Source: Parapedobacter composti
Lineage (GTDB): Bacteria; Bacteroidota; Bacteroidia; Sphingobacteriales; Sphingobacteriaceae
Length of the DNA: 64,000 nt
Assembly: GCF_900112315.1 (NCBI RefSeq)
Contig: NZ_FOLL01000010.1
Location: forward strand, 62,001-126,000
Reading direction: 5' to 3'
Part shown: piece after piece, positions 1 to 64,000 of the stretch
Position numbering within the stretch: the stretch's first letter is position 1
Layout of the letters: each line of letters opens with the position of its first letter
The notes under the pieces: model-generated
Seen by the model: only the letters and a program-made list of their open reading frames with translations
What the model was told of the DNA's origin: nothing
Database searches by the model: none
Translations under genes and position numbers: made by a program

Positions 1-29
1 AAATAACACAACCTAACCACCCGTATGTG

Positions 30-602
30 ATGGATCGCGATGAGGAAATCATTAGAGGCCTAAAAGCTGGAGACAACCGGGCGTATGAATGGTTGTACCA
101 ACACCATTATCGTGTGCTGTGCCGGTTTGCGGACAGCTTGGTTGGCGATGCATACGTTGCAGAGACTATGGTAAATGACGTTATCTTCAGCATCTGGCAG
201 CGTAAGGCAACGATTGACATCAGGTCGTTGCGACGATACTTGCTTAGGAGTGTACGCAACCGATGCCTGAACTATCTGGAAGAGCTCCGACGTAACCAGG
301 TTTTTATTGATAAGTACAGGAGATCAATAGCCCTTGACGGAGCACACATGGAACCTGAAACTCCAACCCCCATGGAAATGTTGCTGGAACAGGAGTTGGA
401 TTTGAAAATCAAGGATAGCCTGAATGCCATGCCCCCTTTAACCGCACACATTTTTTCGCTAAGCCGCTTTTCACGGATGAAATACGAGGCCATTGCTCAG
501 CATACCGGTGTTTCTATAGATGTGGTTAAGTACCACATCAAGCAGGCTCTATCCAAACTCCGGACCGATCTAAAAGATTACGTTATACCACCCCGCCGTT
601 AA
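30..602 (+). CDS. RNA polymerase ECF sigma-70 factor (FecI-like)
   Basis: Extracytoplasmic-function sigma factor of about 190 residues that should direct RNA polymerase to the downstream SusC/SusD genes once released from its anti-sigma partner. The N-terminal region 2 (about residues 8-80, ending in the RSLRRYLLRSVRNRCLNYLEE helix block) and the C-terminal region 4 helix-turn-helix (about residues 125-180, with YEAIAQHTGVSIDVVKYHI) are both complete. I chose ATG at 30; a GTG codon directly before it (27) is the alternative. A FecR-type anti-sigma gene follows after 112 bp and then a SusC with an STN signalling domain, the classic trans-envelope arrangement of Bacteroidota. Family assignment is secure; the exact regulon is inferred from position. 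Confidence 0.93.
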   Translation: MDRDEEIIRGLKAGDNRAYEWLYQHHYRVLCRFADSLVGDAYVAETMVNDVIFSIWQRKATIDIRSLRRYLLRSVRNRCLNYLEELRRNQVFIDKYRRSIALDGAHMEPETPTPMEMLLEQELDLKIKDSLNAMPPLTAHIFSLSRFSRMKYEAIAQHTGVSIDVVKYHIKQALSKLRTDLKDYVIPPRR

Positions 603-714
603 CATCGACCCACGCCGATTTAACATTTCCAAAAAAACATCACATCGGATTTACCCGAAAATCCATTCTGACTGTCTTATATCTAAGCACCAGCTAAAAA
701 CAGGAAAGGAAGAA

Positions 715-1689
715 ATGGACCATCAAGAAAAGTGGCTAAACCATATACATGAGGCGCTAACCGGTGAAATTACGGCCAAGCGGCAACACGCACTGGACGA
801 GTGGCTCAATGCCTCCGATGAAAACCGGCACTATTACGAAGCCGTGAAGCGGCTATGGGAAGCCGCCGATGCAGCAACCGAAGACAAACGTTTCGACCCG
901 TCTACGGCATATAACAATTTCTGTACTAAGACTCGGGGCAGTGTAACCGGCTGGCAAAGTCTACTTCGTTACACCGGTGCAGCAGCCGCGCTGATATTGG
1001 TTACGCTGGCCTCGTCGTATTGGCTATGGCAACGGCCGGAAGCAGCTCCGGCCGTTGCGACGATTACCGTACCCAGGGGTTCTACTTCAAAAACGGTATT
1101 GCAAGACGGCACGGTGGTTTGGTTGAATGCCGCCACCGAAATCCGGCTCGGTGATAATTTTGGTAAACGTGAGCGCCGAATAAAATTGCAGGGTGAGGCC
1201 TATTTCGAAGTAGTCAAGAATACCGATGTGCCTTTTATTGTAGAGACGGAAGCGATGGAGATAAAAGTACATGGGACATCGTTTAACGTAAAATCTTATC
1301 CCGATGACGCACAGGTAAGCGTAGCGTTGGTAGAAGGAGCGGTGGAATTGCAAACCAAGGCAGGACAGCCACTGCATTTACGGCCGGATCAGTTGGCGAT
1401 TTACGATATCCGGCAACGGCAGTATACCATCTTACCCAATGCATCGGAATATGGCACCGACTGGGTAAACAACAGACTGATATTCAAAAACGCTGAATTG
1501 AAAACAATAATCCATGATCTGGAACGAATGTTTGGTGCCGACATTACCATCCACCGGGAAGCACTGGAAAAGCGCAAGTTTACCGGTGATTTTACAAAAG
1601 GAGAAACCTTGGAAGAAATCCTGAAGATCATGGCGTCGTTAGAGGCCTTCACGTATCGAATCGAAGGCCGGAAGGTAGCTATTTATTAG
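715..1689 (+). CDS. FecR family anti-sigma factor
   Basis: Inner-membrane anti-sigma factor of 324 residues, expected to hold the upstream ECF sigma inactive and to receive a signal from the STN domain of the SusC-like receptor. It has an N-terminal cytoplasmic DUF4880-like segment (residues 1-80, helix-rich), one membrane segment at about residues 85-106, and a periplasmic FecR domain (about 112-210: TVPRGSTSKTVLQDGTVVWL, then GEAYFEV and the GTSFNVKSY strand) followed by a C-terminal STN-like DUF4974 domain (about 250-324, LIFKNAELKTIIHDLERMF). The purine-rich stretch ggaaaggaag sits just before the ATG. Complete and typical in length. Confidence 0.94.
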   Translation: MDHQEKWLNHIHEALTGEITAKRQHALDEWLNASDENRHYYEAVKRLWEAADAATEDKRFDPSTAYNNFCTKTRGSVTGWQSLLRYTGAAAALILVTLASSYWLWQRPEAAPAVATITVPRGSTSKTVLQDGTVVWLNAATEIRLGDNFGKRERRIKLQGEAYFEVVKNTDVPFIVETEAMEIKVHGTSFNVKSYPDDAQVSVALVEGAVELQTKAGQPLHLRPDQLAIYDIRQRQYTILPNASEYGTDWVNNRLIFKNAELKTIIHDLERMFGADITIHREALEKRKFTGDFTKGETLEEILKIMASLEAFTYRIEGRKVAIY

Positions 1690-1773
1690 TAAAATTAACC
1701 GAAGGATAACCATTTTATAACAACTTAAAATTAATGATATATGATATAAGACATCCGGCATCGTAAAAAATGA

Positions 1774-1801
1774 ATCGGAGAATGCGGCTACATTCCCCGA
1801 T
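1774..1801 (+). other. Hairpin in the susC leader
   Basis: Imperfect inverted repeat: 11-nt arms (ATCGGAGAATG and CATTCCCCGAT) with one mismatch around a 6-nt loop, inside the 155-nt gap between the FecR gene and susC. No T-run follows, so it is not an intrinsic terminator. It may be an mRNA stability or processing element in the susC 5' leader, or a stop for FecR-side decay. Structure is read directly; role is inference. Confidence 0.5.
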
Positions 1802-1844
1802 CACCTTGGACTAATACGTGACTATTAACCTCAATTAACTGCAA

Positions 1845-4800
1845 ATGTATAGAAAAATACACTGCTTGGGATTGTTATGCCCAATAAATTATCCTCGAAG
1901 AATTATTAAAATCATGAAGTTAGCATGCATACTGATGTTCGTAGGCATCATCGGCGTGTCGGCATCTGGCTATTCACAGGAGGCAAAGGTTTCTGTGAAA
2001 CTAAGCGACCGGCCCCTTGCCGAGCTGATTGCGGAAATCAAAAAACAGACAAGTTATTCATTTTTGTTTGACGCTGAGGAGGTAGACGTAAACCGCAAGG
2101 TGTCTGTTTCAGCAACCAATACGAAAGTGAAATCGGTGCTTCAATCCGCGTTGCGTGAACAAGGCTTGGAACTGCGGATGAGTGGCAATCATATCCTTAT
2201 CGTACGGCCAAAACCGGGATCACTTTTGGGGGCACAGCAACGACAGGTGTCTGGCACGGTGAAAGATACCGATGGCACTCCCGTTGCAGGTGCCACTATT
2301 GTTGTAAAAACTACTGAAGAAACCACGCAAACGGATACAGAAGGACGTTTCGTTATAACCGTGTCTTCGGACCAGGATACGCTCGCCGTTTCGTTTGTGG
2401 GTATGCAGCCCTTGGAGGTGGCCGTTGGCCGACGAACGGCTTTGGACATCACCCTTCAAGTCGCGGCTACGGAAATGAACGAAGTGGTAATAACAGCGCT
2501 GGGGATAAGGCGACAATCCAAGTCGCTAACTTACAACGTGCAGCAAATTGACGGAAACGCTATTAACACGGTTTCGGACGCCAACTTCGTAAATAACCTC
2601 AACGGAAAAATTGCAGGCGCAACCATCAACAGCGCTTCCTCTGGTGTGGGTGGATCATCCCGGGTGGTGATGCGGGGTGTCAAATCCATTTCGGGCAACA
2701 ACAATGCACTGTATGTGATTGACGGTATTCCGATGCCCAGCCTTTCCACTGACCAGCCGGCAGACATCTATTCAGGAGCCGGCCAAACGGGCGATGGAAT
2801 ATCGAACCTTAATCCCGAAGACATTGAAAGCATCTCCGTGTTGAGCGGCTCTGCGGCGGCGGCACTCTACGGCAGCTCGGCGTCTAATGGGGTGATCCTT
2901 ATTACCACGAAGAAAGGCAAGCAAGGCCAATTTTCCATTAATGTATCGAATCACACGCAGTTTTCCGCACCACTGATATTGCCGGCACTACAGAACACCT
3001 ATGGGCCATCTGAGCCAGGCAGCTATTACAGCTGGGGCGAAAAGCTGAACGTACCGTCTGATTACAATGTGCGCGATTTCTTCAACACCGGCATCAACGT
3101 CACCAATGCGGTGAGCCTATCTACGGGAAATGACAAAAATCAGACTTATGTGTCCGCAGGTACGGTCAATGCGGGAGGAGTACTGCACAATAACGACTAT
3201 AACCGTTATAATTTCTCGGTGCGCAACACCTCGTCGTTCTTGAACGACAGAATGACGATGGACCTCGGGTTTATGCACGCAAACGTCAATGAACAGAATA
3301 TGACAGCGCAGGGATTGTATTTCAATCCGCTCGTACCAATATACCTATTTCCGGCTGGAGATGACTTTACGAAAGTACAGATATACGAACGCTATGATGC
3401 ATCACGGAATTTTAAAACCCAATTTTGGCCCTATGGCGACCAGGGATTATCTATGCAGAACCCGTATTGGATTATGGAGCGTGACCGTTTCCAAAATAAC
3501 AAACAGCGGTACATGACAAATGCGACGCTGCAATATCGCCTGAACGATTGGATCAACCTCTCCGGCCGACTGAAACTGGACCGCAGCAACGACAAGTTCG
3601 AAAAGAAATTCAACGCGTCTACAAACACCTTGTTTGCCTCAGAAAATGGCTATTACTCGTTGAACGAGGCTCAAACCCAACAAGTGTATGCCGAATTTTT
3701 GATGAATATCAACAAGACATTTGCGCAAGACGCCTTGTACCTAACCGCCAATGTCGGAACCAACGTGGAAGATGTGCAATACGACCAGAATATGTATGGC
3801 GGAAAGCTCCATGGTGTACCTAACCTATTTACGTACGCCAACGTAAACAATTCGACTGCGGAGTCGTCTCAGTCTGGTTATCACCGTAACAAACAGGCTG
3901 TATTTGCCAGTATGCAATTGGGCTACCATGACCAGCTTTTTCTGGACCTAACGGGGCGGAACGACTGGGCTTCTACGCTGGCGATGTCTAACATCAAGTC
4001 GTTTTTCTACCCTTCTATCGGCATATCGGCGGTACTAACAGACCTGTTCAATTTCGGCTCCGATGTATTACCCTACCTAAAAGCTCGGGTTTCGTATTCT
4101 GAAGTGGGGAATGAGCCCAACCCGTTCCTGACTATCCCCACTTACTCACTTTCAAGCGGATATCCGCAAACCCAAACGCGGATGCCGAATACCGATCTCC
4201 GCCCAGAACGTACGCGATCGTGGGAAGCTGGCACTAACGCTACCTTTTTCCGCAATAAGTTGAACGTCGATGCTACGGTATACTATTCAAGCACGTATAA
4301 CCAGTTTTTTGAGCCGACACTTTCTTCGTCGTCCGGCTACACGAGCGTTATTGTCAACGCAGGCCAGATTGATAACAAAGGGATAGAAATTGCCGCCCGG
4401 TACAACGAAGATTTTGGGGCCTTGAAATGGAATACCTACCTGGTATATTCTTTGAACCGCAACCGAATCGTTGAACTGCTTCCCAACTGGACCAACCCGG
4501 TGACTGGCGAGCAAATTTCGCTGACCGAAATCGACATGGGCGGCACAGGCAGCTATAAAATGGTACTGGAAGAAGGTGGTAGTATGGGCGACATTTACGT
4601 CAGCAGCCTACGGACGGATGAACATGGAGCCATCTACGTACATCCAACCGACCAAACAGTGGTTGCGGAACCCAATCAATTTGTATATGCAGGCAATAGC
4701 AACCCGAAATACAATTTCGGCTGGGGCAACAGCCTAACTTGGAAAGGGGCTTCCCTAAGCTTTCTGTTTACCGGACGCGTGGGCGGGGTGGTCGTATCCA

Positions 4801-5204
4801 ATACGCAAGCCATCTTGGATGCATTCGGAGCCTCACAGGCTTCTGCTGATGCCCGCGACGCGGGCGGCGTGCTGGTGAATGGTCGGCCCATTCCGGCAAA
4901 GCCTTACTACGATGTGGTGGGGGGCGGATCTTCCGGTGGCGTGGCCTCTATGTACACCTACAGCGCTACCAACATCCGCTTGGGCGAACTCGCACTGGGG
5001 TACGATTTACCCATCAACCACTGGGTAAACGCTATAAAGGGTGCCAACGTTTCATTGATTGGCAGAAACCTCTTTTTCTTATACAACAAAGCACCGTACG
5101 ACCCGGAACTCACAGCCAATACCGGAACGTATTTCCAAGGCATCGACTACTTCATGTCGCCCAGCCTTCGCAGCTTAGGTTTTTCTCTTAAACTTCAATT
5201 TTAA
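1845..5204 (+). CDS. SusC/RagA-family TonB-dependent outer membrane transporter with STN domain
   Basis: Outer-membrane TonB-dependent importer of 1119 residues that, capped by the SusD partner encoded next, should carry oligosaccharides into the periplasm. Order: signal region (to about residue 45, ending ASGYSQ), STN domain (about 47-122), carboxypeptidase-regulatory-like domain (about 134-213, QVSGTVKDTDGTPVAGATI), plug (about 215-350, with VMRGVKSISGNNNALYVIDG and the SAAALYGSSASNGVILITTK block), then the beta-barrel to the C-terminus ending in an aromatic residue (LKLQF). The STN domain fits control through the FecR/ECF pair upstream. Start at 1845 gives the long N-terminus usual in the family; Met at 1914 is a possible internal alternative. 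Confidence 0.97.
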   Translation: MYRKIHCLGLLCPINYPRRIIKIMKLACILMFVGIIGVSASGYSQEAKVSVKLSDRPLAELIAEIKKQTSYSFLFDAEEVDVNRKVSVSATNTKVKSVLQSALREQGLELRMSGNHILIVRPKPGSLLGAQQRQVSGTVKDTDGTPVAGATIVVKTTEETTQTDTEGRFVITVSSDQDTLAVSFVGMQPLEVAVGRRTALDITLQVAATEMNEVVITALGIRRQSKSLTYNVQQIDGNAINTVSDANFVNNLNGKIAGATINSASSGVGGSSRVVMRGVKSISGNNNALYVIDGIPMPSLSTDQPADIYSGAGQTGDGISNLNPEDIESISVLSGSAAAALYGSSASNGVILITTKKGKQGQFSINVSNHTQFSAPLILPALQNTYGPSEPGSYYSWGEKLNVPSDYNVRDFFNTGINVTNAVSLSTGNDKNQTYVSAGTVNAGGVLHNNDYNRYNFSVRNTSSFLNDRMTMDLGFMHANVNEQNMTAQGLYFNPLVPIYLFPAGDDFTKVQIYERYDASRNFKTQFWPYGDQGLSMQNPYWIMERDRFQNNKQRYMTNATLQYRLNDWINLSGRLKLDRSNDKFEKKFNASTNTLFASENGYYSLNEAQTQQVYAEFLMNINKTFAQDALYLTANVGTNVEDVQYDQNMYGGKLHGVPNLFTYANVNNSTAESSQSGYHRNKQAVFASMQLGYHDQLFLDLTGRNDWASTLAMSNIKSFFYPSIGISAVLTDLFNFGSDVLPYLKARVSYSEVGNEPNPFLTIPTYSLSSGYPQTQTRMPNTDLRPERTRSWEAGTNATFFRNKLNVDATVYYSSTYNQFFEPTLSSSSGYTSVIVNAGQIDNKGIEIAARYNEDFGALKWNTYLVYSLNRNRIVELLPNWTNPVTGEQISLTEIDMGGTGSYKMVLEEGGSMGDIYVSSLRTDEHGAIYVHPTDQTVVAEPNQFVYAGNSNPKYNFGWGNSLTWKGASLSFLFTGRVGGVVVSNTQAILDAFGASQASADARDAGGVLVNGRPIPAKPYYDVVGGGSSGGVASMYTYSATNIRLGELALGYDLPINHWVNAIKGANVSLIGRNLFFLYNKAPYDPELTANTGTYFQGIDYFMSPSLRSLGFSLKLQF

Positions 5205-5214
5205 GACGCAAAAG

Positions 5215-6840
5215 ATGACAATTATGACCAAGATTATCCAGACACCCTGTCGTTGGCTTGCTTTGGTCGGCTACGCCTCCATGGCGTTGCTGAACGCATG
5301 TACCGATAAATTCGAAACCTACAACACCAATCCGCATGAAGCCACGGAGGAAATGATGTCGCACGACAACCTTAAAACCGGTGCCTTTTTCTCACAATTG
5401 CAACGAAATGTAGTCCTTTTTAAGGATGGCAGCAACATGGATGCCGACTATCAGGTATCGCAAGGACTCACCAGCGACATCTATTCGGGGTACGTTGCGC
5501 CTACTGGCACTTGGTATGGGGGGGTGCATAACGGCTCCTACGCGTTTATTACCAATTGGATCGAAACCACGTTCCGGTCGGGATTTTCGAGCATCATGCC
5601 TGCCTGGCAGGCCATTGCCGAAATAGCCGAGGAGCAAGGGCTTCCGGAAGTTGCCGCACTAGCCACCATTGTAAAAGTGGAGGGCATGCATCGTGTTGCC
5701 GACGCTTATGGCCCCATCCCTTACCTGAACTACGGAAGCGGTTCGCTGCAGAATGATTATGATGGGCTGGATGAGGTGTACTATCGGTTTTTTGATGAAC
5801 TGAACGAATCGATCGAAGTGCTTACTCAGTTTGTACAGGCTAACCCAAACGCAACCCTGTTGGAACAATACGACCTCATTTACGGAGGTAATGTAACCAA
5901 CTGGGTCAAATTTGCCAACACTCTGCGGCTTCGCTTAGCGATGCGCATCGTCTACGCCAACCCTACCAAGGCCCAACAAGAGGCCGAACAAGCCATCGCC
6001 AATCCCATCGGGCTCATCACGCAACCGCAGGAGCGTACATCATTGAAACACACATCGAACCTGGTGTATTACCACCCCCTGTTTGAAATCGCTTATAACT
6101 TCAACGCGGGCGAAGTACGTATGGGAGCTACCATGGATGCCTACCTGAATGGCTATGAAGACCCACGGCGCGGGGCTTATTTCACTCCAACGGTGGATGG
6201 GGGTTATCACGGTGTACGGCTGGGTATCGTCACTTCGGTCTGGACACCCTATGTGAGCAACCGCATATCCAATCTGAACGTAGACAACAGCACCACAGAA
6301 ATTGTGTGGATGACAGCAGCAGAATCTTATTTTCTCCGTGCTGAAGGAGCCTTGCGGAATTGGAACATGGGGGGGACCGCACAAGAATTTTACCGTGCGG
6401 GCATTGCTGTATCTTTTGATGAAAACCGGGTTGGCAGCGCCGATGCATACATTAACAACCTAACGAACAGGCCCATTGAGTTTAGAGACAATGCCGAAGG
6501 ATCTGCCTTCCATGCCAATGCTCCCAATGGGCCCACCATTGCGTGGAACGAAGGAGATCCCTTTGAGGTGAACCTCGAACGCATTATCACACAGAAATGG
6601 ATCGCAGGCTATCCTGACGGCCCTGAGGGATGGGCAGAGTTCCGTCGCACAGGCTATCCAAGACTAATACCGCCGGTAGAAAACCGGAGTAACGGAACTA
6701 TCAGCAATAACGTTCAGGTGCGCCGTATACCCTACCCTCAATCTGAGTATAACAACAACCGGGCAGGGGTACAAGTAGGTATTTCCAAATTGGGTGGAGC
6801 CGACAATGGCGGCACAAAACTATGGTGGGACAAAAAATAA
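5215..6840 (+). CDS. SusD/RagB-family nutrient-binding outer membrane lipoprotein
   Basis: Surface glycan-binding lipoprotein of 541 residues that acts as the lid of the SusC transporter ending 10 bp upstream. A lipobox (LLNAC, Cys29) follows an N-terminal hydrophobic stretch, and an acidic residue at +2 (CTDK) fits surface export in this phylum. The body has the SusD-like_2 type pattern: an N-terminal TPR-like helical region (about residues 120-260, with ATIVKVEGMHRVADAYGPIPY and WVKFANTLRLRLAMRI) and the C-terminal block with YFLRAEGAL and ITQKWIAGYPDGPEGWAEFRR-like sequence. Start at 5215 or the in-frame ATG at 5224. Typical length; confident call. Confidence 0.96.
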   Translation: MTIMTKIIQTPCRWLALVGYASMALLNACTDKFETYNTNPHEATEEMMSHDNLKTGAFFSQLQRNVVLFKDGSNMDADYQVSQGLTSDIYSGYVAPTGTWYGGVHNGSYAFITNWIETTFRSGFSSIMPAWQAIAEIAEEQGLPEVAALATIVKVEGMHRVADAYGPIPYLNYGSGSLQNDYDGLDEVYYRFFDELNESIEVLTQFVQANPNATLLEQYDLIYGGNVTNWVKFANTLRLRLAMRIVYANPTKAQQEAEQAIANPIGLITQPQERTSLKHTSNLVYYHPLFEIAYNFNAGEVRMGATMDAYLNGYEDPRRGAYFTPTVDGGYHGVRLGIVTSVWTPYVSNRISNLNVDNSTTEIVWMTAAESYFLRAEGALRNWNMGGTAQEFYRAGIAVSFDENRVGSADAYINNLTNRPIEFRDNAEGSAFHANAPNGPTIAWNEGDPFEVNLERIITQKWIAGYPDGPEGWAEFRRTGYPRLIPPVENRSNGTISNNVQVRRIPYPQSEYNNNRAGVQVGISKLGGADNGGTKLWWDKK

Positions 6841-6863
6841 TACATGATCTTAATGCTATTGAC

Positions 6864-7913
6864 ATGAAGAACTTAACATTAAACCTTTGGTTATGCGCCA
6901 GCGCTGCAACGGTGCTGGTCAGCTGCGACACGCTGGTGGAGCCGCTGGAAATCCAGAAGCTTAAAACATACGATGAACAATACTATGCCGACTTGCGCGC
7001 ATATAAGCAATCCGATCATCAATTGGCGTTCGGTTGGTTTGCGGCCTATGCACCCATCGAGGGCGTAGGAGGCTATAAAGATCCAGCGTCCTGGGGCGAA
7101 CGTATACTCGGCGTGCCGGACAGCCTCGATATCCTTTCGCTATGGGGCGGCATACCGAGCAATGATCCCAACAGCCACCTTTACGCCCCGGTAGCCTACA
7201 AAGACCTGCAATTTGTACGGGAAAAAAAGGGAACCCGTTTTGTGGTACCCACCATCGTGCGGATGAATAAAGTGATTACACTATTGGATGGTACCGAATA
7301 TGATTTGCGTGAAAACCAGAACGACGAAGGCATCCGCGTATATGCCCAACACTTAGTGGACGAGGTACTCCACTATAATTTAGATGGCGTAGACTTGGAC
7401 TACGAGCCCGAAGGAGACTGGCTACAAGGAGCGCACTTCACCAAAATGGTCGAATATATCGGCCAATACTTCGGTCCCAAGGGCAAGCATCCAGACAAGC
7501 TCCTTATCGTAGACTTTTATTCCCAGTACCCACCAAGAGAGACGGAACCTTATGTCAATTACTTTATCCGCCAAGCCTATACCCAAGGGTTTACGGAGCA
7601 TTCGGCCGCGCGACTGCAAAGTTACTATGATAATATCAGTTGGGCACCCCCAAGTAAGTTTATCGTTACCGAAAACTTAGGGAGTTGGTATGAGAATGGC
7701 GGTTCGCCGTTTGTGGAAGCCGACGGCAACACACTGACAACGGACGGCAGCCGAATGTATTCATTAGAAGGTATGGCCCGTTGGAACCCGACGCAAGGGA
7801 AAAAGGCCGGGTTCGGCGCATTTTATTTTGACCGCGATTATTATTCCAGCTCGGGTATACCCTACTACAACATGAGACGGTGCATCCAGATCGCCAACCC
7901 AGCTATTCGATAG
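6864..7913 (+). CDS. GH18 lipoprotein, probable endo-beta-N-acetylglucosaminidase
   Basis: Glycoside hydrolase family 18 lipoprotein of 349 residues. The start at 6864 puts a good signal peptide and lipobox (VLVSC, Cys21) at the N-terminus; the longer frame from 6822 would overlap the end of susD and bury it. The GH18 signature DGVDLDYE lies at residues 174-181, with Glu181 as the acid catalyst and the preceding Asp residues positioning the N-acetyl group (known for the family). A single compact TIM barrel without carbohydrate-binding modules, next to SusC/SusD and DUF1735 lipoproteins, is the layout of Bacteroides N-glycan endoglycosidases; a chitinase remains possible. Substrate is inference. 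Confidence 0.88.
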   Translation: MKNLTLNLWLCASAATVLVSCDTLVEPLEIQKLKTYDEQYYADLRAYKQSDHQLAFGWFAAYAPIEGVGGYKDPASWGERILGVPDSLDILSLWGGIPSNDPNSHLYAPVAYKDLQFVREKKGTRFVVPTIVRMNKVITLLDGTEYDLRENQNDEGIRVYAQHLVDEVLHYNLDGVDLDYEPEGDWLQGAHFTKMVEYIGQYFGPKGKHPDKLLIVDFYSQYPPRETEPYVNYFIRQAYTQGFTEHSAARLQSYYDNISWAPPSKFIVTENLGSWYENGGSPFVEADGNTLTTDGSRMYSLEGMARWNPTQGKKAGFGAFYFDRDYYSSSGIPYYNMRRCIQIANPAIR

Positions 7914-8003
7914 CACAACAAGAATAACTAACGATGAACCACAAGCTCTTTTAAAACAAATCTCGTTTGCAGATTTCAATGCCTTACATGATAAATCTAT
8001 AAG

Positions 8004-9233
8004 ATGATGAAAACAGCGAAAAGTAATAAATTCGGTTTGCTACTCGCCGGGGTAACAATACTCGGGATAACGGCCTGTACAGAAGGCGACAAATTCGACT
8101 ATAACAAAGAAGTGATACTCATTACAGGCACGGAGGTAAACCCACTTGTGCGCTTCGTGGTGGAGGAAACTCCGGCCACCTATACCGTGACGGCGTCTGC
8201 TACTGGAAAAGTAACAGAAGATATCACGGTCGGTTTTGCACAAGACAACGCGAAAGTGGATGCCTATAACAACGAACACGGCACCCGCTACTATCCTGTA
8301 CCGGAAAACACCGTAGCCATTGACGGCACTGAAGGCATCATCCGAGCAGGCAGTGCCTCTTCTACGGGCATCAATGTCCGCATAACTTCTACGGATGATC
8401 TCATTGATGGACGCACCTACATCATCCCTGTAAGCATTATCCATGTAAGCGGAGGAAATCTGGATGTGTTGCCAAGTTCACGGACGATTTTTCTACGCCT
8501 TGCGCGCGTATCCAGCTTTTATTCGCTTGACATGAACAACACGGATCTCTACAGCAACTACATTTTTCCGGACGACAAGGCGGTGAATCTGACACGGTAT
8601 ACGTATGAAGTAAAATGCTATATCAATGACTGGCACACCACGCCTGAACAAATCAGCCGTTTGTGCTCGTTTACATCGAAAGAGGAACAGCGCTCCAACA
8701 TGCTCCGATTCGGCGAAAATGGACAAGCTATCAATTCCCTGCAATGGGTGAACCCTGCAGGAAGCATTGTCTCAAAAACTCGGTTCAATACTGGACAATG
8801 GTATACGATTTCGCTTACCTATGATGGCCGTAAACTAAGCATGTATGTAGACGGCGAACTGGACAGCGAGTTGATGGGGTCCGGAGAATGTACATTCCAA
8901 CGTTTTGAGTTGGGCATGTCATGGGCAAACTATCCGCGGATGCAATACTTTAACGGACGCATTGCCGAGACACGGGTTTGGAAGCGGAACCTCACACCAG
9001 GTGAAATTAAATTAGGGCTTTGCGGAGTGGACCCCACTGCTGATGATTTGGTTGCGTATTGGAAATTCAATGAAACCGAAGGGCATATTTTCCACGACGC
9101 GACTGGCAACGGTTATGATATGGATTGGTCCCAGACCGTACGGGATAATACCGGAAACGGCACATTGAACCCGTTTGATAAGCGCCATGCGGTTAGTTGG
9201 CTCATGGACGACAAAAACAAATGCACACAATAA
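8004..9233 (+). CDS. DUF1735 and LamG domain lipoprotein (surface glycan-binding protein candidate)
   Basis: Lipoprotein of 409 residues with lipobox GITAC (Cys25). Residues about 40-165 match the DUF1735 (BT_3987-like N-terminal) fold: ATYTVTASATGKVTEDITVGF, DAYNNEHGTRYYPVPENTV and the TYIIPVSI strand. Residues about 180-390 form a LamG/concanavalin A-like jelly roll (YTISLTYDGRKLSMYVDGEL, FNGRIAETRVWKRNLTPGEI, VAYWKFNE). In Bacteroides N-glycan loci such proteins lie beside the GH18 enzyme and are thought to bind glycan at the cell surface; no catalytic motif is visible here. ATG at 8007 is an equally good start. Confidence 0.85.
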   Translation: MMKTAKSNKFGLLLAGVTILGITACTEGDKFDYNKEVILITGTEVNPLVRFVVEETPATYTVTASATGKVTEDITVGFAQDNAKVDAYNNEHGTRYYPVPENTVAIDGTEGIIRAGSASSTGINVRITSTDDLIDGRTYIIPVSIIHVSGGNLDVLPSSRTIFLRLARVSSFYSLDMNNTDLYSNYIFPDDKAVNLTRYTYEVKCYINDWHTTPEQISRLCSFTSKEEQRSNMLRFGENGQAINSLQWVNPAGSIVSKTRFNTGQWYTISLTYDGRKLSMYVDGELDSELMGSGECTFQRFELGMSWANYPRMQYFNGRIAETRVWKRNLTPGEIKLGLCGVDPTADDLVAYWKFNETEGHIFHDATGNGYDMDWSQTVRDNTGNGTLNPFDKRHAVSWLMDDKNKCTQ

Positions 9234-9243
9234 TTCAACCATC

Positions 9244-10233
9244 ATGAAACGACTACATCTTTTTTTAATATGGGCATGTGGCTTGGTGATCTCATGCTCA
9301 GACACGGAACATTTTGATGTTGTGGGTGACCCGATGAACCGAGCGTACATCAACACCGGGGTATGGAGCCCCATCAACGCACCGAGGAATCAATATCAAT
9401 TTGAGGTGGTTCATACACCAGCGGGCTCGTTGGGACAAGTATCGGCTAAGTTTGTCGTTCACGCGACCAAGCCCGTCTCTGGAGCGGTAACCGCCGGATT
9501 GGTGTTGGACAATGCAGTAGCAGAGGCTTACAATACCCAATATAACACCGAATACCACGCTTTTCCTGAAGGCGTGCTTTCGCTGGAAAATACATCGCCG
9601 GCATTTGGGAAAGATCGCTTCCACACTGACTCGGTTGTCATTGCCATTTCGCCTGAAAAGCTCGTCTTGCTCACCGAACCGGGATATGTGGCTGCAGTGC
9701 GTCTGAACAGTGTTTCGGACCCTAAAATGGCCATCAATGAAGAACACCGGACGGTCTATGTTGTGGTACGTACTTCAACGAGCAACATCAAACCACTTGT
9801 AGGCCCGGATAAACTGACTGGTACACTGATAACCGATTACTCGGGATGGACAGCTTCATCTACCCACGCGACAACGGGTGGGCAACCTCAGAATATTTTC
9901 AGTAGCTCCACCAGTTCGTTCTGGGGCCTATCAGGCAATCCAGCAACGATTACGATAGATATGGGCAGCCAACAGTTGGTGGAGGGATTACGGCTGTTTG
10001 CCCGCTATTCCAATTTTTCATACCGGTTTAATCGGGTAGCGGTAGAAACAAGTGTAGACGGCATCCAATTCGAAGGACAAGGAGCAGCAACTGCTAGTGA
10101 AATGGCTTTGGCGAGCAACTACCAATATATTGGTTTCTATGCGCCAGTTAACGCCCGTCACCTCCGGCTGACCCTGGAGTGGAATAGCACCTACACGCAG
10201 TTGGCCGTTTTGAATGTTTACAAAGCAGAATAG
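9244..10233 (+). CDS. DUF1735 and F5/8 type C (discoidin) domain lipoprotein
   Basis: Lipoprotein of 329 residues with lipobox VISC (Cys18). The start at 9244, 10 bp after the previous stop, supplies the signal peptide; an in-frame ATG at 9175 would lie inside the upstream gene. Residues about 40-175 repeat the DUF1735 pattern of the neighbour (VSAKFVVHATKPVSGAVTAGLVL, AEAYNTQYNTEYHAFPEG). Residues about 195-325 look like an F5/8 type C carbohydrate-binding domain (SGWTASSTHAT, TITIDMGSQQLVEGLRLF, SYRFNRVAVETSVDG, ARHLRLTLEWN). It is probably a second surface glycan-binding protein of the locus. Confidence 0.85.
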   Translation: MKRLHLFLIWACGLVISCSDTEHFDVVGDPMNRAYINTGVWSPINAPRNQYQFEVVHTPAGSLGQVSAKFVVHATKPVSGAVTAGLVLDNAVAEAYNTQYNTEYHAFPEGVLSLENTSPAFGKDRFHTDSVVIAISPEKLVLLTEPGYVAAVRLNSVSDPKMAINEEHRTVYVVVRTSTSNIKPLVGPDKLTGTLITDYSGWTASSTHATTGGQPQNIFSSSTSSFWGLSGNPATITIDMGSQQLVEGLRLFARYSNFSYRFNRVAVETSVDGIQFEGQGAATASEMALASNYQYIGFYAPVNARHLRLTLEWNSTYTQLAVLNVYKAE

Positions 10234-10276
10234 GAAACCCTGTAAATTACAGTATAGCGCCGAAACAATTCATCCC

Positions 10277-12679
10277 ATGCTACACAACCCCTTTCAGTTC
10301 CTTCCGAACCGATCCATCATCCCGTTACTGTTGATGGTGTCCTTTGTCGGTTACCTTATGGCCTTTATGAGCCATGCTTATGCCCAAGGAACGGCCCTCC
10401 CAGCCTATCGTGACTCCCAACAAACTATACCAACGCGTGTAAAAGATCTGTTGAAGCGGATGACACCGGCTGAAAAAGTTGGCCAACTGCTGTGCCCTAT
10501 GGGGTGGGAGATGTATGACAAGCAAGGGACAACCGTTACGGTATCTGACACGTTCAAGACGCTGATCGACCACCGGCACATCGGGATGTTCTGGGCTGTA
10601 TACCGCGCCGATCCATGGACGAAAAAGACACTCGAAACCGGGTTGAACCCACGGATGGCCGCCGAAGCGGGCAATGCCATGCAACGTTATGTAATGACCC
10701 ATAGCCGACTGGGCATACCACTATTTATTGCAGAAGAGATGCCTCATGGTCATATGGCCATCGGCACCACGGTATTCCCTACGGGCATTGGCCTAGCCGC
10801 AACATGGAATCCGGCTTTGGTAGAAAAAGTGGCAGCGGCTGCAGCCAAAGAGGTACGATTGCAGGGCGGCCATATTGGTTATGGCCCCGTATTGGATCTG
10901 GCCCGAGACCCCCGCTGGTCACGCGTAGAAGAAGGTTTTGGTGAAGACCCCGTGTTAAGTGCTGCGATGGGTGCGGCCTTTGTGCGCGGCACCGGAGCCG
11001 GGAAGCTTGATAAGGCAGGCGCAGTGATAACCACATTGAAACATTTTGCGGCCTATGGCGTACCAGAAGGGGCCCACAACGGGCGACCCGCGTTAATTGG
11101 CGAACGCTCCCTCCGAGAGGCTTTCTTGCCCCCTTTTAAAGCTGCAATAGACGCTGGTGCGTTGTCAGTAATGACCAGCTATAACTCCATTGATGGCATA
11201 CCTTGTACTGCCAACTCATTGTTGTTGAAAGACATCCTGCGCGATGAATGGGGGTTCAAGGGATTTGTGGTTTCCGATCTGTTTAGCATTGACGGCCTCG
11301 CAGATTCGCACCGTATTACTAAAGACCTGAAAGAAAGTGCAGTTAAAGCCCTAAATGCCGGCGTAGACGTAGACCTGGGAAGTAACGCTTACCAAACCCT
11401 GCTCCGTTCGCTGGAAGCGGGCGGAGCATTGGCCGCAGCTATCGATACGGCCGTAAGCCGCGTGTTGCGCCTGAAATTTGCGATGGGGTTGTTTGAAAAC
11501 CCCTACGTCGATCCTGAACAAGCGGCCCACACTGTACGCAATGATACACATGTGGCGCTCGCCCGTGAAGCTGCACGCCAATCAGTGGTCTTACTGGAAA
11601 ACAAAAACAATATCCTCCCCCTCAGCAAGCAGCTGAATCGCATATCGGTAATCGGCCCAAACGCCCATACACCATACAATCAGTTGGGAGACTACACCGC
11701 ACCGCAAGACGAGAGCCATATCATAACCGTATTGGAAGGAATCAGGGATAAAGTTCCGGAAGCCAGGGTCAGCTATGTTAAGGGCTGTGCCATCCGAGAC
11801 ACCTCCGACCTGACTATCAATGAAGCCGTAGCATCCGCTCGTCAAGCTGACGTAGCTATCGTAGTGCTGGGCGGGTCCAGCGCCCGCGATTTTAAAACCG
11901 AATATCTGGAAACTGGCGCCGCATCTACCAAGCATACAGCCGTAAATGATATTGAAAATGGTGAAGGCTTTGATCGCGCTACACTGGAACCTTTAGGCAA
12001 GCAGCTGGAATTGCTCCAAGCGGTAGTGAAGACGGGTACCCCTACCGTGGTATTATACATCCAAGGGCGTCCGTTGAACATGAATTGGGCTGCAGCAAAT
12101 GCCGGTGCATTACTCACAGCGTGGTATCCTGGCGAACAAGGCGGCAGTGCTATCGCAGATGTATTGTTCGGCGACTACAATCCTTCCGGCCGGTTACCCA
12201 TCTCGATACCCCGCCATGTGGGACAGCTTCCCGTATATTACAACCAGCAGCACCCGGCTGCTCACGATTATGTAGACGAAAAAGCAGCACCGCTATATCC
12301 TTTTGGATATGGTCAAAGTTATAGTACTTTTGTTTATGACAGCTTAGTCATCGGCCGGTTAAGCGAAAAATCGGTTCGGATAACCTGCCAGGTGAGCAAC
12401 GAAAGCGAGATAGCTGGTGACGAGGTGATCCAATTATACCTGCACGACCATCAGGCTGCTGTGGTTCAACCGATAAAACAGCTTAAGCAGTTTCAGCGTA
12501 TCCACCTTCGCCCGGGGGAAAGCAAATCTGTTACATTCGTCTTGACGGAACAGGATTTAACGATTATCGACAGAGACATGAACGAAGTGACGGAACCAGG
12601 CGAATTTACAGTGATGGTTGGCGTTTCGTCCGCGGACATCCGGCTCCATGAGGTGGTTTATTACCCGTTTCTGCCTTAG
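10277..12679 (+). CDS. Glycoside hydrolase family 3 (beta-glucosidase/beta-xylosidase type)
   Basis: Periplasmic GH3 enzyme of about 800 residues that removes terminal beta-linked sugars from imported oligosaccharide. Start at 10277 gives a signal peptide ending near SHAYAQG; the frame is open from 10214 but that part overlaps the previous gene. The N-terminal TIM barrel carries the family blocks GHIGYGPVLDLARDPRWSR, EEGFGEDP, TLKHFAAYG and the nucleophile motif GFVVSDLFSIDG (Asp near residue 334). The alpha/beta sandwich (about 450-640) and a C-terminal fibronectin III-like domain (about 690-800, NESEIAGDEVIQLYL, PGESKSVTF) complete the three-domain plan. Specificity cannot be read from sequence. 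Last gene of the glycan locus. Confidence 0.95.
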   Translation: MLHNPFQFLPNRSIIPLLLMVSFVGYLMAFMSHAYAQGTALPAYRDSQQTIPTRVKDLLKRMTPAEKVGQLLCPMGWEMYDKQGTTVTVSDTFKTLIDHRHIGMFWAVYRADPWTKKTLETGLNPRMAAEAGNAMQRYVMTHSRLGIPLFIAEEMPHGHMAIGTTVFPTGIGLAATWNPALVEKVAAAAAKEVRLQGGHIGYGPVLDLARDPRWSRVEEGFGEDPVLSAAMGAAFVRGTGAGKLDKAGAVITTLKHFAAYGVPEGAHNGRPALIGERSLREAFLPPFKAAIDAGALSVMTSYNSIDGIPCTANSLLLKDILRDEWGFKGFVVSDLFSIDGLADSHRITKDLKESAVKALNAGVDVDLGSNAYQTLLRSLEAGGALAAAIDTAVSRVLRLKFAMGLFENPYVDPEQAAHTVRNDTHVALAREAARQSVVLLENKNNILPLSKQLNRISVIGPNAHTPYNQLGDYTAPQDESHIITVLEGIRDKVPEARVSYVKGCAIRDTSDLTINEAVASARQADVAIVVLGGSSARDFKTEYLETGAASTKHTAVNDIENGEGFDRATLEPLGKQLELLQAVVKTGTPTVVLYIQGRPLNMNWAAANAGALLTAWYPGEQGGSAIADVLFGDYNPSGRLPISIPRHVGQLPVYYNQQHPAAHDYVDEKAAPLYPFGYGQSYSTFVYDSLVIGRLSEKSVRITCQVSNESEIAGDEVIQLYLHDHQAAVVQPIKQLKQFQRIHLRPGESKSVTFVLTEQDLTIIDRDMNEVTEPGEFTVMVGVSSADIRLHEVVYYPFLP

Positions 12680-12783
12680 CCACCTTTCAACGGTTTAAAC
12701 ACACCTTCTGTTAGCCTTCATTACGCCACGATACATATACGCAGACTTTGCCAACTTGCCCTCGATTTGCAAACATGAACCCG

Positions 12784-12791
12784 TATCTTTG
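12784..12791 (+). promoter_or_regulatory. Promoter -7 element, response regulator operon
   Basis: TATCTTTG matches the Bacteroidota -7 consensus TAnnTTTG and ends 5 nt before the ATG of the response regulator, so the transcript should be leaderless or nearly so. TTTG at 12766-12769 lies only 14 nt upstream, shorter than the usual -33 spacing. Confidence 0.6.
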
Positions 12792-12796
12792 GCGGC

Positions 12797-13477
12797 ATGA
12801 ACATCTTACTGGTAGAAGATGACAGCCGCATCAGCGATTTCGTTATAAAAGGGCTGGAAGAGGCGGGGCATGCCGTGGCGCTGGCCCCAACAGCCGAATC
12901 TGCCAGGGAGCAGCTACAGGAACATGTCTGGGATCTTATTCTGATGGACATCATGCTGCCCGGCATAGACGGTGTGCAGCTGACCAAATTGATCCGCCGC
13001 CGCCACAACCAGACCCCCATCTTGGTACTGAGCGCGTTGGACGGCCCGGATGACAAAGTGTATGCCTTGGATAGCGGCGCCGATGACTACCTGGTGAAAC
13101 CGTTCCATTTCAAAGAGCTGCTCTCGCGCATCAACGCGCTGGTGCGCCGCGCCAACCTGGCGCACCGTGGCGAAAGCCAGCAATATACCAGCGGCCCGTT
13201 GCAGGTGAATGCTGCCGAACATACGGTAAGCGTGCACGGCGAACAGGTAGACCTCTCGCCTAAAGAGTACAAACTGCTGTGCTACCTGCTGGAACACCAC
13301 GGACGCGTGGTGTCTCGCACGCAACTGTTAAACGCTGTTTGGGGTATTAACTTTGACAACAGCACGAATGTGGTAGACGTATATATCTCTTATTTGCGGG
13401 CCAAAATCGAAAAGCAAGGAACAAAATTTATCCACACGGTAAAAGGGGCGGGCTACCTGTGGAAGGCACCCCAATAA
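12797..13477 (+). CDS. OmpR-family response regulator (CusR-like)
   Basis: DNA-binding response regulator of 226 residues: receiver domain 1-115 with acidic pair Glu7/Asp8-Asp9, phosphoacceptor Asp51 (LILMDIMLPGIDG), conserved Thr/Ser and Lys (DYLVKPFHFKELL near 95-107), then an OmpR winged helix (about 130-225, VDLSPKEYKLLCYLLEHHGRVVSR and VVDVYISYLRAKIE). The cognate kinase starts 11 bp later and a metal-type RND efflux system follows, so it probably controls that operon in response to metal, as CusR does. The regulon is inference. Confidence 0.93.
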   Translation: MNILLVEDDSRISDFVIKGLEEAGHAVALAPTAESAREQLQEHVWDLILMDIMLPGIDGVQLTKLIRRRHNQTPILVLSALDGPDDKVYALDSGADDYLVKPFHFKELLSRINALVRRANLAHRGESQQYTSGPLQVNAAEHTVSVHGEQVDLSPKEYKLLCYLLEHHGRVVSRTQLLNAVWGINFDNSTNVVDVYISYLRAKIEKQGTKFIHTVKGAGYLWKAPQ

Positions 13478-13488
13478 ACCGTTAACGC

Positions 13489-14847
13489 ATGTCTATCCGC
13501 AACCGACTGATGCTGATTGCCTCCCTCACATTCGGGGTGGTGTTTACCGTGGCGGCTTTGGTGGTCTACTACAGCTTCCACGTGACGTCGGAACGCATCA
13601 TTTTCAGCGAACTCCAGAAGACGGCATTGCTCTCAGCCATGTTTTACCTGGAAGAAGACGAACTGTCGCCCCGGGAGCATGGCCGCATACGCGCCGACTT
13701 TGAAAGCGAAATGCAGCAGACCGACGTAAAGGTATACGACGAAGAGAACCGCCTCCGCTACGGCAACGGGCAACTGCGGGAACAGGCAACACCTGCCATA
13801 CTGCAACGCATCCGTGAAGAAGGCCGTGTGCGGTTCAAAACTGCTGGCTATTATTGTACAGGGATTTACTATCCGGATAACCAAGGCGACTTCGTGGTGG
13901 TGGTGACCACCAGCAATACGTTCTTTACGTCGCAAAGCAACCGGTTGCTGTTGATGATGGTGGCCGCGCTGGCCATCGGTTTGGTTATCATTTTTCTGCT
14001 TAGCTACTGGCTTTCGCGCATTGCCTACCGCCCCATAGCGTCAGTCATCCACCAGGTAACCCAGCTACAGGCCGATAACCTGGATACGGCCTTGGTACTG
14101 CCGAAGGCGAAAGACGAATTATACGACCTCGTCAACACCTTCAATGGGCTGTTATCCCGGCTTTCGGAAACCTTTACCATCCAAAAAAACTTTGTCAACT
14201 ACGTTTCCCATGAGTTTAAGACGCCCCTGGCGGCCATTACCGGTAACCTTGAAGTGTTCGGCCAGAAAGACCGGACGGCCGGCGAATACCGCGAGGTAAG
14301 CCAGACGGTGCTACGCCGGGTTGCCGAGCTGGAGCGCATCCTCAACAACCTGATGATGCTGGCGGGGCTTCGATCGTCTCCGGACGACCGCGGCACCTTC
14401 CGGTTGGATGAACTGCTGTGGGAAGTGTTGGAGGCCATTATTGACCGGTGGCCGGATGCCAAGGCGCTGATGGAGGTATCTGTTTCCGTTGTGCAGCCTG
14501 AACAGCTACTGGTAAGGGGAAACGGCAACCAATTGAAAATGGCGCTGTATAACCTGGTGGATAACGCGGTGAAATATGCCGATGGCAATCCGGTTGCTGT
14601 CAATCTGGCCCATGAAAATGATTCGCTCCGGCTTACCATACAGGATAACGGTTACGGCATATCTGCCGATGAACTGCAACGCGTGCATCAACCGTTTTAC
14701 CGGGGCAGTAATGTGGGCAGCACCAAAGGCAGCGGCATTGGCCTCTCGTTGGCTGTACTCATCTGCAAACAGAATGACGTGGCGTTCGCACTGGCGTCTG
14801 AACCCGGTAAAGGGACCACAGCTACACTTCACTTTAGGCAACTTTAA
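13489..14847 (+). CDS. Sensor histidine kinase (CusS-like)
   Basis: Membrane sensor kinase of 452 residues and partner of the preceding regulator. Two membrane segments (about 7-29 and 155-178) flank a periplasmic sensing domain of about 125 residues; HAMP follows (about 180-230), then HisKA with phosphoacceptor His241 (NYVSHEFKTPLAAITG) and an HATPase domain (LVDNAVKYA, DNGYGISADEL, KGSGIGLSLAV). All catalytic boxes are intact. I see no His/Met/Cys-rich metal-binding run in the sensor domain, so metal sensing rests on the efflux genes downstream. Confidence 0.93.
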   Translation: MSIRNRLMLIASLTFGVVFTVAALVVYYSFHVTSERIIFSELQKTALLSAMFYLEEDELSPREHGRIRADFESEMQQTDVKVYDEENRLRYGNGQLREQATPAILQRIREEGRVRFKTAGYYCTGIYYPDNQGDFVVVVTTSNTFFTSQSNRLLLMMVAALAIGLVIIFLLSYWLSRIAYRPIASVIHQVTQLQADNLDTALVLPKAKDELYDLVNTFNGLLSRLSETFTIQKNFVNYVSHEFKTPLAAITGNLEVFGQKDRTAGEYREVSQTVLRRVAELERILNNLMMLAGLRSSPDDRGTFRLDELLWEVLEAIIDRWPDAKALMEVSVSVVQPEQLLVRGNGNQLKMALYNLVDNAVKYADGNPVAVNLAHENDSLRLTIQDNGYGISADELQRVHQPFYRGSNVGSTKGSGIGLSLAVLICKQNDVAFALASEPGKGTTATLHFRQL

Positions 14848-14880
14848 CCCGGCTCTAAGGTACCTCTAATGTTGCGGCGC

Positions 14881-14888
14881 TACCTTTG
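14881..14888 (+). promoter_or_regulatory. Possible -7 element before tatA
   Basis: TACCTTTG matches TAnnTTTG and ends 10 nt before the tatA ATG. It could allow tatA and the efflux genes to be transcribed apart from the two-component genes. No clear TTTG -33 partner is present at 19-21 nt. Confidence 0.4.
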
Positions 14889-14898
14889 CCGCATCGGA

Positions 14899-15126
14899 AT
14901 GGAAATAATCTACACAACATCGGTCATGCTGGGTGTCTTTGGCATCGGCGGACAAGAACTACTCCTGATCATCGTGGCCTGCCTGCTGTTGTTCGGCGGC
15001 AAGAAAATCCCCGAACTGATGCGCGGGCTGGGCCGCGGTGTGCGTGAATTCAAACGCGGGCAGGAGGAAGCTCCAACAGCGGAGTCGGATAACGGGAATG
15101 AGGAAAAGCTGAAACAGAACGTATGA
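14899..15126 (+). CDS. tatA: Twin-arginine translocase subunit TatA/TatE
   Basis: Small TatA-type protein of 75 residues from the ATG at 14899: short N-terminus, one membrane helix (about 12-30, [19 protein letters not shown]), the hinge FGGKKIPEL, an amphipathic helix ([14 protein letters not shown]) and a charged tail. An in-frame ATG at 14869 would add ten residues before the helix. Its stop overlaps the start of the next gene by ATGA, so it is translationally coupled to a metal-efflux outer membrane protein. No tatC lies in the window. TatA identity is secure; why it sits here is unknown (see findings). Confidence 0.9.
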
Positions 15127-16415
15127 GAGGTTGGTGTCTTTATTGGATGATTGGGTTGCTGAGCTGTGTGACCGCCGCGGGGGCACAGCCGACGGTGGAT
15201 ACGGTGCACGTGACCCATGAAGAGGCAGAAACTATTTTCCTGCAGCGCAACCTGCGGCTGCTGGCTGCCAAATTGGAAATTGATGAGGCGAAAGCACAGG
15301 TGATACAGGCCAAGCTATGGCCTAACCCCACACTGGCTATCGATGAGGTAAATCTGTGGTCAAATCATGGCGCTGAAGCGCTTGGCCGTCTATCCGGTTC
15401 GTGGGGAAACCACGCCCAGATAGCGGTAGACATTGAGCAGGTGATCCAAACCGCCGGTAAGCGGCGCAAGCTGATGGCTGCGGAGGAAGCCGGCGTGCGG
15501 GTTGCTGAACAGCAGTTTGAAGACATGCTGCGGAGCCTCAAGGTTGAGCTCCGATCGCAATTGGCTGAGCTGGACTATGCGCAGCAGCGTGAACAGACCT
15601 ACCGCCAAGTGTTGGCGCAGCTGCGTAAGCTGCTGCAAGCATATCAGCGGCAAGTGGCCTTGGGGAACGTAAGCCAAAGCGAATATATGCGCCTCAAGGC
15701 ATCGGAAGCGGCACTGAACAAGGAGATTGCGGACATCCGGCGGGAGAACCGCGAGGCGCAGCAAGCACTGAAAGTGCTGCTGGGCATTGCGCCAGCAAGT
15801 GAATTGGTACTCAGCGGCAGCCAACCCTACGGCAATAACGTGGAGATAGCAAAAACGCTTCAGGCAGTAGCTATCCTGGAATGGGCGGATGCCTATAACG
15901 CTGAACTGCAAGCACTGCGTTGGGAGGTTACCCAGGCGGAACACCAGCTGCGCTATGAGCAGGCGCAACGGACGCCGGATGTGGCTGTAAACATCGGATA
16001 TGACAGAGGCGGCAATATCATGCGCGACTTCATCGGTGTGGGGGTGTCTATGGATCTTCCGCTATTTAACCGTAATCAGGGAAACATACGGGCGGCACAG
16101 GCCGCCGTGGAAAAACACCGGCTGCTAGCCCAAGAGAAAAAGATAGCGGTAGGCAGCGCAGCCATCCAAGCGTGGAAAAGCCTACTCATGGTTATTGACC
16201 AGCGGGAGCAGTTCGGTCCGGACGACGAGGCGGAAATGGATAAACTCCTTGAAGGTTTTCACCATAGCTTCGCCGAACGGCGCGTGAGTTTACTGGAATA
16301 CCTGGATTTTCTGGAGGCTTACCTGGACACCAAAGACTACATCCTTGAAACAAACAGGGATAGCTATATCCACTATGAAAATCTGCGCTACTATGTAGGC
16401 GATCAACTTCCTTAA
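15123..16415 (+). CDS. TolC-family outer membrane efflux protein (CusC/CzcC-like)
   Basis: Outer-membrane factor of 430 residues forming the exit duct of the RND pump. A signal peptide ends near AAGAQP (residue 20-24). Two repeats of the OEP fold follow (about 30-220 and 240-425), rich in long amphipathic helices, with the family phrases [15 protein letters not shown] and [24 protein letters not shown]. Coupled by a 4-nt ATGA overlap to tatA upstream and followed 12 bp later by the adaptor gene. CzcC/CusC subgroup is inferred from the pump encoded downstream. Confidence 0.93.
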
Positions 16416-16427
16416 CGCTCTAATTTG

Positions 16428-17510
16428 ATGAATAGAACAAAACAATACTGCTGGACTTTAGTTCTGCTGGCCCTTTCTTGCGGCCAGCGCGAGCAACTGA
16501 TAGAGGAGAAGCGCGATGGCTTTTGCCTGAATGACAACCTGCGCCGGGAACTGGTGATTGACACCGCGTATGAACGCGAGGTAACCCGGCACATTGCATT
16601 GACGGGCGAGGTCTCTTACAACCCCGACAAGGTGGTTCAGTTTGTTAGCTGGGTGGAAGGCATAGCCGTGCAGACGCATTTCTCGCTCGGTGAGTACGTG
16701 AAGAAAGGCCAGGTACTGGCTACCATGAAAAGCCCTGAGCTGAACCTGCTGGCTGCTGATGCGAAACGCATTGAGGCCGAGCTGAAGGCAGCCCGACGGG
16801 ATTTGGAGCGGACGACCGGTCTACACAGCGACCACATCGCTTCGGAGATAGAGCTGGTGCAGGCGCAGTCGGCCATCGAAATGCTGGAGGCCGAGCTGGC
16901 CGGCATCCGTTCAAACCTGGCACTTTTCCACCCCAATCCGGCCCAGGGGGTTTTTGAGCTGCGATCGCCGGCAAGCGGCTATATTGTGGCCAAAAACATC
17001 AACCCCGGCATGCCCATCAACGACGGTGACAACCTCTTTACGGTATCGGGACTGGCGGACGTATGGGTAATGGCGAATGTGCATGCCACGGATATGCAGT
17101 TTGTTGAGGAAGGGCTGACCGTGGAAATCCGGACCCTCGGCTACCCGGGGGAAGTGTTCCAAGGACGCATCTCTGCCCTATCACAGGTTTTTGACAGCGA
17201 AGAACGGGTGCTTAAGGCCCGGATTGTGATTCCGAACGAGGGCAGGAAGTTAAAACCGGGTATGCCGGCCGACATCACCGTGGAGCGCCGCAGCGGAACA
17301 ACGGCCGTGGCTATTCCGGCAGATGCCGTAATCTTTGACGACAACCAGTATTTCGCCGTGGTTTATGGAGGCGACTGCGACCTGCAACTGCGGCGGCTCT
17401 CTTTGGCCGCACGTGACAACCAATGGTATTTCCTGAATGAAGGAATCAACCCGGGCGAGCGTGTGGTGTCTCGCAACCATTTATTGATCTATGAACGGAT
17501 AAAAGGATGA
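16428..17510 (+). CDS. RND efflux periplasmic adaptor (CusB/CzcB-like lipoprotein)
   Basis: Membrane-fusion adaptor of 360 residues linking the RND pump to the TolC-type duct. The ATG at 16428 gives a short signal with lipobox LALSC (Cys18), so it is anchored as a lipoprotein. It contains a lipoyl/barrel-sandwich half (VQFVSWVEGIAVQTHFSLGEYVKKGQVLATMKSPEL), a helical hairpin (about 100-150), the second half (FELRSPASGYIVAKNINPGM), a beta-barrel (VWVMANVHATDMQFV) and a C-terminal membrane-proximal domain. No long His-rich metal-binding N-terminus is seen. Complete. Confidence 0.93.
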   Translation: MNRTKQYCWTLVLLALSCGQREQLIEEKRDGFCLNDNLRRELVIDTAYEREVTRHIALTGEVSYNPDKVVQFVSWVEGIAVQTHFSLGEYVKKGQVLATMKSPELNLLAADAKRIEAELKAARRDLERTTGLHSDHIASEIELVQAQSAIEMLEAELAGIRSNLALFHPNPAQGVFELRSPASGYIVAKNINPGMPINDGDNLFTVSGLADVWVMANVHATDMQFVEEGLTVEIRTLGYPGEVFQGRISALSQVFDSEERVLKARIVIPNEGRKLKPGMPADITVERRSGTTAVAIPADAVIFDDNQYFAVVYGGDCDLQLRRLSLAARDNQWYFLNEGINPGERVVSRNHLLIYERIKG

Positions 17511-17588
17511 GGCCTGCCCCACCGTTATCCGCTTGAAAAGGGGTTAAAGCGCAAGTTCGATGAAGCCATCAAAATCAATTAGTCTCGC

Positions 17589-20500
17589 ATGAACAAATTT
17601 GTCCAAGGGGTCGTTTCTTTTTCGCTCAAAAATACGTTTGTCATCTTCTTCCTGACCTTCCTGCTGTTGGGTGTAGGCGTGTATACCCTGCTGCGTACGC
17701 CCATAGAAGCCTATCCGGATGTAACCAATACCCGCGCACGCATCATCACGCAATGGCCGGGACGCAGTGCAGAGGAAGTGGAAAAGTTTATCACCCTGCC
17801 CATATCAAAGGAAGTAAATACGATACCGAGGAAAGCTGAGGTTCGCTCCATCTCGCTGTTCGGGCTGTCAGTGGTGACCATCATCTTCGAAGACAGCGTA
17901 GACGATTTCTATGCCCAGCAATACGCTTCGAACCGCCTGCAAGGCGTGGAGCTGCCCGACGGTGCGGAAGCCGAGATTGAACCGCCCTCAGGCGCGACGG
18001 GCGAAATTTTCCGCTATGTGGTGAAGAGTGACTTACCTATCCGGGAAGTATCTGCGATACACGACTGGGTCATTGAACGGGAACTGGTTGCTGTGCCGGG
18101 AGTGGCCGACGTGGTGAGTTTTGGGGGAGAGGAGAAAATTTACGAGATTAAAATAAACCCAACAGACCTGGTGAACTATGATCTCTCGCCACTCGATGTA
18201 TATGAAGCCGTAAGCAGCAGCAACATTAACGTAGGCGGCGATGTCATCCAGCGGGGCGATCAGGCGTATGTGGTGCGCGGCATTGGTTTGCTCGATAAGC
18301 TGGAAGATATTGAAAACATCCTGATTACGGTAAAAGGCAGCACGCCCATTCTGGTTAAACATGTTGCAGAAGTGCAGGTTTCAAGCAAACCGAGATTAGG
18401 ACAGGTGGGATTACAGGACGACGACGACGTTGTACAGGGAATCGTTATCATGTTACGTGGCGAAAATCCAGGTGAGGTGATTGAACGCCTTAAAGACAAG
18501 ATTGCTGAGCTGAACGACCGCATTCTACCGGTTAATGTGAACATCGAGCCCTTTATCGACCGTACGGAACTGGTAAACACGACGGTGAACACGGTGGCGA
18601 AGAACCTGGTGGAAGGCATACTGCTGGTGTCGCTCATCGTGTTTATTTTCCTGTATAACTGGCGGACCACGGTAATCGTTGCTTCAGTGATTCCGTTGGC
18701 TTTTCTGTTTGCCATTGTGATGCTGCGTATCCAGGGGCTGCCGGCCAATCTGATCTCCATGGGTTCGCTTGACTTCGGACTGTTATTGGAGGGCACGCTG
18801 GTTATCGTGGAGCAGGTGTTCGTATCGCTGGAGAAAAAAGCCCACCAAGTGGGAATGGAACGGTTTAACAGGATGAGTAAGCTGGGGTTGATCAAGCGCA
18901 GCGCGGGCAGCGTGGCAACCTATATTTTCTTTGCCCTGATCATCCTCATCGTAGCCTTGATGCCGATTTTCTCGTTTCAGAAGGTAGAAGGCAAAATGTT
19001 TGCTCCATTAGCCTTTACGCTGGGTTATGCACTGCTGGGATCGTTGATTCTGAGCCTCACTTATGTGCCGGCCATGTGCAAGGTTTTGCTAAACAAAAAT
19101 ATCGTGGAACGTGAAAGCATCGTTTCGCGCTTTTTCCGCGACAACCTATACCGACTGTTTACGTTCAGTTTTGCGCATAAACGGGCAACGTTTACCATGT
19201 TCGTAGCCCTGTTCGCAGCGTGCGCCATTGGCTTCCATTACCACGGGAGTGAGTTTCTGCCAAAGCTGAACGAAGGCGCTATCTATGTGCGCGCCACGCT
19301 GCCAAACAGCGTTAACCTGGACGAATCGGTGCGGCTGGCGAAAGACATGCGACAAAAGCTGCGTGAGTTTGAGGAGGTAAAATTTGTAATGAATCAAGTG
19401 GGCCGCCCCAATGACGGCACCGATCCGACGGGCTTCTTCAACATCGAATTCCACATCCAACTGCATCCTGAAAAGACGTGGAAACGGAACATCAAAAAGG
19501 ATGAACTTTTAAGCGAAATGCGGGAACAGCTGGAACAGTACCCCGGTATCAACTTCGGTTTCAGCCAACCCATTCAAGACAACGTTGAGGAATATGTGGC
19601 TGGCGTGAAAAGTTCGCTGGTGGTTAAAATTTTCGGCGATGACTTATATGAACTGGAAAGCTATGCGGCGCAGGTAGCGGATGTGCTGCAGGGCGTGCGG
19701 GGCGTTGAAGACCTTAATGTTTTCAAAAACATCGGCCTACCGGAACTGCGCATCCAGCTGCACGATCACAAAATGGCGCGCTACGCTGTCAATACGGCCG
19801 ATGTGCAGGCCGTGGTAGCAATGGCCATTGGCGGGCAGGCGGCCACACAGTTTTACGAAGATGAACGGATCTTCGATGTTAGGCTACGCTTTCAGCAGGA
19901 ATACCGCGATAACGAAGAGAAAATCGGAAACATCTTAATCCCGACGATGGATGGCAAGAACGTACCATTGAAGGAAATCTCGACCATAGGCTACCATACT
20001 GGCCCAGCTTTCATCTACCGGGAAGGGAACAGCCGTTATATCGGCGTGGGCTTCAGCGTTGAAGGCCGCGATTTGGGCAGTACCATTGCTGAGGCCCAAG
20101 CCGCCATAGCCGCCAACACCTCGTTTCCGAAAAACATTAAGCTGGAATGGGCCGGTGAATTTGAGAGCAAGGACAGGGCGTCGCGCCAGTTGATGCTGAT
20201 TGTGCCTGTATCGCTCCTGTTAATTTTGTTTTTGTTGTATATGAATTTCGGCAACGTAAAAGATACCCTCATTTCTTCTGTGACGATGGTATTTGCGTTT
20301 ATCGGGGGGTTCTTGTCCCTTTGGGTGACCGGAACCAACTTCAGCATCTCCGCAGGTATCGGGTTCATCATCCTGTTTGGAGTGGCCACCATTGACGGTA
20401 TTGTGTTAATTGGCGTGATGCGTCAAAACCTGCTACGGAAAATTCCTTTAACCGAGGCTATCCGCAAAGGGGTTTACAGCCGGATTAGGCCCGTAGTGAT

Positions 20501-20681
20501 GATTGCGTTAATGGGTTCTATGGGGTTGTTCCCTGCCGCAATGTCCAGCGGTATGGGCTCTGAAGTGCAGAAGCCGTTGGCTATCATGATTGTGGGGGGC
20601 CTGCTGGTATGCATGGTGCTGTCATTTACCGTACTTCCGCTGCTGTTCTACTGGATGTACCGGCGTGACAAGGAGGCTTAG
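17589..20681 (+). CDS. Heavy-metal efflux RND permease (CzcA/CusA superfamily)
   Basis: Inner-membrane proton-driven RND pump of 1030 residues with the 12-helix, two-periplasmic-loop plan. The TM4 relay motif reads DFGLLLEGTLVIVE (Asp395, Glu401, Glu408); divalent-metal CzcA-type pumps usually show D-D-E here, so the middle acidic residue is conservatively replaced. TM4/TM10 repeats, the ARIITQWPGRSAEEVE porter segment and the C-terminal RIRPVVMIALMGSMGLFP block are intact. It forms an operon with the adaptor and TolC-type genes; a 78-bp gap separates adaptor and pump. The substrate (Co/Zn/Cd/Ni or Cu) cannot be fixed from sequence alone. Confidence 0.94.
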   Translation: MNKFVQGVVSFSLKNTFVIFFLTFLLLGVGVYTLLRTPIEAYPDVTNTRARIITQWPGRSAEEVEKFITLPISKEVNTIPRKAEVRSISLFGLSVVTIIFEDSVDDFYAQQYASNRLQGVELPDGAEAEIEPPSGATGEIFRYVVKSDLPIREVSAIHDWVIERELVAVPGVADVVSFGGEEKIYEIKINPTDLVNYDLSPLDVYEAVSSSNINVGGDVIQRGDQAYVVRGIGLLDKLEDIENILITVKGSTPILVKHVAEVQVSSKPRLGQVGLQDDDDVVQGIVIMLRGENPGEVIERLKDKIAELNDRILPVNVNIEPFIDRTELVNTTVNTVAKNLVEGILLVSLIVFIFLYNWRTTVIVASVIPLAFLFAIVMLRIQGLPANLISMGSLDFGLLLEGTLVIVEQVFVSLEKKAHQVGMERFNRMSKLGLIKRSAGSVATYIFFALIILIVALMPIFSFQKVEGKMFAPLAFTLGYALLGSLILSLTYVPAMCKVLLNKNIVERESIVSRFFRDNLYRLFTFSFAHKRATFTMFVALFAACAIGFHYHGSEFLPKLNEGAIYVRATLPNSVNLDESVRLAKDMRQKLREFEEVKFVMNQVGRPNDGTDPTGFFNIEFHIQLHPEKTWKRNIKKDELLSEMREQLEQYPGINFGFSQPIQDNVEEYVAGVKSSLVVKIFGDDLYELESYAAQVADVLQGVRGVEDLNVFKNIGLPELRIQLHDHKMARYAVNTADVQAVVAMAIGGQAATQFYEDERIFDVRLRFQQEYRDNEEKIGNILIPTMDGKNVPLKEISTIGYHTGPAFIYREGNSRYIGVGFSVEGRDLGSTIAEAQAAIAANTSFPKNIKLEWAGEFESKDRASRQLMLIVPVSLLLILFLLYMNFGNVKDTLISSVTMVFAFIGGFLSLWVTGTNFSISAGIGFIILFGVATIDGIVLIGVMRQNLLRKIPLTEAIRKGVYSRIRPVVMIALMGSMGLFPAAMSSGMGSEVQKPLAIMIVGGLLVCMVLSFTVLPLLFYWMYRRDKEA

Positions 20682-20792
20682 ACAAACCGCTCAAAAGCGA
20701 GCGTTCCGTCACATGGCAGCGTCACAAAGGGCTAACGAATAAGCATGGGATACACCCGGGAACTTCTGGAAGCCAATAGTCACCGCAAGTTA

Positions 20793-20811
20793 TTTACGAA
20801 ATTTTCGTAAA
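20793..20811 (+). promoter_or_regulatory. Palindromic operator 1 before the GLPGLI gene
   Basis: TTTACGAAATTTTCGTAAA is a perfect dyad centred on 20802; the symmetry extends two bases further each way (20791-20813, 11-nt arms around one base). A -7-like TAAATTTG begins at 20812, touching the dyad, so a bound dimer would block RNA polymerase. GLPGLI/beta-barrel pairs in this phylum are often near BlaI/MecI-type repressors, but no repressor is encoded here; the regulator is unknown. Confidence 0.7.
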
Positions 20812-20819
20812 TAAATTTG
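20812..20819 (+). promoter_or_regulatory. Possible -7 element of the GLPGLI operon
   Basis: TAAATTTG matches TAnnTTTG. An alternative -7 is TATATTTT at 20838-20845, which has TTTG at 20816-20819 placed 18 nt upstream like a -33 element and lies inside operator 2. Either choice puts an operator over the promoter. Confidence 0.45.
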
Positions 20820-20832
20820 GTCCGTTGCCCTA

Positions 20833-20851
20833 ATTACTATATTTTCGTAGA
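20833..20851 (+). promoter_or_regulatory. Palindromic operator 2 (imperfect copy)
   Basis: ATTACTATATTTTCGTAGA matches operator 1 at 15 of 19 positions, keeping the right half-site TTTTCGTA intact. Its centre (20842) lies exactly 40 bp from that of operator 1, close to four helical turns, so two dimers would sit on the same DNA face. It ends 21 bp before the GLPGLI start codon. Confidence 0.6.
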
Positions 20852-20872
20852 ACTATTAAAAATTCGGATTCT

Positions 20873-21778
20873 ATGAAAAGGAAACACTTAATCATTTTAA
20901 TACTCGCTATTTCGCTTACATCAGCCCTGTATGCGCAGCAAAGTGACCCCGCTCTGGCCCGCGTGCTTTATGAATTCACACACATCAACGACACCCTGCA
21001 ACCCGACAAGCCGCATAAAGAGGAAATGGTGCTTTACATAGGGCAGCATGCTTCGCTCTACGGTTCCAATACGGGCGAACAGATCAACCAGCAAATCCAA
21101 AAGCAACTGGAAGACCCTTCGTTCGACGGCAACCTCACCATCACCGGAAGCGGCCGCACCACACAGGAGTCATACTACGCGAAGCCGGGAACACAGGCAT
21201 TCAAGCAGCTATCCCGTGTGGCAGGGGAAACGTATTTGGTGGACGAAGATTATCCGGCCATTGACTGGCACGTAGCCGATGAGACCAAGGAGATTGGCGG
21301 CTATACGGCACAGAAAGCCACCGGCCGATTTAAAGGCCGCGAGTACACGGCATGGTTTACCACGGAAGTGCCTTTTCAGGCCGGTCCCTGGAAACTGCAG
21401 GGACTTCCGGGCCTAATACTCGAAGCCACGGACAGCCGGCAAGAGGTAGTTTTCCGCTACGCGGGTTTCGAGACCCTTGAGGAAAGCGAAGCCGCGGTAT
21501 TGCTTCCCGACAATGCCATCCCGACCACGCAAAAAGCGCTGGACAAGCTGGTGGAAGCGTATAGAAAAAACCCTCAGGCAGCGCATAGCGCCCGATCGCA
21601 AGGCACAGCAACGGCCGGGGGAGGCGGCGGACCTCTCACGGTGCGCGTGGGCGCAAGCGGCGGAAACCCGATGACTTCTATCGACCCTTCGCGCATCAAA
21701 AGCGTCAATGTGAAAAAGGACAATACACAGATATCTCCCGTGGAGAATAATCCCCTTGAACTGGAAGATAACCGTTGA
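20873..21778 (+). CDS. GLPGLI family protein
   Basis: Secreted or periplasmic protein of 301 residues with a signal peptide ending at LYAQQ (about residue 22). The name-giving motif occurs as QGLPGLILEATD near residue 180, preceded by the conserved GREYTAWFTTEVPFQAGPWKL-type run. The C-terminal 60 residues are low-complexity and Gly/Ser/Asn-rich. Function of the family is unknown; it is usually encoded with an outer-membrane beta-barrel protein, as here, where the next gene overlaps by 4 nt. Two operator copies precede it, suggesting repressor control. Confidence 0.92.
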   Translation: MKRKHLIILILAISLTSALYAQQSDPALARVLYEFTHINDTLQPDKPHKEEMVLYIGQHASLYGSNTGEQINQQIQKQLEDPSFDGNLTITGSGRTTQESYYAKPGTQAFKQLSRVAGETYLVDEDYPAIDWHVADETKEIGGYTAQKATGRFKGREYTAWFTTEVPFQAGPWKLQGLPGLILEATDSRQEVVFRYAGFETLEESEAAVLLPDNAIPTTQKALDKLVEAYRKNPQAAHSARSQGTATAGGGGGPLTVRVGASGGNPMTSIDPSRIKSVNVKKDNTQISPVENNPLELEDNR

Positions 21779-24468
21779 TATTTCTTAAACCCGCCGGACT
21801 TCTTTTTACCTTATTCCTGCTCTGCCCGGGTGCGGGCGTGCTGGCTCAACAGCAAACCATTCAAGGTTCGCTGAAAACCGCCGACGGTAAACCGGTACCC
21901 CATGCCAGTGTGACCGTGCGCAATCCGCAGGACCGCATTGTGGCCTTTAAAACCAGTGATGCGAGCGGCAATTTCAGCATTGTCCTGCCTGCCGAAGCGC
22001 CCTTAGACAGCCTCCGCCTGCTGGTTAATCACCTCGGCTACGCGGGCGTAAACCTGCCGATTTTGCGCGAACGCAGCCGCTATGACATCACCCTTGAGGA
22101 AAAACCCATCGACCTCTCAGAGGTGAACGTAAAAAGCCGCCCCCGCATCGATACGCGTGGCGACACACTCCGCTATGACGTGGGCTCCTTTGCCAAGGCA
22201 GAAGACCGCAGCATCGGGGATGTACTGAAGCGTATGCCGGGCATGGAGGTGAGTGAAAGCGGACAGATCAAATACAACGGGCAGAACATCTCGAACTTGT
22301 ACATCGACGGCGACGACCTGCTCGACGACAAATATGCCATCGGCACGAAAACCATCCCCCACGCCATGGTGCAGAAGCTGGAGGTGCTGCAGAACCACCA
22401 GCCGCTGAAAGTGCTCAAAAACAAAGCCCTCAGCGACCGCGTGGCGCTCAACCTCGTCATCAAGGATGAAGCTCGTCTCAAACTCACCGGGCAGGTCAAA
22501 GCAGGCGCCGGCCTGCCCCACCAATATGACAGCGAGCTGAATTCCATCCTCTTCAACAAGAAATATAAGATGCTCAACGTGGCCAAGGGCAACAACGTGG
22601 GCGAAGACCTTGCGTCCGATTTCACGGCATTCGGCCTGTCCGATATGCTGACAGGCGCCGGCAACTCCCGTCCGCAGGCGCTGCTCTCATCGGGCACCGC
22701 GGGTAGCCCGCCACTGCCCAAGCAGCGTTATTACTTCAATAACTCCGGGTCGCTCAACCTCAACAATCTCGTGAACCTGAAAAATGGGCTTCAGCTGAAG
22801 GCAAACATCAACGGCCTTCTGGATGGCAACGACATGGCTTACAACAGCTGGAGCGAACTCTACCTCGGCAATGATACCATTCGCTACAGCGAATGGCAGG
22901 ACATTGGCCGCGATCCCTTTCTCACCGGTGTTAGCCTCACCGCCATGGCCAATGAAGAAGAGCATTATTTCAGCAACGTATTCAAGCTGAACTATTCAGG
23001 CGATAGGGGTTCGTCTGCCTTACTGAGCAACGACATGGACATGCGCCAGGGCCTGCACAACCGTTTGTGCGACTTTTCCAACACGCTGGAATACACGCCG
23101 GCGCTGAAAAACGGCAACGTGATCAACCTGTATTGGTATGTCAACCACTTCAATCAGCCCCAGACGCTTATCATTACACCCGGCATCAACGAAGAAGTGC
23201 TGAACGCGGGTATGCCGTTGGCCGGCATCCGCCAGTTCGGTGAAACCCCCACCTGGTTCAGCCGGGCATCGGCCGCCTACCGGCTCACCAAGGGGTTGAT
23301 CCGCCAGCGCTACCGGACCGGCGTGATCAACGAATGGCAACGGCTGCATTCGGCCCTGCGCCTCACCCAAACGGACGGCCGGGAGACACCGTATGCCCGC
23401 AGTGACGACAATAACCTGCACTGGCAGCGGCATCAGTTCTTTGTAGACGGCACATATGAATACAAGCAGGGACCGTGGGAAGCCACCGCAACGCTTCCGC
23501 TCGCCGTGCTGCGCATCGCCTATCACGACGATGCGTTTGCCCTGGACGAATCGAAAAGCCGTCTGCTGTTCAATCCGTCGATGCGTTTGAAACGCATGAC
23601 GACCCGGGAAGACTATCTTTCGCTTGACTATCGTTACACCAACCAGATGGGCAATATCAACGGGGTATTCCGTGGTGCGGTATTGACCAATTACCGCAGC
23701 ATTGAGGCGAATGACGCCGGCTTGCAGGAGCGCGACAGCCATAATATAGGGCTTCGGTACCATTTTCAACGTGCCATCAGCATGCTTTTCATGAACGCGG
23801 GCGTCACCTATACCCGGTCGACTGCCAATACCATCGCCGCAAGCGTCGTCACGGACAACATCGCCCGTACGGTGCTCCTACCAATCAATAACGACGTGAG
23901 CAGTGTCAACCTCAACGCAGGTGTGAGCAGGTTTATCTTTGCCCTCGGGGCGACAGCCAGCCTGAGTGCCTCCTGGAGCACCAGCCGCTTCAACCAGTTG
24001 CTCAACGGTGAAACGCTCCCTTTCAATAACCGCTCGCTGACGGTAAATCCGGCCTTTGAAGTCCGCCTCTTCGATAAGATCAGCTTTAACTACAACGGCA
24101 CGGGCACATGGACAACCAGCCGGCTGGTACTGGAAGAAGCTTCCGCTCATGTGCCTGACCGGCAGATCAGGCGGTTCGACCAAAGCATCGGGCTTTCCTA
24201 TTCCCCGCTTAAGCGCACGTTTCTCCGCGTCAACGGCCGCCACCAATATACCAGTCAGGCGCAGCTCAATGACATCTCCTATTTCTTCGCCGACGCGAAT
24301 ATCCGCTATACCCTTGCCAAATGGCGTACCGACATTGAGCTGAACCTGACCAACCTGGCTGACATTACTTCTTATGAAACCTATTCACTATCGGCCAATA
24401 GGCTGGGATACAGCCACTATCAGCTACGCGGCAGGATGGCGGTATTGAAATGCGTGTTCAATCTATAA
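21775..24468 (+). CDS. Outer membrane beta-barrel protein with carboxypeptidase-regulatory-like domain (TonB receptor-like)
   Basis: Outer-membrane protein of 897 residues starting at a TTG that overlaps the previous stop (TTGA), giving translational coupling; no ATG is available before the signal peptide (ends near GVLAQQQ). Residues about 25-105 form a carboxypeptidase-regulatory-like beta sandwich (IQGSLKTADGKPVPHASVTV). Residues about 115-230 resemble a TonB plug (IGDVLKRMPGMEVSESGQI, YIDGDDLL). The rest is beta-barrel. There is no SusD partner. Probably functions with the GLPGLI protein at the outer membrane; substrate unknown. Confidence 0.85.
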   Translation: MIFLKPAGLLFTLFLLCPGAGVLAQQQTIQGSLKTADGKPVPHASVTVRNPQDRIVAFKTSDASGNFSIVLPAEAPLDSLRLLVNHLGYAGVNLPILRERSRYDITLEEKPIDLSEVNVKSRPRIDTRGDTLRYDVGSFAKAEDRSIGDVLKRMPGMEVSESGQIKYNGQNISNLYIDGDDLLDDKYAIGTKTIPHAMVQKLEVLQNHQPLKVLKNKALSDRVALNLVIKDEARLKLTGQVKAGAGLPHQYDSELNSILFNKKYKMLNVAKGNNVGEDLASDFTAFGLSDMLTGAGNSRPQALLSSGTAGSPPLPKQRYYFNNSGSLNLNNLVNLKNGLQLKANINGLLDGNDMAYNSWSELYLGNDTIRYSEWQDIGRDPFLTGVSLTAMANEEEHYFSNVFKLNYSGDRGSSALLSNDMDMRQGLHNRLCDFSNTLEYTPALKNGNVINLYWYVNHFNQPQTLIITPGINEEVLNAGMPLAGIRQFGETPTWFSRASAAYRLTKGLIRQRYRTGVINEWQRLHSALRLTQTDGRETPYARSDDNNLHWQRHQFFVDGTYEYKQGPWEATATLPLAVLRIAYHDDAFALDESKSRLLFNPSMRLKRMTTREDYLSLDYRYTNQMGNINGVFRGAVLTNYRSIEANDAGLQERDSHNIGLRYHFQRAISMLFMNAGVTYTRSTANTIAASVVTDNIARTVLLPINNDVSSVNLNAGVSRFIFALGATASLSASWSTSRFNQLLNGETLPFNNRSLTVNPAFEVRLFDKISFNYNGTGTWTTSRLVLEEASAHVPDRQIRRFDQSIGLSYSPLKRTFLRVNGRHQYTSQAQLNDISYFFADANIRYTLAKWRTDIELNLTNLADITSYETYSLSANRLGYSHYQLRGRMAVLKCVFNL

Positions 24469-24569
24469 CAGAATGGCTGTCGGACTATGTCGGTAACCTA
24501 TTGCCGGATGGGCCCTGCTACAGCGAACACCCTATCGGCGCACCGTTGCCGGACTCTTAGGCCAGGTCT

Positions 24570-25937
24570 TCACTCATCGTTATCCAACAAGCCACCGTCG
24601 ATCTGTTTACTGGCTCTCGCTCCCAGCTTTTTCAGCTTTTCAACCTTCCTGATGACATTGCCGGGGCCAGTGCCGAGTTTCTTGGTAGCTTCTTCATGTG
24701 CCCGCACAGCACCATCCAATTGCCTGCCGACCTTCTCCATGTCTTGCAGGAAGCCAACAAATTTGTCATAAAGCGCCCCTGCTTCTTTTGCAATTTCCAT
24801 CACGTTGCGCGTCTGCCTTTCTTGTTTCCACATGCTGGCGATGGTACGTAGCGTGGCCAGTAAGGTGGAGGGGCTGACGATGACCACCCGGCGGTCCCAA
24901 GCATCGCTGAACAGGTCGGCCTTGTAGGTGATGGACATGCTGAAGGCCGATTCAATGGGCATGAACAGCAACACAAAGTCAGGTGAGTTGATTTGGTAAA
25001 GGTCGTGGTAATTTTTGGCCGAAAGGCTCTTTACATGATTCTCTACCGACTGGATATGCAGCTTGGCAAAACGCTCACGGTCTTCGTCGGTATCGGCGTT
25101 GACCCACTGCTCATAGGCTATCAGCGACACCTTGGAATCGACTACCAGATGCTTCTCATCGGGCAGGTGGATAACAGCATCGGGCTGCAGGCGCCGGCCC
25201 TCTTCATCAACCATGGATGCCTGCAACCGGTACTCTTGGTCTTTGACCAAGCCGGAGCGTTCCAGCACACGCTCCAGGATAACCTCGCCCCAATTGCCCT
25301 GCTTCTTGCTATCGCCCCGCAATGCACGGGTAAGGCTGTTGGCTTCGTCTTTAATGCGTAAGCTTTGTTCCATCAGTTGCTCGACGACCCCTTTCAGGGT
25401 GTTACGCTCCGCAGCTTCGGTTTGATATGTTTTTTCTACCTTTTCTTCAAACGTCTTGATCTTGTCTTTGAGCGGACTGAGGATTTGGTCGAGCGAGCGG
25501 GTGTTGGTTTCGGTAAATTTCTGCGTTTTCTCATCGAGGATCTTGTTGGCGATTACCTGAAACTCCGTATTGAACTGCTGCTTAATGGTTTCGATTTCCG
25601 CTTTTTGCTCTTGCAGCTTCTCTTGTTGTGACTTATAGTAGGCGCGCGCACTTTCCAACGACCGTTCGGCCGCTGCCCATTGTTCACGCGCTTGTTGTAA
25701 CTCGCCGAGCAGGCGCTGCTGCTCTTCACGCAGCAGGGCGGTGATGCGCTCCTTTTCGGCTTGAAGATTCTCTACCTGCTGTTCGGCGCGAGCCAGCTGA
25801 ATGGACAGCACTTCGCGTTCCTTACGCAGTGTCTCCAACTCGGCGCCATGCTCCGCCGCTTGTTTGGGTCTGCTAATAAACAGGACAACCGCTATAATCA
25901 GGATAACGAGGGCAAAGCCGATCAAATATATTTCCAT
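24570..25937 (-). CDS. rmuC: DNA recombination protein RmuC
   Basis: RmuC-family protein of 455 residues: an N-terminal membrane anchor (about 2-23), a long coiled coil (about 28-150, Glu/Gln-rich) and the RmuC nuclease-like domain (about 165-430), with GDSKKQGNWGEVILERVLE, LQPDAVIHLPDEKHLVVDSKVSL and FMPIESAFSMS blocks. The family limits DNA inversion and rearrangement in E. coli; it is related to restriction-endonuclease-like nucleases. A -7 element ends 7 nt before the start codon. It stands between the TonB-like gene (convergent) and trpC (same strand, 26 nt upstream). Confidence 0.95.
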   Translation of the reverse strand: MEIYLIGFALVILIIAVVLFISRPKQAAEHGAELETLRKEREVLSIQLARAEQQVENLQAEKERITALLREEQQRLLGELQQAREQWAAAERSLESARAYYKSQQEKLQEQKAEIETIKQQFNTEFQVIANKILDEKTQKFTETNTRSLDQILSPLKDKIKTFEEKVEKTYQTEAAERNTLKGVVEQLMEQSLRIKDEANSLTRALRGDSKKQGNWGEVILERVLERSGLVKDQEYRLQASMVDEEGRRLQPDAVIHLPDEKHLVVDSKVSLIAYEQWVNADTDEDRERFAKLHIQSVENHVKSLSAKNYHDLYQINSPDFVLLFMPIESAFSMSITYKADLFSDAWDRRVVIVSPSTLLATLRTIASMWKQERQTRNVMEIAKEAGALYDKFVGFLQDMEKVGRQLDGAVRAHEEATKKLGTGPGNVIRKVEKLKKLGARASKQIDGGLLDNDE

Positions 25938-25944
25938 GGTTATG

Positions 25945-25952
25945 CAAAGGTA
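25945..25952 (-). promoter_or_regulatory. Promoter -7 element of rmuC
   Basis: On the minus strand TACCTTTG ends 7 nt before the rmuC ATG (25937). It lies in the 26-nt gap behind trpC, so rmuC can be transcribed separately with almost no 5' leader. Confidence 0.6.
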
Positions 25953-25963
25953 ACCAAATCGGC

Positions 25964-26746
25964 TTACAATCCCTTCACAAACTCCCCGATGGCCAACGCT
26001 GGGTTGTCCGTTTTCATGAAATTTTCGCCGATGAGGAACGCATTGAATCCCGCCTCGCGCAGTTGGCGGATGGTAACGGGATCACTGATGCCGCTCTCAG
26101 ACACTTTGATGAACCGATTGGGAATACAATCGACCAGTTCCAGGGAATGCCTCAACGACACGGAAAAATCATGGAGATTACGGTTATTGACCCCCACGGC
26201 ATCTACGGTATCAACCATGCTTCGCTCCAGCTCTTCACGATTATGCACTTCAAGCAATACGCTTAAGCCGAGGGCATGGGCATGCTCAGAAAGCTGCCGG
26301 ATTTGGGCAGGACTGAGGATGGCTGCTATCAGCAGGATAATATCCGCCCCGTAAGCCTTCGCTTCCGTGATTTGGTAGGCATCAATGGTAAAATCTTTAC
26401 GCAACAAAGGGATGTTCAAGGCGGCACGTGCAGCCACCAAATCATCCAGTCCGCCCTTGAAGAAGTGGCTGTCTGTGAGCACGGAGACCGCCGAAACACC
26501 CGCTTGCTGGTAGGCGGTTACGACCTGTGCTACTGTGGAATGATCGTTAATGACACCCTTGGAAGGAGAAGCCCGTTTGAACTCAGCGATGATACCATTT
26601 TTAGTGCTATCAGCAACCGAATGGCGCAAAGAAAGGCAATCCCTGCCGAACAACGGCATTTGTTCCAATACCGGCGCAGGCACCGCAGCCTTGGACTCGG
26701 CGACTTCCTGTATTTTTTTTGCAACGATGGTATCCAGAATGGTCAT
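25964..26746 (-). CDS. trpC: Indole-3-glycerol phosphate synthase
   Basis: TrpC, 260 residues, closes the indole ring from carboxyphenylamino-deoxyribulose phosphate in tryptophan synthesis. The ATG at 26746 gives the normal N-terminus MTILDTIVAKK; the same frame stays open 41 codons upstream, but that part is Pro/His/Thr low complexity from a repeat and is not TrpC. Conserved motifs: IIAEFKRASPSKG (catalytic Lys), PLLRKDFTIDAYQI (Lys), LLEVHNREEL (Glu), GVNNRNLHDF, KVSESGI, AFLIGENFM. The start overlaps the trpG stop (ATGA), so it is translationally coupled. Confidence 0.97.
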   Translation of the reverse strand: MTILDTIVAKKIQEVAESKAAVPAPVLEQMPLFGRDCLSLRHSVADSTKNGIIAEFKRASPSKGVINDHSTVAQVVTAYQQAGVSAVSVLTDSHFFKGGLDDLVAARAALNIPLLRKDFTIDAYQITEAKAYGADIILLIAAILSPAQIRQLSEHAHALGLSVLLEVHNREELERSMVDTVDAVGVNNRNLHDFSVSLRHSLELVDCIPNRFIKVSESGISDPVTIRQLREAGFNAFLIGENFMKTDNPALAIGEFVKGL

Positions 26747-27444
26747 GGCGTGGTGGGTGATTGGTGGTTGGCGATTGGGGTTGGGTGGTCGGTGACCGGG
26801 GATGGGTGATCGGTGATCGGGGGCCGGTGTTCGGGGATGGGGGTTGGGTGCTGGGGAGTGGATAGCCAATTGGCAATCATCTCCTTTCCGTATTGGGTAA
26901 GCACAGATTCGGGATGAAACTGCAGCCCCTTCACGTCCAGCTCTTTATGCGAAAGCGCCATAATGACCCCATGCTCGTCTACAGCCGTAACCTGCAGCGT
27001 ATCCGGCAGGTTTTCCCGTGAGACAGCCCAGGAATGATAGCGGCCCACGGAAAATGAAGATGGAAGCCCATGGAAAAGTAATTCATCCGTATCCGTAATA
27101 ACCAACGGGGTAGCCGTTCCATGCACAGGTTTACGGAGGTTATATAGCGAGCCCCCGTACACTTCGGCGATAGCCTGCTGACCTAAGCAGATGCCAAGAA
27201 TACTCTTGGACGGCCCGTATTCCCGGATAACATCCAACAGCAGGCCTGCCTCTTCCGGAATACCCGGGCCGGGAGACAACAGAATCTTGTCAAAAGCGGC
27301 AACGTCTTCCAGCACGAACTTATCGTTGCGCCAGACGGTTGCGTTATGCCCACATTCATATAACAGGTGGACTAAGTTGAAAGTAAAGGAATCGTAATTG
27401 TCTATTACCAAGATATTAGGTAATCGTTGTTGCAAACTGCTCAT
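26743..27444 (-). CDS. trpG: Anthranilate synthase component II (glutamine amidotransferase)
   Basis: TrpG, 233 residues, supplies ammonia from glutamine to TrpE. The ATG at 27444 (MSSLQQ) lies 10 nt after the trpE stop; the frame opens further upstream but overlaps trpE. Class I amidotransferase motifs are present: LVIDNYDSFTFNLVHLL, LSPGPGIPEEAG, the nucleophile in LGICLGQQAI, and the His-Glu of FHPESVLT. The domain ends near NWLSTPQ at about residue 195; the last 35-40 residues are a Pro/His/Thr/Ile repeat tail encoded by low-complexity DNA, atypical for the family. The ATGA overlap with trpC lies beyond this tail, so the tail is translated. Confidence 0.95.
   Translation of the reverse strand: MSSLQQRLPNILVIDNYDSFTFNLVHLLYECGHNATVWRNDKFVLEDVAAFDKILLSPGPGIPEEAGLLLDVIREYGPSKSILGICLGQQAIAEVYGGSLYNLRKPVHGTATPLVITDTDELLFHGLPSSFSVGRYHSWAVSRENLPDTLQVTAVDEHGVIMALSHKELDVKGLQFHPESVLTQYGKEMIANWLSTPQHPTPIPEHRPPITDHPSPVTDHPTPIANHQSPTTP
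26750..26868. repeat. Degenerate short tandem repeats within the 3' end of trpG
   Basis: About 120 bp of G/T-rich DNA on the plus strand made of varied copies of a roughly 7-9-nt unit (ggtgatcgg, gggtgatcg, ggtggtcgg, ggggatggg). On the coding strand it is C/A-rich and encodes the Pro-Ile-Thr-Asp-His style tail of TrpG. It looks like expansion of a simple repeat at the trpG-trpC junction that kept frame and coupling. Confidence 0.75.
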
Positions 27445-27454
27445 CTTCGTATGT

Positions 27455-28864
27455 CTATATATCCTGCGCCAACTCAAGGGCTTTGCGCAATGCCGCAATT
27501 TTATTGTTTACTTCCTGAAGTTCTTTTTCGGGGTCTGAATCAGCGACGATACCTGCCCCTGCCTGATAGTGCAGCGTATTGTACCGGCTGAGGAACGACC
27601 GTATCATGATGGCATGGTTGAAGTCGCCATTAAACCCCATATATCCGATGGCCCCACTGTAGAAGCTGCGTTGCTGGTTTTCGTAGCGGTCTATCAGTTG
27701 CATGGCCATGTGCTTGGGCGCGCCGCTGAGTGTACCTGCGGGAAAGGTATCGCCCACCACGTCAAAGGAGTTGACCCCTTCTTTGAGCGTGCCGCACACT
27801 TTGGAAACCAAATGGATGATATGCGAGTAATATTGGGTTTCTTTGTATGACTTGACATGCACGCCTTCGCAGTGACGGCTGAGATCGTTGCGGGCTAAGT
27901 CGACCAACATCACATGTTCAGCACTTTCCTTAGGATCTTCCTTCAGGGCAGCGGCTAACTGCTCATCTTGCTCAGCATTGCCGGTTCGCTTGAACGTTCC
28001 TGCGATCGGGTAAATGGTTGCTTCCCGGTTGCGGATGGTCAACTGCGCCTCCGGAGATGACCCGAACAGCTTAAAATCGCCATAGTCAAAATAAAACAAG
28101 TAAGGAGACGGATTGATGGAACGCAAGCTCCGGTATACGTTGAACTCATCTCCCAGGAAAGGCCGGGAAAAACCGCGTGACGGCACAATCTGAAAGACAT
28201 CACCCCGATAGATGTGGGCTTTCATTTGCTCTACGAGCGCTTTGAAGCCCTCATCGGTCATATTGGAGGTTTCATCTCCGTTAAGCGAAAAACTGTATTC
28301 GGGAAAGTTCTTGTTTTGGATAAGGTGTTGGATTTTTTCCAATCCGGCGGGCCGTTCTTCTCCTTCAAGTTGATGCTCGAAAATATACAACTGGTTGCGG
28401 AAGTGATCAATCGCTATGACATATCGGTACACATGGTATTGAAGGCAAGGAATATCACGGGCCGGATCTTTTGGACTCCGGAGGGTAATATCTTCAAAGT
28501 GGGCTACGGTATCAAACGTAAAAAAACCGAACAATCCATTGGAAATAAATGTAAACTCCGTGCCGTCCATTTGCGTAAACGCACTCCTGAACCGGGACAC
28601 TTCTTCACGGAGGTCGATTTCAGAAGCAGATTTCCGCTCGGTCTTACCATCGGGGTACCGGATATCCAAGAAGTCATCATCCAGCTTGATGCCTGCAATC
28701 GGCTCACAGCAGATATAGCTCATGTTGTTTTCACGGCTGTGATAATCGGAGCTTTCCAGCAGCAAACTATTTGGGAATACATCCCGGAGCCGCAGGTAAA
28801 TACTCACCGGCGTAGTGGTATCTGCCAATAGGTGCTTGTAGGTAGTTTTAAATCGATATGTCAT
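27455..28864 (-). CDS. trpE: Anthranilate synthase component I
   Basis: TrpE, 469 residues, converts chorismate and ammonia to anthranilate, the committed step to tryptophan. The chorismate-binding domain spans about residues 190-460 with VFQIVPSRGFSRPF, LFGSSPEAQL, YPIAGTFKRTGN, EHVMLVDLARNDL, FPAGTLSGAPKHMAM and the YQAGAGIVADSDP block. The N-terminal feedback domain carries LLESSDYHSRENNMSYI, where tryptophan binds in relatives. First structural gene of a trpE-trpG-trpC operon and preceded by a complete attenuator with a Trp-rich leader peptide. Confidence 0.97.
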   Translation of the reverse strand: MTYRFKTTYKHLLADTTTPVSIYLRLRDVFPNSLLLESSDYHSRENNMSYICCEPIAGIKLDDDFLDIRYPDGKTERKSASEIDLREEVSRFRSAFTQMDGTEFTFISNGLFGFFTFDTVAHFEDITLRSPKDPARDIPCLQYHVYRYVIAIDHFRNQLYIFEHQLEGEERPAGLEKIQHLIQNKNFPEYSFSLNGDETSNMTDEGFKALVEQMKAHIYRGDVFQIVPSRGFSRPFLGDEFNVYRSLRSINPSPYLFYFDYGDFKLFGSSPEAQLTIRNREATIYPIAGTFKRTGNAEQDEQLAAALKEDPKESAEHVMLVDLARNDLSRHCEGVHVKSYKETQYYSHIIHLVSKVCGTLKEGVNSFDVVGDTFPAGTLSGAPKHMAMQLIDRYENQQRSFYSGAIGYMGFNGDFNHAIMIRSFLSRYNTLHYQAGAGIVADSDPEKELQEVNNKIAALRKALELAQDI

Positions 28865-28885
28865 TTTTTCTTAACTAAACATCAT

Positions 28886-28919
28886 AAAAAAGCCCGACGA
28901 TCTTGTGGGAAAGTCGGGC
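28886..28919 (-). terminator. trp attenuator: terminator hairpin before trpE
   Basis: Transcribed on the minus strand: arms GCCCGAC (28913-28919) and GTCGGGC (28892-28898) around a 14-nt loop, followed by six U (28886-28891). The 5' arm (GGCCCGAC) can instead pair over 8 bp, one of them G-U, with GUCGGGUC inside the trpL coding sequence (28968-28975), giving a mutually exclusive antiterminator. This is the classical attenuation geometry. Confidence 0.9.
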
Positions 28920-28942
28920 CAAATATTCCAAGCTTTGGTTGA

Positions 28943-29020
28943 TTAGGAATACGTTATTGCTCCTACAGACCCGACGTTACATTTGCCGAGCCACCACCAC
29001 GAATCGATGCGGAACTTCAT
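28943..29020 (-). CDS. trpL: trp operon leader peptide with three consecutive Trp codons
   Basis: A 25-residue frame, ATG at 29020, TAA at 28943-28945, beginning MKFRIDSWWWLGK. The three TGG codons are residues 8-10 (28991-28999). A ribosome stalled there for lack of charged tRNA-Trp would leave the downstream segment of the coding region (residues 15-18) free to pair with the 5' arm of the terminator, so trpE is transcribed; with ample tryptophan the ribosome runs on and the terminator forms. The peptide itself probably has no other role. Three adjacent Trp codons before a Trp operon are very unlikely by chance. Confidence 0.93.
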   Translation of the reverse strand: MKFRIDSWWWLGKCNVGSVGAITYS

Positions 29021-29035
29021 TATCAACATACACCG

Positions 29036-29065
29036 CAAATTTATAAAAAAATCTGATTAAACAAA
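29036..29065 (-). promoter_or_regulatory. trp operon promoter
   Basis: On the minus strand TTTG (29062-29065) and TAAATTTG (29036-29043) are separated by 18 nt, a good fit to the Bacteroidota -33/-7 pattern. Transcription should begin about 5 nt below the -7 element, leaving roughly 10 nt before the trpL ATG. Confidence 0.75.
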
Positions 29066-29087
29066 TTTTTTTCCGCAGCACTCCACT

Positions 29088-29765
29088 TTACTCATCCAGC
29101 AAGTCTGGGCGGCGATCTTTGGTACGGGCAATGGCCTGTTCATCGCGCCATTGATTAATGGCCGCTTCATTGCCGCTGAGCAGCACATCTGGCACTTTAT
29201 GCCCCCGCCAATCGGCCGGCCGGGTATATACCGGCGCATCCAGCAAACCACCCTGAAAAGAATCGGAAAGCGCAGATGTTTCATCGGAAAGCACGCCGGG
29301 GACAAGCCTGACCACTGCATCTACCAGCACCGCCGCTGGCAATTCGCCTCCGGAAAGCACGTAATCGCCTATGGACAGTTCTCGGGTAACGTAGATATCA
29401 CGGATACGCTGGTCGATGCCCTTATAATGTCCGCACAGAATGATCATGTTGCCCTTGGTAGACAGGTGGTTGGCGATTGACTGATTGAGCGTCTCGCCAT
29501 CGGGTGTCATGAAAATAATCTCGTCATAGTGACGTTCGGCCTGCAGCTTTTCGATACACGCGGCGAAAGGAGCAACCTGCATCACCATCCCGCTCCCACC
29601 TCCATAGGGATAATCATCCACACTTTTGTGTTTGTTATCTGCATAATCGCGAAGGTTGTGCACCACGATCTCGCACAGCCCCTTTTTCTGGGCGCGTTGC
29701 AGGATGGAATGCGCAAAGGGGCTTTCCAACAACCCCGGAAGCACGGTAATGATATCAAATCGCAT
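29088..29765 (-). CDS. trmD: tRNA (guanine-37-N1)-methyltransferase
   Basis: TrmD, 225 residues, methylates G37 next to the anticodon of tRNAs reading CNN codons, using SAM in a knotted SPOUT fold. Visible motifs: [54 protein letters not shown]-like sequence with [12 protein letters not shown], and the C-terminal [20 protein letters not shown]. Unusually for the family it is not beside rpsP/rimM/rplS here. A -7 element ends 4 nt before the start codon, and a strong terminator separates it from metE. Confidence 0.96.
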
Positions 29766-29769
29766 GGGA

Positions 29770-29777
29770 CAAAGATA
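29770..29777 (-). promoter_or_regulatory. Promoter -7 element of trmD
   Basis: TATCTTTG on the minus strand ends 4 nt (TCCC) before the trmD ATG, predicting a leaderless mRNA. It lies downstream of the metE terminator, so trmD has its own promoter. Confidence 0.65.
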
Positions 29778-29824
29778 GGCTTTTTTGTGACCGGTGACGG
29801 GAATAGCGGACTGCGGATGCCCTT

Positions 29825-29858
29825 AAAAAAAACCCGGCTGCTGAGCACAGCAGCCGGG
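29825..29858 (-). terminator. Intrinsic terminator of metE
   Basis: Perfect 11-bp GC-rich stem (29833-29843 with 29848-29858) and a 4-nt loop, followed on the minus strand by eight T (29825-29832). It starts 24 nt after the metE stop. Confidence 0.93.
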
Positions 29859-29882
29859 GTTAGTACACTAATCGCATAAACG

Positions 29883-32204
29883 TTATACCGCTTCGGCTAC
29901 GCCGCGGAGCGTCTTAGCGGCATCTACCATGGCTTCCAGCGCCGCCTTGGTTTCCGGCCATGCGCGGGTTTTCAAGCCGCAATCGGGATTTACCCATAAC
30001 TGCCCGGCGGGAATAACCGCTTTCGCTTTTTCCAGTAGTTTGACCATCTCTTCTTTGTTGGGTACGCGTGGGGAGTGGATGTCATATACCCCCGGACCAA
30101 TATCGTTCGGATAGTTGAAATCCGCAAACGCATCAAGCAGTTCCATCTGTGAACGAGAGGTCTCAATGGTAATCACATCGGCATCCATGGCGGCGATGTG
30201 TTCAATGATATCGTTAAACTCGGAATAGCACATATGCGTATGGATTTGCGTATCGTCTTCTACATTGGATGAAGACACACGGAACGCACGCACTGCCCAA
30301 TCAAGGTATGCTTTATGATCTGCCTTACGCAGCGGAAGCCCTTCTCGGATGGCAGGTTCATCAATCTGGATAATTTTGATGCCCGCTTTTTCCAACGCCT
30401 GCACCTCATCCAAGATAGCGAGTGCAATTTGGTAGGTTGTTTCAGAACGTGGCTGGTCGTTGCGCACAAACGACCATTGCAAGATAGTAACGGGCCCGGT
30501 GAGCATGCCCTTGACAGGACGATTGGTCAGCGACTGTGCGTAGGCGGACCAACGTACGGTCATGTCTGCGGGACGGCTCACATCACCGTAGATAATGGGG
30601 GGCTTCACGCAACGCGAGCCGTAAGATTGAACCCATCCGTTTTTGGTGAAGGCATATCCCGAGAGTTGCTCGCCGAAATATTCCACCATGTCATTGCGTT
30701 CAAACTCGCCGTGTACCAGCACATCAATATCCAATTCTTCCTGCAGGCGAATGGTGCGTTCGGTTTCTTCCGCGATGAACTGATCATACTCATCCTGGGT
30801 GATAACCCCCTTCTTCAAGTCGGCACGCCACTTACGGACATCGCGTGTTTGCGGGAACGAACCGATGGTGGTGGTAGCAAAGGCGGGCAGGTTAAACCGT
30901 GCTTGTTGCTTTGCCTTGCGGGCGGGGAAGGGGCTTGTGCGCGTAGCGTCATCATCTGTGATGCCCTTAACGCGTGCTTTTACCTCATCGCGGTGTATCA
31001 GCCTGGAGGTGCGGCGGCTTTGCTGAGCCGCTTTATTGGCCTCAAAACGCGCTTGTGTAGCGGCGTCTGCCTCACCGGCGGCCAGCCTTGCCAAATCGGT
31101 CACCTCGGCGAGTTTCTGTTTGGCGAAAGCCAACCAGTTTTTCACTTCAGCGGGAAGCGATTGTTCGTTGTCTTCCAAGTCTAGATCAAACGGAACATGA
31201 AGCAGGGAACACGAGGGTGCAACCCACACGCGCTCTGACCCGAGTGCATCCACAGCCAACTTGATTTGCTGGAGTGCAGTTTCGTAATCGTTCTTCCAGA
31301 TGTTACGGCCATCTACGACGCCCAATGAGAGCGTTAGGCCCGCCGGCACGGCCGGCAGGATTTCGGCAAGTTGCTTTTCACCGCGGACCAAATCAATGTG
31401 CAGCGCCTGCACCGGCAGGGCCAGTGCTGTTTCTGCATTTTCACGAAGCGATTCAAAATAGGTAGTGACCGACAATTTAAGACCTTCGGCTGCGGCCGCA
31501 AGGCGGCTGTATACACGCTGGTAGAGTTGGCGGGTGCGGTCATCGATATCCAGCGCAAGGAACGGTTCGTCAAGCTGCACCCATTCCGCGCCAGCCGCGG
31601 CGAGTTTACCGAGAATTTCTTCATATACCGGCAGCAAACGGTCAATCAGATCAAGGCGATGGAAGCCAGACGCTTTCTCTTTACCCAACAGCAGGTAAGT
31701 TATCGGGCCGATCAGCACGGGCTTGGTAATGATGCCTAACTGCTTGGCCTCGTTAAATTCGTTGATTACCTTTTCTGAGGTAAGGCTGAATTGCTGATCT
31801 TTTACAAATTCAGGAACGATATAGTGGTAATTGGTATCGAACCACTTGGTCATTTCCATGGCCGTTACGTCAAGGCCTTCTTGCTGGAAGCCGCGGGCCA
31901 TGGCGAAATATAGATCCAGGTTGTAGGATGACGGCCCTTCCAAAGTGAATCCATGATAACGTGTGGGAATTGCGCCCACGGTAAGCGTAAGGTCAAGCAC
32001 CTGATCGTAGAACGAAAAGTCATTGGAAGGAATCAGGTTGATGCCTGCTTCCCGCTGGGTCTTCCAATTATTCTCTCGGATAATGCGTGCCGCTTCCAGC
32101 AGCTCCCTTTGCCCAATCTTTTTCGCCCAATAGGCTTCATTAGCCTTTTTAAGTTCGCGTAAGGCTCCGATACGCGGATAACCCAAATTATTGGTTTTTA
32201 ACAT
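29883..32204 (-). CDS. metE: Cobalamin-independent methionine synthase
   Basis: MetE, 773 residues, transfers the methyl group of 5-methyltetrahydropteroyl-polyglutamate to homocysteine. N-terminal half from NLGYPRIGALRELKKANE; C-terminal catalytic half from TTTIGSFPQTRDVRKWR, with LVHGEFERNDMVEYFGEQL, KGMLTGPVTILQWSF, IIQIDEPAIREGLP, and the zinc ligands in HTHMCYSEF (His, Cys) and VNPDCGLKTR (Cys). Full length, with start MLKTNN. A SAM-I riboswitch lies in the 240-nt leader, so expression should fall when SAM is plentiful. Ends at a strong terminator. Confidence 0.97.
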   Translation of the reverse strand: MLKTNNLGYPRIGALRELKKANEAYWAKKIGQRELLEAARIIRENNWKTQREAGINLIPSNDFSFYDQVLDLTLTVGAIPTRYHGFTLEGPSSYNLDLYFAMARGFQQEGLDVTAMEMTKWFDTNYHYIVPEFVKDQQFSLTSEKVINEFNEAKQLGIITKPVLIGPITYLLLGKEKASGFHRLDLIDRLLPVYEEILGKLAAAGAEWVQLDEPFLALDIDDRTRQLYQRVYSRLAAAAEGLKLSVTTYFESLRENAETALALPVQALHIDLVRGEKQLAEILPAVPAGLTLSLGVVDGRNIWKNDYETALQQIKLAVDALGSERVWVAPSCSLLHVPFDLDLEDNEQSLPAEVKNWLAFAKQKLAEVTDLARLAAGEADAATQARFEANKAAQQSRRTSRLIHRDEVKARVKGITDDDATRTSPFPARKAKQQARFNLPAFATTTIGSFPQTRDVRKWRADLKKGVITQDEYDQFIAEETERTIRLQEELDIDVLVHGEFERNDMVEYFGEQLSGYAFTKNGWVQSYGSRCVKPPIIYGDVSRPADMTVRWSAYAQSLTNRPVKGMLTGPVTILQWSFVRNDQPRSETTYQIALAILDEVQALEKAGIKIIQIDEPAIREGLPLRKADHKAYLDWAVRAFRVSSSNVEDDTQIHTHMCYSEFNDIIEHIAAMDADVITIETSRSQMELLDAFADFNYPNDIGPGVYDIHSPRVPNKEEMVKLLEKAKAVIPAGQLWVNPDCGLKTRAWPETKAALEAMVDAAKTLRGVAEAV

Positions 32205-32289
32205 GAGGATATAAATAAAGTATGATAATTTACAACACCACTGTTTTATTGCTTGCTTTGGGGAGAGGGCACAAGGGTGAGTTGTGTCT

Positions 32290-32392
32290 GCTTATTTTTC
32301 CCGCCTGCCGACGGGTAGAATTTAGCACCTTGTCTGGTGACAGGTTGCTAAGGCTTCACAGGGTCCATTCCCTCTGCCTTTCTCCATAAGCG
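32290..32392 (-). promoter_or_regulatory. SAM-I (S-box) riboswitch before metE
   Basis: On the minus strand the S-box core is present in order: GCUUAU (P1 5' arm), GGCAGAGGGAAUGGACCC, UGAAGCCUUAGCAACC, then GGUGCUAAAUUCUACC, the P4 hairpin CCCG...CGGG, and AUAAGC closing P1 (6 bp, GCUUAU with AUAAGC). This agrees with SAM-I aptamers by recall. The 85 nt between aptamer and metE (32205-32289) hold no clear U-tract terminator, so control may act on translation or on a structure I cannot resolve by eye. Confidence 0.88.
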
Positions 32393-32444
32393 GCGGCTAA
32401 GGTCGGGATAAATTCTAAAAAGTGCAAATTTTTTGGAAAGATAT

Positions 32445-33134
32445 TCAGCTTACCAGCAGTTTATAACCTTTGCCGTGGACATTGACGATTTCTACTTTCG
32501 GATCGTCGCGCAGGTATTTGCGCAGTTTGCTCAAAAAGACGTCCATGCTGCGGCCGTTGAAATAATTGTCATCGTTCCAGATTTTGAGCAGCGCCTCTTC
32601 ACGGGTAAGCACATCATTTTTCTTGATACAGAGCAAGCGCAGCAATTCAGCCTCCTTGGTGGACAGCTTTTGCTGTTGCCCCTTATGGCTAATCTGTTGG
32701 GCAACGTAATCAAAATGATAATCACCTATCTGGAACTTCTCAGGGAAAGCTTCTTCTCCCTGTTTTCCGCGTGAGGCCCGTTTCAGCAACGCGTTGATGC
32801 GGAGCAACAATTCTTCCACACGGAACGGCTTGGTGATGTAATCATCACCCCCGAGACCGAATGCTTCGGTCTTATCTTCCATCATGCCTTTCGCTGTGGC
32901 GAAAATAATAGGTATATCCGCGTTGACTTTACGGATTTCCTTGCCTAAGGTAAAACCGTCTTTCCGGGGCATCATAACGTCAAGAATGCAGAGATCGTAT
33001 TGCTCCTTATTGAATTGCCGTATTGCCTCATCTCCGTCTTTACAAAGCGTGACGTCGAACTTACCTTTCAATTCAAGGTAATCCTTCAAAATATCGCCGA
33101 GATTGGGGTCGTCTTCTGCCAGTAGAATTTTCAT
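32445..33134 (-). CDS. OmpR-family response regulator (RprY-like)
   Basis: Response regulator of 229 residues: receiver (1-118) with phosphoacceptor Asp52 (LCILDVMMPRKDGF), YITKPFRVEELL, and an OmpR winged-helix domain (about 135-228, STKEAELLRLLC, RSMDVFLSKLRKYLRDDPKVEI, NVHGKGYKLLV). It follows its kinase by 17 nt on the minus strand. The pair looks like the RprX/RprY system of Bacteroides by architecture; that identity and its targets are inference. Confidence 0.92.
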   Translation of the reverse strand: MKILLAEDDPNLGDILKDYLELKGKFDVTLCKDGDEAIRQFNKEQYDLCILDVMMPRKDGFTLGKEIRKVNADIPIIFATAKGMMEDKTEAFGLGGDDYITKPFRVEELLLRINALLKRASRGKQGEEAFPEKFQIGDYHFDYVAQQISHKGQQQKLSTKEAELLRLLCIKKNDVLTREEALLKIWNDDNYFNGRSMDVFLSKLRKYLRDDPKVEIVNVHGKGYKLLVS

Positions 33135-33151
33135 AATATAATAGTAGTATC

Positions 33152-34963
33152 CTATCCTTTGAGCGGCAACATAACTTCAAATGTTGTCCCCCTGTCTTTT
33201 TCACTTCTGACCTGTATTCTACCGCCGAACCGTTTGACGATATCATTTACATAACTCAGCCCTAAGCCGAACCCCTTAACGTCATGCCGATTACCGGTGG
33301 GGATGCGATAGAACTGGTCAAAGATTTTGGATAGCTGATCCCGACTCATCCCGATGCCCTTATCCGCGACGCTGACAACAATGTGTTTATGCGTATTCCG
33401 GGTCTTGATGGTGATATCCGGATTTTCGGGACTGTACTTAATCGCATTATCCACCAAGTTGAACAGCACATTTGATAAGTGCAATTCATCACCTACTACG
33501 CGGTCGTCAGCGGCATCAAGCTGCATGGTCACCCGTGCATTGTTTTTCTGTAACTGAAGTTCCATACTGTCTACCACCGCTTGAGCCAAGTCATTGATAT
33601 TGACGTCTTGGTGATCCAATTTGAGATTGCCCTTTTCGAGCCGAGCTATATTCAACACACGCTCGATATGGTTACCGAGGCGCACGTTTTCATCGTAAAT
33701 GATGTTGGCCAGGCGTGCCGCGCGGGATTGGTCTGATGCTATCTCCGGATCTTTCAGTGATTCGCTGGCAATCATAATCGTGGCGACAGGCGTTTTAAAC
33801 TCGTGCGTCATGTTGTTGATGAAATCTGTTTTCATCTCTGAGATCTTCTTCTGGCGGAGTATGGTGAAGATGGTGTAAGCAAAACAACCAATCAGCACCA
33901 GCAACAGCGCTACGGAGGAAAACATCATCACCGCCATATTGCCCATTATGATATTGTTTTTATTAGGGAAATATACGGATAGCCTGCCAGCGGCCCCACG
34001 GTCGTCTGCACGGAAGAGCTCTGTGGTGTAAACGTTTGCCGGCGAAGGCTCCTCACTCGCGAAATTGGCCATGGAATACAGCATGCTATTACCATCGCGG
34101 ATTTCGAGATTGAATGGCGACCGGATACCGCGGGCCACCAGTTCTTTTTCCAACTCCTTTTTGATATAGGTAGCGTTGACGCGCTGGTTCAGCGGAAGTT
34201 TATATAACTCGATTTCCGCTGCGAAATCTTCTATGATTCGGGGATTTTTACCGCTGATAATGGCAATGGTATCCAACAGGGTGCTCGCTTGCAGCAGTTT
34301 AAGCTGCTTTTCCTTACGAGCAATATCATCGTTGAGTTTCAAATCTTTGCGTGGCGGCAGTGCCTTGATCGCGTAGTTGAGATCCGTAGAGCCGTAGGTT
34401 GCCGGGCCAAGGGGGATGAAATAGCGCACACTATCGTCTTTAGCTTTGCGCAGAGGCACCTGCCGGATCGCATAAAGCCCTACCGAGTTGTCGCTTCGGT
34501 GGTATCCACCGTCGACCACTTCGTTAGACTGAAAGTTAACCCGGACCAGGTGGCGATAGCGGGCATCGTTGATATAGGTTTCGTAAAATGCATTATTTTC
34601 AATGGGCAGCACAAACGGGTATTGCGCATGCAATGCCTCTTCCTGCCGTTTAAAAGCCACATAGAATTCAGACTGTCTTTCTCGCAATTGTTCGATTTCT
34701 GTTTTTAGCCGGAGCTGCTCCTCCAGCCTGCGCTGCTCACGTTCCAGCTTTTCCTTGTTTTGACGCTGTGTGCGGGCCAGTTGCTCCACTTCCTTCTTCT
34801 CGGCCTTGGCGGCTACCATGTGAAGTGCTGCTTTTACGGATTCATCAAACAGCTGCGCTTTCAGCACATAAGACTGTCTGATAAAAAAGTACTGCATGGC
34901 CATCACACCCAACAGGGCAACCGTCATTAACCCGATAATCAGTCCAATGCTTCGATGCTTCAT
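33152..34963 (-). CDS. Sensor histidine kinase (RprX-like)
   Basis: Membrane kinase of 603 residues. Two membrane helices (about 7-28 and 340-365) bound a large periplasmic region of about 310 residues that starts with a long Glu/Arg-rich coiled coil (about 50-105). The cytoplasmic part holds HisKA with His387 (NNMTHEFKTPVATIM) and HATPase (NVLFNLVDNAIKYS, VADKGIGMSRDQL, GFGLGLSYV). No HAMP domain is apparent between TM2 and HisKA. It is followed directly by its regulator. The extended periplasmic coil is a feature of this Bacteroidota group; the signal is unknown. Confidence 0.92.
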   Translation of the reverse strand: MKHRSIGLIIGLMTVALLGVMAMQYFFIRQSYVLKAQLFDESVKAALHMVAAKAEKKEVEQLARTQRQNKEKLEREQRRLEEQLRLKTEIEQLRERQSEFYVAFKRQEEALHAQYPFVLPIENNAFYETYINDARYRHLVRVNFQSNEVVDGGYHRSDNSVGLYAIRQVPLRKAKDDSVRYFIPLGPATYGSTDLNYAIKALPPRKDLKLNDDIARKEKQLKLLQASTLLDTIAIISGKNPRIIEDFAAEIELYKLPLNQRVNATYIKKELEKELVARGIRSPFNLEIRDGNSMLYSMANFASEEPSPANVYTTELFRADDRGAAGRLSVYFPNKNNIIMGNMAVMMFSSVALLLVLIGCFAYTIFTILRQKKISEMKTDFINNMTHEFKTPVATIMIASESLKDPEIASDQSRAARLANIIYDENVRLGNHIERVLNIARLEKGNLKLDHQDVNINDLAQAVVDSMELQLQKNNARVTMQLDAADDRVVGDELHLSNVLFNLVDNAIKYSPENPDITIKTRNTHKHIVVSVADKGIGMSRDQLSKIFDQFYRIPTGNRHDVKGFGLGLSYVNDIVKRFGGRIQVRSEKDRGTTFEVMLPLKG

Positions 34964-35052
34964 CTCTCACAAAAATACACAAGCTACGCAGCAAAATGTA
35001 GGGTTTTAACATATTTTAACAGAGATAAAACCGTGCATTGCAAGGTTTTTAC

Positions 35053-35060
35053 TATTTTTG
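35053..35060 (+). promoter_or_regulatory. Possible -7 element of the repeat-protein gene
   Basis: TATTTTTG matches TAnnTTTG and ends 22 nt before the start codon at 35083. TTG at 35038-35040 is closer (12 nt) than a normal -33 element. Confidence 0.4.
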
Positions 35061-35082
35061 TTTGACACTGATTTATTGAACA

Positions 35083-35472
35083 ATGAAAGGGCTTTTCATC
35101 GTGTTCAGTGCCTTAGGCCTGAACGCAACAGTTGACGGTCCGGCGGATAAACGCCCGCAAGAGACCCGCGTTTCGGCAACGGCAAGCCGACTTGCAGACA
35201 GCACAGCAGTTGCCCCCAAGCAGCATGGCTTACAAGCGTTTCCTACCGCTCCCATGCCCAATGCGTACCGGGGCGACGGGTGTGTTGAAATGCCGAATGC
35301 ATACCGAGGCGATAATTGCGTACCCATGCCAAACCTTTACCGGAGCCCTTTGGTTAAGATACCGCAATCGGACAGTACGTCACGAAAACCACTGGAGTTT
35401 CTGCCACAGCAGAAGAAAGCCGAGCCGTTCCGAATTAAAATTAAACCGGATACGATGAACAATAACCGTTAG
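35083..35472 (+). CDS. Small protein with MPNxYRGD repeats, unknown function
   Basis: Unrecognised 129-residue protein. The first 16 residues (MKGLFIVFSALGLNAT) could be a short signal peptide, though weak. Residues 58-88 hold three tandem 12-residue units beginning MPNAYRGDGCV, MPNAYRGDNCV and MPNLYRSPLV; the first two contain an RGD tripeptide and one Cys each. The tail is basic and Pro/Lys-rich. A -7-like element upstream and the frame-preserving divergence of the repeats (mostly third-position changes) support a real gene. It ends 4 nt inside the convergent methyltransferase gene. No function is proposed. Confidence 0.6.
   Translation: MKGLFIVFSALGLNATVDGPADKRPQETRVSATASRLADSTAVAPKQHGLQAFPTAPMPNAYRGDGCVEMPNAYRGDNCVPMPNLYRSPLVKIPQSDSTSRKPLEFLPQQKKAEPFRIKIKPDTMNNNR
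35254..35346 (+). repeat. 36-nt tandem repeat encoding MPNxYRGD units
   Basis: Units start at 35254, 35290 and 35326. The first two are complete 36-nt copies that differ mainly at third codon positions; the third keeps the ATG-CCN-AAY-NNN-TAC-CGG part and then diverges. In-frame repeats with mostly synonymous change imply selection on the protein. Confidence 0.75.
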
Positions 35473-36200
35473 GACCCTGTCTTTCTGACGTGGAGTTTTC
35501 TGCCCTTTTTGATAAACTCGTATCCGTTTTTGTCGCGGAAATATTCGTCTACAGCATTCCGGCAACCTGACCAGTCATAGTAATCGTCAAAAACTATCCT
35601 GCCATTATGAGCCAGATTCGGTTCAATTTGAACAAGGCAGCTCATCACAGACGTATACCAATCACAGTCAATATGTGCAAAGGCAACCGGTTCGGTTATA
35701 TATAAAGTATCTTCGAAATACCCTTTGATTAATTTAATCCGGTTCGGTTCAGCAGGCACGCCGTGTCCGGCCAGGTTGGCCGACACCACCTGCTGGAGGT
35801 TTTCCGTATAGCCATAATATGTATTGTTGCCGAGGCCTTTCGATCGGCCGCTTTTGATTTCGTCATAGCGGGCGTGTACATCGGCATCATCTTTATCTGA
35901 TGGAGGCGGAATCATGCCGAACGCGTCGTATACCCGAAATTCACGATCAGGACGTTTGGCGCGACCGATGACGATGGCCGAGCCGCCCAGCGCGCATCCC
36001 GCCTCGATAAAAAGCCCATCAACCCGGTCGCGCTCTACCGCTTTAACCGTTTCATAGAGGTTGAGCAAATCAGCCGTTCCGAGATACGTCAAATGCTCCT
36101 TTTTTACGCGCAACACTGCCGCTCGCTCTTTATCAGTAATGGTGTACCACCAGCGCCGGGCGGTGGTGAGTAGCCGGTCGGCAACAGCACGTATAGCCAT
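35469..36200 (-). CDS. TylF/MycF-family SAM-dependent O-methyltransferase
   Basis: Class I methyltransferase of 243 residues. The SAM-binding loop is FIEAGCALGGSAIVIG (near residue 65-80), followed by YDAFGMIPPPSDKDDADVH, an acidic KGYFEDTL segment, the metal-binding-type AHIDCDWYTSV and IVFDDYYDWSGCRNAVDEYF. These are hallmarks of the TylF/MycF sugar O-methyltransferases of antibiotic pathways; many relatives instead lie in cell-surface glycan gene sets. Here it starts 2 nt after the pyruvate kinase stop, so it is probably co-transcribed with pyk. The acceptor substrate is unknown. Confidence 0.85.
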   Translation of the reverse strand: MAIRAVADRLLTTARRWWYTITDKERAAVLRVKKEHLTYLGTADLLNLYETVKAVERDRVDGLFIEAGCALGGSAIVIGRAKRPDREFRVYDAFGMIPPPSDKDDADVHARYDEIKSGRSKGLGNNTYYGYTENLQQVVSANLAGHGVPAEPNRIKLIKGYFEDTLYITEPVAFAHIDCDWYTSVMSCLVQIEPNLAHNGRIVFDDYYDWSGCRNAVDEYFRDKNGYEFIKKGRKLHVRKTGS

Positions 36201-36202
36201 AT

Positions 36203-37633
36203 TTATTCCATTTCAGTAACCTTGATGGTATTGGTTTTTCCCTTTTTGTGCAAAGGGGTAGATGCCGTATTAATGACTATCTGCCCCGATTGAACCAATT
36301 TTTTGGCTTTCAGCAGGGAATTGACATCATGTATACTGCCGTCGGTGCTCTCGAACTTGTCATAGAAAAACGTTTTTACGCCCCAAAGTAAACTGAGCGT
36401 ATTGAGCAGCACCTGATTTCCTGTAAAAATGTAAATATTGGCGTCCGGACGATAGCTTGATATCTCAAAAGCGGTGTAACCGGAGTACGTCATCGCCACA
36501 ATCGCCGACGCATTGGTTTTTTCGGCGAGATACACCGAAGACCCACATATCGCATCAGGAATCATTGATTCGTTGCCATGCACGGTCTTTTTCAGGCTGT
36601 AATAAGGATAAGACGTCCGTTCTACGTGGACAATAATCTTACTCATGGTTTCAATAACGATTTCCGGGAATTCGCCGACCGATGTTTCGCCGCTGAGCAT
36701 TACCGCATCCGCACCATCCAGCACGGAGTTGGCTACGTCATTTACCTCTGCCCGTGTAGGACGGGGTGTCGTAATCATGCTCTCCAACATCTGTGTGGCG
36801 ATGATGACCGGTTTAGCCGCGCTGCGGCATTTGCTGACAATCATCTTTTGAAGCACGGGCACATCCTCCATGGGCATTTCTACCCCGAGGTCTCCCCGGG
36901 CCACCATGATGCCATCCGTAGCGGCAATGATAGCATCTATGTTTTCAATGGCTTCAGGTTTTTCAATCTTAGCGATTACGCGGGCCGATTTGCCTTTGGC
37001 CCGGATAGCTTCTTTGAGCTTTACGATATCATCAGCCGTCCGCACGAACGACATCCCTATCCATTCTACATCATGCTCAAGCACAAAATGAAGGTTGTTC
37101 AGATCTTCCTCCGTGAGGCTGGGGATGGACACCTTTGTGTTGGGGAGGTTTACTCCCTTACGGGAAGTGAGGACCCCTCCATGTACCACTTGGCACCAAA
37201 CGGTATCCTGCTGGTTTGAACGCAGTACCCGTAACTGTATTTTTCCGTCGTCCAATAAGATGATTTCACCCTCACGAACGTCCTTCGGAAAATTCTCATA
37301 GGTAATGTAGACACGGCTTTCGTCACCGATAAGCTCTTTGGTGGTAATCTCTACCTGCGCGCCGTTCAACAAAACTGCCCCTCCCTCTTTCATTTTACCG
37401 ATACGGATCTTGGGCCCCTGCAAATCGGCCAAGATACCGATGTTGGTATGGTACTCTGCATTGATTTCACGGATGGTATGGATCACTTTCAAGTGGTCTT
37501 CCTGACTACCATGAGAAAAGTTGAGGCGGCATACGTCTACCCCTTTGGCAATCATGCTGGTTAACACCTCTTTGTTGGCCGAGGCAGGGCCTAATGTCGC
37601 TACTATTTTAGTTCGCTTCTGAACCTTTTCCAT
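36203..37633 (-). CDS. pyk: Pyruvate kinase
   Basis: Glycolytic enzyme of 476 residues making pyruvate and ATP from phosphoenolpyruvate. Motifs: TKIVATLGPASANKEVL, CRLNFSHGSQEDH (Arg/Asn/Ser of the active site), LADLQGPKIRIG, the catalytic IAKIEKPEAIENID, GIMVARGDLGVEM, ATQMLESMITTPRPTRAEVNDVANSVLDG (signature with Thr/Glu) and the C-terminal regulatory domain to SQIVINTAST. Complete. Upstream lies the IPExxxVDY gene (105-nt gap, same strand), downstream the TylF-like gene (2 nt). Confidence 0.97.
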   Translation of the reverse strand: MEKVQKRTKIVATLGPASANKEVLTSMIAKGVDVCRLNFSHGSQEDHLKVIHTIREINAEYHTNIGILADLQGPKIRIGKMKEGGAVLLNGAQVEITTKELIGDESRVYITYENFPKDVREGEIILLDDGKIQLRVLRSNQQDTVWCQVVHGGVLTSRKGVNLPNTKVSIPSLTEEDLNNLHFVLEHDVEWIGMSFVRTADDIVKLKEAIRAKGKSARVIAKIEKPEAIENIDAIIAATDGIMVARGDLGVEMPMEDVPVLQKMIVSKCRSAAKPVIIATQMLESMITTPRPTRAEVNDVANSVLDGADAVMLSGETSVGEFPEIVIETMSKIIVHVERTSYPYYSLKKTVHGNESMIPDAICGSSVYLAEKTNASAIVAMTYSGYTAFEISSYRPDANIYIFTGNQVLLNTLSLLWGVKTFFYDKFESTDGSIHDVNSLLKAKKLVQSGQIVINTASTPLHKKGKTNTIKVTEME

Positions 37634-37738
37634 TATATCGTGTTGTTTGTTTTACTTCTATTTACCTTATGGTACTGACAATGATTGTTCCAACAAAACC
37701 AATATAGTGTGATTGATACACTTTGCTGAAACATGGCG

Positions 37739-38158
37739 CTAAAATATTAGATTTTCTTTGGATTTCAATTTTTGCGGGGAGATTTCCGTTGCGACCACCA
37801 CTTCCGCAATGCTCGCGATGCCGTCCTGGAGAAAAGCAAGGTCTTCATCGTCTATAAAATTTTTTATCAGCAAGAAGTAATCCGAGTGGCGCATTTCCGG
37901 GACGAGAATCCCTCCGTCCGTTCCTTTATTTGCCAGAAGATAATATTCGGTATCGGTAGCGGTGGAGAAATCTGCATACCTGCTGAAATACGCCCAGCCC
38001 AAAGGAGGCAACCAGACTTCGTGATCGTCAATCTTAGTGAAGTTCCGCCGCGTGGCCTTATTGATGAAATGGCACAGCCGATAATCCCTAAGTGAAGACG
38101 TTATGGCAACAAGGGTGAAATCAAGGTCTAATTCGTATTTTAGTGTAACTTTATTCAA
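37739..38158 (-). CDS. IPExxxVDY family protein
   Basis: Protein of 139 residues with the family motif in the form VPEMRHSDY (near residue 85-93), followed by FLLIKNFID. The N-terminal LKYELDLDFTLVAITSSLRDYRLCHFINK is characteristic. Function unknown; the family is found in Bacteroidota and commonly lies just upstream of pyruvate kinase and divergent from acpP, as here. The start codon is TTG at 38158, since the conserved N-terminus begins there and no ATG precedes it in frame. Confidence 0.9.
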   Translation of the reverse strand: MNKVTLKYELDLDFTLVAITSSLRDYRLCHFINKATRRNFTKIDDHEVWLPPLGWAYFSRYADFSTATDTEYYLLANKGTDGGILVPEMRHSDYFLLIKNFIDDEDLAFLQDGIASIAEVVVATEISPQKLKSKENLIF

Positions 38159-38440
38159 AGTATTTCCTATATTCAGCGCAATATTACAAAAACAAAAAGA
38201 ATAGCATTACAATTATACGAAAGATAATAAAAAGGTAACGGAATTGGAGTTGGAAGGTGGCCATCAGCGAAGTACCCGTGAGCGGACTTCCGAGGATTGC
38301 GCTAAATCACTGACATAAAAACTATAAGTATTTTTCAATTGCTAAGTGGGCGGAAGGCCTCAAAAATCAAAAACGTTTTACTATTTGCCGAAATTTATTT
38401 TTCTTTGCACAGATTTATTAAACAATTAAACTATAGAATC

Positions 38441-38677
38441 ATGTCTGATATCGCATCAAGAGTTAAAGCAATTATCGTTGAAAAGCTGGGTGTAGACGAA
38501 AACGAAGTAACCCCCGAGGCTTCTTTCACCAATGATTTGGGTGCCGACTCGCTCGACACGGTGGAATTGATCATGGAGTTTGAAAAAGAATTCAACGTAG
38601 CTATTCCCGATGACCAGGCTGAAACCATCAGCACGGTAGGACAAGCAATCGCTTATTTAGAAAAAAACGTTAACTAA
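38441..38677 (+). CDS. acpP: Acyl carrier protein
   Basis: ACP of 78 residues carrying growing fatty acids on phosphopantetheine. The attachment serine lies in the DSL motif ([18 protein letters not shown], near Ser38). The ATG at 38441 gives the standard N-terminus [11 protein letters not shown]; the frame is open upstream but reads AT-rich leader. Followed after 27 nt by fabF and then rnc, the conserved acpP-fabF-rnc order. The 280-nt region upstream holds the divergent IPExxxVDY gene's leader and an AT-rich promoter with a near-consensus TTTCTTTG at 38400-38407. Confidence 0.97.
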
Positions 38678-38704
38678 CTAAGTTCATTAGGCTAATCATA
38701 ATAA

Positions 38705-39958
38705 ATGGAGCTTAAAAGAGTAGTAGTAACAGGGTTAGGTGCGCTTACTCCTATAGGAAATACTGTCCCGGAATTCTGGGACAACCTAATCAAAGGGGTA
38801 AGCGGCGCTGCTCCTATCACGAAGTTTGACGCTTCGAAATTCAAGACCCGCTTTGCCTGTGAGGTTAAGGGGTTCAATGCCGAAGATTTCATGGAGCGCA
38901 AAGAGGCCCGTAAGGTAGATCCATTTGTACATTATGCAATAGCCGTTACAGATGAAGCGATTGCCGATGCGTCGCTTGCATTTGATAAACTGAATACCAA
39001 CCGCATCGGTGTGATTTGGGGGTCTGGTATCGGTGGCTTGAAGACTTTTTTGGATGAGGTGAGCAATTTTGCCAAGGGTGACGGAACACCCCGGTTTAAC
39101 CCCTTTTTCATCCCAAAAATGATTCTGGATATCGCCCCGGGGCATATCTCTATGCGGCATGGCCTACGCGGGCCGAACTTTTCTACGGTTTCTGCCTGCG
39201 CTTCGTCTACCCATGCGCTGATTGACTCGTTGAACTATATCCGCACCGGATTTGCCGATGTGATTATTACCGGCGGTTCCGAAGCCATCATCAACGAAGC
39301 CGGCATCGGCGGCTTCAATGCGATGCATGCACTATCTACCCGAAATGATGACCCACAGACGGCATCGCGGCCTTTTGATAAAGATCGGGATGGATTTGTG
39401 GCGGGAGAAGGCGGAGGTGCCATCGTACTGGAAAGCCTTGAGCATGCACAAGCGCGCGGGGCTAAGATTTATGCCGAATTAGTAGGCGGCGGAATGAGCG
39501 CCGATGCATACCACATTACCGCATCTCATCCTGAAGGCCTCGGCGCCCGATTGGCGATGACCAACGCCCTGACGGACGCACGGCTGAAAAACGAAGACAT
39601 TGATTATATCAATGTGCACGGAACATCTACCCCCGTGGGGGATCCAAGTGAAATCACGGCCATCCTAGAGTTGTTTGGGCAGCATGCCTATGCGCTTAAC
39701 ATCAGCTCTACGAAATCCATGACGGGGCACCTGCTCGGTGCCGCTGGTGCGGTGGAGTCCATCGCTTCCATACTGGCGGTGCAAAACGACATCGTACCCC
39801 CGACGATCAATCACTTCACGGATGATCCAAACCTCGATCCGAAACTAAACTTCACATTCAATAAAGCGCAAAAACGGGGCGTGTATGCTGCTATGAGCAA
39901 CACCTTCGGTTTTGGTGGACACAATGCCACGGTTATTTTTAAAAAATTTGAAGCGTAG
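38705..39958 (+). CDS. fabF: 3-oxoacyl-[ACP] synthase II
   Basis: Condensing enzyme of 417 residues that elongates acyl-ACP with malonyl-ACP. Catalytic triad: Cys165 (STVSACASSTHAL), His in YINVHGTSTPVGD and His in STKSMTGHLLGAAGAVE. Start MELKRVVVTGLGALTPIG and the C-terminal AMSNTFGFGGHNATVIF are typical. Directly follows acpP. Confidence 0.98.
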   Translation: MELKRVVVTGLGALTPIGNTVPEFWDNLIKGVSGAAPITKFDASKFKTRFACEVKGFNAEDFMERKEARKVDPFVHYAIAVTDEAIADASLAFDKLNTNRIGVIWGSGIGGLKTFLDEVSNFAKGDGTPRFNPFFIPKMILDIAPGHISMRHGLRGPNFSTVSACASSTHALIDSLNYIRTGFADVIITGGSEAIINEAGIGGFNAMHALSTRNDDPQTASRPFDKDRDGFVAGEGGGAIVLESLEHAQARGAKIYAELVGGGMSADAYHITASHPEGLGARLAMTNALTDARLKNEDIDYINVHGTSTPVGDPSEITAILELFGQHAYALNISSTKSMTGHLLGAAGAVESIASILAVQNDIVPPTINHFTDDPNLDPKLNFTFNKAQKRGVYAAMSNTFGFGGHNATVIFKKFEA

Positions 39959-40023
39959 GTTGGAAGGCATTGGCTGCAAAGGGGAACCTCCCCTTTGCAT
40001 GCTTAGTTTTACGTAACAATCAG

Positions 40024-40755
40024 ATGCCTATTTCAAGGATTTACAAGCTGTACTTTTCATCCAACCGCCGCTATGTAAGGGCGTTGAGAAATCTACTGGG
40101 CTTCGTTCCGGGGAATATACACCTCTACCAACTGGCCTTCCGCCATAAATCAGTAGCCGTACCTGTGAAAGATGGCATCAAGAACAGCAATGAACGGCTG
40201 GAATTTCTGGGCGACGCTGTACTGGGATCGGTGGTGGCCGAACTACTCTTTAAGAAATATCCCTACAAGGGCGAAGGATTTCTCACGGAAATGCGCTCAA
40301 AAATTGTGAGCCGTGCCCACCTCAACCAGCTTTCCCGAAAGCTTGGGCTCAATGAACTCATCCAGTATGATACCCGCATGATCAATTATCCCAGTAAGCA
40401 GGGATCGCTGCTGGGGGACGCTTTTGAAGCACTCATTGGGGCCATTTACCTTGACAAGGGATATGTTTTTACCCGTAATTTCCTGATAGGCCGTATTATC
40501 AAGCCCCATGTAGACATCCAATTACTGGAACAGACTGAAACCAATTTCAAAAGCCGCCTCATTGAGTGGTGCCAGCAAGCCGGCAAGGAGATAAGCTTCG
40601 TGCAGACCGAAAATGCAGAAGGCGACAGTATGAAAATTTTCACCATTGATGCTGTAATTGACGGCGAGGTGTATGGTACGGGCCGCGACTATAATAAAAA
40701 GAGCGCGGAAAAAATCGCTGCCGAAAAGGCTTGCGAGGCGTTAAATGTGCTTTAA
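40024..40755 (+). CDS. rnc: Ribonuclease III
   Basis: Double-strand-specific RNase of 243 residues processing rRNA and mRNAs. The catalytic domain carries the signature NERLEFLGDAVLGSVVAELLF and the second metal-binding GDAFEALIGAIYLDKG; the C-terminal dsRNA-binding domain spans about 172-240 (NFKSRLIEWCQQAG, GTGRDYNKKSAEKIAAEKACEAL). ATG at 40024 chosen; an upstream in-frame TTG at 39970 would add unconserved residues. Last gene of the acpP-fabF-rnc group. Confidence 0.96.
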   Translation: MPISRIYKLYFSSNRRYVRALRNLLGFVPGNIHLYQLAFRHKSVAVPVKDGIKNSNERLEFLGDAVLGSVVAELLFKKYPYKGEGFLTEMRSKIVSRAHLNQLSRKLGLNELIQYDTRMINYPSKQGSLLGDAFEALIGAIYLDKGYVFTRNFLIGRIIKPHVDIQLLEQTETNFKSRLIEWCQQAGKEISFVQTENAEGDSMKIFTIDAVIDGEVYGTGRDYNKKSAEKIAAEKACEALNVL

Positions 40756-40791
40756 AGCGCGCACCATAATGCACTTCTAAGTTCCGATGCT

Positions 40792-40799
40792 TACCTTTG
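40792..40799 (+). promoter_or_regulatory. Promoter -7 element of hisS
   Basis: TACCTTTG ends 4 nt (CGGC) before the hisS ATG, predicting a leaderless or near-leaderless transcript. It lies in the 48-nt gap after rnc. Confidence 0.65.
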
Positions 40800-40803
40800 C
40801 GGC

Positions 40804-42192
40804 ATGGCAACGATTAAACCATCATTGGCAAAAGGCACGCGCGATTTCTCACCGGCGGAAATGGAAAAGCGCAATTATATCTTTGACACGATAAAACAGG
40901 TCTTTGCAAAGTACGGATACCAAGAGATACAAACCCCTGCATTTGAAAATCTGCAGACCCTTACCGGTAAATATGGGGACGAAGGAGATAAGCTGATCTT
41001 CAAAATACTTAACTCCGGCGAATACCTTGCAAAGGTGCCGGGGAATATGCTGGAAGAGCGGGCTTCTGTACAGCTAATTCCTCACATTTCCGAAAAGGCC
41101 CTGCGGTATGACCTGACCGTACCGTTTGCCCGGTATGTAGTGATGCGCCAACATGAAATAACGCTGCCCTTTAAGCGTTTCCAAATACAGCCGGTATGGC
41201 GGGCCGATCGGCCCCAGCGGGGGCGTTATCGCGAATTTTACCAGTGTGATGTGGACGTAGTGGGCTCGGATAGCTTACTCCATGAGGCGGAATTTATCCT
41301 TATCTACCACGAGGCATTGACAAACCTCGGACTGACGGACTTTACCATTAAGCTTAACAACCGGAAAATCCTGACGGGAATCGCCGAAGTGCTCGGCAAA
41401 CCGGAACTTATCGTGGCGATGACCGTTGCTATCGACAAGCTCGATAAAATCGGCCTCGACGGTGTCATTACCGAACTGCTCGACCGCGGGTTTTCGGTGG
41501 ATGACTTAAAAAAACTGCAACCTATCATTCAACTACAAGGCGACAACATTGACAAAATCCGGCAGCTGAAACGGGTACTTGAACCATCTGCTACCGGATT
41601 GCTGGGTATCGAAGAGCTGGAAACCGTTATGGGGTATGTGGAAAGACTGACGGGTGATGTTGCGTTGCTGAACCGTTTTGTAGACGTGGATATTACCCTG
41701 GCCCGTGGACTCAACTATTATACGGGCTGCATCTTTGAGGTGAAGACCAATGAGGTAACTATGGGCAGCATTGGTGGAGGTGGCCGCTACGATGACTTGA
41801 CGGGGATGTTTGGGCTCAAAGGGCTTACAGGTGTAGGTGTCTCGTTCGGAGCGGACCGCATCTATGACGTGTTGGAAGAATTATCGCTTTTCCCTGCCGG
41901 CACAAGGCAGTCTACGCAGGTGTTGATCAGCAATTTTGACAAATTAGCAGAACTGTATGCACTACCCTTGCTGTATAAACTACGCAATGCAGGGGTGGCG
42001 GCCGAGTTATACCCCACTGCGGCCAAACTGAAGAAACAGCTGTCATATGCCGACGCCAAGCGGATTCCTTACGTCCTGCTCATCGGTGAAGACGAAATCC
42101 AGAGCGGACTACTATCGCTTAAAGACATGCGGAGCGGCGAACAGCGACGGCTGACTGAAGCGAATCTCATTGCGCACTTAACCGAATCTTGA
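40804..42192 (+). CDS. hisS: Histidyl-tRNA synthetase
   Basis: Class II synthetase of 462 residues charging tRNA-His. Motif 1 region KGTRDFSPAEMEKR...; motif 2 FQIQPVWRADRPQRGRYREF; histidine-A motifs LARGLNYYTGCIFEV and motif 3 GGGRYDDLTGMFG with GVGVSFGADRIYDVL. The C-terminal anticodon-binding domain runs from about residue 365. Complete, with its own -7 element; yccF starts 1 nt after its stop. Confidence 0.97.
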   Translation: MATIKPSLAKGTRDFSPAEMEKRNYIFDTIKQVFAKYGYQEIQTPAFENLQTLTGKYGDEGDKLIFKILNSGEYLAKVPGNMLEERASVQLIPHISEKALRYDLTVPFARYVVMRQHEITLPFKRFQIQPVWRADRPQRGRYREFYQCDVDVVGSDSLLHEAEFILIYHEALTNLGLTDFTIKLNNRKILTGIAEVLGKPELIVAMTVAIDKLDKIGLDGVITELLDRGFSVDDLKKLQPIIQLQGDNIDKIRQLKRVLEPSATGLLGIEELETVMGYVERLTGDVALLNRFVDVDITLARGLNYYTGCIFEVKTNEVTMGSIGGGGRYDDLTGMFGLKGLTGVGVSFGADRIYDVLEELSLFPAGTRQSTQVLISNFDKLAELYALPLLYKLRNAGVAAELYPTAAKLKKQLSYADAKRIPYVLLIGEDEIQSGLLSLKDMRSGEQRRLTEANLIAHLTES

Positions 42193-42193
42193 T

Positions 42194-42562
42194 ATGAACC
42201 TTCTTGGCAACCTCATTTGGATTATTTTCGGCGGATTTCTTATTTGCCTGCAATACCTTATTGGCGGACTGGTACTCTGCCTGACCATTGTGGGCATACC
42301 GTTCGGGATACAACTTTTCAAGTTGGCTGTGGCTTCTTTGGTCCCATTCGGTACGGTAGTGACCAACCGCCCGTCAAGCACGGGGTGCCTGTATACGCTG
42401 ATGAATATCCTTTGGATTGTATTCGGAGGAATATGGGTGGCACTTACACACCTTGTCTTCGGACTGCTGCTTTGCATTACGATTATCGGCATTCCCTTTG
42501 GCCGGCAGCATTTCAAGCTGATGGCACTGGCTTTTACGCCCTTTGGCAAGTCGGTAAGCTAA
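42194..42562 (+). CDS. YccF domain-containing membrane protein
   Basis: Small inner-membrane protein of 122 residues made of two similar halves, each with a hydrophobic hairpin and the motif GIPFG (TIVGIPFGIQLFKL and TIIGIPFGRQHFKL) followed by P-F-G (LVPFGTVV, FTPFGKSV). This duplicated layout defines the YccF family, whose function is unknown. Probably co-transcribed with hisS; ends 3 nt from the convergent radA. Confidence 0.92.
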   Translation: MNLLGNLIWIIFGGFLICLQYLIGGLVLCLTIVGIPFGIQLFKLAVASLVPFGTVVTNRPSSTGCLYTLMNILWIVFGGIWVALTHLVFGLLLCITIIGIPFGRQHFKLMALAFTPFGKSVS

Positions 42563-42565
42563 GGC

Positions 42566-43945
42566 CTATCCAAAGATTGCCTGAAACACTTCCTCAACGC
42601 GTGCTACGGGAACGACACGGATGCGATGTTTGCTGTTGTCCAATCCTTTAGTGTTATATCTGGAAATGTAGATGGTTTCAAAACCAAGCTTCTCTGCTTC
42701 CGCGATACGCTGCTCAACACGATTGACGGCCCGAATTTCGCCAGACAGGCCTACTTCACCTGCGAACGCTGCAGTTGGCGCTACACCAATATCCTGCTGA
42801 GAAGAGATAATGGCGATAATAACCGCCAAATCGATGGCGGGGTCTTCTACCCGCAAACCACCCGCGATATTAAGAAACACGTCCTGCGCGCTCAACCGGA
42901 ATCCGAAACGTTTTTCGAGCACGGCAAGCAGCATGTTCATGCGCCGCGTATCAAAGCCGGTGGATGAGCGCTGGGGTGTACCATAAGCTGAATTACCCAC
43001 CAGCGCCTGTACTTCGATAAGCATGGGGCGCATGCCTTCCAGCATGGCCGCGATGGCGACGCCGCTCATCTGTTCTTCGCGCTGCGACAGCAGAATCTCC
43101 GAAGGATTGCTTACCTCACGCAACCCGGTTCCCTGCATTTCATAAATTCCAAGCTCTGAAGCGGAGCCAAACCTGTTTTTTACGGCGCGCAGGATGCGGT
43201 ATACGTGATGCCTATCGCCCTCGAACTGAAGCACCGTATCCACCATATGCTCCAGCACCTTAGGCCCCGCTATGGCTCCGTCTTTGGTAATATGCCCCAC
43301 AATGAATACCGGCACTGCTGTTTCTTTAGCGAAACGCAGCAACTGGGCCGTGCACTCACGTACCTGGGAAACGCTGCCCGGTGCGGCATCTAACTGCGCG
43401 GAATATAGGGTTTGGATGGAATCAATGACCAATAACCCCGGGCCGACGGCCGCTACCTGTGTAAAGATGTTGGACATGGATGTTTCGGTAAGGATAAAGC
43501 AATCAGCACTGGCCGGCCCGGTAAGCCGCTCGGCCCGCATCTTGAGCTGTTGCTCGCTCTCTTCACCGGAAATGTAAAGTGTTTTCACGCCCGGCATGTT
43601 AAGCGCGAGCTGCAACATCAATGTAGATTTGCCGATGCCCGGCTCACCGCCGATGAGTACCAGCGAGCCGGGGACAATACCTCCTCCCAATACCCGGTTA
43701 AGTTCTCCGTCGGGCGTTGTCATCCGGCTTTCTGCCGCATGTTCGATGTCTTGTATGGCGGCAGCCTTATTGGTGCGCTTCGAGACATCCGCCGATGTCT
43801 GCCAATCCGGTGCGCGGGCGGCGGCGCGTTCTACCACCTCTTCTACAAAGGTGTTCCAAGCATTGCATGACGGGCATTTACCGAGCCATTTGGGTGATTC
43901 GTATCCGCAACTTTGGCAGAAATAGGTTATCTTTGTTTTGGCCAT
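42566..43945 (-). CDS. radA: DNA repair protein RadA
   Basis: RecA-related branch-migration helicase of 459 residues. N-terminal zinc finger with Cys10, Cys13, Cys24 and Cys27 (CQSCGYESPKWLGKCPSC), Walker A GGEPGIGKSTLML, Walker B LLVIDSIQTL, the family KNRFG motif (VKNRFGSASELG) and a C-terminal Lon-protease-like domain (about 300-459, AIDLAVIIAIISSQQDI, AFAGEVGLSGEIR). Last gene of a minus-strand operon behind the dipeptidase (3-nt gap). Confidence 0.96.
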   Translation of the reverse strand: MAKTKITYFCQSCGYESPKWLGKCPSCNAWNTFVEEVVERAAARAPDWQTSADVSKRTNKAAAIQDIEHAAESRMTTPDGELNRVLGGGIVPGSLVLIGGEPGIGKSTLMLQLALNMPGVKTLYISGEESEQQLKMRAERLTGPASADCFILTETSMSNIFTQVAAVGPGLLVIDSIQTLYSAQLDAAPGSVSQVRECTAQLLRFAKETAVPVFIVGHITKDGAIAGPKVLEHMVDTVLQFEGDRHHVYRILRAVKNRFGSASELGIYEMQGTGLREVSNPSEILLSQREEQMSGVAIAAMLEGMRPMLIEVQALVGNSAYGTPQRSSTGFDTRRMNMLLAVLEKRFGFRLSAQDVFLNIAGGLRVEDPAIDLAVIIAIISSQQDIGVAPTAAFAGEVGLSGEIRAVNRVEQRIAEAEKLGFETIYISRYNTKGLDNSKHRIRVVPVARVEEVFQAIFG

Positions 43946-43948
43946 GGT

Positions 43949-45118
43949 TCAGTTCTTCTGTGCGGCCATCACCCGCAGCATATTTTCGCCTAATATTTTC
44001 CGGATCTGTGGTTCGGTATATCCCCGCGTGAGCAAGCCTTCTGTAATTTTAGGGAAGTCGCTGCAATCGTCCAGCCCTTTGGGCGTAGCATTAATTCCAT
44101 CAAAATCACTGCCGATACCCACATGGTCTATACCGGCCTGTTTAACCATATAATCAATGTGGTCTAGCAAGAGCGACAACGGCGGCCTCAGTTGCTCTTT
44201 TGCCACTGCAGGGAGGCGATCATACTTAGCATCGCTGGAGCGTTTGACACTGTCATTTGCAGTAACGTACTTGGCATAAAACCTATTGATTTTGGTGTAA
44301 TGCATGGGGTCCAGAAAACCCGAATAGAAGTTAAGACAGATGACCCCTCCGTTTTTGGCCACTGCTTTTATCTGATCGTCATGCAAGTTGCGCGGGTGCG
44401 CCATCAACGCGTAGGCATTGCTATGCGACACGATAACCGGCTTGGTAGTAATTTCCATCACATCGAAGAATGTTTGCCTGCCAACGTGGGACAGATCAAT
44501 CATCATACCCAGCTCGTTCATCCGACGCACCACCTGCCTCCCGAAGTCGGTGAGCCCTTTATGTTTCAATGTATTGGGCTTCCGTGTTTCATCCGTAGCG
44601 GAAGTCGCCCATTCCACACTGTTGTTCCATGTGAGGGTAAGGTAACGAGCACCTCGCTTAAATAAACTATCAAGATAATCAATCCGTGCCTCAATCATAT
44701 GGCCGCCCTCTATACCGATGATAGCAGCGATCTTACCCTGTTCCGCAATCTGCCGGGCACTGACAGCGTCTGTAGCCAACATGATATCATCCGGATAGCG
44801 GCTAATCACTTTCATCAGTCCGTCTATCTGCTTGTTGGCATGTGCAAAAGCAGTACCCTTGCCATACTTTTCGTTACACCAGACCGCAAAGACCTGCACG
44901 TCTATTCCTCCCGCCTTGATACGAGGTAAATCTGTGTGCCCTGAGTTAATGCGCTGGCCGATATCTTTACCACGCATGACCGATTGGTACAGCACGTCAT
45001 TATGGCTATCCACCACAATGGCTTGCTCATGGATGCGCCGGGCATCCTGTCCGTACACCGGAGACATCCACAGCAGGGCAATACAACAGCTGGCCGGAAA
45101 TGTCAGGTAACGCATCAT
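43949..45118 (-). CDS. Membrane dipeptidase (peptidase family M19)
   Basis: Exported zinc dipeptidase of 389 residues with a signal peptide ending near PVYGQD. Metal and substrate motifs of family M19 are present: VVDSHNDVLY (His-x-Asp), IGIEGGHMIE (bridging Glu), LTLTWNNSVEWA, IDLSHVGRQTF (His), VSHSNAYAL (His) and HVGIGSDFDGI (Asp). It probably cleaves dipeptides, including D-residue ones, in the periplasm. Its ATG overlaps the stop of the serine hydrolase upstream (ATGA), and radA follows after 3 nt. Confidence 0.94.
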   Translation of the reverse strand: MMRYLTFPASCCIALLWMSPVYGQDARRIHEQAIVVDSHNDVLYQSVMRGKDIGQRINSGHTDLPRIKAGGIDVQVFAVWCNEKYGKGTAFAHANKQIDGLMKVISRYPDDIMLATDAVSARQIAEQGKIAAIIGIEGGHMIEARIDYLDSLFKRGARYLTLTWNNSVEWATSATDETRKPNTLKHKGLTDFGRQVVRRMNELGMMIDLSHVGRQTFFDVMEITTKPVIVSHSNAYALMAHPRNLHDDQIKAVAKNGGVICLNFYSGFLDPMHYTKINRFYAKYVTANDSVKRSSDAKYDRLPAVAKEQLRPPLSLLLDHIDYMVKQAGIDHVGIGSDFDGINATPKGLDDCSDFPKITEGLLTRGYTEPQIRKILGENMLRVMAAQKN

Positions 45119-46899
45119 TTCGATTGACTTGCTTCACGGATTGCCTCATATATTGTATCCTGTATCCGGCTGCGTACATTCAGTTCATGCAGCTTGGTGC
45201 TAACCTCTGGATGTACCCGATTAGAAAGGAAGATATAGGTAAGCTGCTCTTTGGGATCTATCCAAATGCAAGTGCCCGTATAACCGGTATGACCGAAAGT
45301 TGCTTCAGACGCCAGCTTCGAAGGATATTCTTTGTTGGTATCCGGATCACGGCGATCGAAACCTAAGCCACGCCGGCTGGTAGCTGATTGTTTGGAGGTA
45401 AACATATCGACGGTTTCCGGCTTGAAGTAGCGCTCGCCCCCATACGTGCCCCGGTTGAGCAGCAGTTGCCCATAGATGGCCAGGTCATTGGCCGTAGCAA
45501 ACAACCCCGCATGGCCCGCAATACCGCCAGCCATGGCCGCGCCCTGATCATGTACATACCCTTGTAGCAAAGTTTTCCGGAAAATTTTGTCGTCTTCCGT
45601 AGGTACAATACGCAGCTTCGGGAAACGCTGCCGCGGAAGGTAACCCGCCGTTTGCATGCCCAATGGAAGGTAAAATTCCCGCTGGATATAATCTTGAATG
45701 GGGATACCCGTCTGGTGTTCTGCGACCTCTTTCATTACGTACATACTGATATCACTGTATACATACGAACCGGGAGCATTGAGCTTGGAGTTTAACATTA
45801 TAGGCCACATGACGTCCTGATAATATCCGGTGCGGATATAACAGTTGTCAGCTACCTTCACCGCATGTGTTGCAGAAGAATCCCGACTCAGATCGCCCGG
45901 GTTCAGATCGCGGTAAAACGGTATATATGGAATAAAACCAGCCTCATGAAGCATCACATCCCTTAACTTAGTACGGTTTTTATTGGTCTCTCGGGCCTGT
46001 AAGAGGTAATATCCCATCGTACTGTCAAGGTTAATGACACCGCGTTCGGCTAATCTCATGACAGTAGGCGTGGTAGCCGCTATCTTGGTAATTGACGCCA
46101 AGTCAAAAATATCCGACACCGTGGTGGGTGTATGCCGTTCATAAGTATGGTGGCCATAGGCTTTCTCGAAAATCACTTTGCCACTCTTGGCCACCATCAC
46201 CACCATGCCCGGGGCAGCCCGCTCACGGATAGCCTCCTGGGCAATGGCATCTATCCGGTTTTCCAGACGCTTGGCATCAATGCCGAAAACCGAGGCGTCT
46301 GCATATGCCAGTCGCGTTTGTTCAGTAGTGAAGCCCGCACCTGTGGCGTACCGTGCAGAGAACGATTGGGGTAACCGCGCCGTACAGGCTACCCCTCCGA
46401 ACACAGCCATCGCAGCATTCCTTGCCGCATTTACGGTGGTTTGGGAACTCCATAATATTGGAAAATGAACAAAATCCAGCTTTCCAAGCGCCGCTCCGGG
46501 GCCAAAAACGACCAATACCACCTGTTTGCCTATCGCTTTAGCGCTGATAAACTGCACCAAGCGCTGGCTATTCAGATCTGTACCATCCACACCGATAATC
46601 AACGTGTTAAAAAATTTCAAGTCTTCATCCAGACCTAAAAATGTCTCATTCCCTGCAGGAATGGCCAATGCCTTAACCGGCGCATACCGCGCCAGTTGAT
46701 CGGCAAATGCCGCAGCAAGTGATGGATCGAGATCGGTGAGGCACGCTATTTTACGGTTGTCCAAGCTCCTTAGCGGGATCAGACGAGTTTGATTATTCAA
46801 TAAAACCGTCTGATTGGTCCCCGAAGTCTGCATGCCCGCCGTAAGGCTTCCGCACCAACCGATGAACATTATGCCAATCAGGAAAGAAATCTTTTTCAT
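45115..46899 (-). CDS. Serine hydrolase (beta-lactamase family) with GH3-C-terminal-like N-domain
   Basis: Exported protein of 594 residues. After a signal peptide (ends near SLTAGMQ), residues about 25-190 (VLLNNQTRLIPLRSLDNRKIACL...) look like the alpha/beta C-terminal domain of a GH3 N-acetylhexosaminidase but without the preceding TIM barrel. Residues about 210-585 form a class C beta-lactamase/DD-peptidase fold: SxxK in LASITKIAAT, YxD (YSDISMYV) at the YxN position, and HTGYTG for KTG. In many Bacteroidota the same hydrolase is fused to a complete GH3 domain, so this looks like a reduced version. Likely acts on peptidoglycan with the coupled dipeptidase; inference. Confidence 0.82.
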   Translation of the reverse strand: MKKISFLIGIMFIGWCGSLTAGMQTSGTNQTVLLNNQTRLIPLRSLDNRKIACLTDLDPSLAAAFADQLARYAPVKALAIPAGNETFLGLDEDLKFFNTLIIGVDGTDLNSQRLVQFISAKAIGKQVVLVVFGPGAALGKLDFVHFPILWSSQTTVNAARNAAMAVFGGVACTARLPQSFSARYATGAGFTTEQTRLAYADASVFGIDAKRLENRIDAIAQEAIRERAAPGMVVMVAKSGKVIFEKAYGHHTYERHTPTTVSDIFDLASITKIAATTPTVMRLAERGVINLDSTMGYYLLQARETNKNRTKLRDVMLHEAGFIPYIPFYRDLNPGDLSRDSSATHAVKVADNCYIRTGYYQDVMWPIMLNSKLNAPGSYVYSDISMYVMKEVAEHQTGIPIQDYIQREFYLPLGMQTAGYLPRQRFPKLRIVPTEDDKIFRKTLLQGYVHDQGAAMAGGIAGHAGLFATANDLAIYGQLLLNRGTYGGERYFKPETVDMFTSKQSATSRRGLGFDRRDPDTNKEYPSKLASEATFGHTGYTGTCIWIDPKEQLTYIFLSNRVHPEVSTKLHELNVRSRIQDTIYEAIREASQSK

Positions 46900-46985
46900 A
46901 CCTGACGAATATCGCTAATATTTACGCAAAAAATGGCTGCCTCCAGAAAATTTTATTGATTTTTGCCCTTTATATCCTCGTTATT

Positions 46986-47783
46986 ATGCCTGCTGCCCAT
47001 AGCGCTTTCGACTCGTTCTATACCGCTCTACAAAATAAGCTACAGGTTAGCTTCCACGAGGAAAGATGCATGGGAGACATCCGTTTACTGTGGACCGATG
47101 AATTGCCTATACGCATCTTATACTATCCCTGCGGTGCGGCAAAGCGCCTGCCCAACACAAAAGGAGGCCGAAACATTCACCTGGATGAAGACCAATGGAT
47201 CAGACGCGCAGGCCTGATACTTAACCGCATTGCCGCCCTTGCCGGCCGGGCACAACGCATCCACGCACGGAAGACCGTAGCGGCCCGTATTGACAAGCCT
47301 GCAGCTATGGCCTTTCAACAGGAACATCACCTCCAGGTGGCACTTCCTGGCAAATACCGTTACGGGTTATTTCACGGGGGTGTGCTGGTGTCTGTTGCCA
47401 TATTCAGCGGTGGCCGGAAAATGGAAGCCAAGCCGGCACCGTACCGTTCGTATGAACTGCTCCGGTTTTGCCATAAACAGGGCATACATGTGGTAGGCGG
47501 TTTCAGCAAGCTGATCAAAACCTTTCAGCAAGATTTCCACCCGGGGGATATCATGACGTATGCTGATAAAGATTGGTCCGATGGTTCCAGCTATCGCAAA
47601 ATGGGCTTCGTTGCCGTCGGCGAGACGGAACCGCAATGCTTCTGGATAAACACCCGGACCATGGAACGCTATTACGAGCATACTTTGCCCCTTGAAATAC
47701 GTGCCAAAAGCGCTGATGAAAGACATCGATCCGGCTTTGTACCACTATACAATAACGGCAGTATCAAACTGGTGAAGACCTAA
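46986..47783 (+). CDS. Conserved protein of unknown function with a phage-type C-terminal block
   Basis: Soluble protein of 265 residues from the ATG at 46986 (a TTG at 46956 would add a hydrophobic leader of ten residues; I judge it untranslated). N-terminal 130 residues: a dense run of Arg/Lys (AGRAQRIHARKTVAARI). The C-terminal part has LFHGGVLVSVAIFSGGRKM, RSYELLRFCHKQGIHVVGGFSKLIKTF, DIMTYADKDWSDGSSYRKMGF. I recall this VGGxSKL...YAD..W..G..Y..GF block from phage-encoded endonuclease-like proteins, but I cannot name the family. It lies 50 nt before miaA on the same strand and divergent from the serine hydrolase. Confidence 0.7.
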   Translation: MPAAHSAFDSFYTALQNKLQVSFHEERCMGDIRLLWTDELPIRILYYPCGAAKRLPNTKGGRNIHLDEDQWIRRAGLILNRIAALAGRAQRIHARKTVAARIDKPAAMAFQQEHHLQVALPGKYRYGLFHGGVLVSVAIFSGGRKMEAKPAPYRSYELLRFCHKQGIHVVGGFSKLIKTFQQDFHPGDIMTYADKDWSDGSSYRKMGFVAVGETEPQCFWINTRTMERYYEHTLPLEIRAKSADERHRSGFVPLYNNGSIKLVKT

Positions 47784-47833
47784 GGGGTGAGCTACCCTGT
47801 CGAAAATATTTTAATTATATTGGGCAGACTTTG

Positions 47834-48754
47834 ATGGATAAGATGGACTTGGTTTCTCAGCAGCGGCTATTGGTTATTCTCGGCCCTACGGCTTCCGGGA
47901 AAACGCAGTTGGCCGTGGAGCTTGCGAAACGCCTGAATGGGGCCGTCATCAGTGCTGATTCACGGCAAGTATATAAAGGCATGGATTTGGGCACAGGGAA
48001 AGACCTCGGAGCATATGACAACATTCCTCATTATCTCATTGATGTTGTAGAGGCTGGAGAAAGTTATCATGTAGCGCGGTACAGGGAAGATTTCCAGCAG
48101 GCTTTTGACGCCATCTGGGCCCAGGGTAAGCAGCCGATTCTTTGTGGCGGCACAGGAATGTATATCCAAGCCGTAGTACAGGGTTTTAACTACGCCGCGG
48201 TGCCGGTAAACCCGGTGCTACGCGCTGCGCTTGCGCAGGTACCGCTGCAAACACTGCGGGAACAATTAGCCCAGCTGTCCCTCCCTCCAGATTTTAGTGC
48301 CGATACCAGTACGCATAAGCGGCTTATACGGGCCATCGAAATTGCAGCATGGTACCGGTCAAATCCGCTTCCCGTCCACTCGGACCACCCCATAAGGGCC
48401 ACGCTTTTCGGCATTAACCCTCCGGTTGAACTGCGGCGGCAGCGCATTACCGCCCGGCTTCAGCAACGGCTTGATGACGGGTTACTGAAAGAAGTGGAAG
48501 CGCTACTGGAAAAAGGCATCCCTGCCGAAAAATTGATATACTATGGGCTGGAATATAAATATGCCACACAGTACGTGTTGGGCGAGCTGAGTTACGAAGT
48601 ATTCTTTGCCCGCTTAAATACCGAAATACACCGCTTCGCGAAACGGCAGATGACCTATTTCAGAAAGATGGAGAAAGACGGGATACCGATACATTGGCTG
48701 AAAACCGGAACCCTTAGCGAGATGGTTGAAGAAATTTTGATAAGCCAACAATGA
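47834..48754 (+). CDS. miaA: tRNA dimethylallyltransferase
   Basis: MiaA, about 306 residues, adds a dimethylallyl group to A37 of tRNAs reading UNN codons. P-loop VILGPTASGKTQLAVELAKR, AVISADSRQVYKGMDLGTGK, YLIDVVEAGESYHVARYR, ILCGGTGMYIQAVVQGF and the C-terminal KRQMTYFRKM are all present. The ATG at 47834 follows an in-frame TTG; 47843 is a further option. Convergent with the RNase E/G gene, with a shared hairpin at the junction. Confidence 0.96.
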   Translation: MDKMDLVSQQRLLVILGPTASGKTQLAVELAKRLNGAVISADSRQVYKGMDLGTGKDLGAYDNIPHYLIDVVEAGESYHVARYREDFQQAFDAIWAQGKQPILCGGTGMYIQAVVQGFNYAAVPVNPVLRAALAQVPLQTLREQLAQLSLPPDFSADTSTHKRLIRAIEIAAWYRSNPLPVHSDHPIRATLFGINPPVELRRQRITARLQQRLDDGLLKEVEALLEKGIPAEKLIYYGLEYKYATQYVLGELSYEVFFARLNTEIHRFAKRQMTYFRKMEKDGIPIHWLKTGTLSEMVEEILISQQ

Positions 48755-48756
48755 CA

Positions 48757-48797
48757 AAGCAAATCAGGAGGTAGGTGTACACCCCCCTGATTTGCTT
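48757..48797. terminator. Bidirectional hairpin between miaA and the RNase E/G gene
   Basis: 12-nt complementary arms AAGCAAATCAGG (48757-48768) and CCTGATTTGCTT (48786-48797) with further pairing inside the 17-nt centre (GGTGTACACC). It starts 2 nt after the miaA stop, and the other arm overlaps the stop codon of the convergent gene. There is no long U-run on either strand, so it may act as a processing or decay barrier as much as a terminator. Confidence 0.65.
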
Positions 48798-50349
48798 ATA
48801 ACTTTATTTCAACCTCTTTGCCATTGAAGAAATGGAATTCCGTCAGGTAATAAGAAGACACTGGTTTTACCCTTATCCATCGCCCGAATTTGAAAAACCA
48901 TTTCAACCGTCGGGAAATGATTCCGGATTTGACGTAAGCATAGATATAGGGATGCACACATAGTGTAATGCTCCGCTCATTCTGTTCCTGGAGGATAAAG
49001 CTCAGGTTGTTCTCGATATCGTCCATCAGTACGATGCTGGAACGGATTTCACCAGTACCGCCGCAGGCCGGACACTTCTCATTGGTAACAATAGTCATTT
49101 CTGGCCGTACGCGCTGCCGGGTGATCTGCACCAGCCCGAATTTACTGGGCGGCAAAATGGTATGACGCGCTCGGTCATTGGCCATGCATTGCTTAAGGTA
49201 AGTATGCAGCTCCTTACGGCTCGCAGGTTTATGCATATCGATAAAATCGATGACCACGATGCCCCCCATATCACGTAGCCGCAGTTGGCGTGCAATTTCC
49301 TTGGCAGCTTCTTTGTTGACCTGCAAGGCGTTCTCCTCCTGCGTATCTTTATTGGCGGTACGATTGCCGCTGTTTACATCGATAACATGCAACGCCTCTG
49401 TATGTTCGATAACCAGGTAGGCTCCGCCATGCAGGTTTACCGTCTTGCCAAACGCAGCCTTGATCTGGCGCTCAATGCCGAAGTGCTCAAAAATAGGCTC
49501 TTTGTGCTTATATAATTTAACTATTTTCTCCAGGTCTGGCGAGATCTCCTGCACGTATGACCGGGTCTCATCAAAGATGGCTTGATCATTGACATAGATG
49601 TGTGAAAATTCATCGGTGAGGATGTCTCGCAGAATGGTGGAGGTGCGATCCATTTCGCCAAGTACCTTTTGAGTAGGTTCAGCGGAACGCAATCGGCTGG
49701 TAAATACCTCCCATTTGGAAATCAGATCCAGCAAATCCTTTTGCAGTTCTGCAACGCCCTTTCCTTCCGAAACCGTGCGGATGATAACGCCGAAGTTGGC
49801 CGGCTTAATACTCTCGACTATTTTCTTGAGCCGACTCCGTTCGGCATTACCTTTGATGCGCTTGGATATGGAAACGGCACTCGAAAACGGCACCAATACC
49901 ACATACCTTCCAGCGATGGATAAATCCGAACTTAACCTGGGGCCTTTAGTAGATATAGGCTCTTTGGCAATCTGTACAGGCAACAACATGTTGCGGGATA
50001 ATACTTCGGAAATTTTACCCGCTTTGTTGATATCCTTTTCTAACTTTAAACTATCGAGCAGTTTCTCTTTGTAACTGCCATTCTTTACTACCTTGGTGAG
50101 CTTGATGAGCGACTGTACCTGGGGGCCTAAGTCCAGATAATGCAAGAATGCGTCCTTAGAATAACCGACATCCACGAACGCGGCATTCAGGCCCGGCATT
50201 ATCTTCTTTATCCTACCTAAGTAGATATCACCTACAGCATAATTGTTGTTGGCGGGCTCTTTATTGAGCTCTACAAGCTGTTTGTCCTGTAGTAAAGCGA
50301 TAGTAACTCCCTTTTCGGGAGTTGAATCGATGATTAACTCCTTTACCAA
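48796..50349 (-). CDS. rng: Ribonuclease E/G family protein
   Basis: Endoribonuclease of 517 residues. S1-like RNA-binding segment (GDIYLGRIKKIMPGLNAAFV) at about 40-130, then the RNase E/G catalytic core with VIDVNSGNR and IDFIDM (Mg-binding Asp residues) and the zinc-link type CPACGGTGEI. No long C-terminal scaffold, so it resembles RNase G. Start is TTG at 50349 (MVKELIIDS), because the conserved N-terminus begins at once and no ATG is nearby; a purine-rich stretch is absent as is common here. The gene follows HU, a TPR protein and a tiny basic protein on the same strand. Confidence 0.93.
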   Translation of the reverse strand: MVKELIIDSTPEKGVTIALLQDKQLVELNKEPANNNYAVGDIYLGRIKKIMPGLNAAFVDVGYSKDAFLHYLDLGPQVQSLIKLTKVVKNGSYKEKLLDSLKLEKDINKAGKISEVLSRNMLLPVQIAKEPISTKGPRLSSDLSIAGRYVVLVPFSSAVSISKRIKGNAERSRLKKIVESIKPANFGVIIRTVSEGKGVAELQKDLLDLISKWEVFTSRLRSAEPTQKVLGEMDRTSTILRDILTDEFSHIYVNDQAIFDETRSYVQEISPDLEKIVKLYKHKEPIFEHFGIERQIKAAFGKTVNLHGGAYLVIEHTEALHVIDVNSGNRTANKDTQEENALQVNKEAAKEIARQLRLRDMGGIVVIDFIDMHKPASRKELHTYLKQCMANDRARHTILPPSKFGLVQITRQRVRPEMTIVTNEKCPACGGTGEIRSSIVLMDDIENNLSFILQEQNERSITLCVHPYIYAYVKSGIISRRLKWFFKFGRWIRVKPVSSYYLTEFHFFNGKEVEIKL

Positions 50350-50527
50350 CAGCTACTTTTTTTACAAAGCAGGCGATTTGAAACAACCGCTGCTCTGAAT
50401 GAAACAATAAAATACGTTTAACAAACACCCAAAATCTTCCGGCAAGTGTTCATTTGGGGCAGAGTTCGATGGTGGAAACACGCTCATTTATATACCCCAT
50501 TCCGGAAGCGGGCTGTACAGGCCTGAA

Positions 50528-50617
50528 CTATTTTTTCTTATGCCTGTTTTTTCTTAAACGCTTTTTACGTTTGTGGGTAGCCATTTTGTGTCTTTTTCTC
50601 TTTTTTCCGCTTGGCAT
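50528..50617 (-). CDS. 29-residue basic protein, AURKAIP1/COX24-like
   Basis: Tiny gene of 30 codons (ATG at 50617, TAG at 50528-50530) encoding MPSGKKRKRHKMATHKRKK followed by RLRKNRHKKK: 18 Lys/Arg in 29 residues. By recall, an almost identical short protein is annotated across Bacteroidota as an AURKAIP1/COX24 domain protein, related to the mitochondrial small-subunit protein mS38, so a ribosome-associated role is likely. It lies 33 nt after the TPR gene and 178 nt before the RNase E/G gene. Confidence 0.82.
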   Translation of the reverse strand: MPSGKKRKRHKMATHKRKKRLRKNRHKKK

Positions 50618-50650
50618 AGCTTAATTTTTTTAATGAATGATTGAATTAAT

Positions 50651-51484
50651 TTATTTACTCAACTCATCGATTTTACGATTGATGAATTGGGTGAGGGTTG
50701 GATCTGCGGCTAAATCCCGGCTTTTTTCAAAAGCGGCTATCGCTTCGCGTTTCAACCCAATGTTTTCGTAACTCGTTGCGAGGTAAAAATAAGATTCTGC
50801 GTCTGGCTGTTGTTCAATTACCGTTTTGAAACGGTCTATAGCACGGTCAAACTGCCGTGATTGCATGGAAAACAAACCTAAGCTCTTGTTTGCCTCTACA
50901 TGTGAGGGATCTGCTTTTACAACTTCCTGAAGAAGTGCAATTCCTTGCATGGGATTGTCCGTGCCCGTTACATAGGCACTACCTAAGCCTGTTTTTGCAT
51001 CCAAATCATCTGCATTATACTTCAATGCGTTCTGGTATGCATTAATCGCGTAACTGTTGAGTTCCCGCACCAATGCGGTATCTCGAAGATTGGTATAGGC
51101 AGCACGATAAGCATCACCTGCTTTAAACCAATACTCAAATTGAGGCTCGAGCTTGGCGAGTTCCTCATAAACAAAGCCAAGGGGTGCAGGTTTATTTACA
51201 TCGTCCCATTTGGAGGCGAGTTGTTGGAGGAGAGCTACTTTCTCTGCTCCGGAAGCCTTTGTCAATTTCGATTCTATTGTCGAAATTTCACCGATAATCT
51301 GCGGATTCAGCCCTTGTTTGGCCTGCTGCGACATCAGCTCAAAGGTGGCCTGTGATGTTGCGTGAGCATCCGTTGCTGCGTTCTTATCTTCGTTGACCAA
51401 ACCTTTTATAGGCTGCGCTAAAAGGAACCCCATCAGCGCGATGGTAGTTGTAATAGCGATAATCTGTTTGGTCCGTTGCTGCAT
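50651..51484 (-). CDS. Tetratricopeptide repeat protein, membrane-anchored
   Basis: Protein of 277 residues from the ATG at 51484 (a TTG at 51508 is the longer option). One N-terminal membrane helix (about 6-25, IIAITTTIALMGFLLAQPI), then a helical periplasmic region with TPR units in the second half (about 130-265: AINAYQNALKYNADDLDAKTG, GIALLQEVVKADPSHVEANKS, AIDRFKTVIEQQPDAESYFYL, AIAAFEKSRDL). It lies 35 nt after the HU gene and before the 29-residue basic protein; the HU-TPR-RNase G order is common in this phylum. Partner proteins unknown. Confidence 0.88.
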   Translation of the reverse strand: MQQRTKQIIAITTTIALMGFLLAQPIKGLVNEDKNAATDAHATSQATFELMSQQAKQGLNPQIIGEISTIESKLTKASGAEKVALLQQLASKWDDVNKPAPLGFVYEELAKLEPQFEYWFKAGDAYRAAYTNLRDTALVRELNSYAINAYQNALKYNADDLDAKTGLGSAYVTGTDNPMQGIALLQEVVKADPSHVEANKSLGLFSMQSRQFDRAIDRFKTVIEQQPDAESYFYLATSYENIGLKREAIAAFEKSRDLAADPTLTQFINRKIDELSK

Positions 51485-51519
51485 GATGGGTTGCTGCTTG
51501 CTTTGCAATAAAGCAGAAA

Positions 51520-51804
51520 TTATTTATTGCCTGCCTTTACCTTCTCAACAAATGTTTTGGCCGGTTTAAAGGTGGGTACGTAATGCGCGGGGATTATGAT
51601 TGCCGTATTTTTTGAAATGTTGCGTGCTGTTTTTTCTGCTCGTTTTTTTACCACAAAACTACCGAATCCTCTTACGTATACGTTTTCACCCCCAATCATT
51701 GCGTTCTTTACAACTTTGAAAAAAGCTTCAACCGTTTCTTGGACATCCACTTTCTCCAATCCGGTTTTGTTGGAGATCTCTGCGATAATTTCTGCTTTAG
51801 TCAT
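51520..51804 (-). CDS. hup: HU-family DNA-binding protein
   Basis: Nucleoid-associated protein of 94 residues that bends DNA as a dimer. MTKAEIIAEISNKTGLEKVDVQ (helix-turn-helix base), GENVYVRGFGSFVVKKRAEKTARN (beta arm with the family GFGSF motif) and VPTFKPAKTFVEKV are typical. First gene of a minus-strand group with the TPR protein. A TAnnTTTG element and an imperfect palindrome lie about 60-85 nt upstream. Confidence 0.95.
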   Translation of the reverse strand: MTKAEIIAEISNKTGLEKVDVQETVEAFFKVVKNAMIGGENVYVRGFGSFVVKKRAEKTARNISKNTAIIIPAHYVPTFKPAKTFVEKVKAGNK

Positions 51805-51864
51805 ATCTATATTTTTTGTAAATAATTATTTTTCAACACGTAAGCCCTTCCGATGTTGGGGATG

Positions 51865-51872
51865 CAAAAGTA
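51865..51872 (-). promoter_or_regulatory. Possible -7 element of the HU gene
   Basis: TACTTTTG on the minus strand fits TAnnTTTG and lies 60 nt before the HU start codon. Immediately upstream is an 18-nt imperfect dyad (51871-51888, TATCGCTTTAAAACGATA, one mismatch) that overlaps the promoter spacer and could be an operator. Confidence 0.45.
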
Positions 51873-52054
51873 TCGCTTTAAAACGATATCTTAAAATAAA
51901 ATTGTTAAATTTTTGTAAATGAATGTGTTCCCTGCGTTTCCCATCAAAAATGGCTACAACGTTTTCGTAGATAATTTCTAAAAAGTCGTTAAGGTTCAGC
52001 CCATTTTGTTAATATTGGGGATTCAAAATACAGTATAGACCTTATTTTTTACTT

Positions 52055-52876
52055 ATGGATGGAATACAGCAATTTTCTTTAGCTGGCAAGGTAGTAGTGA
52101 TTACAGGAGCTACCGGGGTATTGGGGGAATCATTTGCTTTGGCGACTGCGGCTGCAGGAGCAAAGGTGGCCGTATTAGGCCGTAATGAGGAACGGGCCCA
52201 CGCTCGTGTAGAGGCAATCAAATCCAACGGTGGAACGGCCATGGCCGTTATTACCGATGTATTGGATGAAGCTGCCGTACAGCGGGCAAAAGAACAGATT
52301 TTAGCCGCATGGGGCACCATAGATGGTTTGGTAAATGCTGCGGGGGGCAACATCCCTGGGGCAACGATAGGCCCTGATCAAAATCTGTTTGAGGCTAAGA
52401 TAGAAGACACCAAAAAAGCCGTGGAACTCAACCTTTTCGGAACCGTTATTCCTACGCATGTTTTTGGACGGGTGATTGCCGAAAAAGGCAAAGGCTCCAT
52501 TGTAAATATATCTTCATTGGCTGCACAACAGGCCATCACCCGTGTGCTTGGCTACAATATGGCTAAATGCGCTATTGAAGGTTATACCAAATGGATGGCG
52601 GTGGAGCTTGCTCAGCGATACGGTGACAAGATACGCGTAAACGCCATCGCTCCCGGTGTGTTCCTAACCGAACAGAACCGGACGCTGCTTACCAATCCGG
52701 ACGGATCGTATACCGACCGCGCGCAACGCTTCGTAAACAATACGGCTTACGGCAGGCTAGGCGCCCCACAGGAACTGACTGGCACGCTGATATTTTTACT
52801 GAGTGACGCTTCTGGCTTCGTATCTGGAGAAACTATCCTGGTAGATGGCGGTTTCAATGCATGGAGCGGGGTTTAA
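52055..52876 (+). CDS. SDR-family oxidoreductase, probable D-mannonate oxidoreductase
   Basis: Short-chain dehydrogenase of 273 residues. Cofactor motif VVITGATGVLGESFA, NAAGG, catalytic Ser in VNISSLAAQ and the YxxxK pair in GYNMAKCAIEGY. Located 20 nt before uxuA and then uxaC, it probably interconverts D-fructuronate and D-mannonate in uronate breakdown, the role taken by UxuB in enterobacteria. Substrate is inferred from the operon; the enzyme class is secure. Confidence 0.88.
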   Translation: MDGIQQFSLAGKVVVITGATGVLGESFALATAAAGAKVAVLGRNEERAHARVEAIKSNGGTAMAVITDVLDEAAVQRAKEQILAAWGTIDGLVNAAGGNIPGATIGPDQNLFEAKIEDTKKAVELNLFGTVIPTHVFGRVIAEKGKGSIVNISSLAAQQAITRVLGYNMAKCAIEGYTKWMAVELAQRYGDKIRVNAIAPGVFLTEQNRTLLTNPDGSYTDRAQRFVNNTAYGRLGAPQELTGTLIFLLSDASGFVSGETILVDGGFNAWSGV

Positions 52877-52896
52877 AATAAAAAGCATAAAGAATA

Positions 52897-54060
52897 ATGA
52901 CAAAGAAACTTGAACAGACCTGGCGGTGGTACGGCCCTGCCGACACGGTATCTTTACAAGACATTAAACAAGCCGGAGCGACCGGTATCGTAACCGCTCT
53001 TCATCATATTCCGCATGGCGAGGTTTGGCCCGTGGATGATATCCGTGAACGTAAAACCGATATTGAGGCAGCGGGGCTTAGGTGGAGCGTGGTGGAAAGC
53101 GTGCCTGTGCATGAAGCTATTAAAACCCGAAGGGCAGATGCGCAGCGTTACCTGGAAAATTACAGGCAAACCCTACGAAACCTTGCCCAGGAGGGTATTA
53201 AGACGATTTGCTATAATTTTATGCCCGTACTGGACTGGACACGCACCCAACTTGATTTAGAAATGAAAGACGGCTCCAAAGCGCTGTATTTCAATTGGAA
53301 CGATTTAGCTGTCTTTGATTTGTTTGTACTGAAGCGCGAGGGCGCCGAGCGGGACTACCCCGACGACGTCAAAGCCGAAGCCCAAAGACGGTATGAAAGT
53401 TATACGGACGATCAGATCGCTTTGTTGAACACCAATATCCTGATGGGTATTCCTGGCGAACGGAGCACTGAACTGGATGAACTTCGCGAAAGCATCCGCG
53501 AGTACGCCGATATCGGTTTTGACGGCTTACGTAAAAACCTAATCTGGTTTTTGTCATCCATTGCCGATGTTTGCGAAGAGCACGGCATCCGCATGACCAT
53601 TCACCCTGACGACCCGCCTGATCCGATTTTGGGCCTGCCCCGGATAGCCAGTAATAAGGAAGATTTGCTTTACATTATCCGCGAACTGGACAGGCCATTC
53701 AATGGCATTTGTTTCTGCACCGGATCGCTGGGCGCTGGCATGACCAACGATATTCCGGCTATTTTTGACGCCGTGAAGGAACGCGTTTATTTTGTGCACT
53801 TACGTAATGTCAAGAAAGACGCACAGGGAAACTTCTTCGAGGCTGACCACTTAGATGGCGATGTAAATATGTACGCGGTCATGAAGGCGCTGGTAGCCGA
53901 GAACCAACGGCGCAACACACCTATCCCCTTCCGGCCGGACCATGGTCATCAGATGCTGGATGACCTCCAAAAGACCACCGCCCCCGGTTATTCGGCTATT
54001 GGCCGTCTTCGCGGGCTGGCAGAATTACGCGGATTAGAACTTGGCATCACTGGTCAATAA
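52897..54060 (+). CDS. uxuA: Mannonate dehydratase
   Basis: UxuA, 387 residues, dehydrates D-mannonate to 2-keto-3-deoxygluconate. Motifs: TWRWYGPADTVSLQDIKQAGATGIVTALHHIP, GLRWSVVESVPVHEAIK, the cysteine/acid region FNGICFCTGSLGA, VYFVHLRNVKK and RPDHGHQMLDD with metal-binding His. Complete. The last seven codons and stop lie in a perfect 23-bp tandem duplication. Confidence 0.96.
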   Translation: MTKKLEQTWRWYGPADTVSLQDIKQAGATGIVTALHHIPHGEVWPVDDIRERKTDIEAAGLRWSVVESVPVHEAIKTRRADAQRYLENYRQTLRNLAQEGIKTICYNFMPVLDWTRTQLDLEMKDGSKALYFNWNDLAVFDLFVLKREGAERDYPDDVKAEAQRRYESYTDDQIALLNTNILMGIPGERSTELDELRESIREYADIGFDGLRKNLIWFLSSIADVCEEHGIRMTIHPDDPPDPILGLPRIASNKEDLLYIIRELDRPFNGICFCTGSLGAGMTNDIPAIFDAVKERVYFVHLRNVKKDAQGNFFEADHLDGDVNMYAVMKALVAENQRRNTPIPFRPDHGHQMLDDLQKTTAPGYSAIGRLRGLAELRGLELGITGQ

Positions 54061-54083
54061 AACTTGGCATCACTGGTCAATAA
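54038..54083 (+). repeat. Perfect 23-bp tandem duplication at the uxuA stop
   Basis: Copy 1 (54038-54060) is the end of uxuA including its TAA; copy 2 (54061-54083) is identical and untranslated, ending 7 bp before the uxaC ATG. The identity continues three bases past copy 2. It looks like a recent slip duplication that moved uxaC 23 bp away from uxuA. Confidence 0.9.
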
Positions 54084-54090
54084 AACGGAT

Positions 54091-55494
54091 ATGGCTTATT
54101 TTATTCACGATAACTTTCTACTGCATACCGACGTGGCCCAACGGCTGTATCACGATTATGCCAAAGCGTTGCCCATTATCGATTATCATTCGCATTTGCC
54201 GCCGGATACGGTGGCTGCCGATTCCTATTTCGATAACATCACACACATCTGGCTGGCTGGAGACCACTACAAATGGCGGGCACAGCGGGCGCTGGGCATT
54301 CCGGAAAAGTACATCACCGGCGATGCGGATGACCGGGAAAAATTCCGCAAATGGGCGGAAACCGTACCTTACACGCTGCGGAACCCGTTATACCACTGGA
54401 CCCACATGGAACTAAAGAACCCATTTGGCGTTACTGAATTGCTGGGGCCCGATAATGCTGATGCTATTTTCGATAATACCTCGGCCCGATTGCAAACACC
54501 CGGCTTCTCACCCCGTGGGCTCCTGCGCCATTTCAACGTGGAAATGGTAGGCACCACGGATGACCCCACTGACGACCTTAATCACCACCGGATCATCGCT
54601 CAGTCGGGATTCGAGACCAAGGTGTTGCCCTCGTTTCGACCGGACAAGGTCTTCCAACTTAGTAAAGGCGATCAATACCGGCACTATATCAGAAAGCTGG
54701 AAGCCAGCAGCGGCGTCGCTATTGTTGATCTGGATACTTTGTTGGATGCCCTATGGAAGCGGCTGTATTACTTCCATGCCCACGGTTGCCGCATCGCGGA
54801 TCATGGCTTGAGTCATCTGCCGGAGGCTGGTACGTCGGCCGTTTCTTTGGATGAGGTATTCAAACAAGTGCTCGATGGCAACGACCGCCTCGCTGCCGAG
54901 CATGAAGAAGCGTTCACTTATGTGGTTCTGTCTGAGCTGTGCAAGCTGTATCACGATAAGGGCTGGGTGCAGCAATTCCATCTTGGCCCGCTACGCAACA
55001 CCAATAACCGGAAATTGCGCGAGCTCGGCCCTGATACCGGTTATGATTCCATCGGCGATTTCCGGCAGGCAGTAAGCATGCAGCGGTTTTTCAATGCGCT
55101 GGAAGAAGAGGACCGATTGGCCAAGACCATTGTGTATAACCTGAACCCGTCGGACAATGCCGTATTTGCAGCCATGATGGGAAATTTCCAAGCCGAGGGA
55201 ATCAAAGGAAAAATGCAATTCGGCTCTGGCTGGTGGTTTCTGGATCAATTAGACGGCATGACCCAACAGTTGAATACATTATCGAATATCGGGCTGATCA
55301 GCTGTTTTGTGGGCATGCTTACGGATTCAAGGAGCTTTCTCTCCTACTCTCGCCACGATTATTTCAGAAGACTGCTCTGCAGCCTTTTTGCTGAAGACAT
55401 CAACCGGGGGCTTATACCGGATGACATCCAGTGGACCGGCAAAATCATCCAGGATATTTGTTACCACAATGCCAAAGGATATTTTGAATACTAA
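54091..55494 (+). CDS. uxaC: Glucuronate isomerase
   Basis: UxaC, 467 residues, isomerises D-glucuronate to D-fructuronate (and galacturonate to tagaturonate). Start at ATG 54091 (MAYFIHDNFLLHTDVAQRLY), not the in-frame TTG at 54064 inside a duplication. Amidohydrolase-fold motifs IIDYHSHLPPDTVA (metal-binding His-x-His), HWTHMELKNPFGV, MVGTTDDPTDDL and QFHLGPLRNTNNR are present. Third gene of an SDR-uxuA-uxaC operon that takes glucuronate to KDG; the kinase and aldolase lie outside the window. Confidence 0.96.
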   Translation: MAYFIHDNFLLHTDVAQRLYHDYAKALPIIDYHSHLPPDTVAADSYFDNITHIWLAGDHYKWRAQRALGIPEKYITGDADDREKFRKWAETVPYTLRNPLYHWTHMELKNPFGVTELLGPDNADAIFDNTSARLQTPGFSPRGLLRHFNVEMVGTTDDPTDDLNHHRIIAQSGFETKVLPSFRPDKVFQLSKGDQYRHYIRKLEASSGVAIVDLDTLLDALWKRLYYFHAHGCRIADHGLSHLPEAGTSAVSLDEVFKQVLDGNDRLAAEHEEAFTYVVLSELCKLYHDKGWVQQFHLGPLRNTNNRKLRELGPDTGYDSIGDFRQAVSMQRFFNALEEEDRLAKTIVYNLNPSDNAVFAAMMGNFQAEGIKGKMQFGSGWWFLDQLDGMTQQLNTLSNIGLISCFVGMLTDSRSFLSYSRHDYFRRLLCSLFAEDINRGLIPDDIQWTGKIIQDICYHNAKGYFEY

Positions 55495-55568
55495 CGACTG
55501 GGCCGCTGACTTTCCGGCGGCCCTACCGTTCACGGCGACCTCCAGTCCGCTATAGGCCGTCCTATCAT

Positions 55569-55604
55569 AAAAAAAGGACAAGCGATGAAAATCTTCACTT
55601 GTCC
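55569..55604 (-). terminator. Intrinsic terminator behind tRNA-Arg
   Basis: On the minus strand GGACAAG (55598-55604) pairs with CTTGTCC (55576-55582) and is followed by seven T (55569-55575), 8 nt below the tRNA 3' end. Confidence 0.8.
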
Positions 55605-55611
55605 TATCTTG

Positions 55612-55683
55612 TAGCCTCGACAGGAATCGAACCTGTATCAAAAGTTTAGGAAACTTCTATTCTATCCATTGAACTACGAGGCC
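55612..55683 (-). tRNA. tRNA-Arg (anticodon CCU)
   Basis: Cloverleaf on the minus strand: acceptor GGCCTCG / CGAGGCT (7 bp, first pair G-U), D-arm with AGTTCAATGGATAGAA, anticodon loop TTCCTAA with anticodon CCT (55648-55650), T-arm ACAGG-TTCGATT-CCTGT and discriminator A. CCA is not encoded. Reads AGG codons. A U-tract terminator follows. Confidence 0.95.
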
Positions 55684-55816
55684 TAAACGTCGGGAGCAAA
55701 AATACGATTTTATGCTATATCTGAAAAACATTTCCTCAATCGCGGCATAACGCGGTAAGATAGATGATTTAAATGGCCTATTGACAAAAACAATACTGTT
55801 GATGCCAAGGAAACCG

Positions 55817-55824
55817 TATCTTTG
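55817..55824 (+). promoter_or_regulatory. Promoter -7 element of the peroxiredoxin operon
   Basis: TATCTTTG matches TAnnTTTG; the start codon lies 27 nt downstream, giving a leader of about 20 nt. TTG at 55799-55801 is 15 nt upstream. Confidence 0.6.
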
Positions 55825-55851
55825 CAGCGTCAAATAAATATTGGATTTACT

Positions 55852-56496
55852 ATGAGTTTTACAGGAAAAAAATTCCCAAACATTACAGTCGATGCCATAG
55901 ATTACCTCGGCGACAATCTATCTATCAATATTTTTGAGGAAGCCACAAAAAAAGGTAAAAAGGTATTGCTGTTTTGGTATCCCAAAGATTTTACGTTCGT
56001 ATGCCCCACGGAACTGCATGCCTTCCAAGAGGCATTGCCCGAATTCGAAAAGCGCAACACCGTTGTTATTGGCGCATCATGCGACACCAACGAGGTTCAT
56101 TTCGCATGGTTGAATACGGCAAAGGATAACGGCGGTATCGAAGGCGTTACCTACCCGATTCTTGCGGATACCAACCGCAACCTTTCGCGCATATTGGGCA
56201 TATTGGAAGGAGAAGAGAAAGAAAATGACGAATTCGGTTACCTTTTCGAAGGCTCGAATGTACCTTTCCGCGCTACTTACCTCATCGATGAACAAGGCAA
56301 AGTATTCCACGAAAGCGTGAACGACATGCCTGTTGGCCGCAACGTAAAAGAGTACCTTCGCCTAATCGACGCTTACGCCCACGTGCAGAAATTCGGTGAA
56401 GTATGCCCGGCCAACTGGGAAGAAGGAAAGGAAGCCATGCATGCTACCCGCGATGGCGTGGCCAGCTACTTGGCAAGCCAGGTTTCTCTGAGCTAA
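55852..56496 (+). CDS. Typical 2-Cys peroxiredoxin (AhpC/TSA family)
   Basis: Peroxidase of 214 residues that reduces hydrogen peroxide and organic peroxides. Peroxidatic Cys51 in KDFTFVCPTEL and resolving Cys near 185 in GEVCPANW identify a typical 2-Cys enzyme. The ATG at 55852 is used; a TTG at 55822 lies within the promoter element. A thioredoxin-like gene and a small protein follow and may serve as its reductant, with the caveat that this is context only. Confidence 0.95.
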   Translation: MSFTGKKFPNITVDAIDYLGDNLSINIFEEATKKGKKVLLFWYPKDFTFVCPTELHAFQEALPEFEKRNTVVIGASCDTNEVHFAWLNTAKDNGGIEGVTYPILADTNRNLSRILGILEGEEKENDEFGYLFEGSNVPFRATYLIDEQGKVFHESVNDMPVGRNVKEYLRLIDAYAHVQKFGEVCPANWEEGKEAMHATRDGVASYLASQVSLS

Positions 56497-56573
56497 GCAA
56501 TACCACACTAATTAAGGCGCACGGGGGTTGACGTTTCGCTCAACCTCCGCGCCTCTCCAAAAAAATTTTTGTC

Positions 56574-56888
56574 ATGTTAAAAGAATTAGAAAACGATAAC
56601 TTGGCCGATATCGTCAAGGATAACGATGTCGTGCTGGTACAGTATTCCGCAACTTGGTGCGGGAACTGCAAAATCATGAAACCAAAATTCAAAAAACTGG
56701 CCTCAGAAAACGACCACATCCCTTTCGTCATCGCTGATGCGGAGCGCTTTCCGCTGTCCCGGCAATTGGCCAATGTGAGTAATCTGCCCACGTTTGCCGC
56801 GTTCAAAGGGGGTAAATTGGTTAATCAGGTACAGACCAATAAATTTGATCCATTAATCGAACTGCTGAATGAAGTTACCCATAATTAA
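56574..56888 (+). CDS. Thioredoxin-family protein
   Basis: Thioredoxin fold of 104 residues with redox motif WCGNC (Cys29, Cys32; canonical thioredoxin has WCGPC) and the cis-Pro segment SNLPTFAAFKGGK. Cytosolic, no signal peptide. Lies 77 nt after the peroxiredoxin gene and overlaps the next gene by 20 nt, so it probably reduces the peroxiredoxin. Confidence 0.93.
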   Translation: MLKELENDNLADIVKDNDVVLVQYSATWCGNCKIMKPKFKKLASENDHIPFVIADAERFPLSRQLANVSNLPTFAAFKGGKLVNQVQTNKFDPLIELLNEVTHN

Positions 56889-57129
56889 ACACTTGGTAGA
56901 GTTCATCGATAAGAATGACCAAGACTATGTGCTCGAAACCATTGAGACACTGGAAGCACTTACGGAGGTTCCTTCACTAAAGGATGAAGAACTGGATGTG
57001 ATTGGAGAACTTATCTCTAACCTATATGGTGCTATTGAAGTGGATAAACTGGTTAAAGGCGGCATGAATCAAAAAGAAGCGCTCAACGCATTCATGACAC
57101 GGGTACTGGGCTCCATCGATAAGGCATAA
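56869..57129 (+). CDS. Small conserved protein (DUF6952-like)
   Basis: All-helical acidic protein of 86 residues (MKLPIIKHLVEFIDKNDQDY at the start, PSLKDEELDVIGELISNLYG in the middle). I recall it as the DUF6952 family, which in Bacteroidota follows a thioredoxin and a peroxiredoxin. It overlaps the thioredoxin gene by 20 nt, implying translational coupling. Function unknown. Confidence 0.82.
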   Translation: MKLPIIKHLVEFIDKNDQDYVLETIETLEALTEVPSLKDEELDVIGELISNLYGAIEVDKLVKGGMNQKEALNAFMTRVLGSIDKA

Positions 57130-57362
57130 GTAATGGCAAAGCGCTGCCAACAACCTCTTGTTGACAACGGCACTTTTGTGGAAAACTTACCGTTTGCCTA
57201 ACAGCGATTTGGCTACTTATTATTGTAACTTTACCGTTGTTAAAGGTTAACTTCTTATAGGCCGCTTTGGCAGTTTTGGTTAAAACATCTCGTTTTTCCT
57301 CTTGGTGCTCATGTACATTGCGGTTTTTTAAGGTGTAAATGGTTTTTTAATTGTTAATTTGC
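57130..57362. other. Intergenic region before the PIG-L gene
   Basis: About 230 nt without a credible gene. It holds a single DnaA-box-like TGTGGAAAA (57177-57185), a near-consensus -7 element TAACTTTA (57226-57233), a small GTTAA/TTAAC dyad just after it, and then AT-rich sequence leading into a strong terminator. A transcript from the -7 element to that terminator would be about 155 nt, so an untranslated RNA or a 5' leader is possible but unproven. Confidence 0.35.
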
Positions 57363-57407
57363 AAAAGCCGTCCCGGCGTAAACTGGGACGGCTTTTGTTT
57401 TGTTTTT
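57363..57407 (+). terminator. Intrinsic terminator before the PIG-L gene
   Basis: Perfect 12-bp stem AAAAGCCGTCCC (57363-57374) with GGGACGGCTTTT (57385-57396), 10-nt loop, followed by T-rich sequence (ttttgttttgtttttctt region). It lies 233 nt after the peroxiredoxin operon and 34 nt before the PIG-L start, so it either ends the former or sits in the leader of the latter. Confidence 0.85.
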
Positions 57408-57429
57408 CTTAAACCGCTATATTTAAACC

Positions 57430-59868
57430 ATGAATGTAAAGCGCTTACTACTTTCACTTTTACCGCTATCCATATCAATTTTTCCATCAATTGCCCAAAC
57501 ACACCCCCCGGCTCATGCAGGGGAAATCAAACAAGCTATCAAGAAACTGAACACGTTGGGCTCGGTACTCTATCTTGCGGCACATCCGGACGACGAAAAT
57601 ACGAGGCTGATTGCTTGGCTGGCCAAAGAAAAATTGTATCGGACCGGCTATTTATCGCTTACCCGCGGTGACGGAGGACAGAACCTTATTGGCACGGAAC
57701 AAGCGGAAGTACTCGGCCTTATCCGCACCAACGAACTGTTAGCTGCCCGGAACGTGGACGGTGGTGAACAGTTCTTTTCGCGTGCCATTGATTTCGGGTT
57801 TTCCAAAACCTGGGAGGAGACCTTTCGCATCTGGGGGCGCGAACAGATCCTTGCCGACGCAGTTTGGGTAATCCGGAAATTCCGGCCGGATGTAATCATC
57901 ACCCGCTTTCCACCCGATGAACGAGCGGGGCATGGCCATCACCAGGCTTCAGCCCTGCTGGCTATTGAGGCGTTCCGGGCTGCTGCCGACCCGCAACGCT
58001 TTCCGGAACAACTCAAAACCATACCAGTATGGCAAGCCAAGCGCTTGCTTTGGAACACATCCAGCTTTTTTCAAGGTTCTCCGCCTTCGTCTGCCCATTT
58101 TTTTATAAATGTTGGCGACTACAACCCTTTCGTGGGACAATCATACGGTGAGATTGCCGCCGAAAGCCGCTCAAAGCACAAAAGCCAAGGGTTCGGTTCG
58201 CCCCGCCAACGGGGCAATAGCGTGGAACGCTTTGAAGTGTTGCAAGGTGACGCTCCGGAACATACACTCTTTGATGGTATTGAAACCTCGTGGAAGCGCG
58301 TAGGGGCGTCTGACGAAATACCGCGCATGATTGACGAACTCTATCATGCATTTGACGGGGAACACCCGGAAAAATCAATTCCCGGACTTATAGCCTTGCT
58401 TGACGAAGTGGAACAGATCAACGATACGTATTGGAAAGCACAAAAAACGGCGGAAATCAAAGAGCTTGTCCTGGCCTGCGGCGGGATATGGATGGAAAGT
58501 ACGGCTCCTGCCCCCAAATATGCCGTGGGCGAACAAATCCCTGTCAGCACCGCTTATATTGTGCGGAGGCCGGGCGTGAAAGTAATGGTGAGTGACACCA
58601 TCCTTCCCTTCAATGAAATCCATGAAGAAACATCGGCTTTCAACGCCGATCTCGTCACCCAGCCCTACTGGCTACGACGCCCTCACGCATTGGGAAGTTT
58701 TGTCATTGACAATCCCAACGATGTGGGCCGGCCGGAAAACAGCAATGCTCCAAAAACCAGCATTACCCTCCAAATTAACGACAGAGCCCTGACGTTTGAA
58801 CGGCCAATCATTTATAAATATACAGATCCGGTGAGGGGAGAAGTGCATGAACCGCTCGTTATTGCCCCGCCGATTACCGCCAACCTGAACCAAAAAGCAT
58901 TGGTCTTCAACGGCAATGCACCCAAAACACTGGAAGTGGTTTTTGCCGCTCACGGGCAGCAACCCGTGTCGGCTACTGCTTCGCTTCGTTTACCGGAAGG
59001 CTGGAAGGCTGAACCGCAGCAAATAACGCTCTCGTTCTCGGCGAAGTCTGAAGAGACAGTATCCCGGTTTACGATCTATCCCGGCGAACGGTCGTCGCTC
59101 ACCGACTCGCTCAGCGTGGTCTTACAATACGATGGCGCTGCCGGAACCGCTAAGGCCCTGCGGTCTATTGCGTATGAACATATCCCCCGCATCACATGGT
59201 TCCCTCCTTCAGCGGCCCGGCTAAGTAAAATAGAAACGGGTATATCCGCCTCCCGAATCGGCTATTTGCCTGGAGCGGGCGACCTGATTCCAAATACGTT
59301 ACGGGAAATCGGCCTGCAAGTAGATATATTAAACGAACAAGACGTGCTATCGGGAGACCTATCACAATATGACGCCATTGTCACAGGCGTACGCTTATAT
59401 AATGTGAACGAACGCGTGCGATATATGCAGCCACGTCTGCTTGACTATGTGAAAAACGGAGGCACATTATTGGTACAGTATAATACGAGCGGTGGACTGA
59501 AGATACCTGATCTGGGGCCCTACCCATTCGCCTTAAGCCGCACCCGTGTGACCGATGAAGCAGCTGAAGTAACCTTTATTGAAACTGATAACCGGATACT
59601 CAATTACCCAAACAAAATTACGGCTGCTGATTTCGATGGCTGGATACAGGAACGTGGATTGTATTTTGTAAGCGATGCCGACCCCCGATATAATCAGCCG
59701 TTACGTATGGCTGATCCCGGTGAAACACCCAATGAAGGCGCTCTCTTGGTAACCCGCTATGGCAAAGGTAACTTTGTTTATACATCGCTTGCTTTTTTCC
59801 GGCAATTACCGGCAGGTGTGCCGGGTGCATATAGATTATTTGTAAATTTGCTCGCGAAACCCAATTGA
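57430..59868 (+). CDS. PIG-L (LmbE) family deacetylase, large secreted form
   Basis: Exported protein of 812 residues with a signal peptide ending near FPSIAQT. Residues about 40-230 are a PIG-L zinc deacetylase with the metal motif AAHPDDEN and the later His in RAGHGHHQAS. The remaining 570 residues are beta-rich (APAPKYAVGEQIPVSTAYIV, a possible NPCBM/alpha-galactosidase-associated type domain) and end in an alpha/beta segment (LDYVKNGGTLLVQYNTS). Family members deacetylate N-acetyl sugars; the substrate here is unknown. First gene of an operon with two small membrane proteins and a sodium:solute symporter. Confidence 0.9.
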   Translation: MNVKRLLLSLLPLSISIFPSIAQTHPPAHAGEIKQAIKKLNTLGSVLYLAAHPDDENTRLIAWLAKEKLYRTGYLSLTRGDGGQNLIGTEQAEVLGLIRTNELLAARNVDGGEQFFSRAIDFGFSKTWEETFRIWGREQILADAVWVIRKFRPDVIITRFPPDERAGHGHHQASALLAIEAFRAAADPQRFPEQLKTIPVWQAKRLLWNTSSFFQGSPPSSAHFFINVGDYNPFVGQSYGEIAAESRSKHKSQGFGSPRQRGNSVERFEVLQGDAPEHTLFDGIETSWKRVGASDEIPRMIDELYHAFDGEHPEKSIPGLIALLDEVEQINDTYWKAQKTAEIKELVLACGGIWMESTAPAPKYAVGEQIPVSTAYIVRRPGVKVMVSDTILPFNEIHEETSAFNADLVTQPYWLRRPHALGSFVIDNPNDVGRPENSNAPKTSITLQINDRALTFERPIIYKYTDPVRGEVHEPLVIAPPITANLNQKALVFNGNAPKTLEVVFAAHGQQPVSATASLRLPEGWKAEPQQITLSFSAKSEETVSRFTIYPGERSSLTDSLSVVLQYDGAAGTAKALRSIAYEHIPRITWFPPSAARLSKIETGISASRIGYLPGAGDLIPNTLREIGLQVDILNEQDVLSGDLSQYDAIVTGVRLYNVNERVRYMQPRLLDYVKNGGTLLVQYNTSGGLKIPDLGPYPFALSRTRVTDEAAEVTFIETDNRILNYPNKITAADFDGWIQERGLYFVSDADPRYNQPLRMADPGETPNEGALLVTRYGKGNFVYTSLAFFRQLPAGVPGAYRLFVNLLAKPN

Positions 59869-59884
59869 TTAAGCATATATTGAA

Positions 59885-60085
59885 ATGGAAAAGCACATTG
59901 AAGAACATTCAAAAGAAAAAAACATCAACAGCTACTTTTACCTGCTGGGGGCAATATTCGGCGGATTGACCGGCGGCTTCACGCAAGAGAGCTTTCTCGC
60001 GACCATCATTGGCGCCGTGATCGGGCTATTGTTTGCCGGTTTTTTCGTCGGCAACCTGCTCAAAAGCCGGGAGCATGATCGATAA
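59885..60085 (+). CDS. Small two-helix membrane protein
   Basis: Unrecognised 66-residue protein with a charged N-terminus (MEKHIEEHSKEKN) and two predicted membrane segments (about 17-33 and 40-58) rich in Gly and Ala (GAIFGGLTGGF, AVIGLLFAGFFVG). Starts 17 nt after the PIG-L stop and overlaps the next tiny gene by 11 nt. Its length, composition and tight packing support a real gene; no function is proposed. Confidence 0.7.
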   Translation: MEKHIEEHSKEKNINSYFYLLGAIFGGLTGGFTQESFLATIIGAVIGLLFAGFFVGNLLKSREHDR

Positions 60086-60194
60086 AGGGCTTCCTCCTTT
60101 TGTCCGCAATTGGAGACGTTTTTATTGGATTGTTGTACTTTGGTTGCTGGCATTAATCGTACTGTTTTACCTATTCACTAAGCATTTTGGATGA
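60075..60194 (+). CDS. 39-residue single-helix membrane protein
   Basis: Short gene of 40 codons beginning MIDKGLPPFVRNWRRFYW and ending in a single membrane helix (about 18-36, WIVVLWLLALIVLFYLF) with basic residues before it. It overlaps the previous gene by 11 nt and the symporter by ATGA (60191-60194), so both junctions fit translational coupling. Too short for usual gene finders. A small accessory subunit of the symporter is an attractive but untested idea. Confidence 0.72.
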   Translation: MIDKGLPPFVRNWRRFYWIVVLWLLALIVLFYLFTKHFG

Positions 60195-61894
60195 GTAAGA
60201 CGGATTGGGGAGTGCTGTTCGTTACCCTGCTTGTAATTGTGGTTTATGGTATCTACAAGAGCAGGGGCATCCGCAATATCGATGGATATTTGCTGGGGAA
60301 TAAGTCATTGCCCTGGTATCACGTAGCACTCTCTGTAATGGCTACGCAGGCCAGTGCTATCACCTTCCTGTCGGCCCCCGGACTGGCATACTCGTCAGGC
60401 ATGAGCTTTGTGCAGTTCTATTTTGGACTGCCCTTAGCCATGATAGTGTTAAGCATTTCGTTTGTGCCGATTTTTCATCGGCTACGCGTATTTACGGCAT
60501 ATGAATTTTTGGAAAAGCGGTTCGATGTACACACCCGTGCATTTACCGCTTTTCTTTTTCTGCTGCAGCGAGGACTTTCGACAGGCATCACCATCTATGC
60601 GCCGGCCATTATCCTCTCCAGCATCTTACAGATCAATGTGGTTTACACGACACTATTTATCGGCGCGCTCGTTGTCCTTTATACGGTATATGGTGGCACT
60701 AAGGCCGTATCCTATACACAGCTTTTGCAAATGAGCATCATTTTCGGGGGATTACTCGCGGCGGGCATATTGGTGGTTTATATGCTTCCGGAGGATATAG
60801 GCTTAGCAAAGGCCCTGCATATCGCCGGTAAATCTGGCAAGGCAAACGCCATTGATCTATCTTTTGACTGGAATAACCAATACACTTTGTGGAGCGGCCT
60901 TATCGGCGGTTTTTTTTTGCAATTATCTTACTTTGGCACCGACCAGAGTCAAGTGGGAAGATACCTCACAGGGTCTTCCATTCGCGATAGCCGCATTGGC
61001 CTGCTGATGAATGGGTTGTTGAAGGTGCCGATGCAGTTTGCTATCCTACTGATCGGCATTTTAGTATTTGCCTTTTATCAATACAACAGCCCCCCCATAT
61101 TCTTCAATAAGTATGAGCTCAACAAAATCGAAAACAGTGAATATGCCCCTGAGGTAGATGCACTAAAAGCGCAACATGAGGCAATTTTCAGGCAAAAACA
61201 AGAGCAAATACACCGATTGACGGACGCCCTTGACAGTGATGATGAAGCAATGATCGCTGACGTGCGCGAGCAACTGCGCCATGCCGACGCACAGGCCAAG
61301 GAGGTGCGGCAAGATTTGATAGCCCTGATGCAGGAGAACGACAGCCTGGCGGACACTAATGACAACAACTACATCTTTCTGTCTTTCGTCACCGAAAATT
61401 TTCCGAAAGGACTCGTCGGACTGTTAGTCGCCATAGTGTTTATGGCGTCTATGGGCGCCACAGCCAGCGCCATCAATTCCTTGGCGTCGACATCGGTCAT
61501 CGATATCTACAAGCGTTTTGTCAGTAAGGCAGCAAGTGAGCGTGGATACCTTTCGGCATCACGGGCCTTCACCCTCGCTTGGGGGATTTTCTGTGTCATC
61601 ATCGCCTTGTATGCGAGCAAATTGGGCAACCTATTGGAAGCGGTAAACATCCTCGGTTCGCTCTTTTACGGTACGATACTGGGCATTTTTGTGGTGGCTT
61701 TTTATGTCAAGCGGGCCGGCGGCAGGGCGGTACTGTGGGCGGCCATCGTCACCGAAGCGATCATCATCGGCTTGTGGTGGTCCGATGCCATGGCCTTTCT
61801 CTGGCTTAATTTGGTGGGCTGCGCCGGCGTTGTGTTATTCGCGCTGCTTTTTCAAAGTTTCCTGCCCAACCTTTACAACACACGAAGGCCATAG
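60191..61894 (+). CDS. Sodium:solute symporter (SSS family)
   Basis: Transporter of 567 residues with about 13 membrane helices. SSS features: an N-terminal YKSRGIRNIDGYLLGNKSLPWY, ATQASAITFLSAPGLAYSSGMSF, the LQLSYFGTDQSQVGRYLTGSS segment and late KGLVGLLVAIVFMASMGATASAINSLAS. Between helices 8 and 9 it carries an 80-residue charged insert (about 315-395, Gln/Glu/Asp-rich, predicted coiled coil). The solute is unknown; sialic acid, myo-inositol or galactose-like substrates are typical. Coupled to the 39-residue protein. Confidence 0.93.
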   Translation: MSKTDWGVLFVTLLVIVVYGIYKSRGIRNIDGYLLGNKSLPWYHVALSVMATQASAITFLSAPGLAYSSGMSFVQFYFGLPLAMIVLSISFVPIFHRLRVFTAYEFLEKRFDVHTRAFTAFLFLLQRGLSTGITIYAPAIILSSILQINVVYTTLFIGALVVLYTVYGGTKAVSYTQLLQMSIIFGGLLAAGILVVYMLPEDIGLAKALHIAGKSGKANAIDLSFDWNNQYTLWSGLIGGFFLQLSYFGTDQSQVGRYLTGSSIRDSRIGLLMNGLLKVPMQFAILLIGILVFAFYQYNSPPIFFNKYELNKIENSEYAPEVDALKAQHEAIFRQKQEQIHRLTDALDSDDEAMIADVREQLRHADAQAKEVRQDLIALMQENDSLADTNDNNYIFLSFVTENFPKGLVGLLVAIVFMASMGATASAINSLASTSVIDIYKRFVSKAASERGYLSASRAFTLAWGIFCVIIALYASKLGNLLEAVNILGSLFYGTILGIFVVAFYVKRAGGRAVLWAAIVTEAIIIGLWWSDAMAFLWLNLVGCAGVVLFALLFQSFLPNLYNTRRP

Positions 61895-61925
61895 AACCGC
61901 CGGTACATCGGCCAAGAGCGAGGGA

Positions 61926-62147
61926 GTGTTCAAGCTTCAGTTGCTCGATGGGGTGGCTATCAGTGATGGTGAAGATCCGGTCTATAGTATTATCCGACAG
62001 GCAATTCGTAAACGATGGGAACATTTAAACAGGGCCACCCGGTGCATATACGGTGTCAACCTCCAGCTTACCAAGGAAAGTGTGAACGGTTTGGCGCTCA
62101 CGCTCAATTATGGTAGACGCAATACAGGTTGGACTAAGTCGGTTTAA
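61926..62147 (+). CDS. Possible small protein, 73 residues, unknown
   Basis: Frame from GTG (preceded by GAGCGAGGGA, a possible ribosome-binding site) with a protein-like sequence: FKLQLLDGVAISDGEDPVY, AIRKRWEHLNRATRC, KESVNGLALTLNYGRR. No ATG is in reach and I do not recognise it. It lies between the symporter (31 nt) and the convergent folE. Balanced composition rather than shadow-like content argues for a gene; conservation would decide. Confidence 0.42.
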   Translation: MFKLQLLDGVAISDGEDPVYSIIRQAIRKRWEHLNRATRCIYGVNLQLTKESVNGLALTLNYGRRNTGWTKSV

Positions 62148-62163
62148 AACCGACCCATTAGCG

Positions 62164-62796
62164 TTAATCCAATGAGGCCGTTATCAGCCGAAGAAACTCA
62201 CTGCGCGTCCGTTCGTGTGCAAACTCCCCGGTAAATGCTGATGTGGTTGTGACTGAATTTTGCTTTTGTACGCCGCGCATGCACATACATAAGTGTTTGC
62301 ATTCGATAACCACCGCCACTCCAGCGGGTTGGAGCGTTTGCTGTATGCAATCGCGGATTTCGTTGGTGAGCCTTTCCTGTACCTGCAGACGACGCGCAAA
62401 AATATCTACCACACGCGGAATCTTGCTAAGCCCTACAATATGCCCATTGGGAATATAGGCGACATGTGCTTTTCCGAAAAAGGGGAGCATGTGATGCTCA
62501 CACATCGAATAAACCTCTATATCCTTGACCACCACCATCTGGCTGTACTCCTCTTCAAACATTGCACTGCGCAATATTTCAGCAGCATCTAAATCATAAC
62601 CATGCGTAAGGAACTGCAACGCCTTGGCTACGCGTTCGGGGGTTTTGAGCAATCCTTGGCGGGAAGGATCTTCCCCCAGCAGCGCTAAGATGTCAGCATA
62701 ATGGGCAGCTATGCGGGCCACCTTTTCGGGATTATAACGGTCGATTTTCACGTATCCGTCTATTTCTTCTTCGTTGAGTGAAAAATGCTCTTCCAT
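62164..62796 (-). CDS. folE: GTP cyclohydrolase I
   Basis: Type IA enzyme of 210 residues converting GTP to dihydroneopterin triphosphate, first step to folate and, in many bacteria, queuosine. Zinc ligands in [20 protein letters not shown] (Cys, His) and the Cys in [15 protein letters not shown], with [22 protein letters not shown] in between. queD lies 28 nt upstream on the same strand, which suggests shared pterin/queuosine supply. Confidence 0.97.
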
Positions 62797-62824
62797 GGTT
62801 TCATGTTATTGACGAGTACCACAG

Positions 62825-63238
62825 CTATCCACCGAAATACTCGACGGCATTATTTTCAGTTTCGACCAGCTTGATGGAATGCAAGAAAACCCCATGCGCT
62901 TCTACATGTGGTTTCAATTGGTTAAAAATCTCTACCGCCAGTACTTCGGTAGACGCCATCTTGCCCTGCATAAAATCTACATCAAGGTTAATATTGCGGT
63001 GATCAAGCTTATTCACTACTTGTGCCTTAATGATTTTTTTCAGTTCCTTCAGATCAATTACAAATCCGGTTTCCGGGTTAATTTTTCCCTTAACCGTAAC
63101 AAAAAGTTCGTAATTATGCCCATGCCAGTTTGGGTTTGAACATTTGCCGAAAACCTCTTCGTTTTGCTCGAGCGTCCATCCCTCGCGGTATAGTTTATGC
63201 GCCGCATTAAACCGTTCGCGCCGTGTAAGATATATCAT
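62825..63238 (-). CDS. queD: 6-carboxytetrahydropterin synthase (QueD/PTPS family)
   Basis: QueD-type enzyme of about 137 residues from the ATG at 63238. It turns dihydroneopterin triphosphate into 6-carboxytetrahydropterin for queuosine. Zinc His residues in FNAAHKL and NWHGHNYEL, catalytic Cys in FGKCSNPNWHG, and Glu of the C-terminal HVEAHG-type region are present. A TATCTTTG -7 element ends 6 nt before the start; truA is divergent. Confidence 0.94.
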   Translation of the reverse strand: MIYLTRRERFNAAHKLYREGWTLEQNEEVFGKCSNPNWHGHNYELFVTVKGKINPETGFVIDLKELKKIIKAQVVNKLDHRNINLDVDFMQGKMASTEVLAVEIFNQLKPHVEAHGVFLHSIKLVETENNAVEYFGG

Positions 63239-63244
63239 AGGCTG

Positions 63245-63252
63245 CAAAGATA
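63245..63252 (-). promoter_or_regulatory. Promoter -7 element of queD
   Basis: TATCTTTG on the minus strand, 6 nt before the queD ATG; predicts a leaderless or near-leaderless mRNA carrying queD and folE. Confidence 0.65.
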
Positions 63253-63333
63253 CGTTAATTTGAAATTATCCGGTTAATCTACTCTTGCGTTTTTCGGCTA
63301 CTGCCTGCCAACGATGGTCATCAAACATTTCAC

Positions 63334-63341
63334 TACCTTTG
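63334..63341 (+). promoter_or_regulatory. Promoter -7 element of truA
   Basis: TACCTTTG ends 4 nt (TTGC) before the GTG start of truA. Together with the queD element it forms a divergent promoter pair with 81 nt between the -7 elements. Confidence 0.6.
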
Positions 63342-63345
63342 TTGC

Positions 63346-64000
63346 GTGGAATCCACAAGCAAACGATACTTCATAGAACTCGCCTTTATCGGCACAGCGT
63401 ATCACGGTTGGCAGATTCAACCGAATGCCGTGACGGTACAGGAGTTGTTGGACAAAGCTTTAACCACTATATTGCGCCAACCCGTAAATACTGTGGGATG
63501 CGGCCGGACCGATACCGGTGTGCATGCTACGCAACTTTATGCGCACTTCGATGTCAGGGACGACGAGCTCTTGAAACAGCCGGATGAATGCTGTTATAAA
63601 CTGAACGCCTTACTGCCCCACGATATCGCGGTTAGACGGCTATTCGCTGTAGCGCCTGGCGCACACGCCCGCTTTGATGCGGTGAAGCGATCATATGAAT
63701 ACCATACACATTTTGGAAAAAACCCATTTCTTCACGGCCGCTCTTGGCAGCTGCGCGGCGTTCCTGATGTGGATGCCATGAACGAAGCGGCCAAAATCTT
63801 ACTGGAATATGACGACTTTTCATGTTTCAGCAAATCCAATACGCAAGTACATACCCACATTTGCGAAATTATGCGCGCCGAATGGTTATGGGTGAGCGAT
63901 CAACAGCTGGTTTTTTACATTTCGGCCAACCGATTTTTGCGCAATATGGTAAGGGCTATTGTGGGAACACTGATCGAAATAGGACGAGGGGAAAATAAAC
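63346..64000 (+). CDS. truA: tRNA pseudouridine(38-40) synthase, 3' end outside window
   Basis: TruA, first 218 residues; the frame is open to the window edge. GTG start at 63346, then RYFIELAFIGTAYHGWQIQP. The catalytic Asp is residue 56 in CGRTDTGVHATQ. Further family blocks: YKLNALLPHDIAVRRLF, RFDAVKRSYEYHTHFGKNPF, ANRFLRNMVRAIVGTLIEIGRGE. It makes pseudouridine at positions 38-40 of tRNA anticodon arms. Only the C-terminal 30-40 residues are missing. Confidence 0.95.
   Translation, partial: MESTSKRYFIELAFIGTAYHGWQIQPNAVTVQELLDKALTTILRQPVNTVGCGRTDTGVHATQLYAHFDVRDDELLKQPDECCYKLNALLPHDIAVRRLFAVAPGAHARFDAVKRSYEYHTHFGKNPFLHGRSWQLRGVPDVDAMNEAAKILLEYDDFSCFSKSNTQVHTHICEIMRAEWLWVSDQQLVFYISANRFLRNMVRAIVGTLIEIGRGENK

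Follow-up and report, generated by a model that had tools for sequence, protein, structure and literature searches.

A putative ribosome-mediated trp attenuator ahead of trpE-trpG-trpC in Parapedobacter composti, with a second ahead of trpD-F-B-A

The stretch of DNA considered here (the window; 64,000 nucleotides of a Parapedobacter composti contig) carries on its minus strand the short trp operon trpE-trpG-trpC, preceded by a leader that lies between the last base of trmD (29088) and the trpE ATG (28864); all coordinates refer to the plus strand of the window. The best match of trpE (anthranilate synthase component I; 28864-27455) is TIGR00564, at 430 bits and below the model cut-off of 517.7; trpG (anthranilate synthase component II; 27498-26743) and trpC (indole-3-glycerol phosphate synthase; 26869-25964) match TIGR00566 and NF001377, respectively, above cut-off. 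The closest named relatives belong to Parapedobacter, family Sphingobacteriaceae, with TrpE identities of 86-89% (loci L001-L006). Upstream of the leader, trmD lies on the same strand, and the next gene beyond it, also on that strand, is metE (29883-32204), itself preceded by a SAM riboswitch (RF00162, 78.8 bits; 32289-32392, minus strand). The only tRNA gene that ARAGORN reports in the window is a tRNA-Arg (CCU) at 55611-55683, minus strand.

A promoter of the Bacteroidota sigma-A type is predicted at the start of the leader, on the minus strand like all the elements that follow. Its -33 element, TTTG (29065-29062), is kept in the leader alignments and follows the consensus given in an excerpt of PMC7366714; its -7 element, TAAATTTG (29043-29036), has the form TAnnTTTG, a box located at -12 to -5 in Flavobacterium psychrophilum according to excerpts of PMC9723704. 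Placed from the -7 box, transcription would start at about 29031. The trpL leader open reading frame (ORF), MLIMKFRIDSWWWLGKCNVGSVGAITYS, would then run for 28 residues from 29029 to 28943, ending in a TAA stop codon at 28945-28943, and holds three consecutive TGG (Trp) codons at 28999-28991. A preliminary description of this DNA had given the frame 25 residues, the length obtained from an inner ATG at 29020 (codon 4). Its WWW codons stand; its start probably does not, since in an alignment of the window's leader with six Parapedobacter leaders ATG 29029 is invariant, whereas an inner ATG occupies codon 3 in four of those leaders and is missing in two (P. pyrenivorans and P. soli). The start codon is thus probably ATG 29029.

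The remainder of the leader is made up of segments with alternative partners. Segment 1, GGCUCGGC (28992-28985), can pair over 8 bp with segment 2, GUCGGGUC (28975-28968), which lies inside the leader ORF; segment 2 can instead pair with segment 3, GGCCCGAC (28920-28913), giving the antiterminator; and segment 3 can pair with segment 4, GUCGGGCU (28898-28891), to form an intrinsic terminator whose segment 4 and U6 tract together occupy 28898-28886, the six T being at 28891-28886. A conserved linker element, UAAUCAACCAAAGC (28945-28932), was recognized in the leader alignments between segments 2 and 3. All the parts that the preliminary description claimed (promoter, WWW frame, segments and six-U terminator) are present, and its 2:3 and 3:4 pairings are borne out; it overlooked segment 1, with which the competing hairpins 1:2, 2:3, and 3:4 are all in place.

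Conservation of the Trp codons was assessed in the best 80 of a larger number of loci retrieved, together with their upstream DNA, by a TrpE query, which with the window make 81. Two adjacent Trp codons (WW) occur in a short ORF upstream of trpE in 80 of these 81 loci, compared with 1.7% of 3240 dinucleotide shuffles and one of 79 control regions (taken 670-1000 nt upstream of those trpE genes); the lone exception, L065, has WYW instead. A looser criterion, at least two Trp codons in a short upstream ORF, holds for all 80 relatives' loci (the best 80 of more), but 20% of shuffles and 32 of the 79 control regions pass it as well, which is why adjacent WW is relied on here. By this measure the trp operon of the window is preceded by a short leader ORF in which Trp codons adjoin, as are those of nearly all its relatives.

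This conservation bears on the simplest competing explanation, that the hairpin does no more than terminate trmD at its 3' end, the WWW frame being a chance occurrence and trpE transcribed from a promoter of its own with no tryptophan control. The position of trmD, a same-strand gene whose last base is 29088, would suit that explanation, as would a sigma-70 promoter and terminator scan, which returned a single promoter-like site, as many as chance would give. (The same scan, which has a loop limit of 8, called no terminator; the loop here is 14.) Against it stand the WW frequency just given, the sigma-A boxes, which lie between trmD and the hairpin and are kept in relatives, and the retained ability of segment 2 to pair with segment 3; we consider it extremely improbable. 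An attenuator controlling trpEGC remains the preferred reading, and its pairings were examined individually.

In the window the terminator hairpin 3:4 has a folding energy of -15.7 kcal/mol (z -4.4; equalled by 0 of 200 shuffles), the 1:2 hairpin -10.3 kcal/mol (z -3.4; 1 of 200), and the 2:3 region, inner hairpins included, -18.2 kcal/mol (z -2.1; 8 of 200), each of these stretches having been chosen because it pairs. The stability of the leader as a whole is unremarkable (z -1.13; 25 of 200 shuffles). In constrained folding of an RNA that ends shortly after segment 3, the probability of the 2:3 pairing is 0.99 with a ribosome footprint on any of the Trp codons, 0.94 without a ribosome, and 0.99 with a ribosome at the stop codon. 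In RNA that includes segment 4, the terminator dominates at equilibrium (0.88-0.97) in every ribosome state. Folding in both states, which the preliminary description had proposed, therefore recovers the alternative pairings and, at equilibrium, does not tell the stalled from the unstalled state. Since the states are alike at equilibrium, the attenuation model rests on co-transcriptional timing; attenuator switching depends on timing during transcription in other attenuators as well. The ORF reads through segment 2 in the window, and among 53 leaders its stop codon falls between 13 nt before and 25 nt after the last G column of segment 2 (median 9 after).

These 53 leaders form alignment A2, a non-redundant set reduced from 79 at 90% identity. 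L032 and L033, two of the 81 trpE leaders, are absent from it; both do have leaders, which the regular expression used for terminators missed. The terminator stem covaries strongly: 97.5% of alignment cells are paired, and the 35 double changes compare with 11.5 for shuffles (0 of 500). On a quick TrpE tree the pair types between segments 3 and 4 change 2, 8, and 7 times at the three pairs listed of four tested; an intrinsic terminator between the leader ORF and the first gene is thereby a feature of the family as well as of the window. The preliminary description had named a lack of conserved Trp codons and of stem covariation as evidence that would count against attenuation; instead WW is nearly universal and the terminator stem covaries.

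The antiterminator and the terminator are mutually exclusive; the antiterminator is conserved, with covariation inside the family that is modest. Scored by columns of A2, 68.1% of 2:3 cells are paired, with 17 double changes against 10.5 in shuffles (11 of 500), counts that are lowered by rows, such as L026, L062, and L063, that appear misaligned near segment 2; the 2:3 covariation score is ordinary in the 53 leaders, being reached by 77 of 500 shuffles. A comparison of duplex energies is more favorable: segment 2 pairs with its own segment 3 at -12.4 kcal/mol and with swapped partners at -10.9 (0 of 10,000 permutations, kinship uncorrected), and the window's own duplex reaches -16.1 against -7.9 for shuffles. 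In L063, L017, L034, and L059 the pairing is little better than in shuffles, or worse. A hand-picked set of 11 leaders, drawn from five family groups and mostly differing in their segments, gave -15.5 against -10.9 with swapped partners (0 of 10,000, kinship uncorrected), the partner stretch being taken as the terminator 5' arm plus loop; the own partner was the best one in only four of the 11 rows. The design is thus conserved ahead of trpE in Sphingobacteriaceae, and other segments serve in further Bacteroidota family groups, for example CAGUGG/CCCACUG in family group f22 compared with GUCGGG/CCCGAC here. The f22 trpE leaders with these segments are L114-L117, L120-L123, L126, L128, L130, L131, and L133-L135. 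Tree-aware pair tests gave no significance for 3:4 and 2:3 alike, the independent pairs being too few.

For the 1:2 hairpin, 53.1% of A2 cells are paired and 23 double changes stand against 13.2 in shuffles (3 of 500); a control in which the partner was slid by 3 columns gave 34, more than the actual arrangement, so that the signal for 1:2 in the family alignment appears weak. A segment 1 beside the Trp codons that pairs with segment 2 is clear in the window and in the trpD leader described below.

The predicted start site leaves a very short 5' untranslated region (UTR) before the trpL ATG. With a strict TAnnTTTG box and an in-frame ATG, 73 of the 81 trpE leaders could be scored (8 could not), and the predicted 5' UTR is shorter than 10 nt in 72 of the 73, with a median of 3 nt and a value of 2 nt for the window; boxes were chosen for their closeness to the start, which favors short values. 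The single long value (61, in L018) resembles a misassigned box. As background, 5' UTRs shorter than 10 nt make up about 3.7% of those in B. thetaiotaomicron, and 5.5% of F. psychrophilum mRNAs are leaderless, according to excerpts of PMC7366714 and PMC9723704, respectively. trpL is accordingly predicted to be near-leaderless. This predicted design is shared with Sinorhizobium meliloti (excerpts of PMC7298713), where the attenuated RNA rnTrpL and the peptide peTrpL are reported to act in trans, and a leader peptide or short attenuated RNA acting in trans here, besides or instead of in cis, could be imagined on that ground. Apart from the run of Trp residues and the stretch encoded by segment 2, the peptides vary widely among genera, which argues against a trans function; we consider one highly improbable.

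The linker between segments 2 and 3, UAAUCAACCAAARCC in consensus, stands out by its conservation: A2 columns 114-124 carry 1.0-1.9 bits, mostly well above the flanking linker, and no pairing that accounts for this was found. It is present in Parapedobacter other than P. koreensis and P. luteus, where it is mostly gone, and in the majority of rows from Sphingobacterium and Olivibacter; other rows show variants. The genome contains the exact motif AATCAACCAAARC a single time, in the window's leader, and the idea that the linker is a general genome element was rejected; with at most one mismatch there are 34 genome sites, compared with 13 for a reversed control. Pairing between the linker and the Trp codons (CCAAAACCA with UGGUGGUGG) was also considered, prompted by UGC/GCAAAACC in Daejeonella, which looks compensatory, and rejected because L059 combines UGC with CCAAAACC, L035 combines CGA with GCAAAAUC, and L037 resembles L035.

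The information content of the linker and the uniqueness of its exact motif would be expected if a protein or other factor bound it as the main sensor, the Trp codons making adjustments only. The linker is, however, mostly lost in P. koreensis and P. luteus and changed in Mucilaginibacter, where the Trp codons stay, and it is not apparent in matches to RF01692, in which Trp codons are present; a linker-based sensor is for these reasons quite improbable, and the Trp codons are preferred as the sensing element. A different role for the linker can be suggested as speculation that we think unlikely: that Sphingobacteriaceae have two independent leaderless attenuators free of a Shine-Dalgarno sequence, one for each half of the trp genes, and that the linker of the trpE leader binds a factor or pauses RNA polymerase, keeping ribosome and polymerase in step.

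The remaining trp genes lie elsewhere, as the preliminary description had supposed, in a trpD-F-B-A operon with an attenuator of its own. A search model built from A2 and run on the source genome gave seven matches at E <= 1: the window's leader, at 82.6 bits, a second full-length match on another contig (G000:C59:10587-10717; L102 1501-1631) at 31.5 bits and E 5e-4, and five weaker partial matches, in which hairpins are present and no W-rich frame was seen. The second leader encodes the peptide MIFQTGHITWWWHSN, again with WWW, after a predicted 5' UTR of 11 nt. Its 1:2 hairpin is CACAGCA/UGCUGUG, with the stop codon in the loop, its 2:3 pairing is UGGCAA/UUGCCA, and its terminator has an energy of -12.9 kcal/mol (0 of 200 shuffles). 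Downstream lie trpD, trpF, trpB, and trpA, of which trpF matches below model cut-offs. Judged by these sequence features, both trp operons found in the source genome carry an attenuator.

The second leader is likewise not confined to this genome. trpD was found in 49 of 61 family genomes, and the region ahead of it holds a short ORF containing two or more Trp codons in 44 of the 49 (21.3% of 1960 shuffles) and WW in 41 (2.5% of 1960 shuffles); 3 of the 44 leaders, L159, L162, and L187, have W-x-W only. The terminator was found by scan in 43 of the 44. The 43 of 49 trpD regions that entered the 2:3 test exclude L177 (a leader without a terminator by scan), L178, L179, L180, and L185 (no W-rich ORF), and L147, whose contig ends about 183 nt upstream; in L144 the script took the wrong frame. 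Pairing with the own partner averaged -12.0 against -11.2 when swapped (30 of 10,000; n = 43), and 28 of the 43 rows fall within the best 5% of their own shuffles. With a looser promoter box, 41 of 49 trpD leaders could be scored, 32 of them with a predicted 5' UTR shorter than 10 nt (median 7).

Conservation of the Trp codons, covariation of the terminator, and the 2:3 pairing together back ribosome-mediated attenuation of trpEGC, the claim made in the preliminary description, and we are highly confident that the window's leader is a classical attenuator of this kind. The parts, their conservation, the alternative pairings, and the second attenuator come from the sequence and its comparison with relatives; from them we infer a start site, translation, stalling, termination, and a tryptophan response that would proceed as follows. 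RNA polymerase would start near 29031, a few bases ahead of the trpL AUG, and a ribosome would load at the extreme 5' end of the RNA and trail the polymerase. When charged tRNA-Trp is scarce, the ribosome would stall on the three UGG codons and mask segment 1; segment 2 would then be free to pair with segment 3 while segment 4 is still to be transcribed, and the polymerase would read on into trpE-trpG-trpC. With tRNA-Trp charged, the ribosome would move through segment 2 in the direction of the stop codon, which lies between segments 2 and 3; segment 3 would pair with segment 4 and transcription would end in the U tract. The second attenuator, of the same design, would control trpD-F-B-A on its own contig, so that both halves of the pathway would answer the same signal. 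Two attenuators and a near-leaderless ORF in one genome would offer a compact natural test of ribosome-polymerase coupling without a Shine-Dalgarno start. Searches of the source genome, which is 99.64% complete, found no TrpR, TRAP, or T-box.

Among known systems, the reference is the E. coli trp attenuator, in which a leader ORF with adjacent Trp codons, segments 1-4, and a U-tract terminator stand ahead of trpE. The window's leader differs from it in having three Trp codons, a predicted 5' UTR of about 2 nt, and an ORF that runs through segment 2, and the source genome differs in that no TrpR was found in it. The corresponding model, RF00513 (Trp_leader), has a match spanning the same stretch as the window's leader at 16.5 bits and E 0.81, below its gathering score of 41. 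Pseudomonas putida likewise splits its trp genes, into trpE and trpGDC, both said to be attenuated; it belongs to another phylum and has another gene order.

Within the phylum, the A2 model matches 99 of 296 genomes at E <= 0.001, a number of the weaker matches covering the 3' part only, and 27 of the 29 best foreign loci adjoin a trpE relative. A second Rfam model, RF01692 (Bacteroid-trp), was described in 2010 (excerpts of PMC2864571). It matches 17 of 198 sampled phylum genomes (15 above cut-off), all in one family group, f4, presumably Flavobacteriaceae. Like the window's leader, its members are Bacteroidota sequences with a WWW peptide (NTWWW or HTWWW in 10 of 10 loci fetched) and a U-tract terminator, and a trpE-like frame comes next in the five loci read downstream by eye; they differ in their segments and in a predicted 5' UTR of 12-14 nt in 8 of 10 loci and 1 nt in the other 2. 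RF01692 has no match in the source genome at E <= 0.001, none in the window at its gathering score (49 bits), and none at that score in the 20 tested of the 80 relatives' loci, so that the window's leader and those 20 loci escape the gathering scores of Rfam 15. For F. psychrophilum, signs of leader-peptide attenuation ahead of amino-acid operons have been reported (PMC9723704), in a main text in which "trp" is absent. The preliminary description had held a WWW leader in a Bacteroidota trp operon to be worth recording as such, a framing overtaken by RF01692, which holds WWW leaders of another family of the phylum, and by the F. psychrophilum signs. In the titles and passages of open-licence literature, where the group was named in a small part of the search, no report of a trp attenuator in Sphingobacteriaceae was found.

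WWW trpE leaders in Bacteroidota and a leaderless WWW trpL in Streptomyces are thus already known; what is of interest here is the pairing of attenuators and the predicted leaderless design. According to excerpts of PMC8079986, trpL1 of S. lividans also encodes a WWW leader peptide ahead of trpE, is leaderless, and has a seemingly Rho-independent terminator; it is actinobacterial, precedes trpE alone, and has its counterpart in a second Trp leader before trpS rather than trpD. S. meliloti trpLE(G), in the excerpts of PMC7298713, shares a 5' end at the trpL ATG, attenuation of trpE(G), split trp genes, and no repression of transcription, and differs in that, of three trp operons, only one is attenuated, compared with both operons found here.
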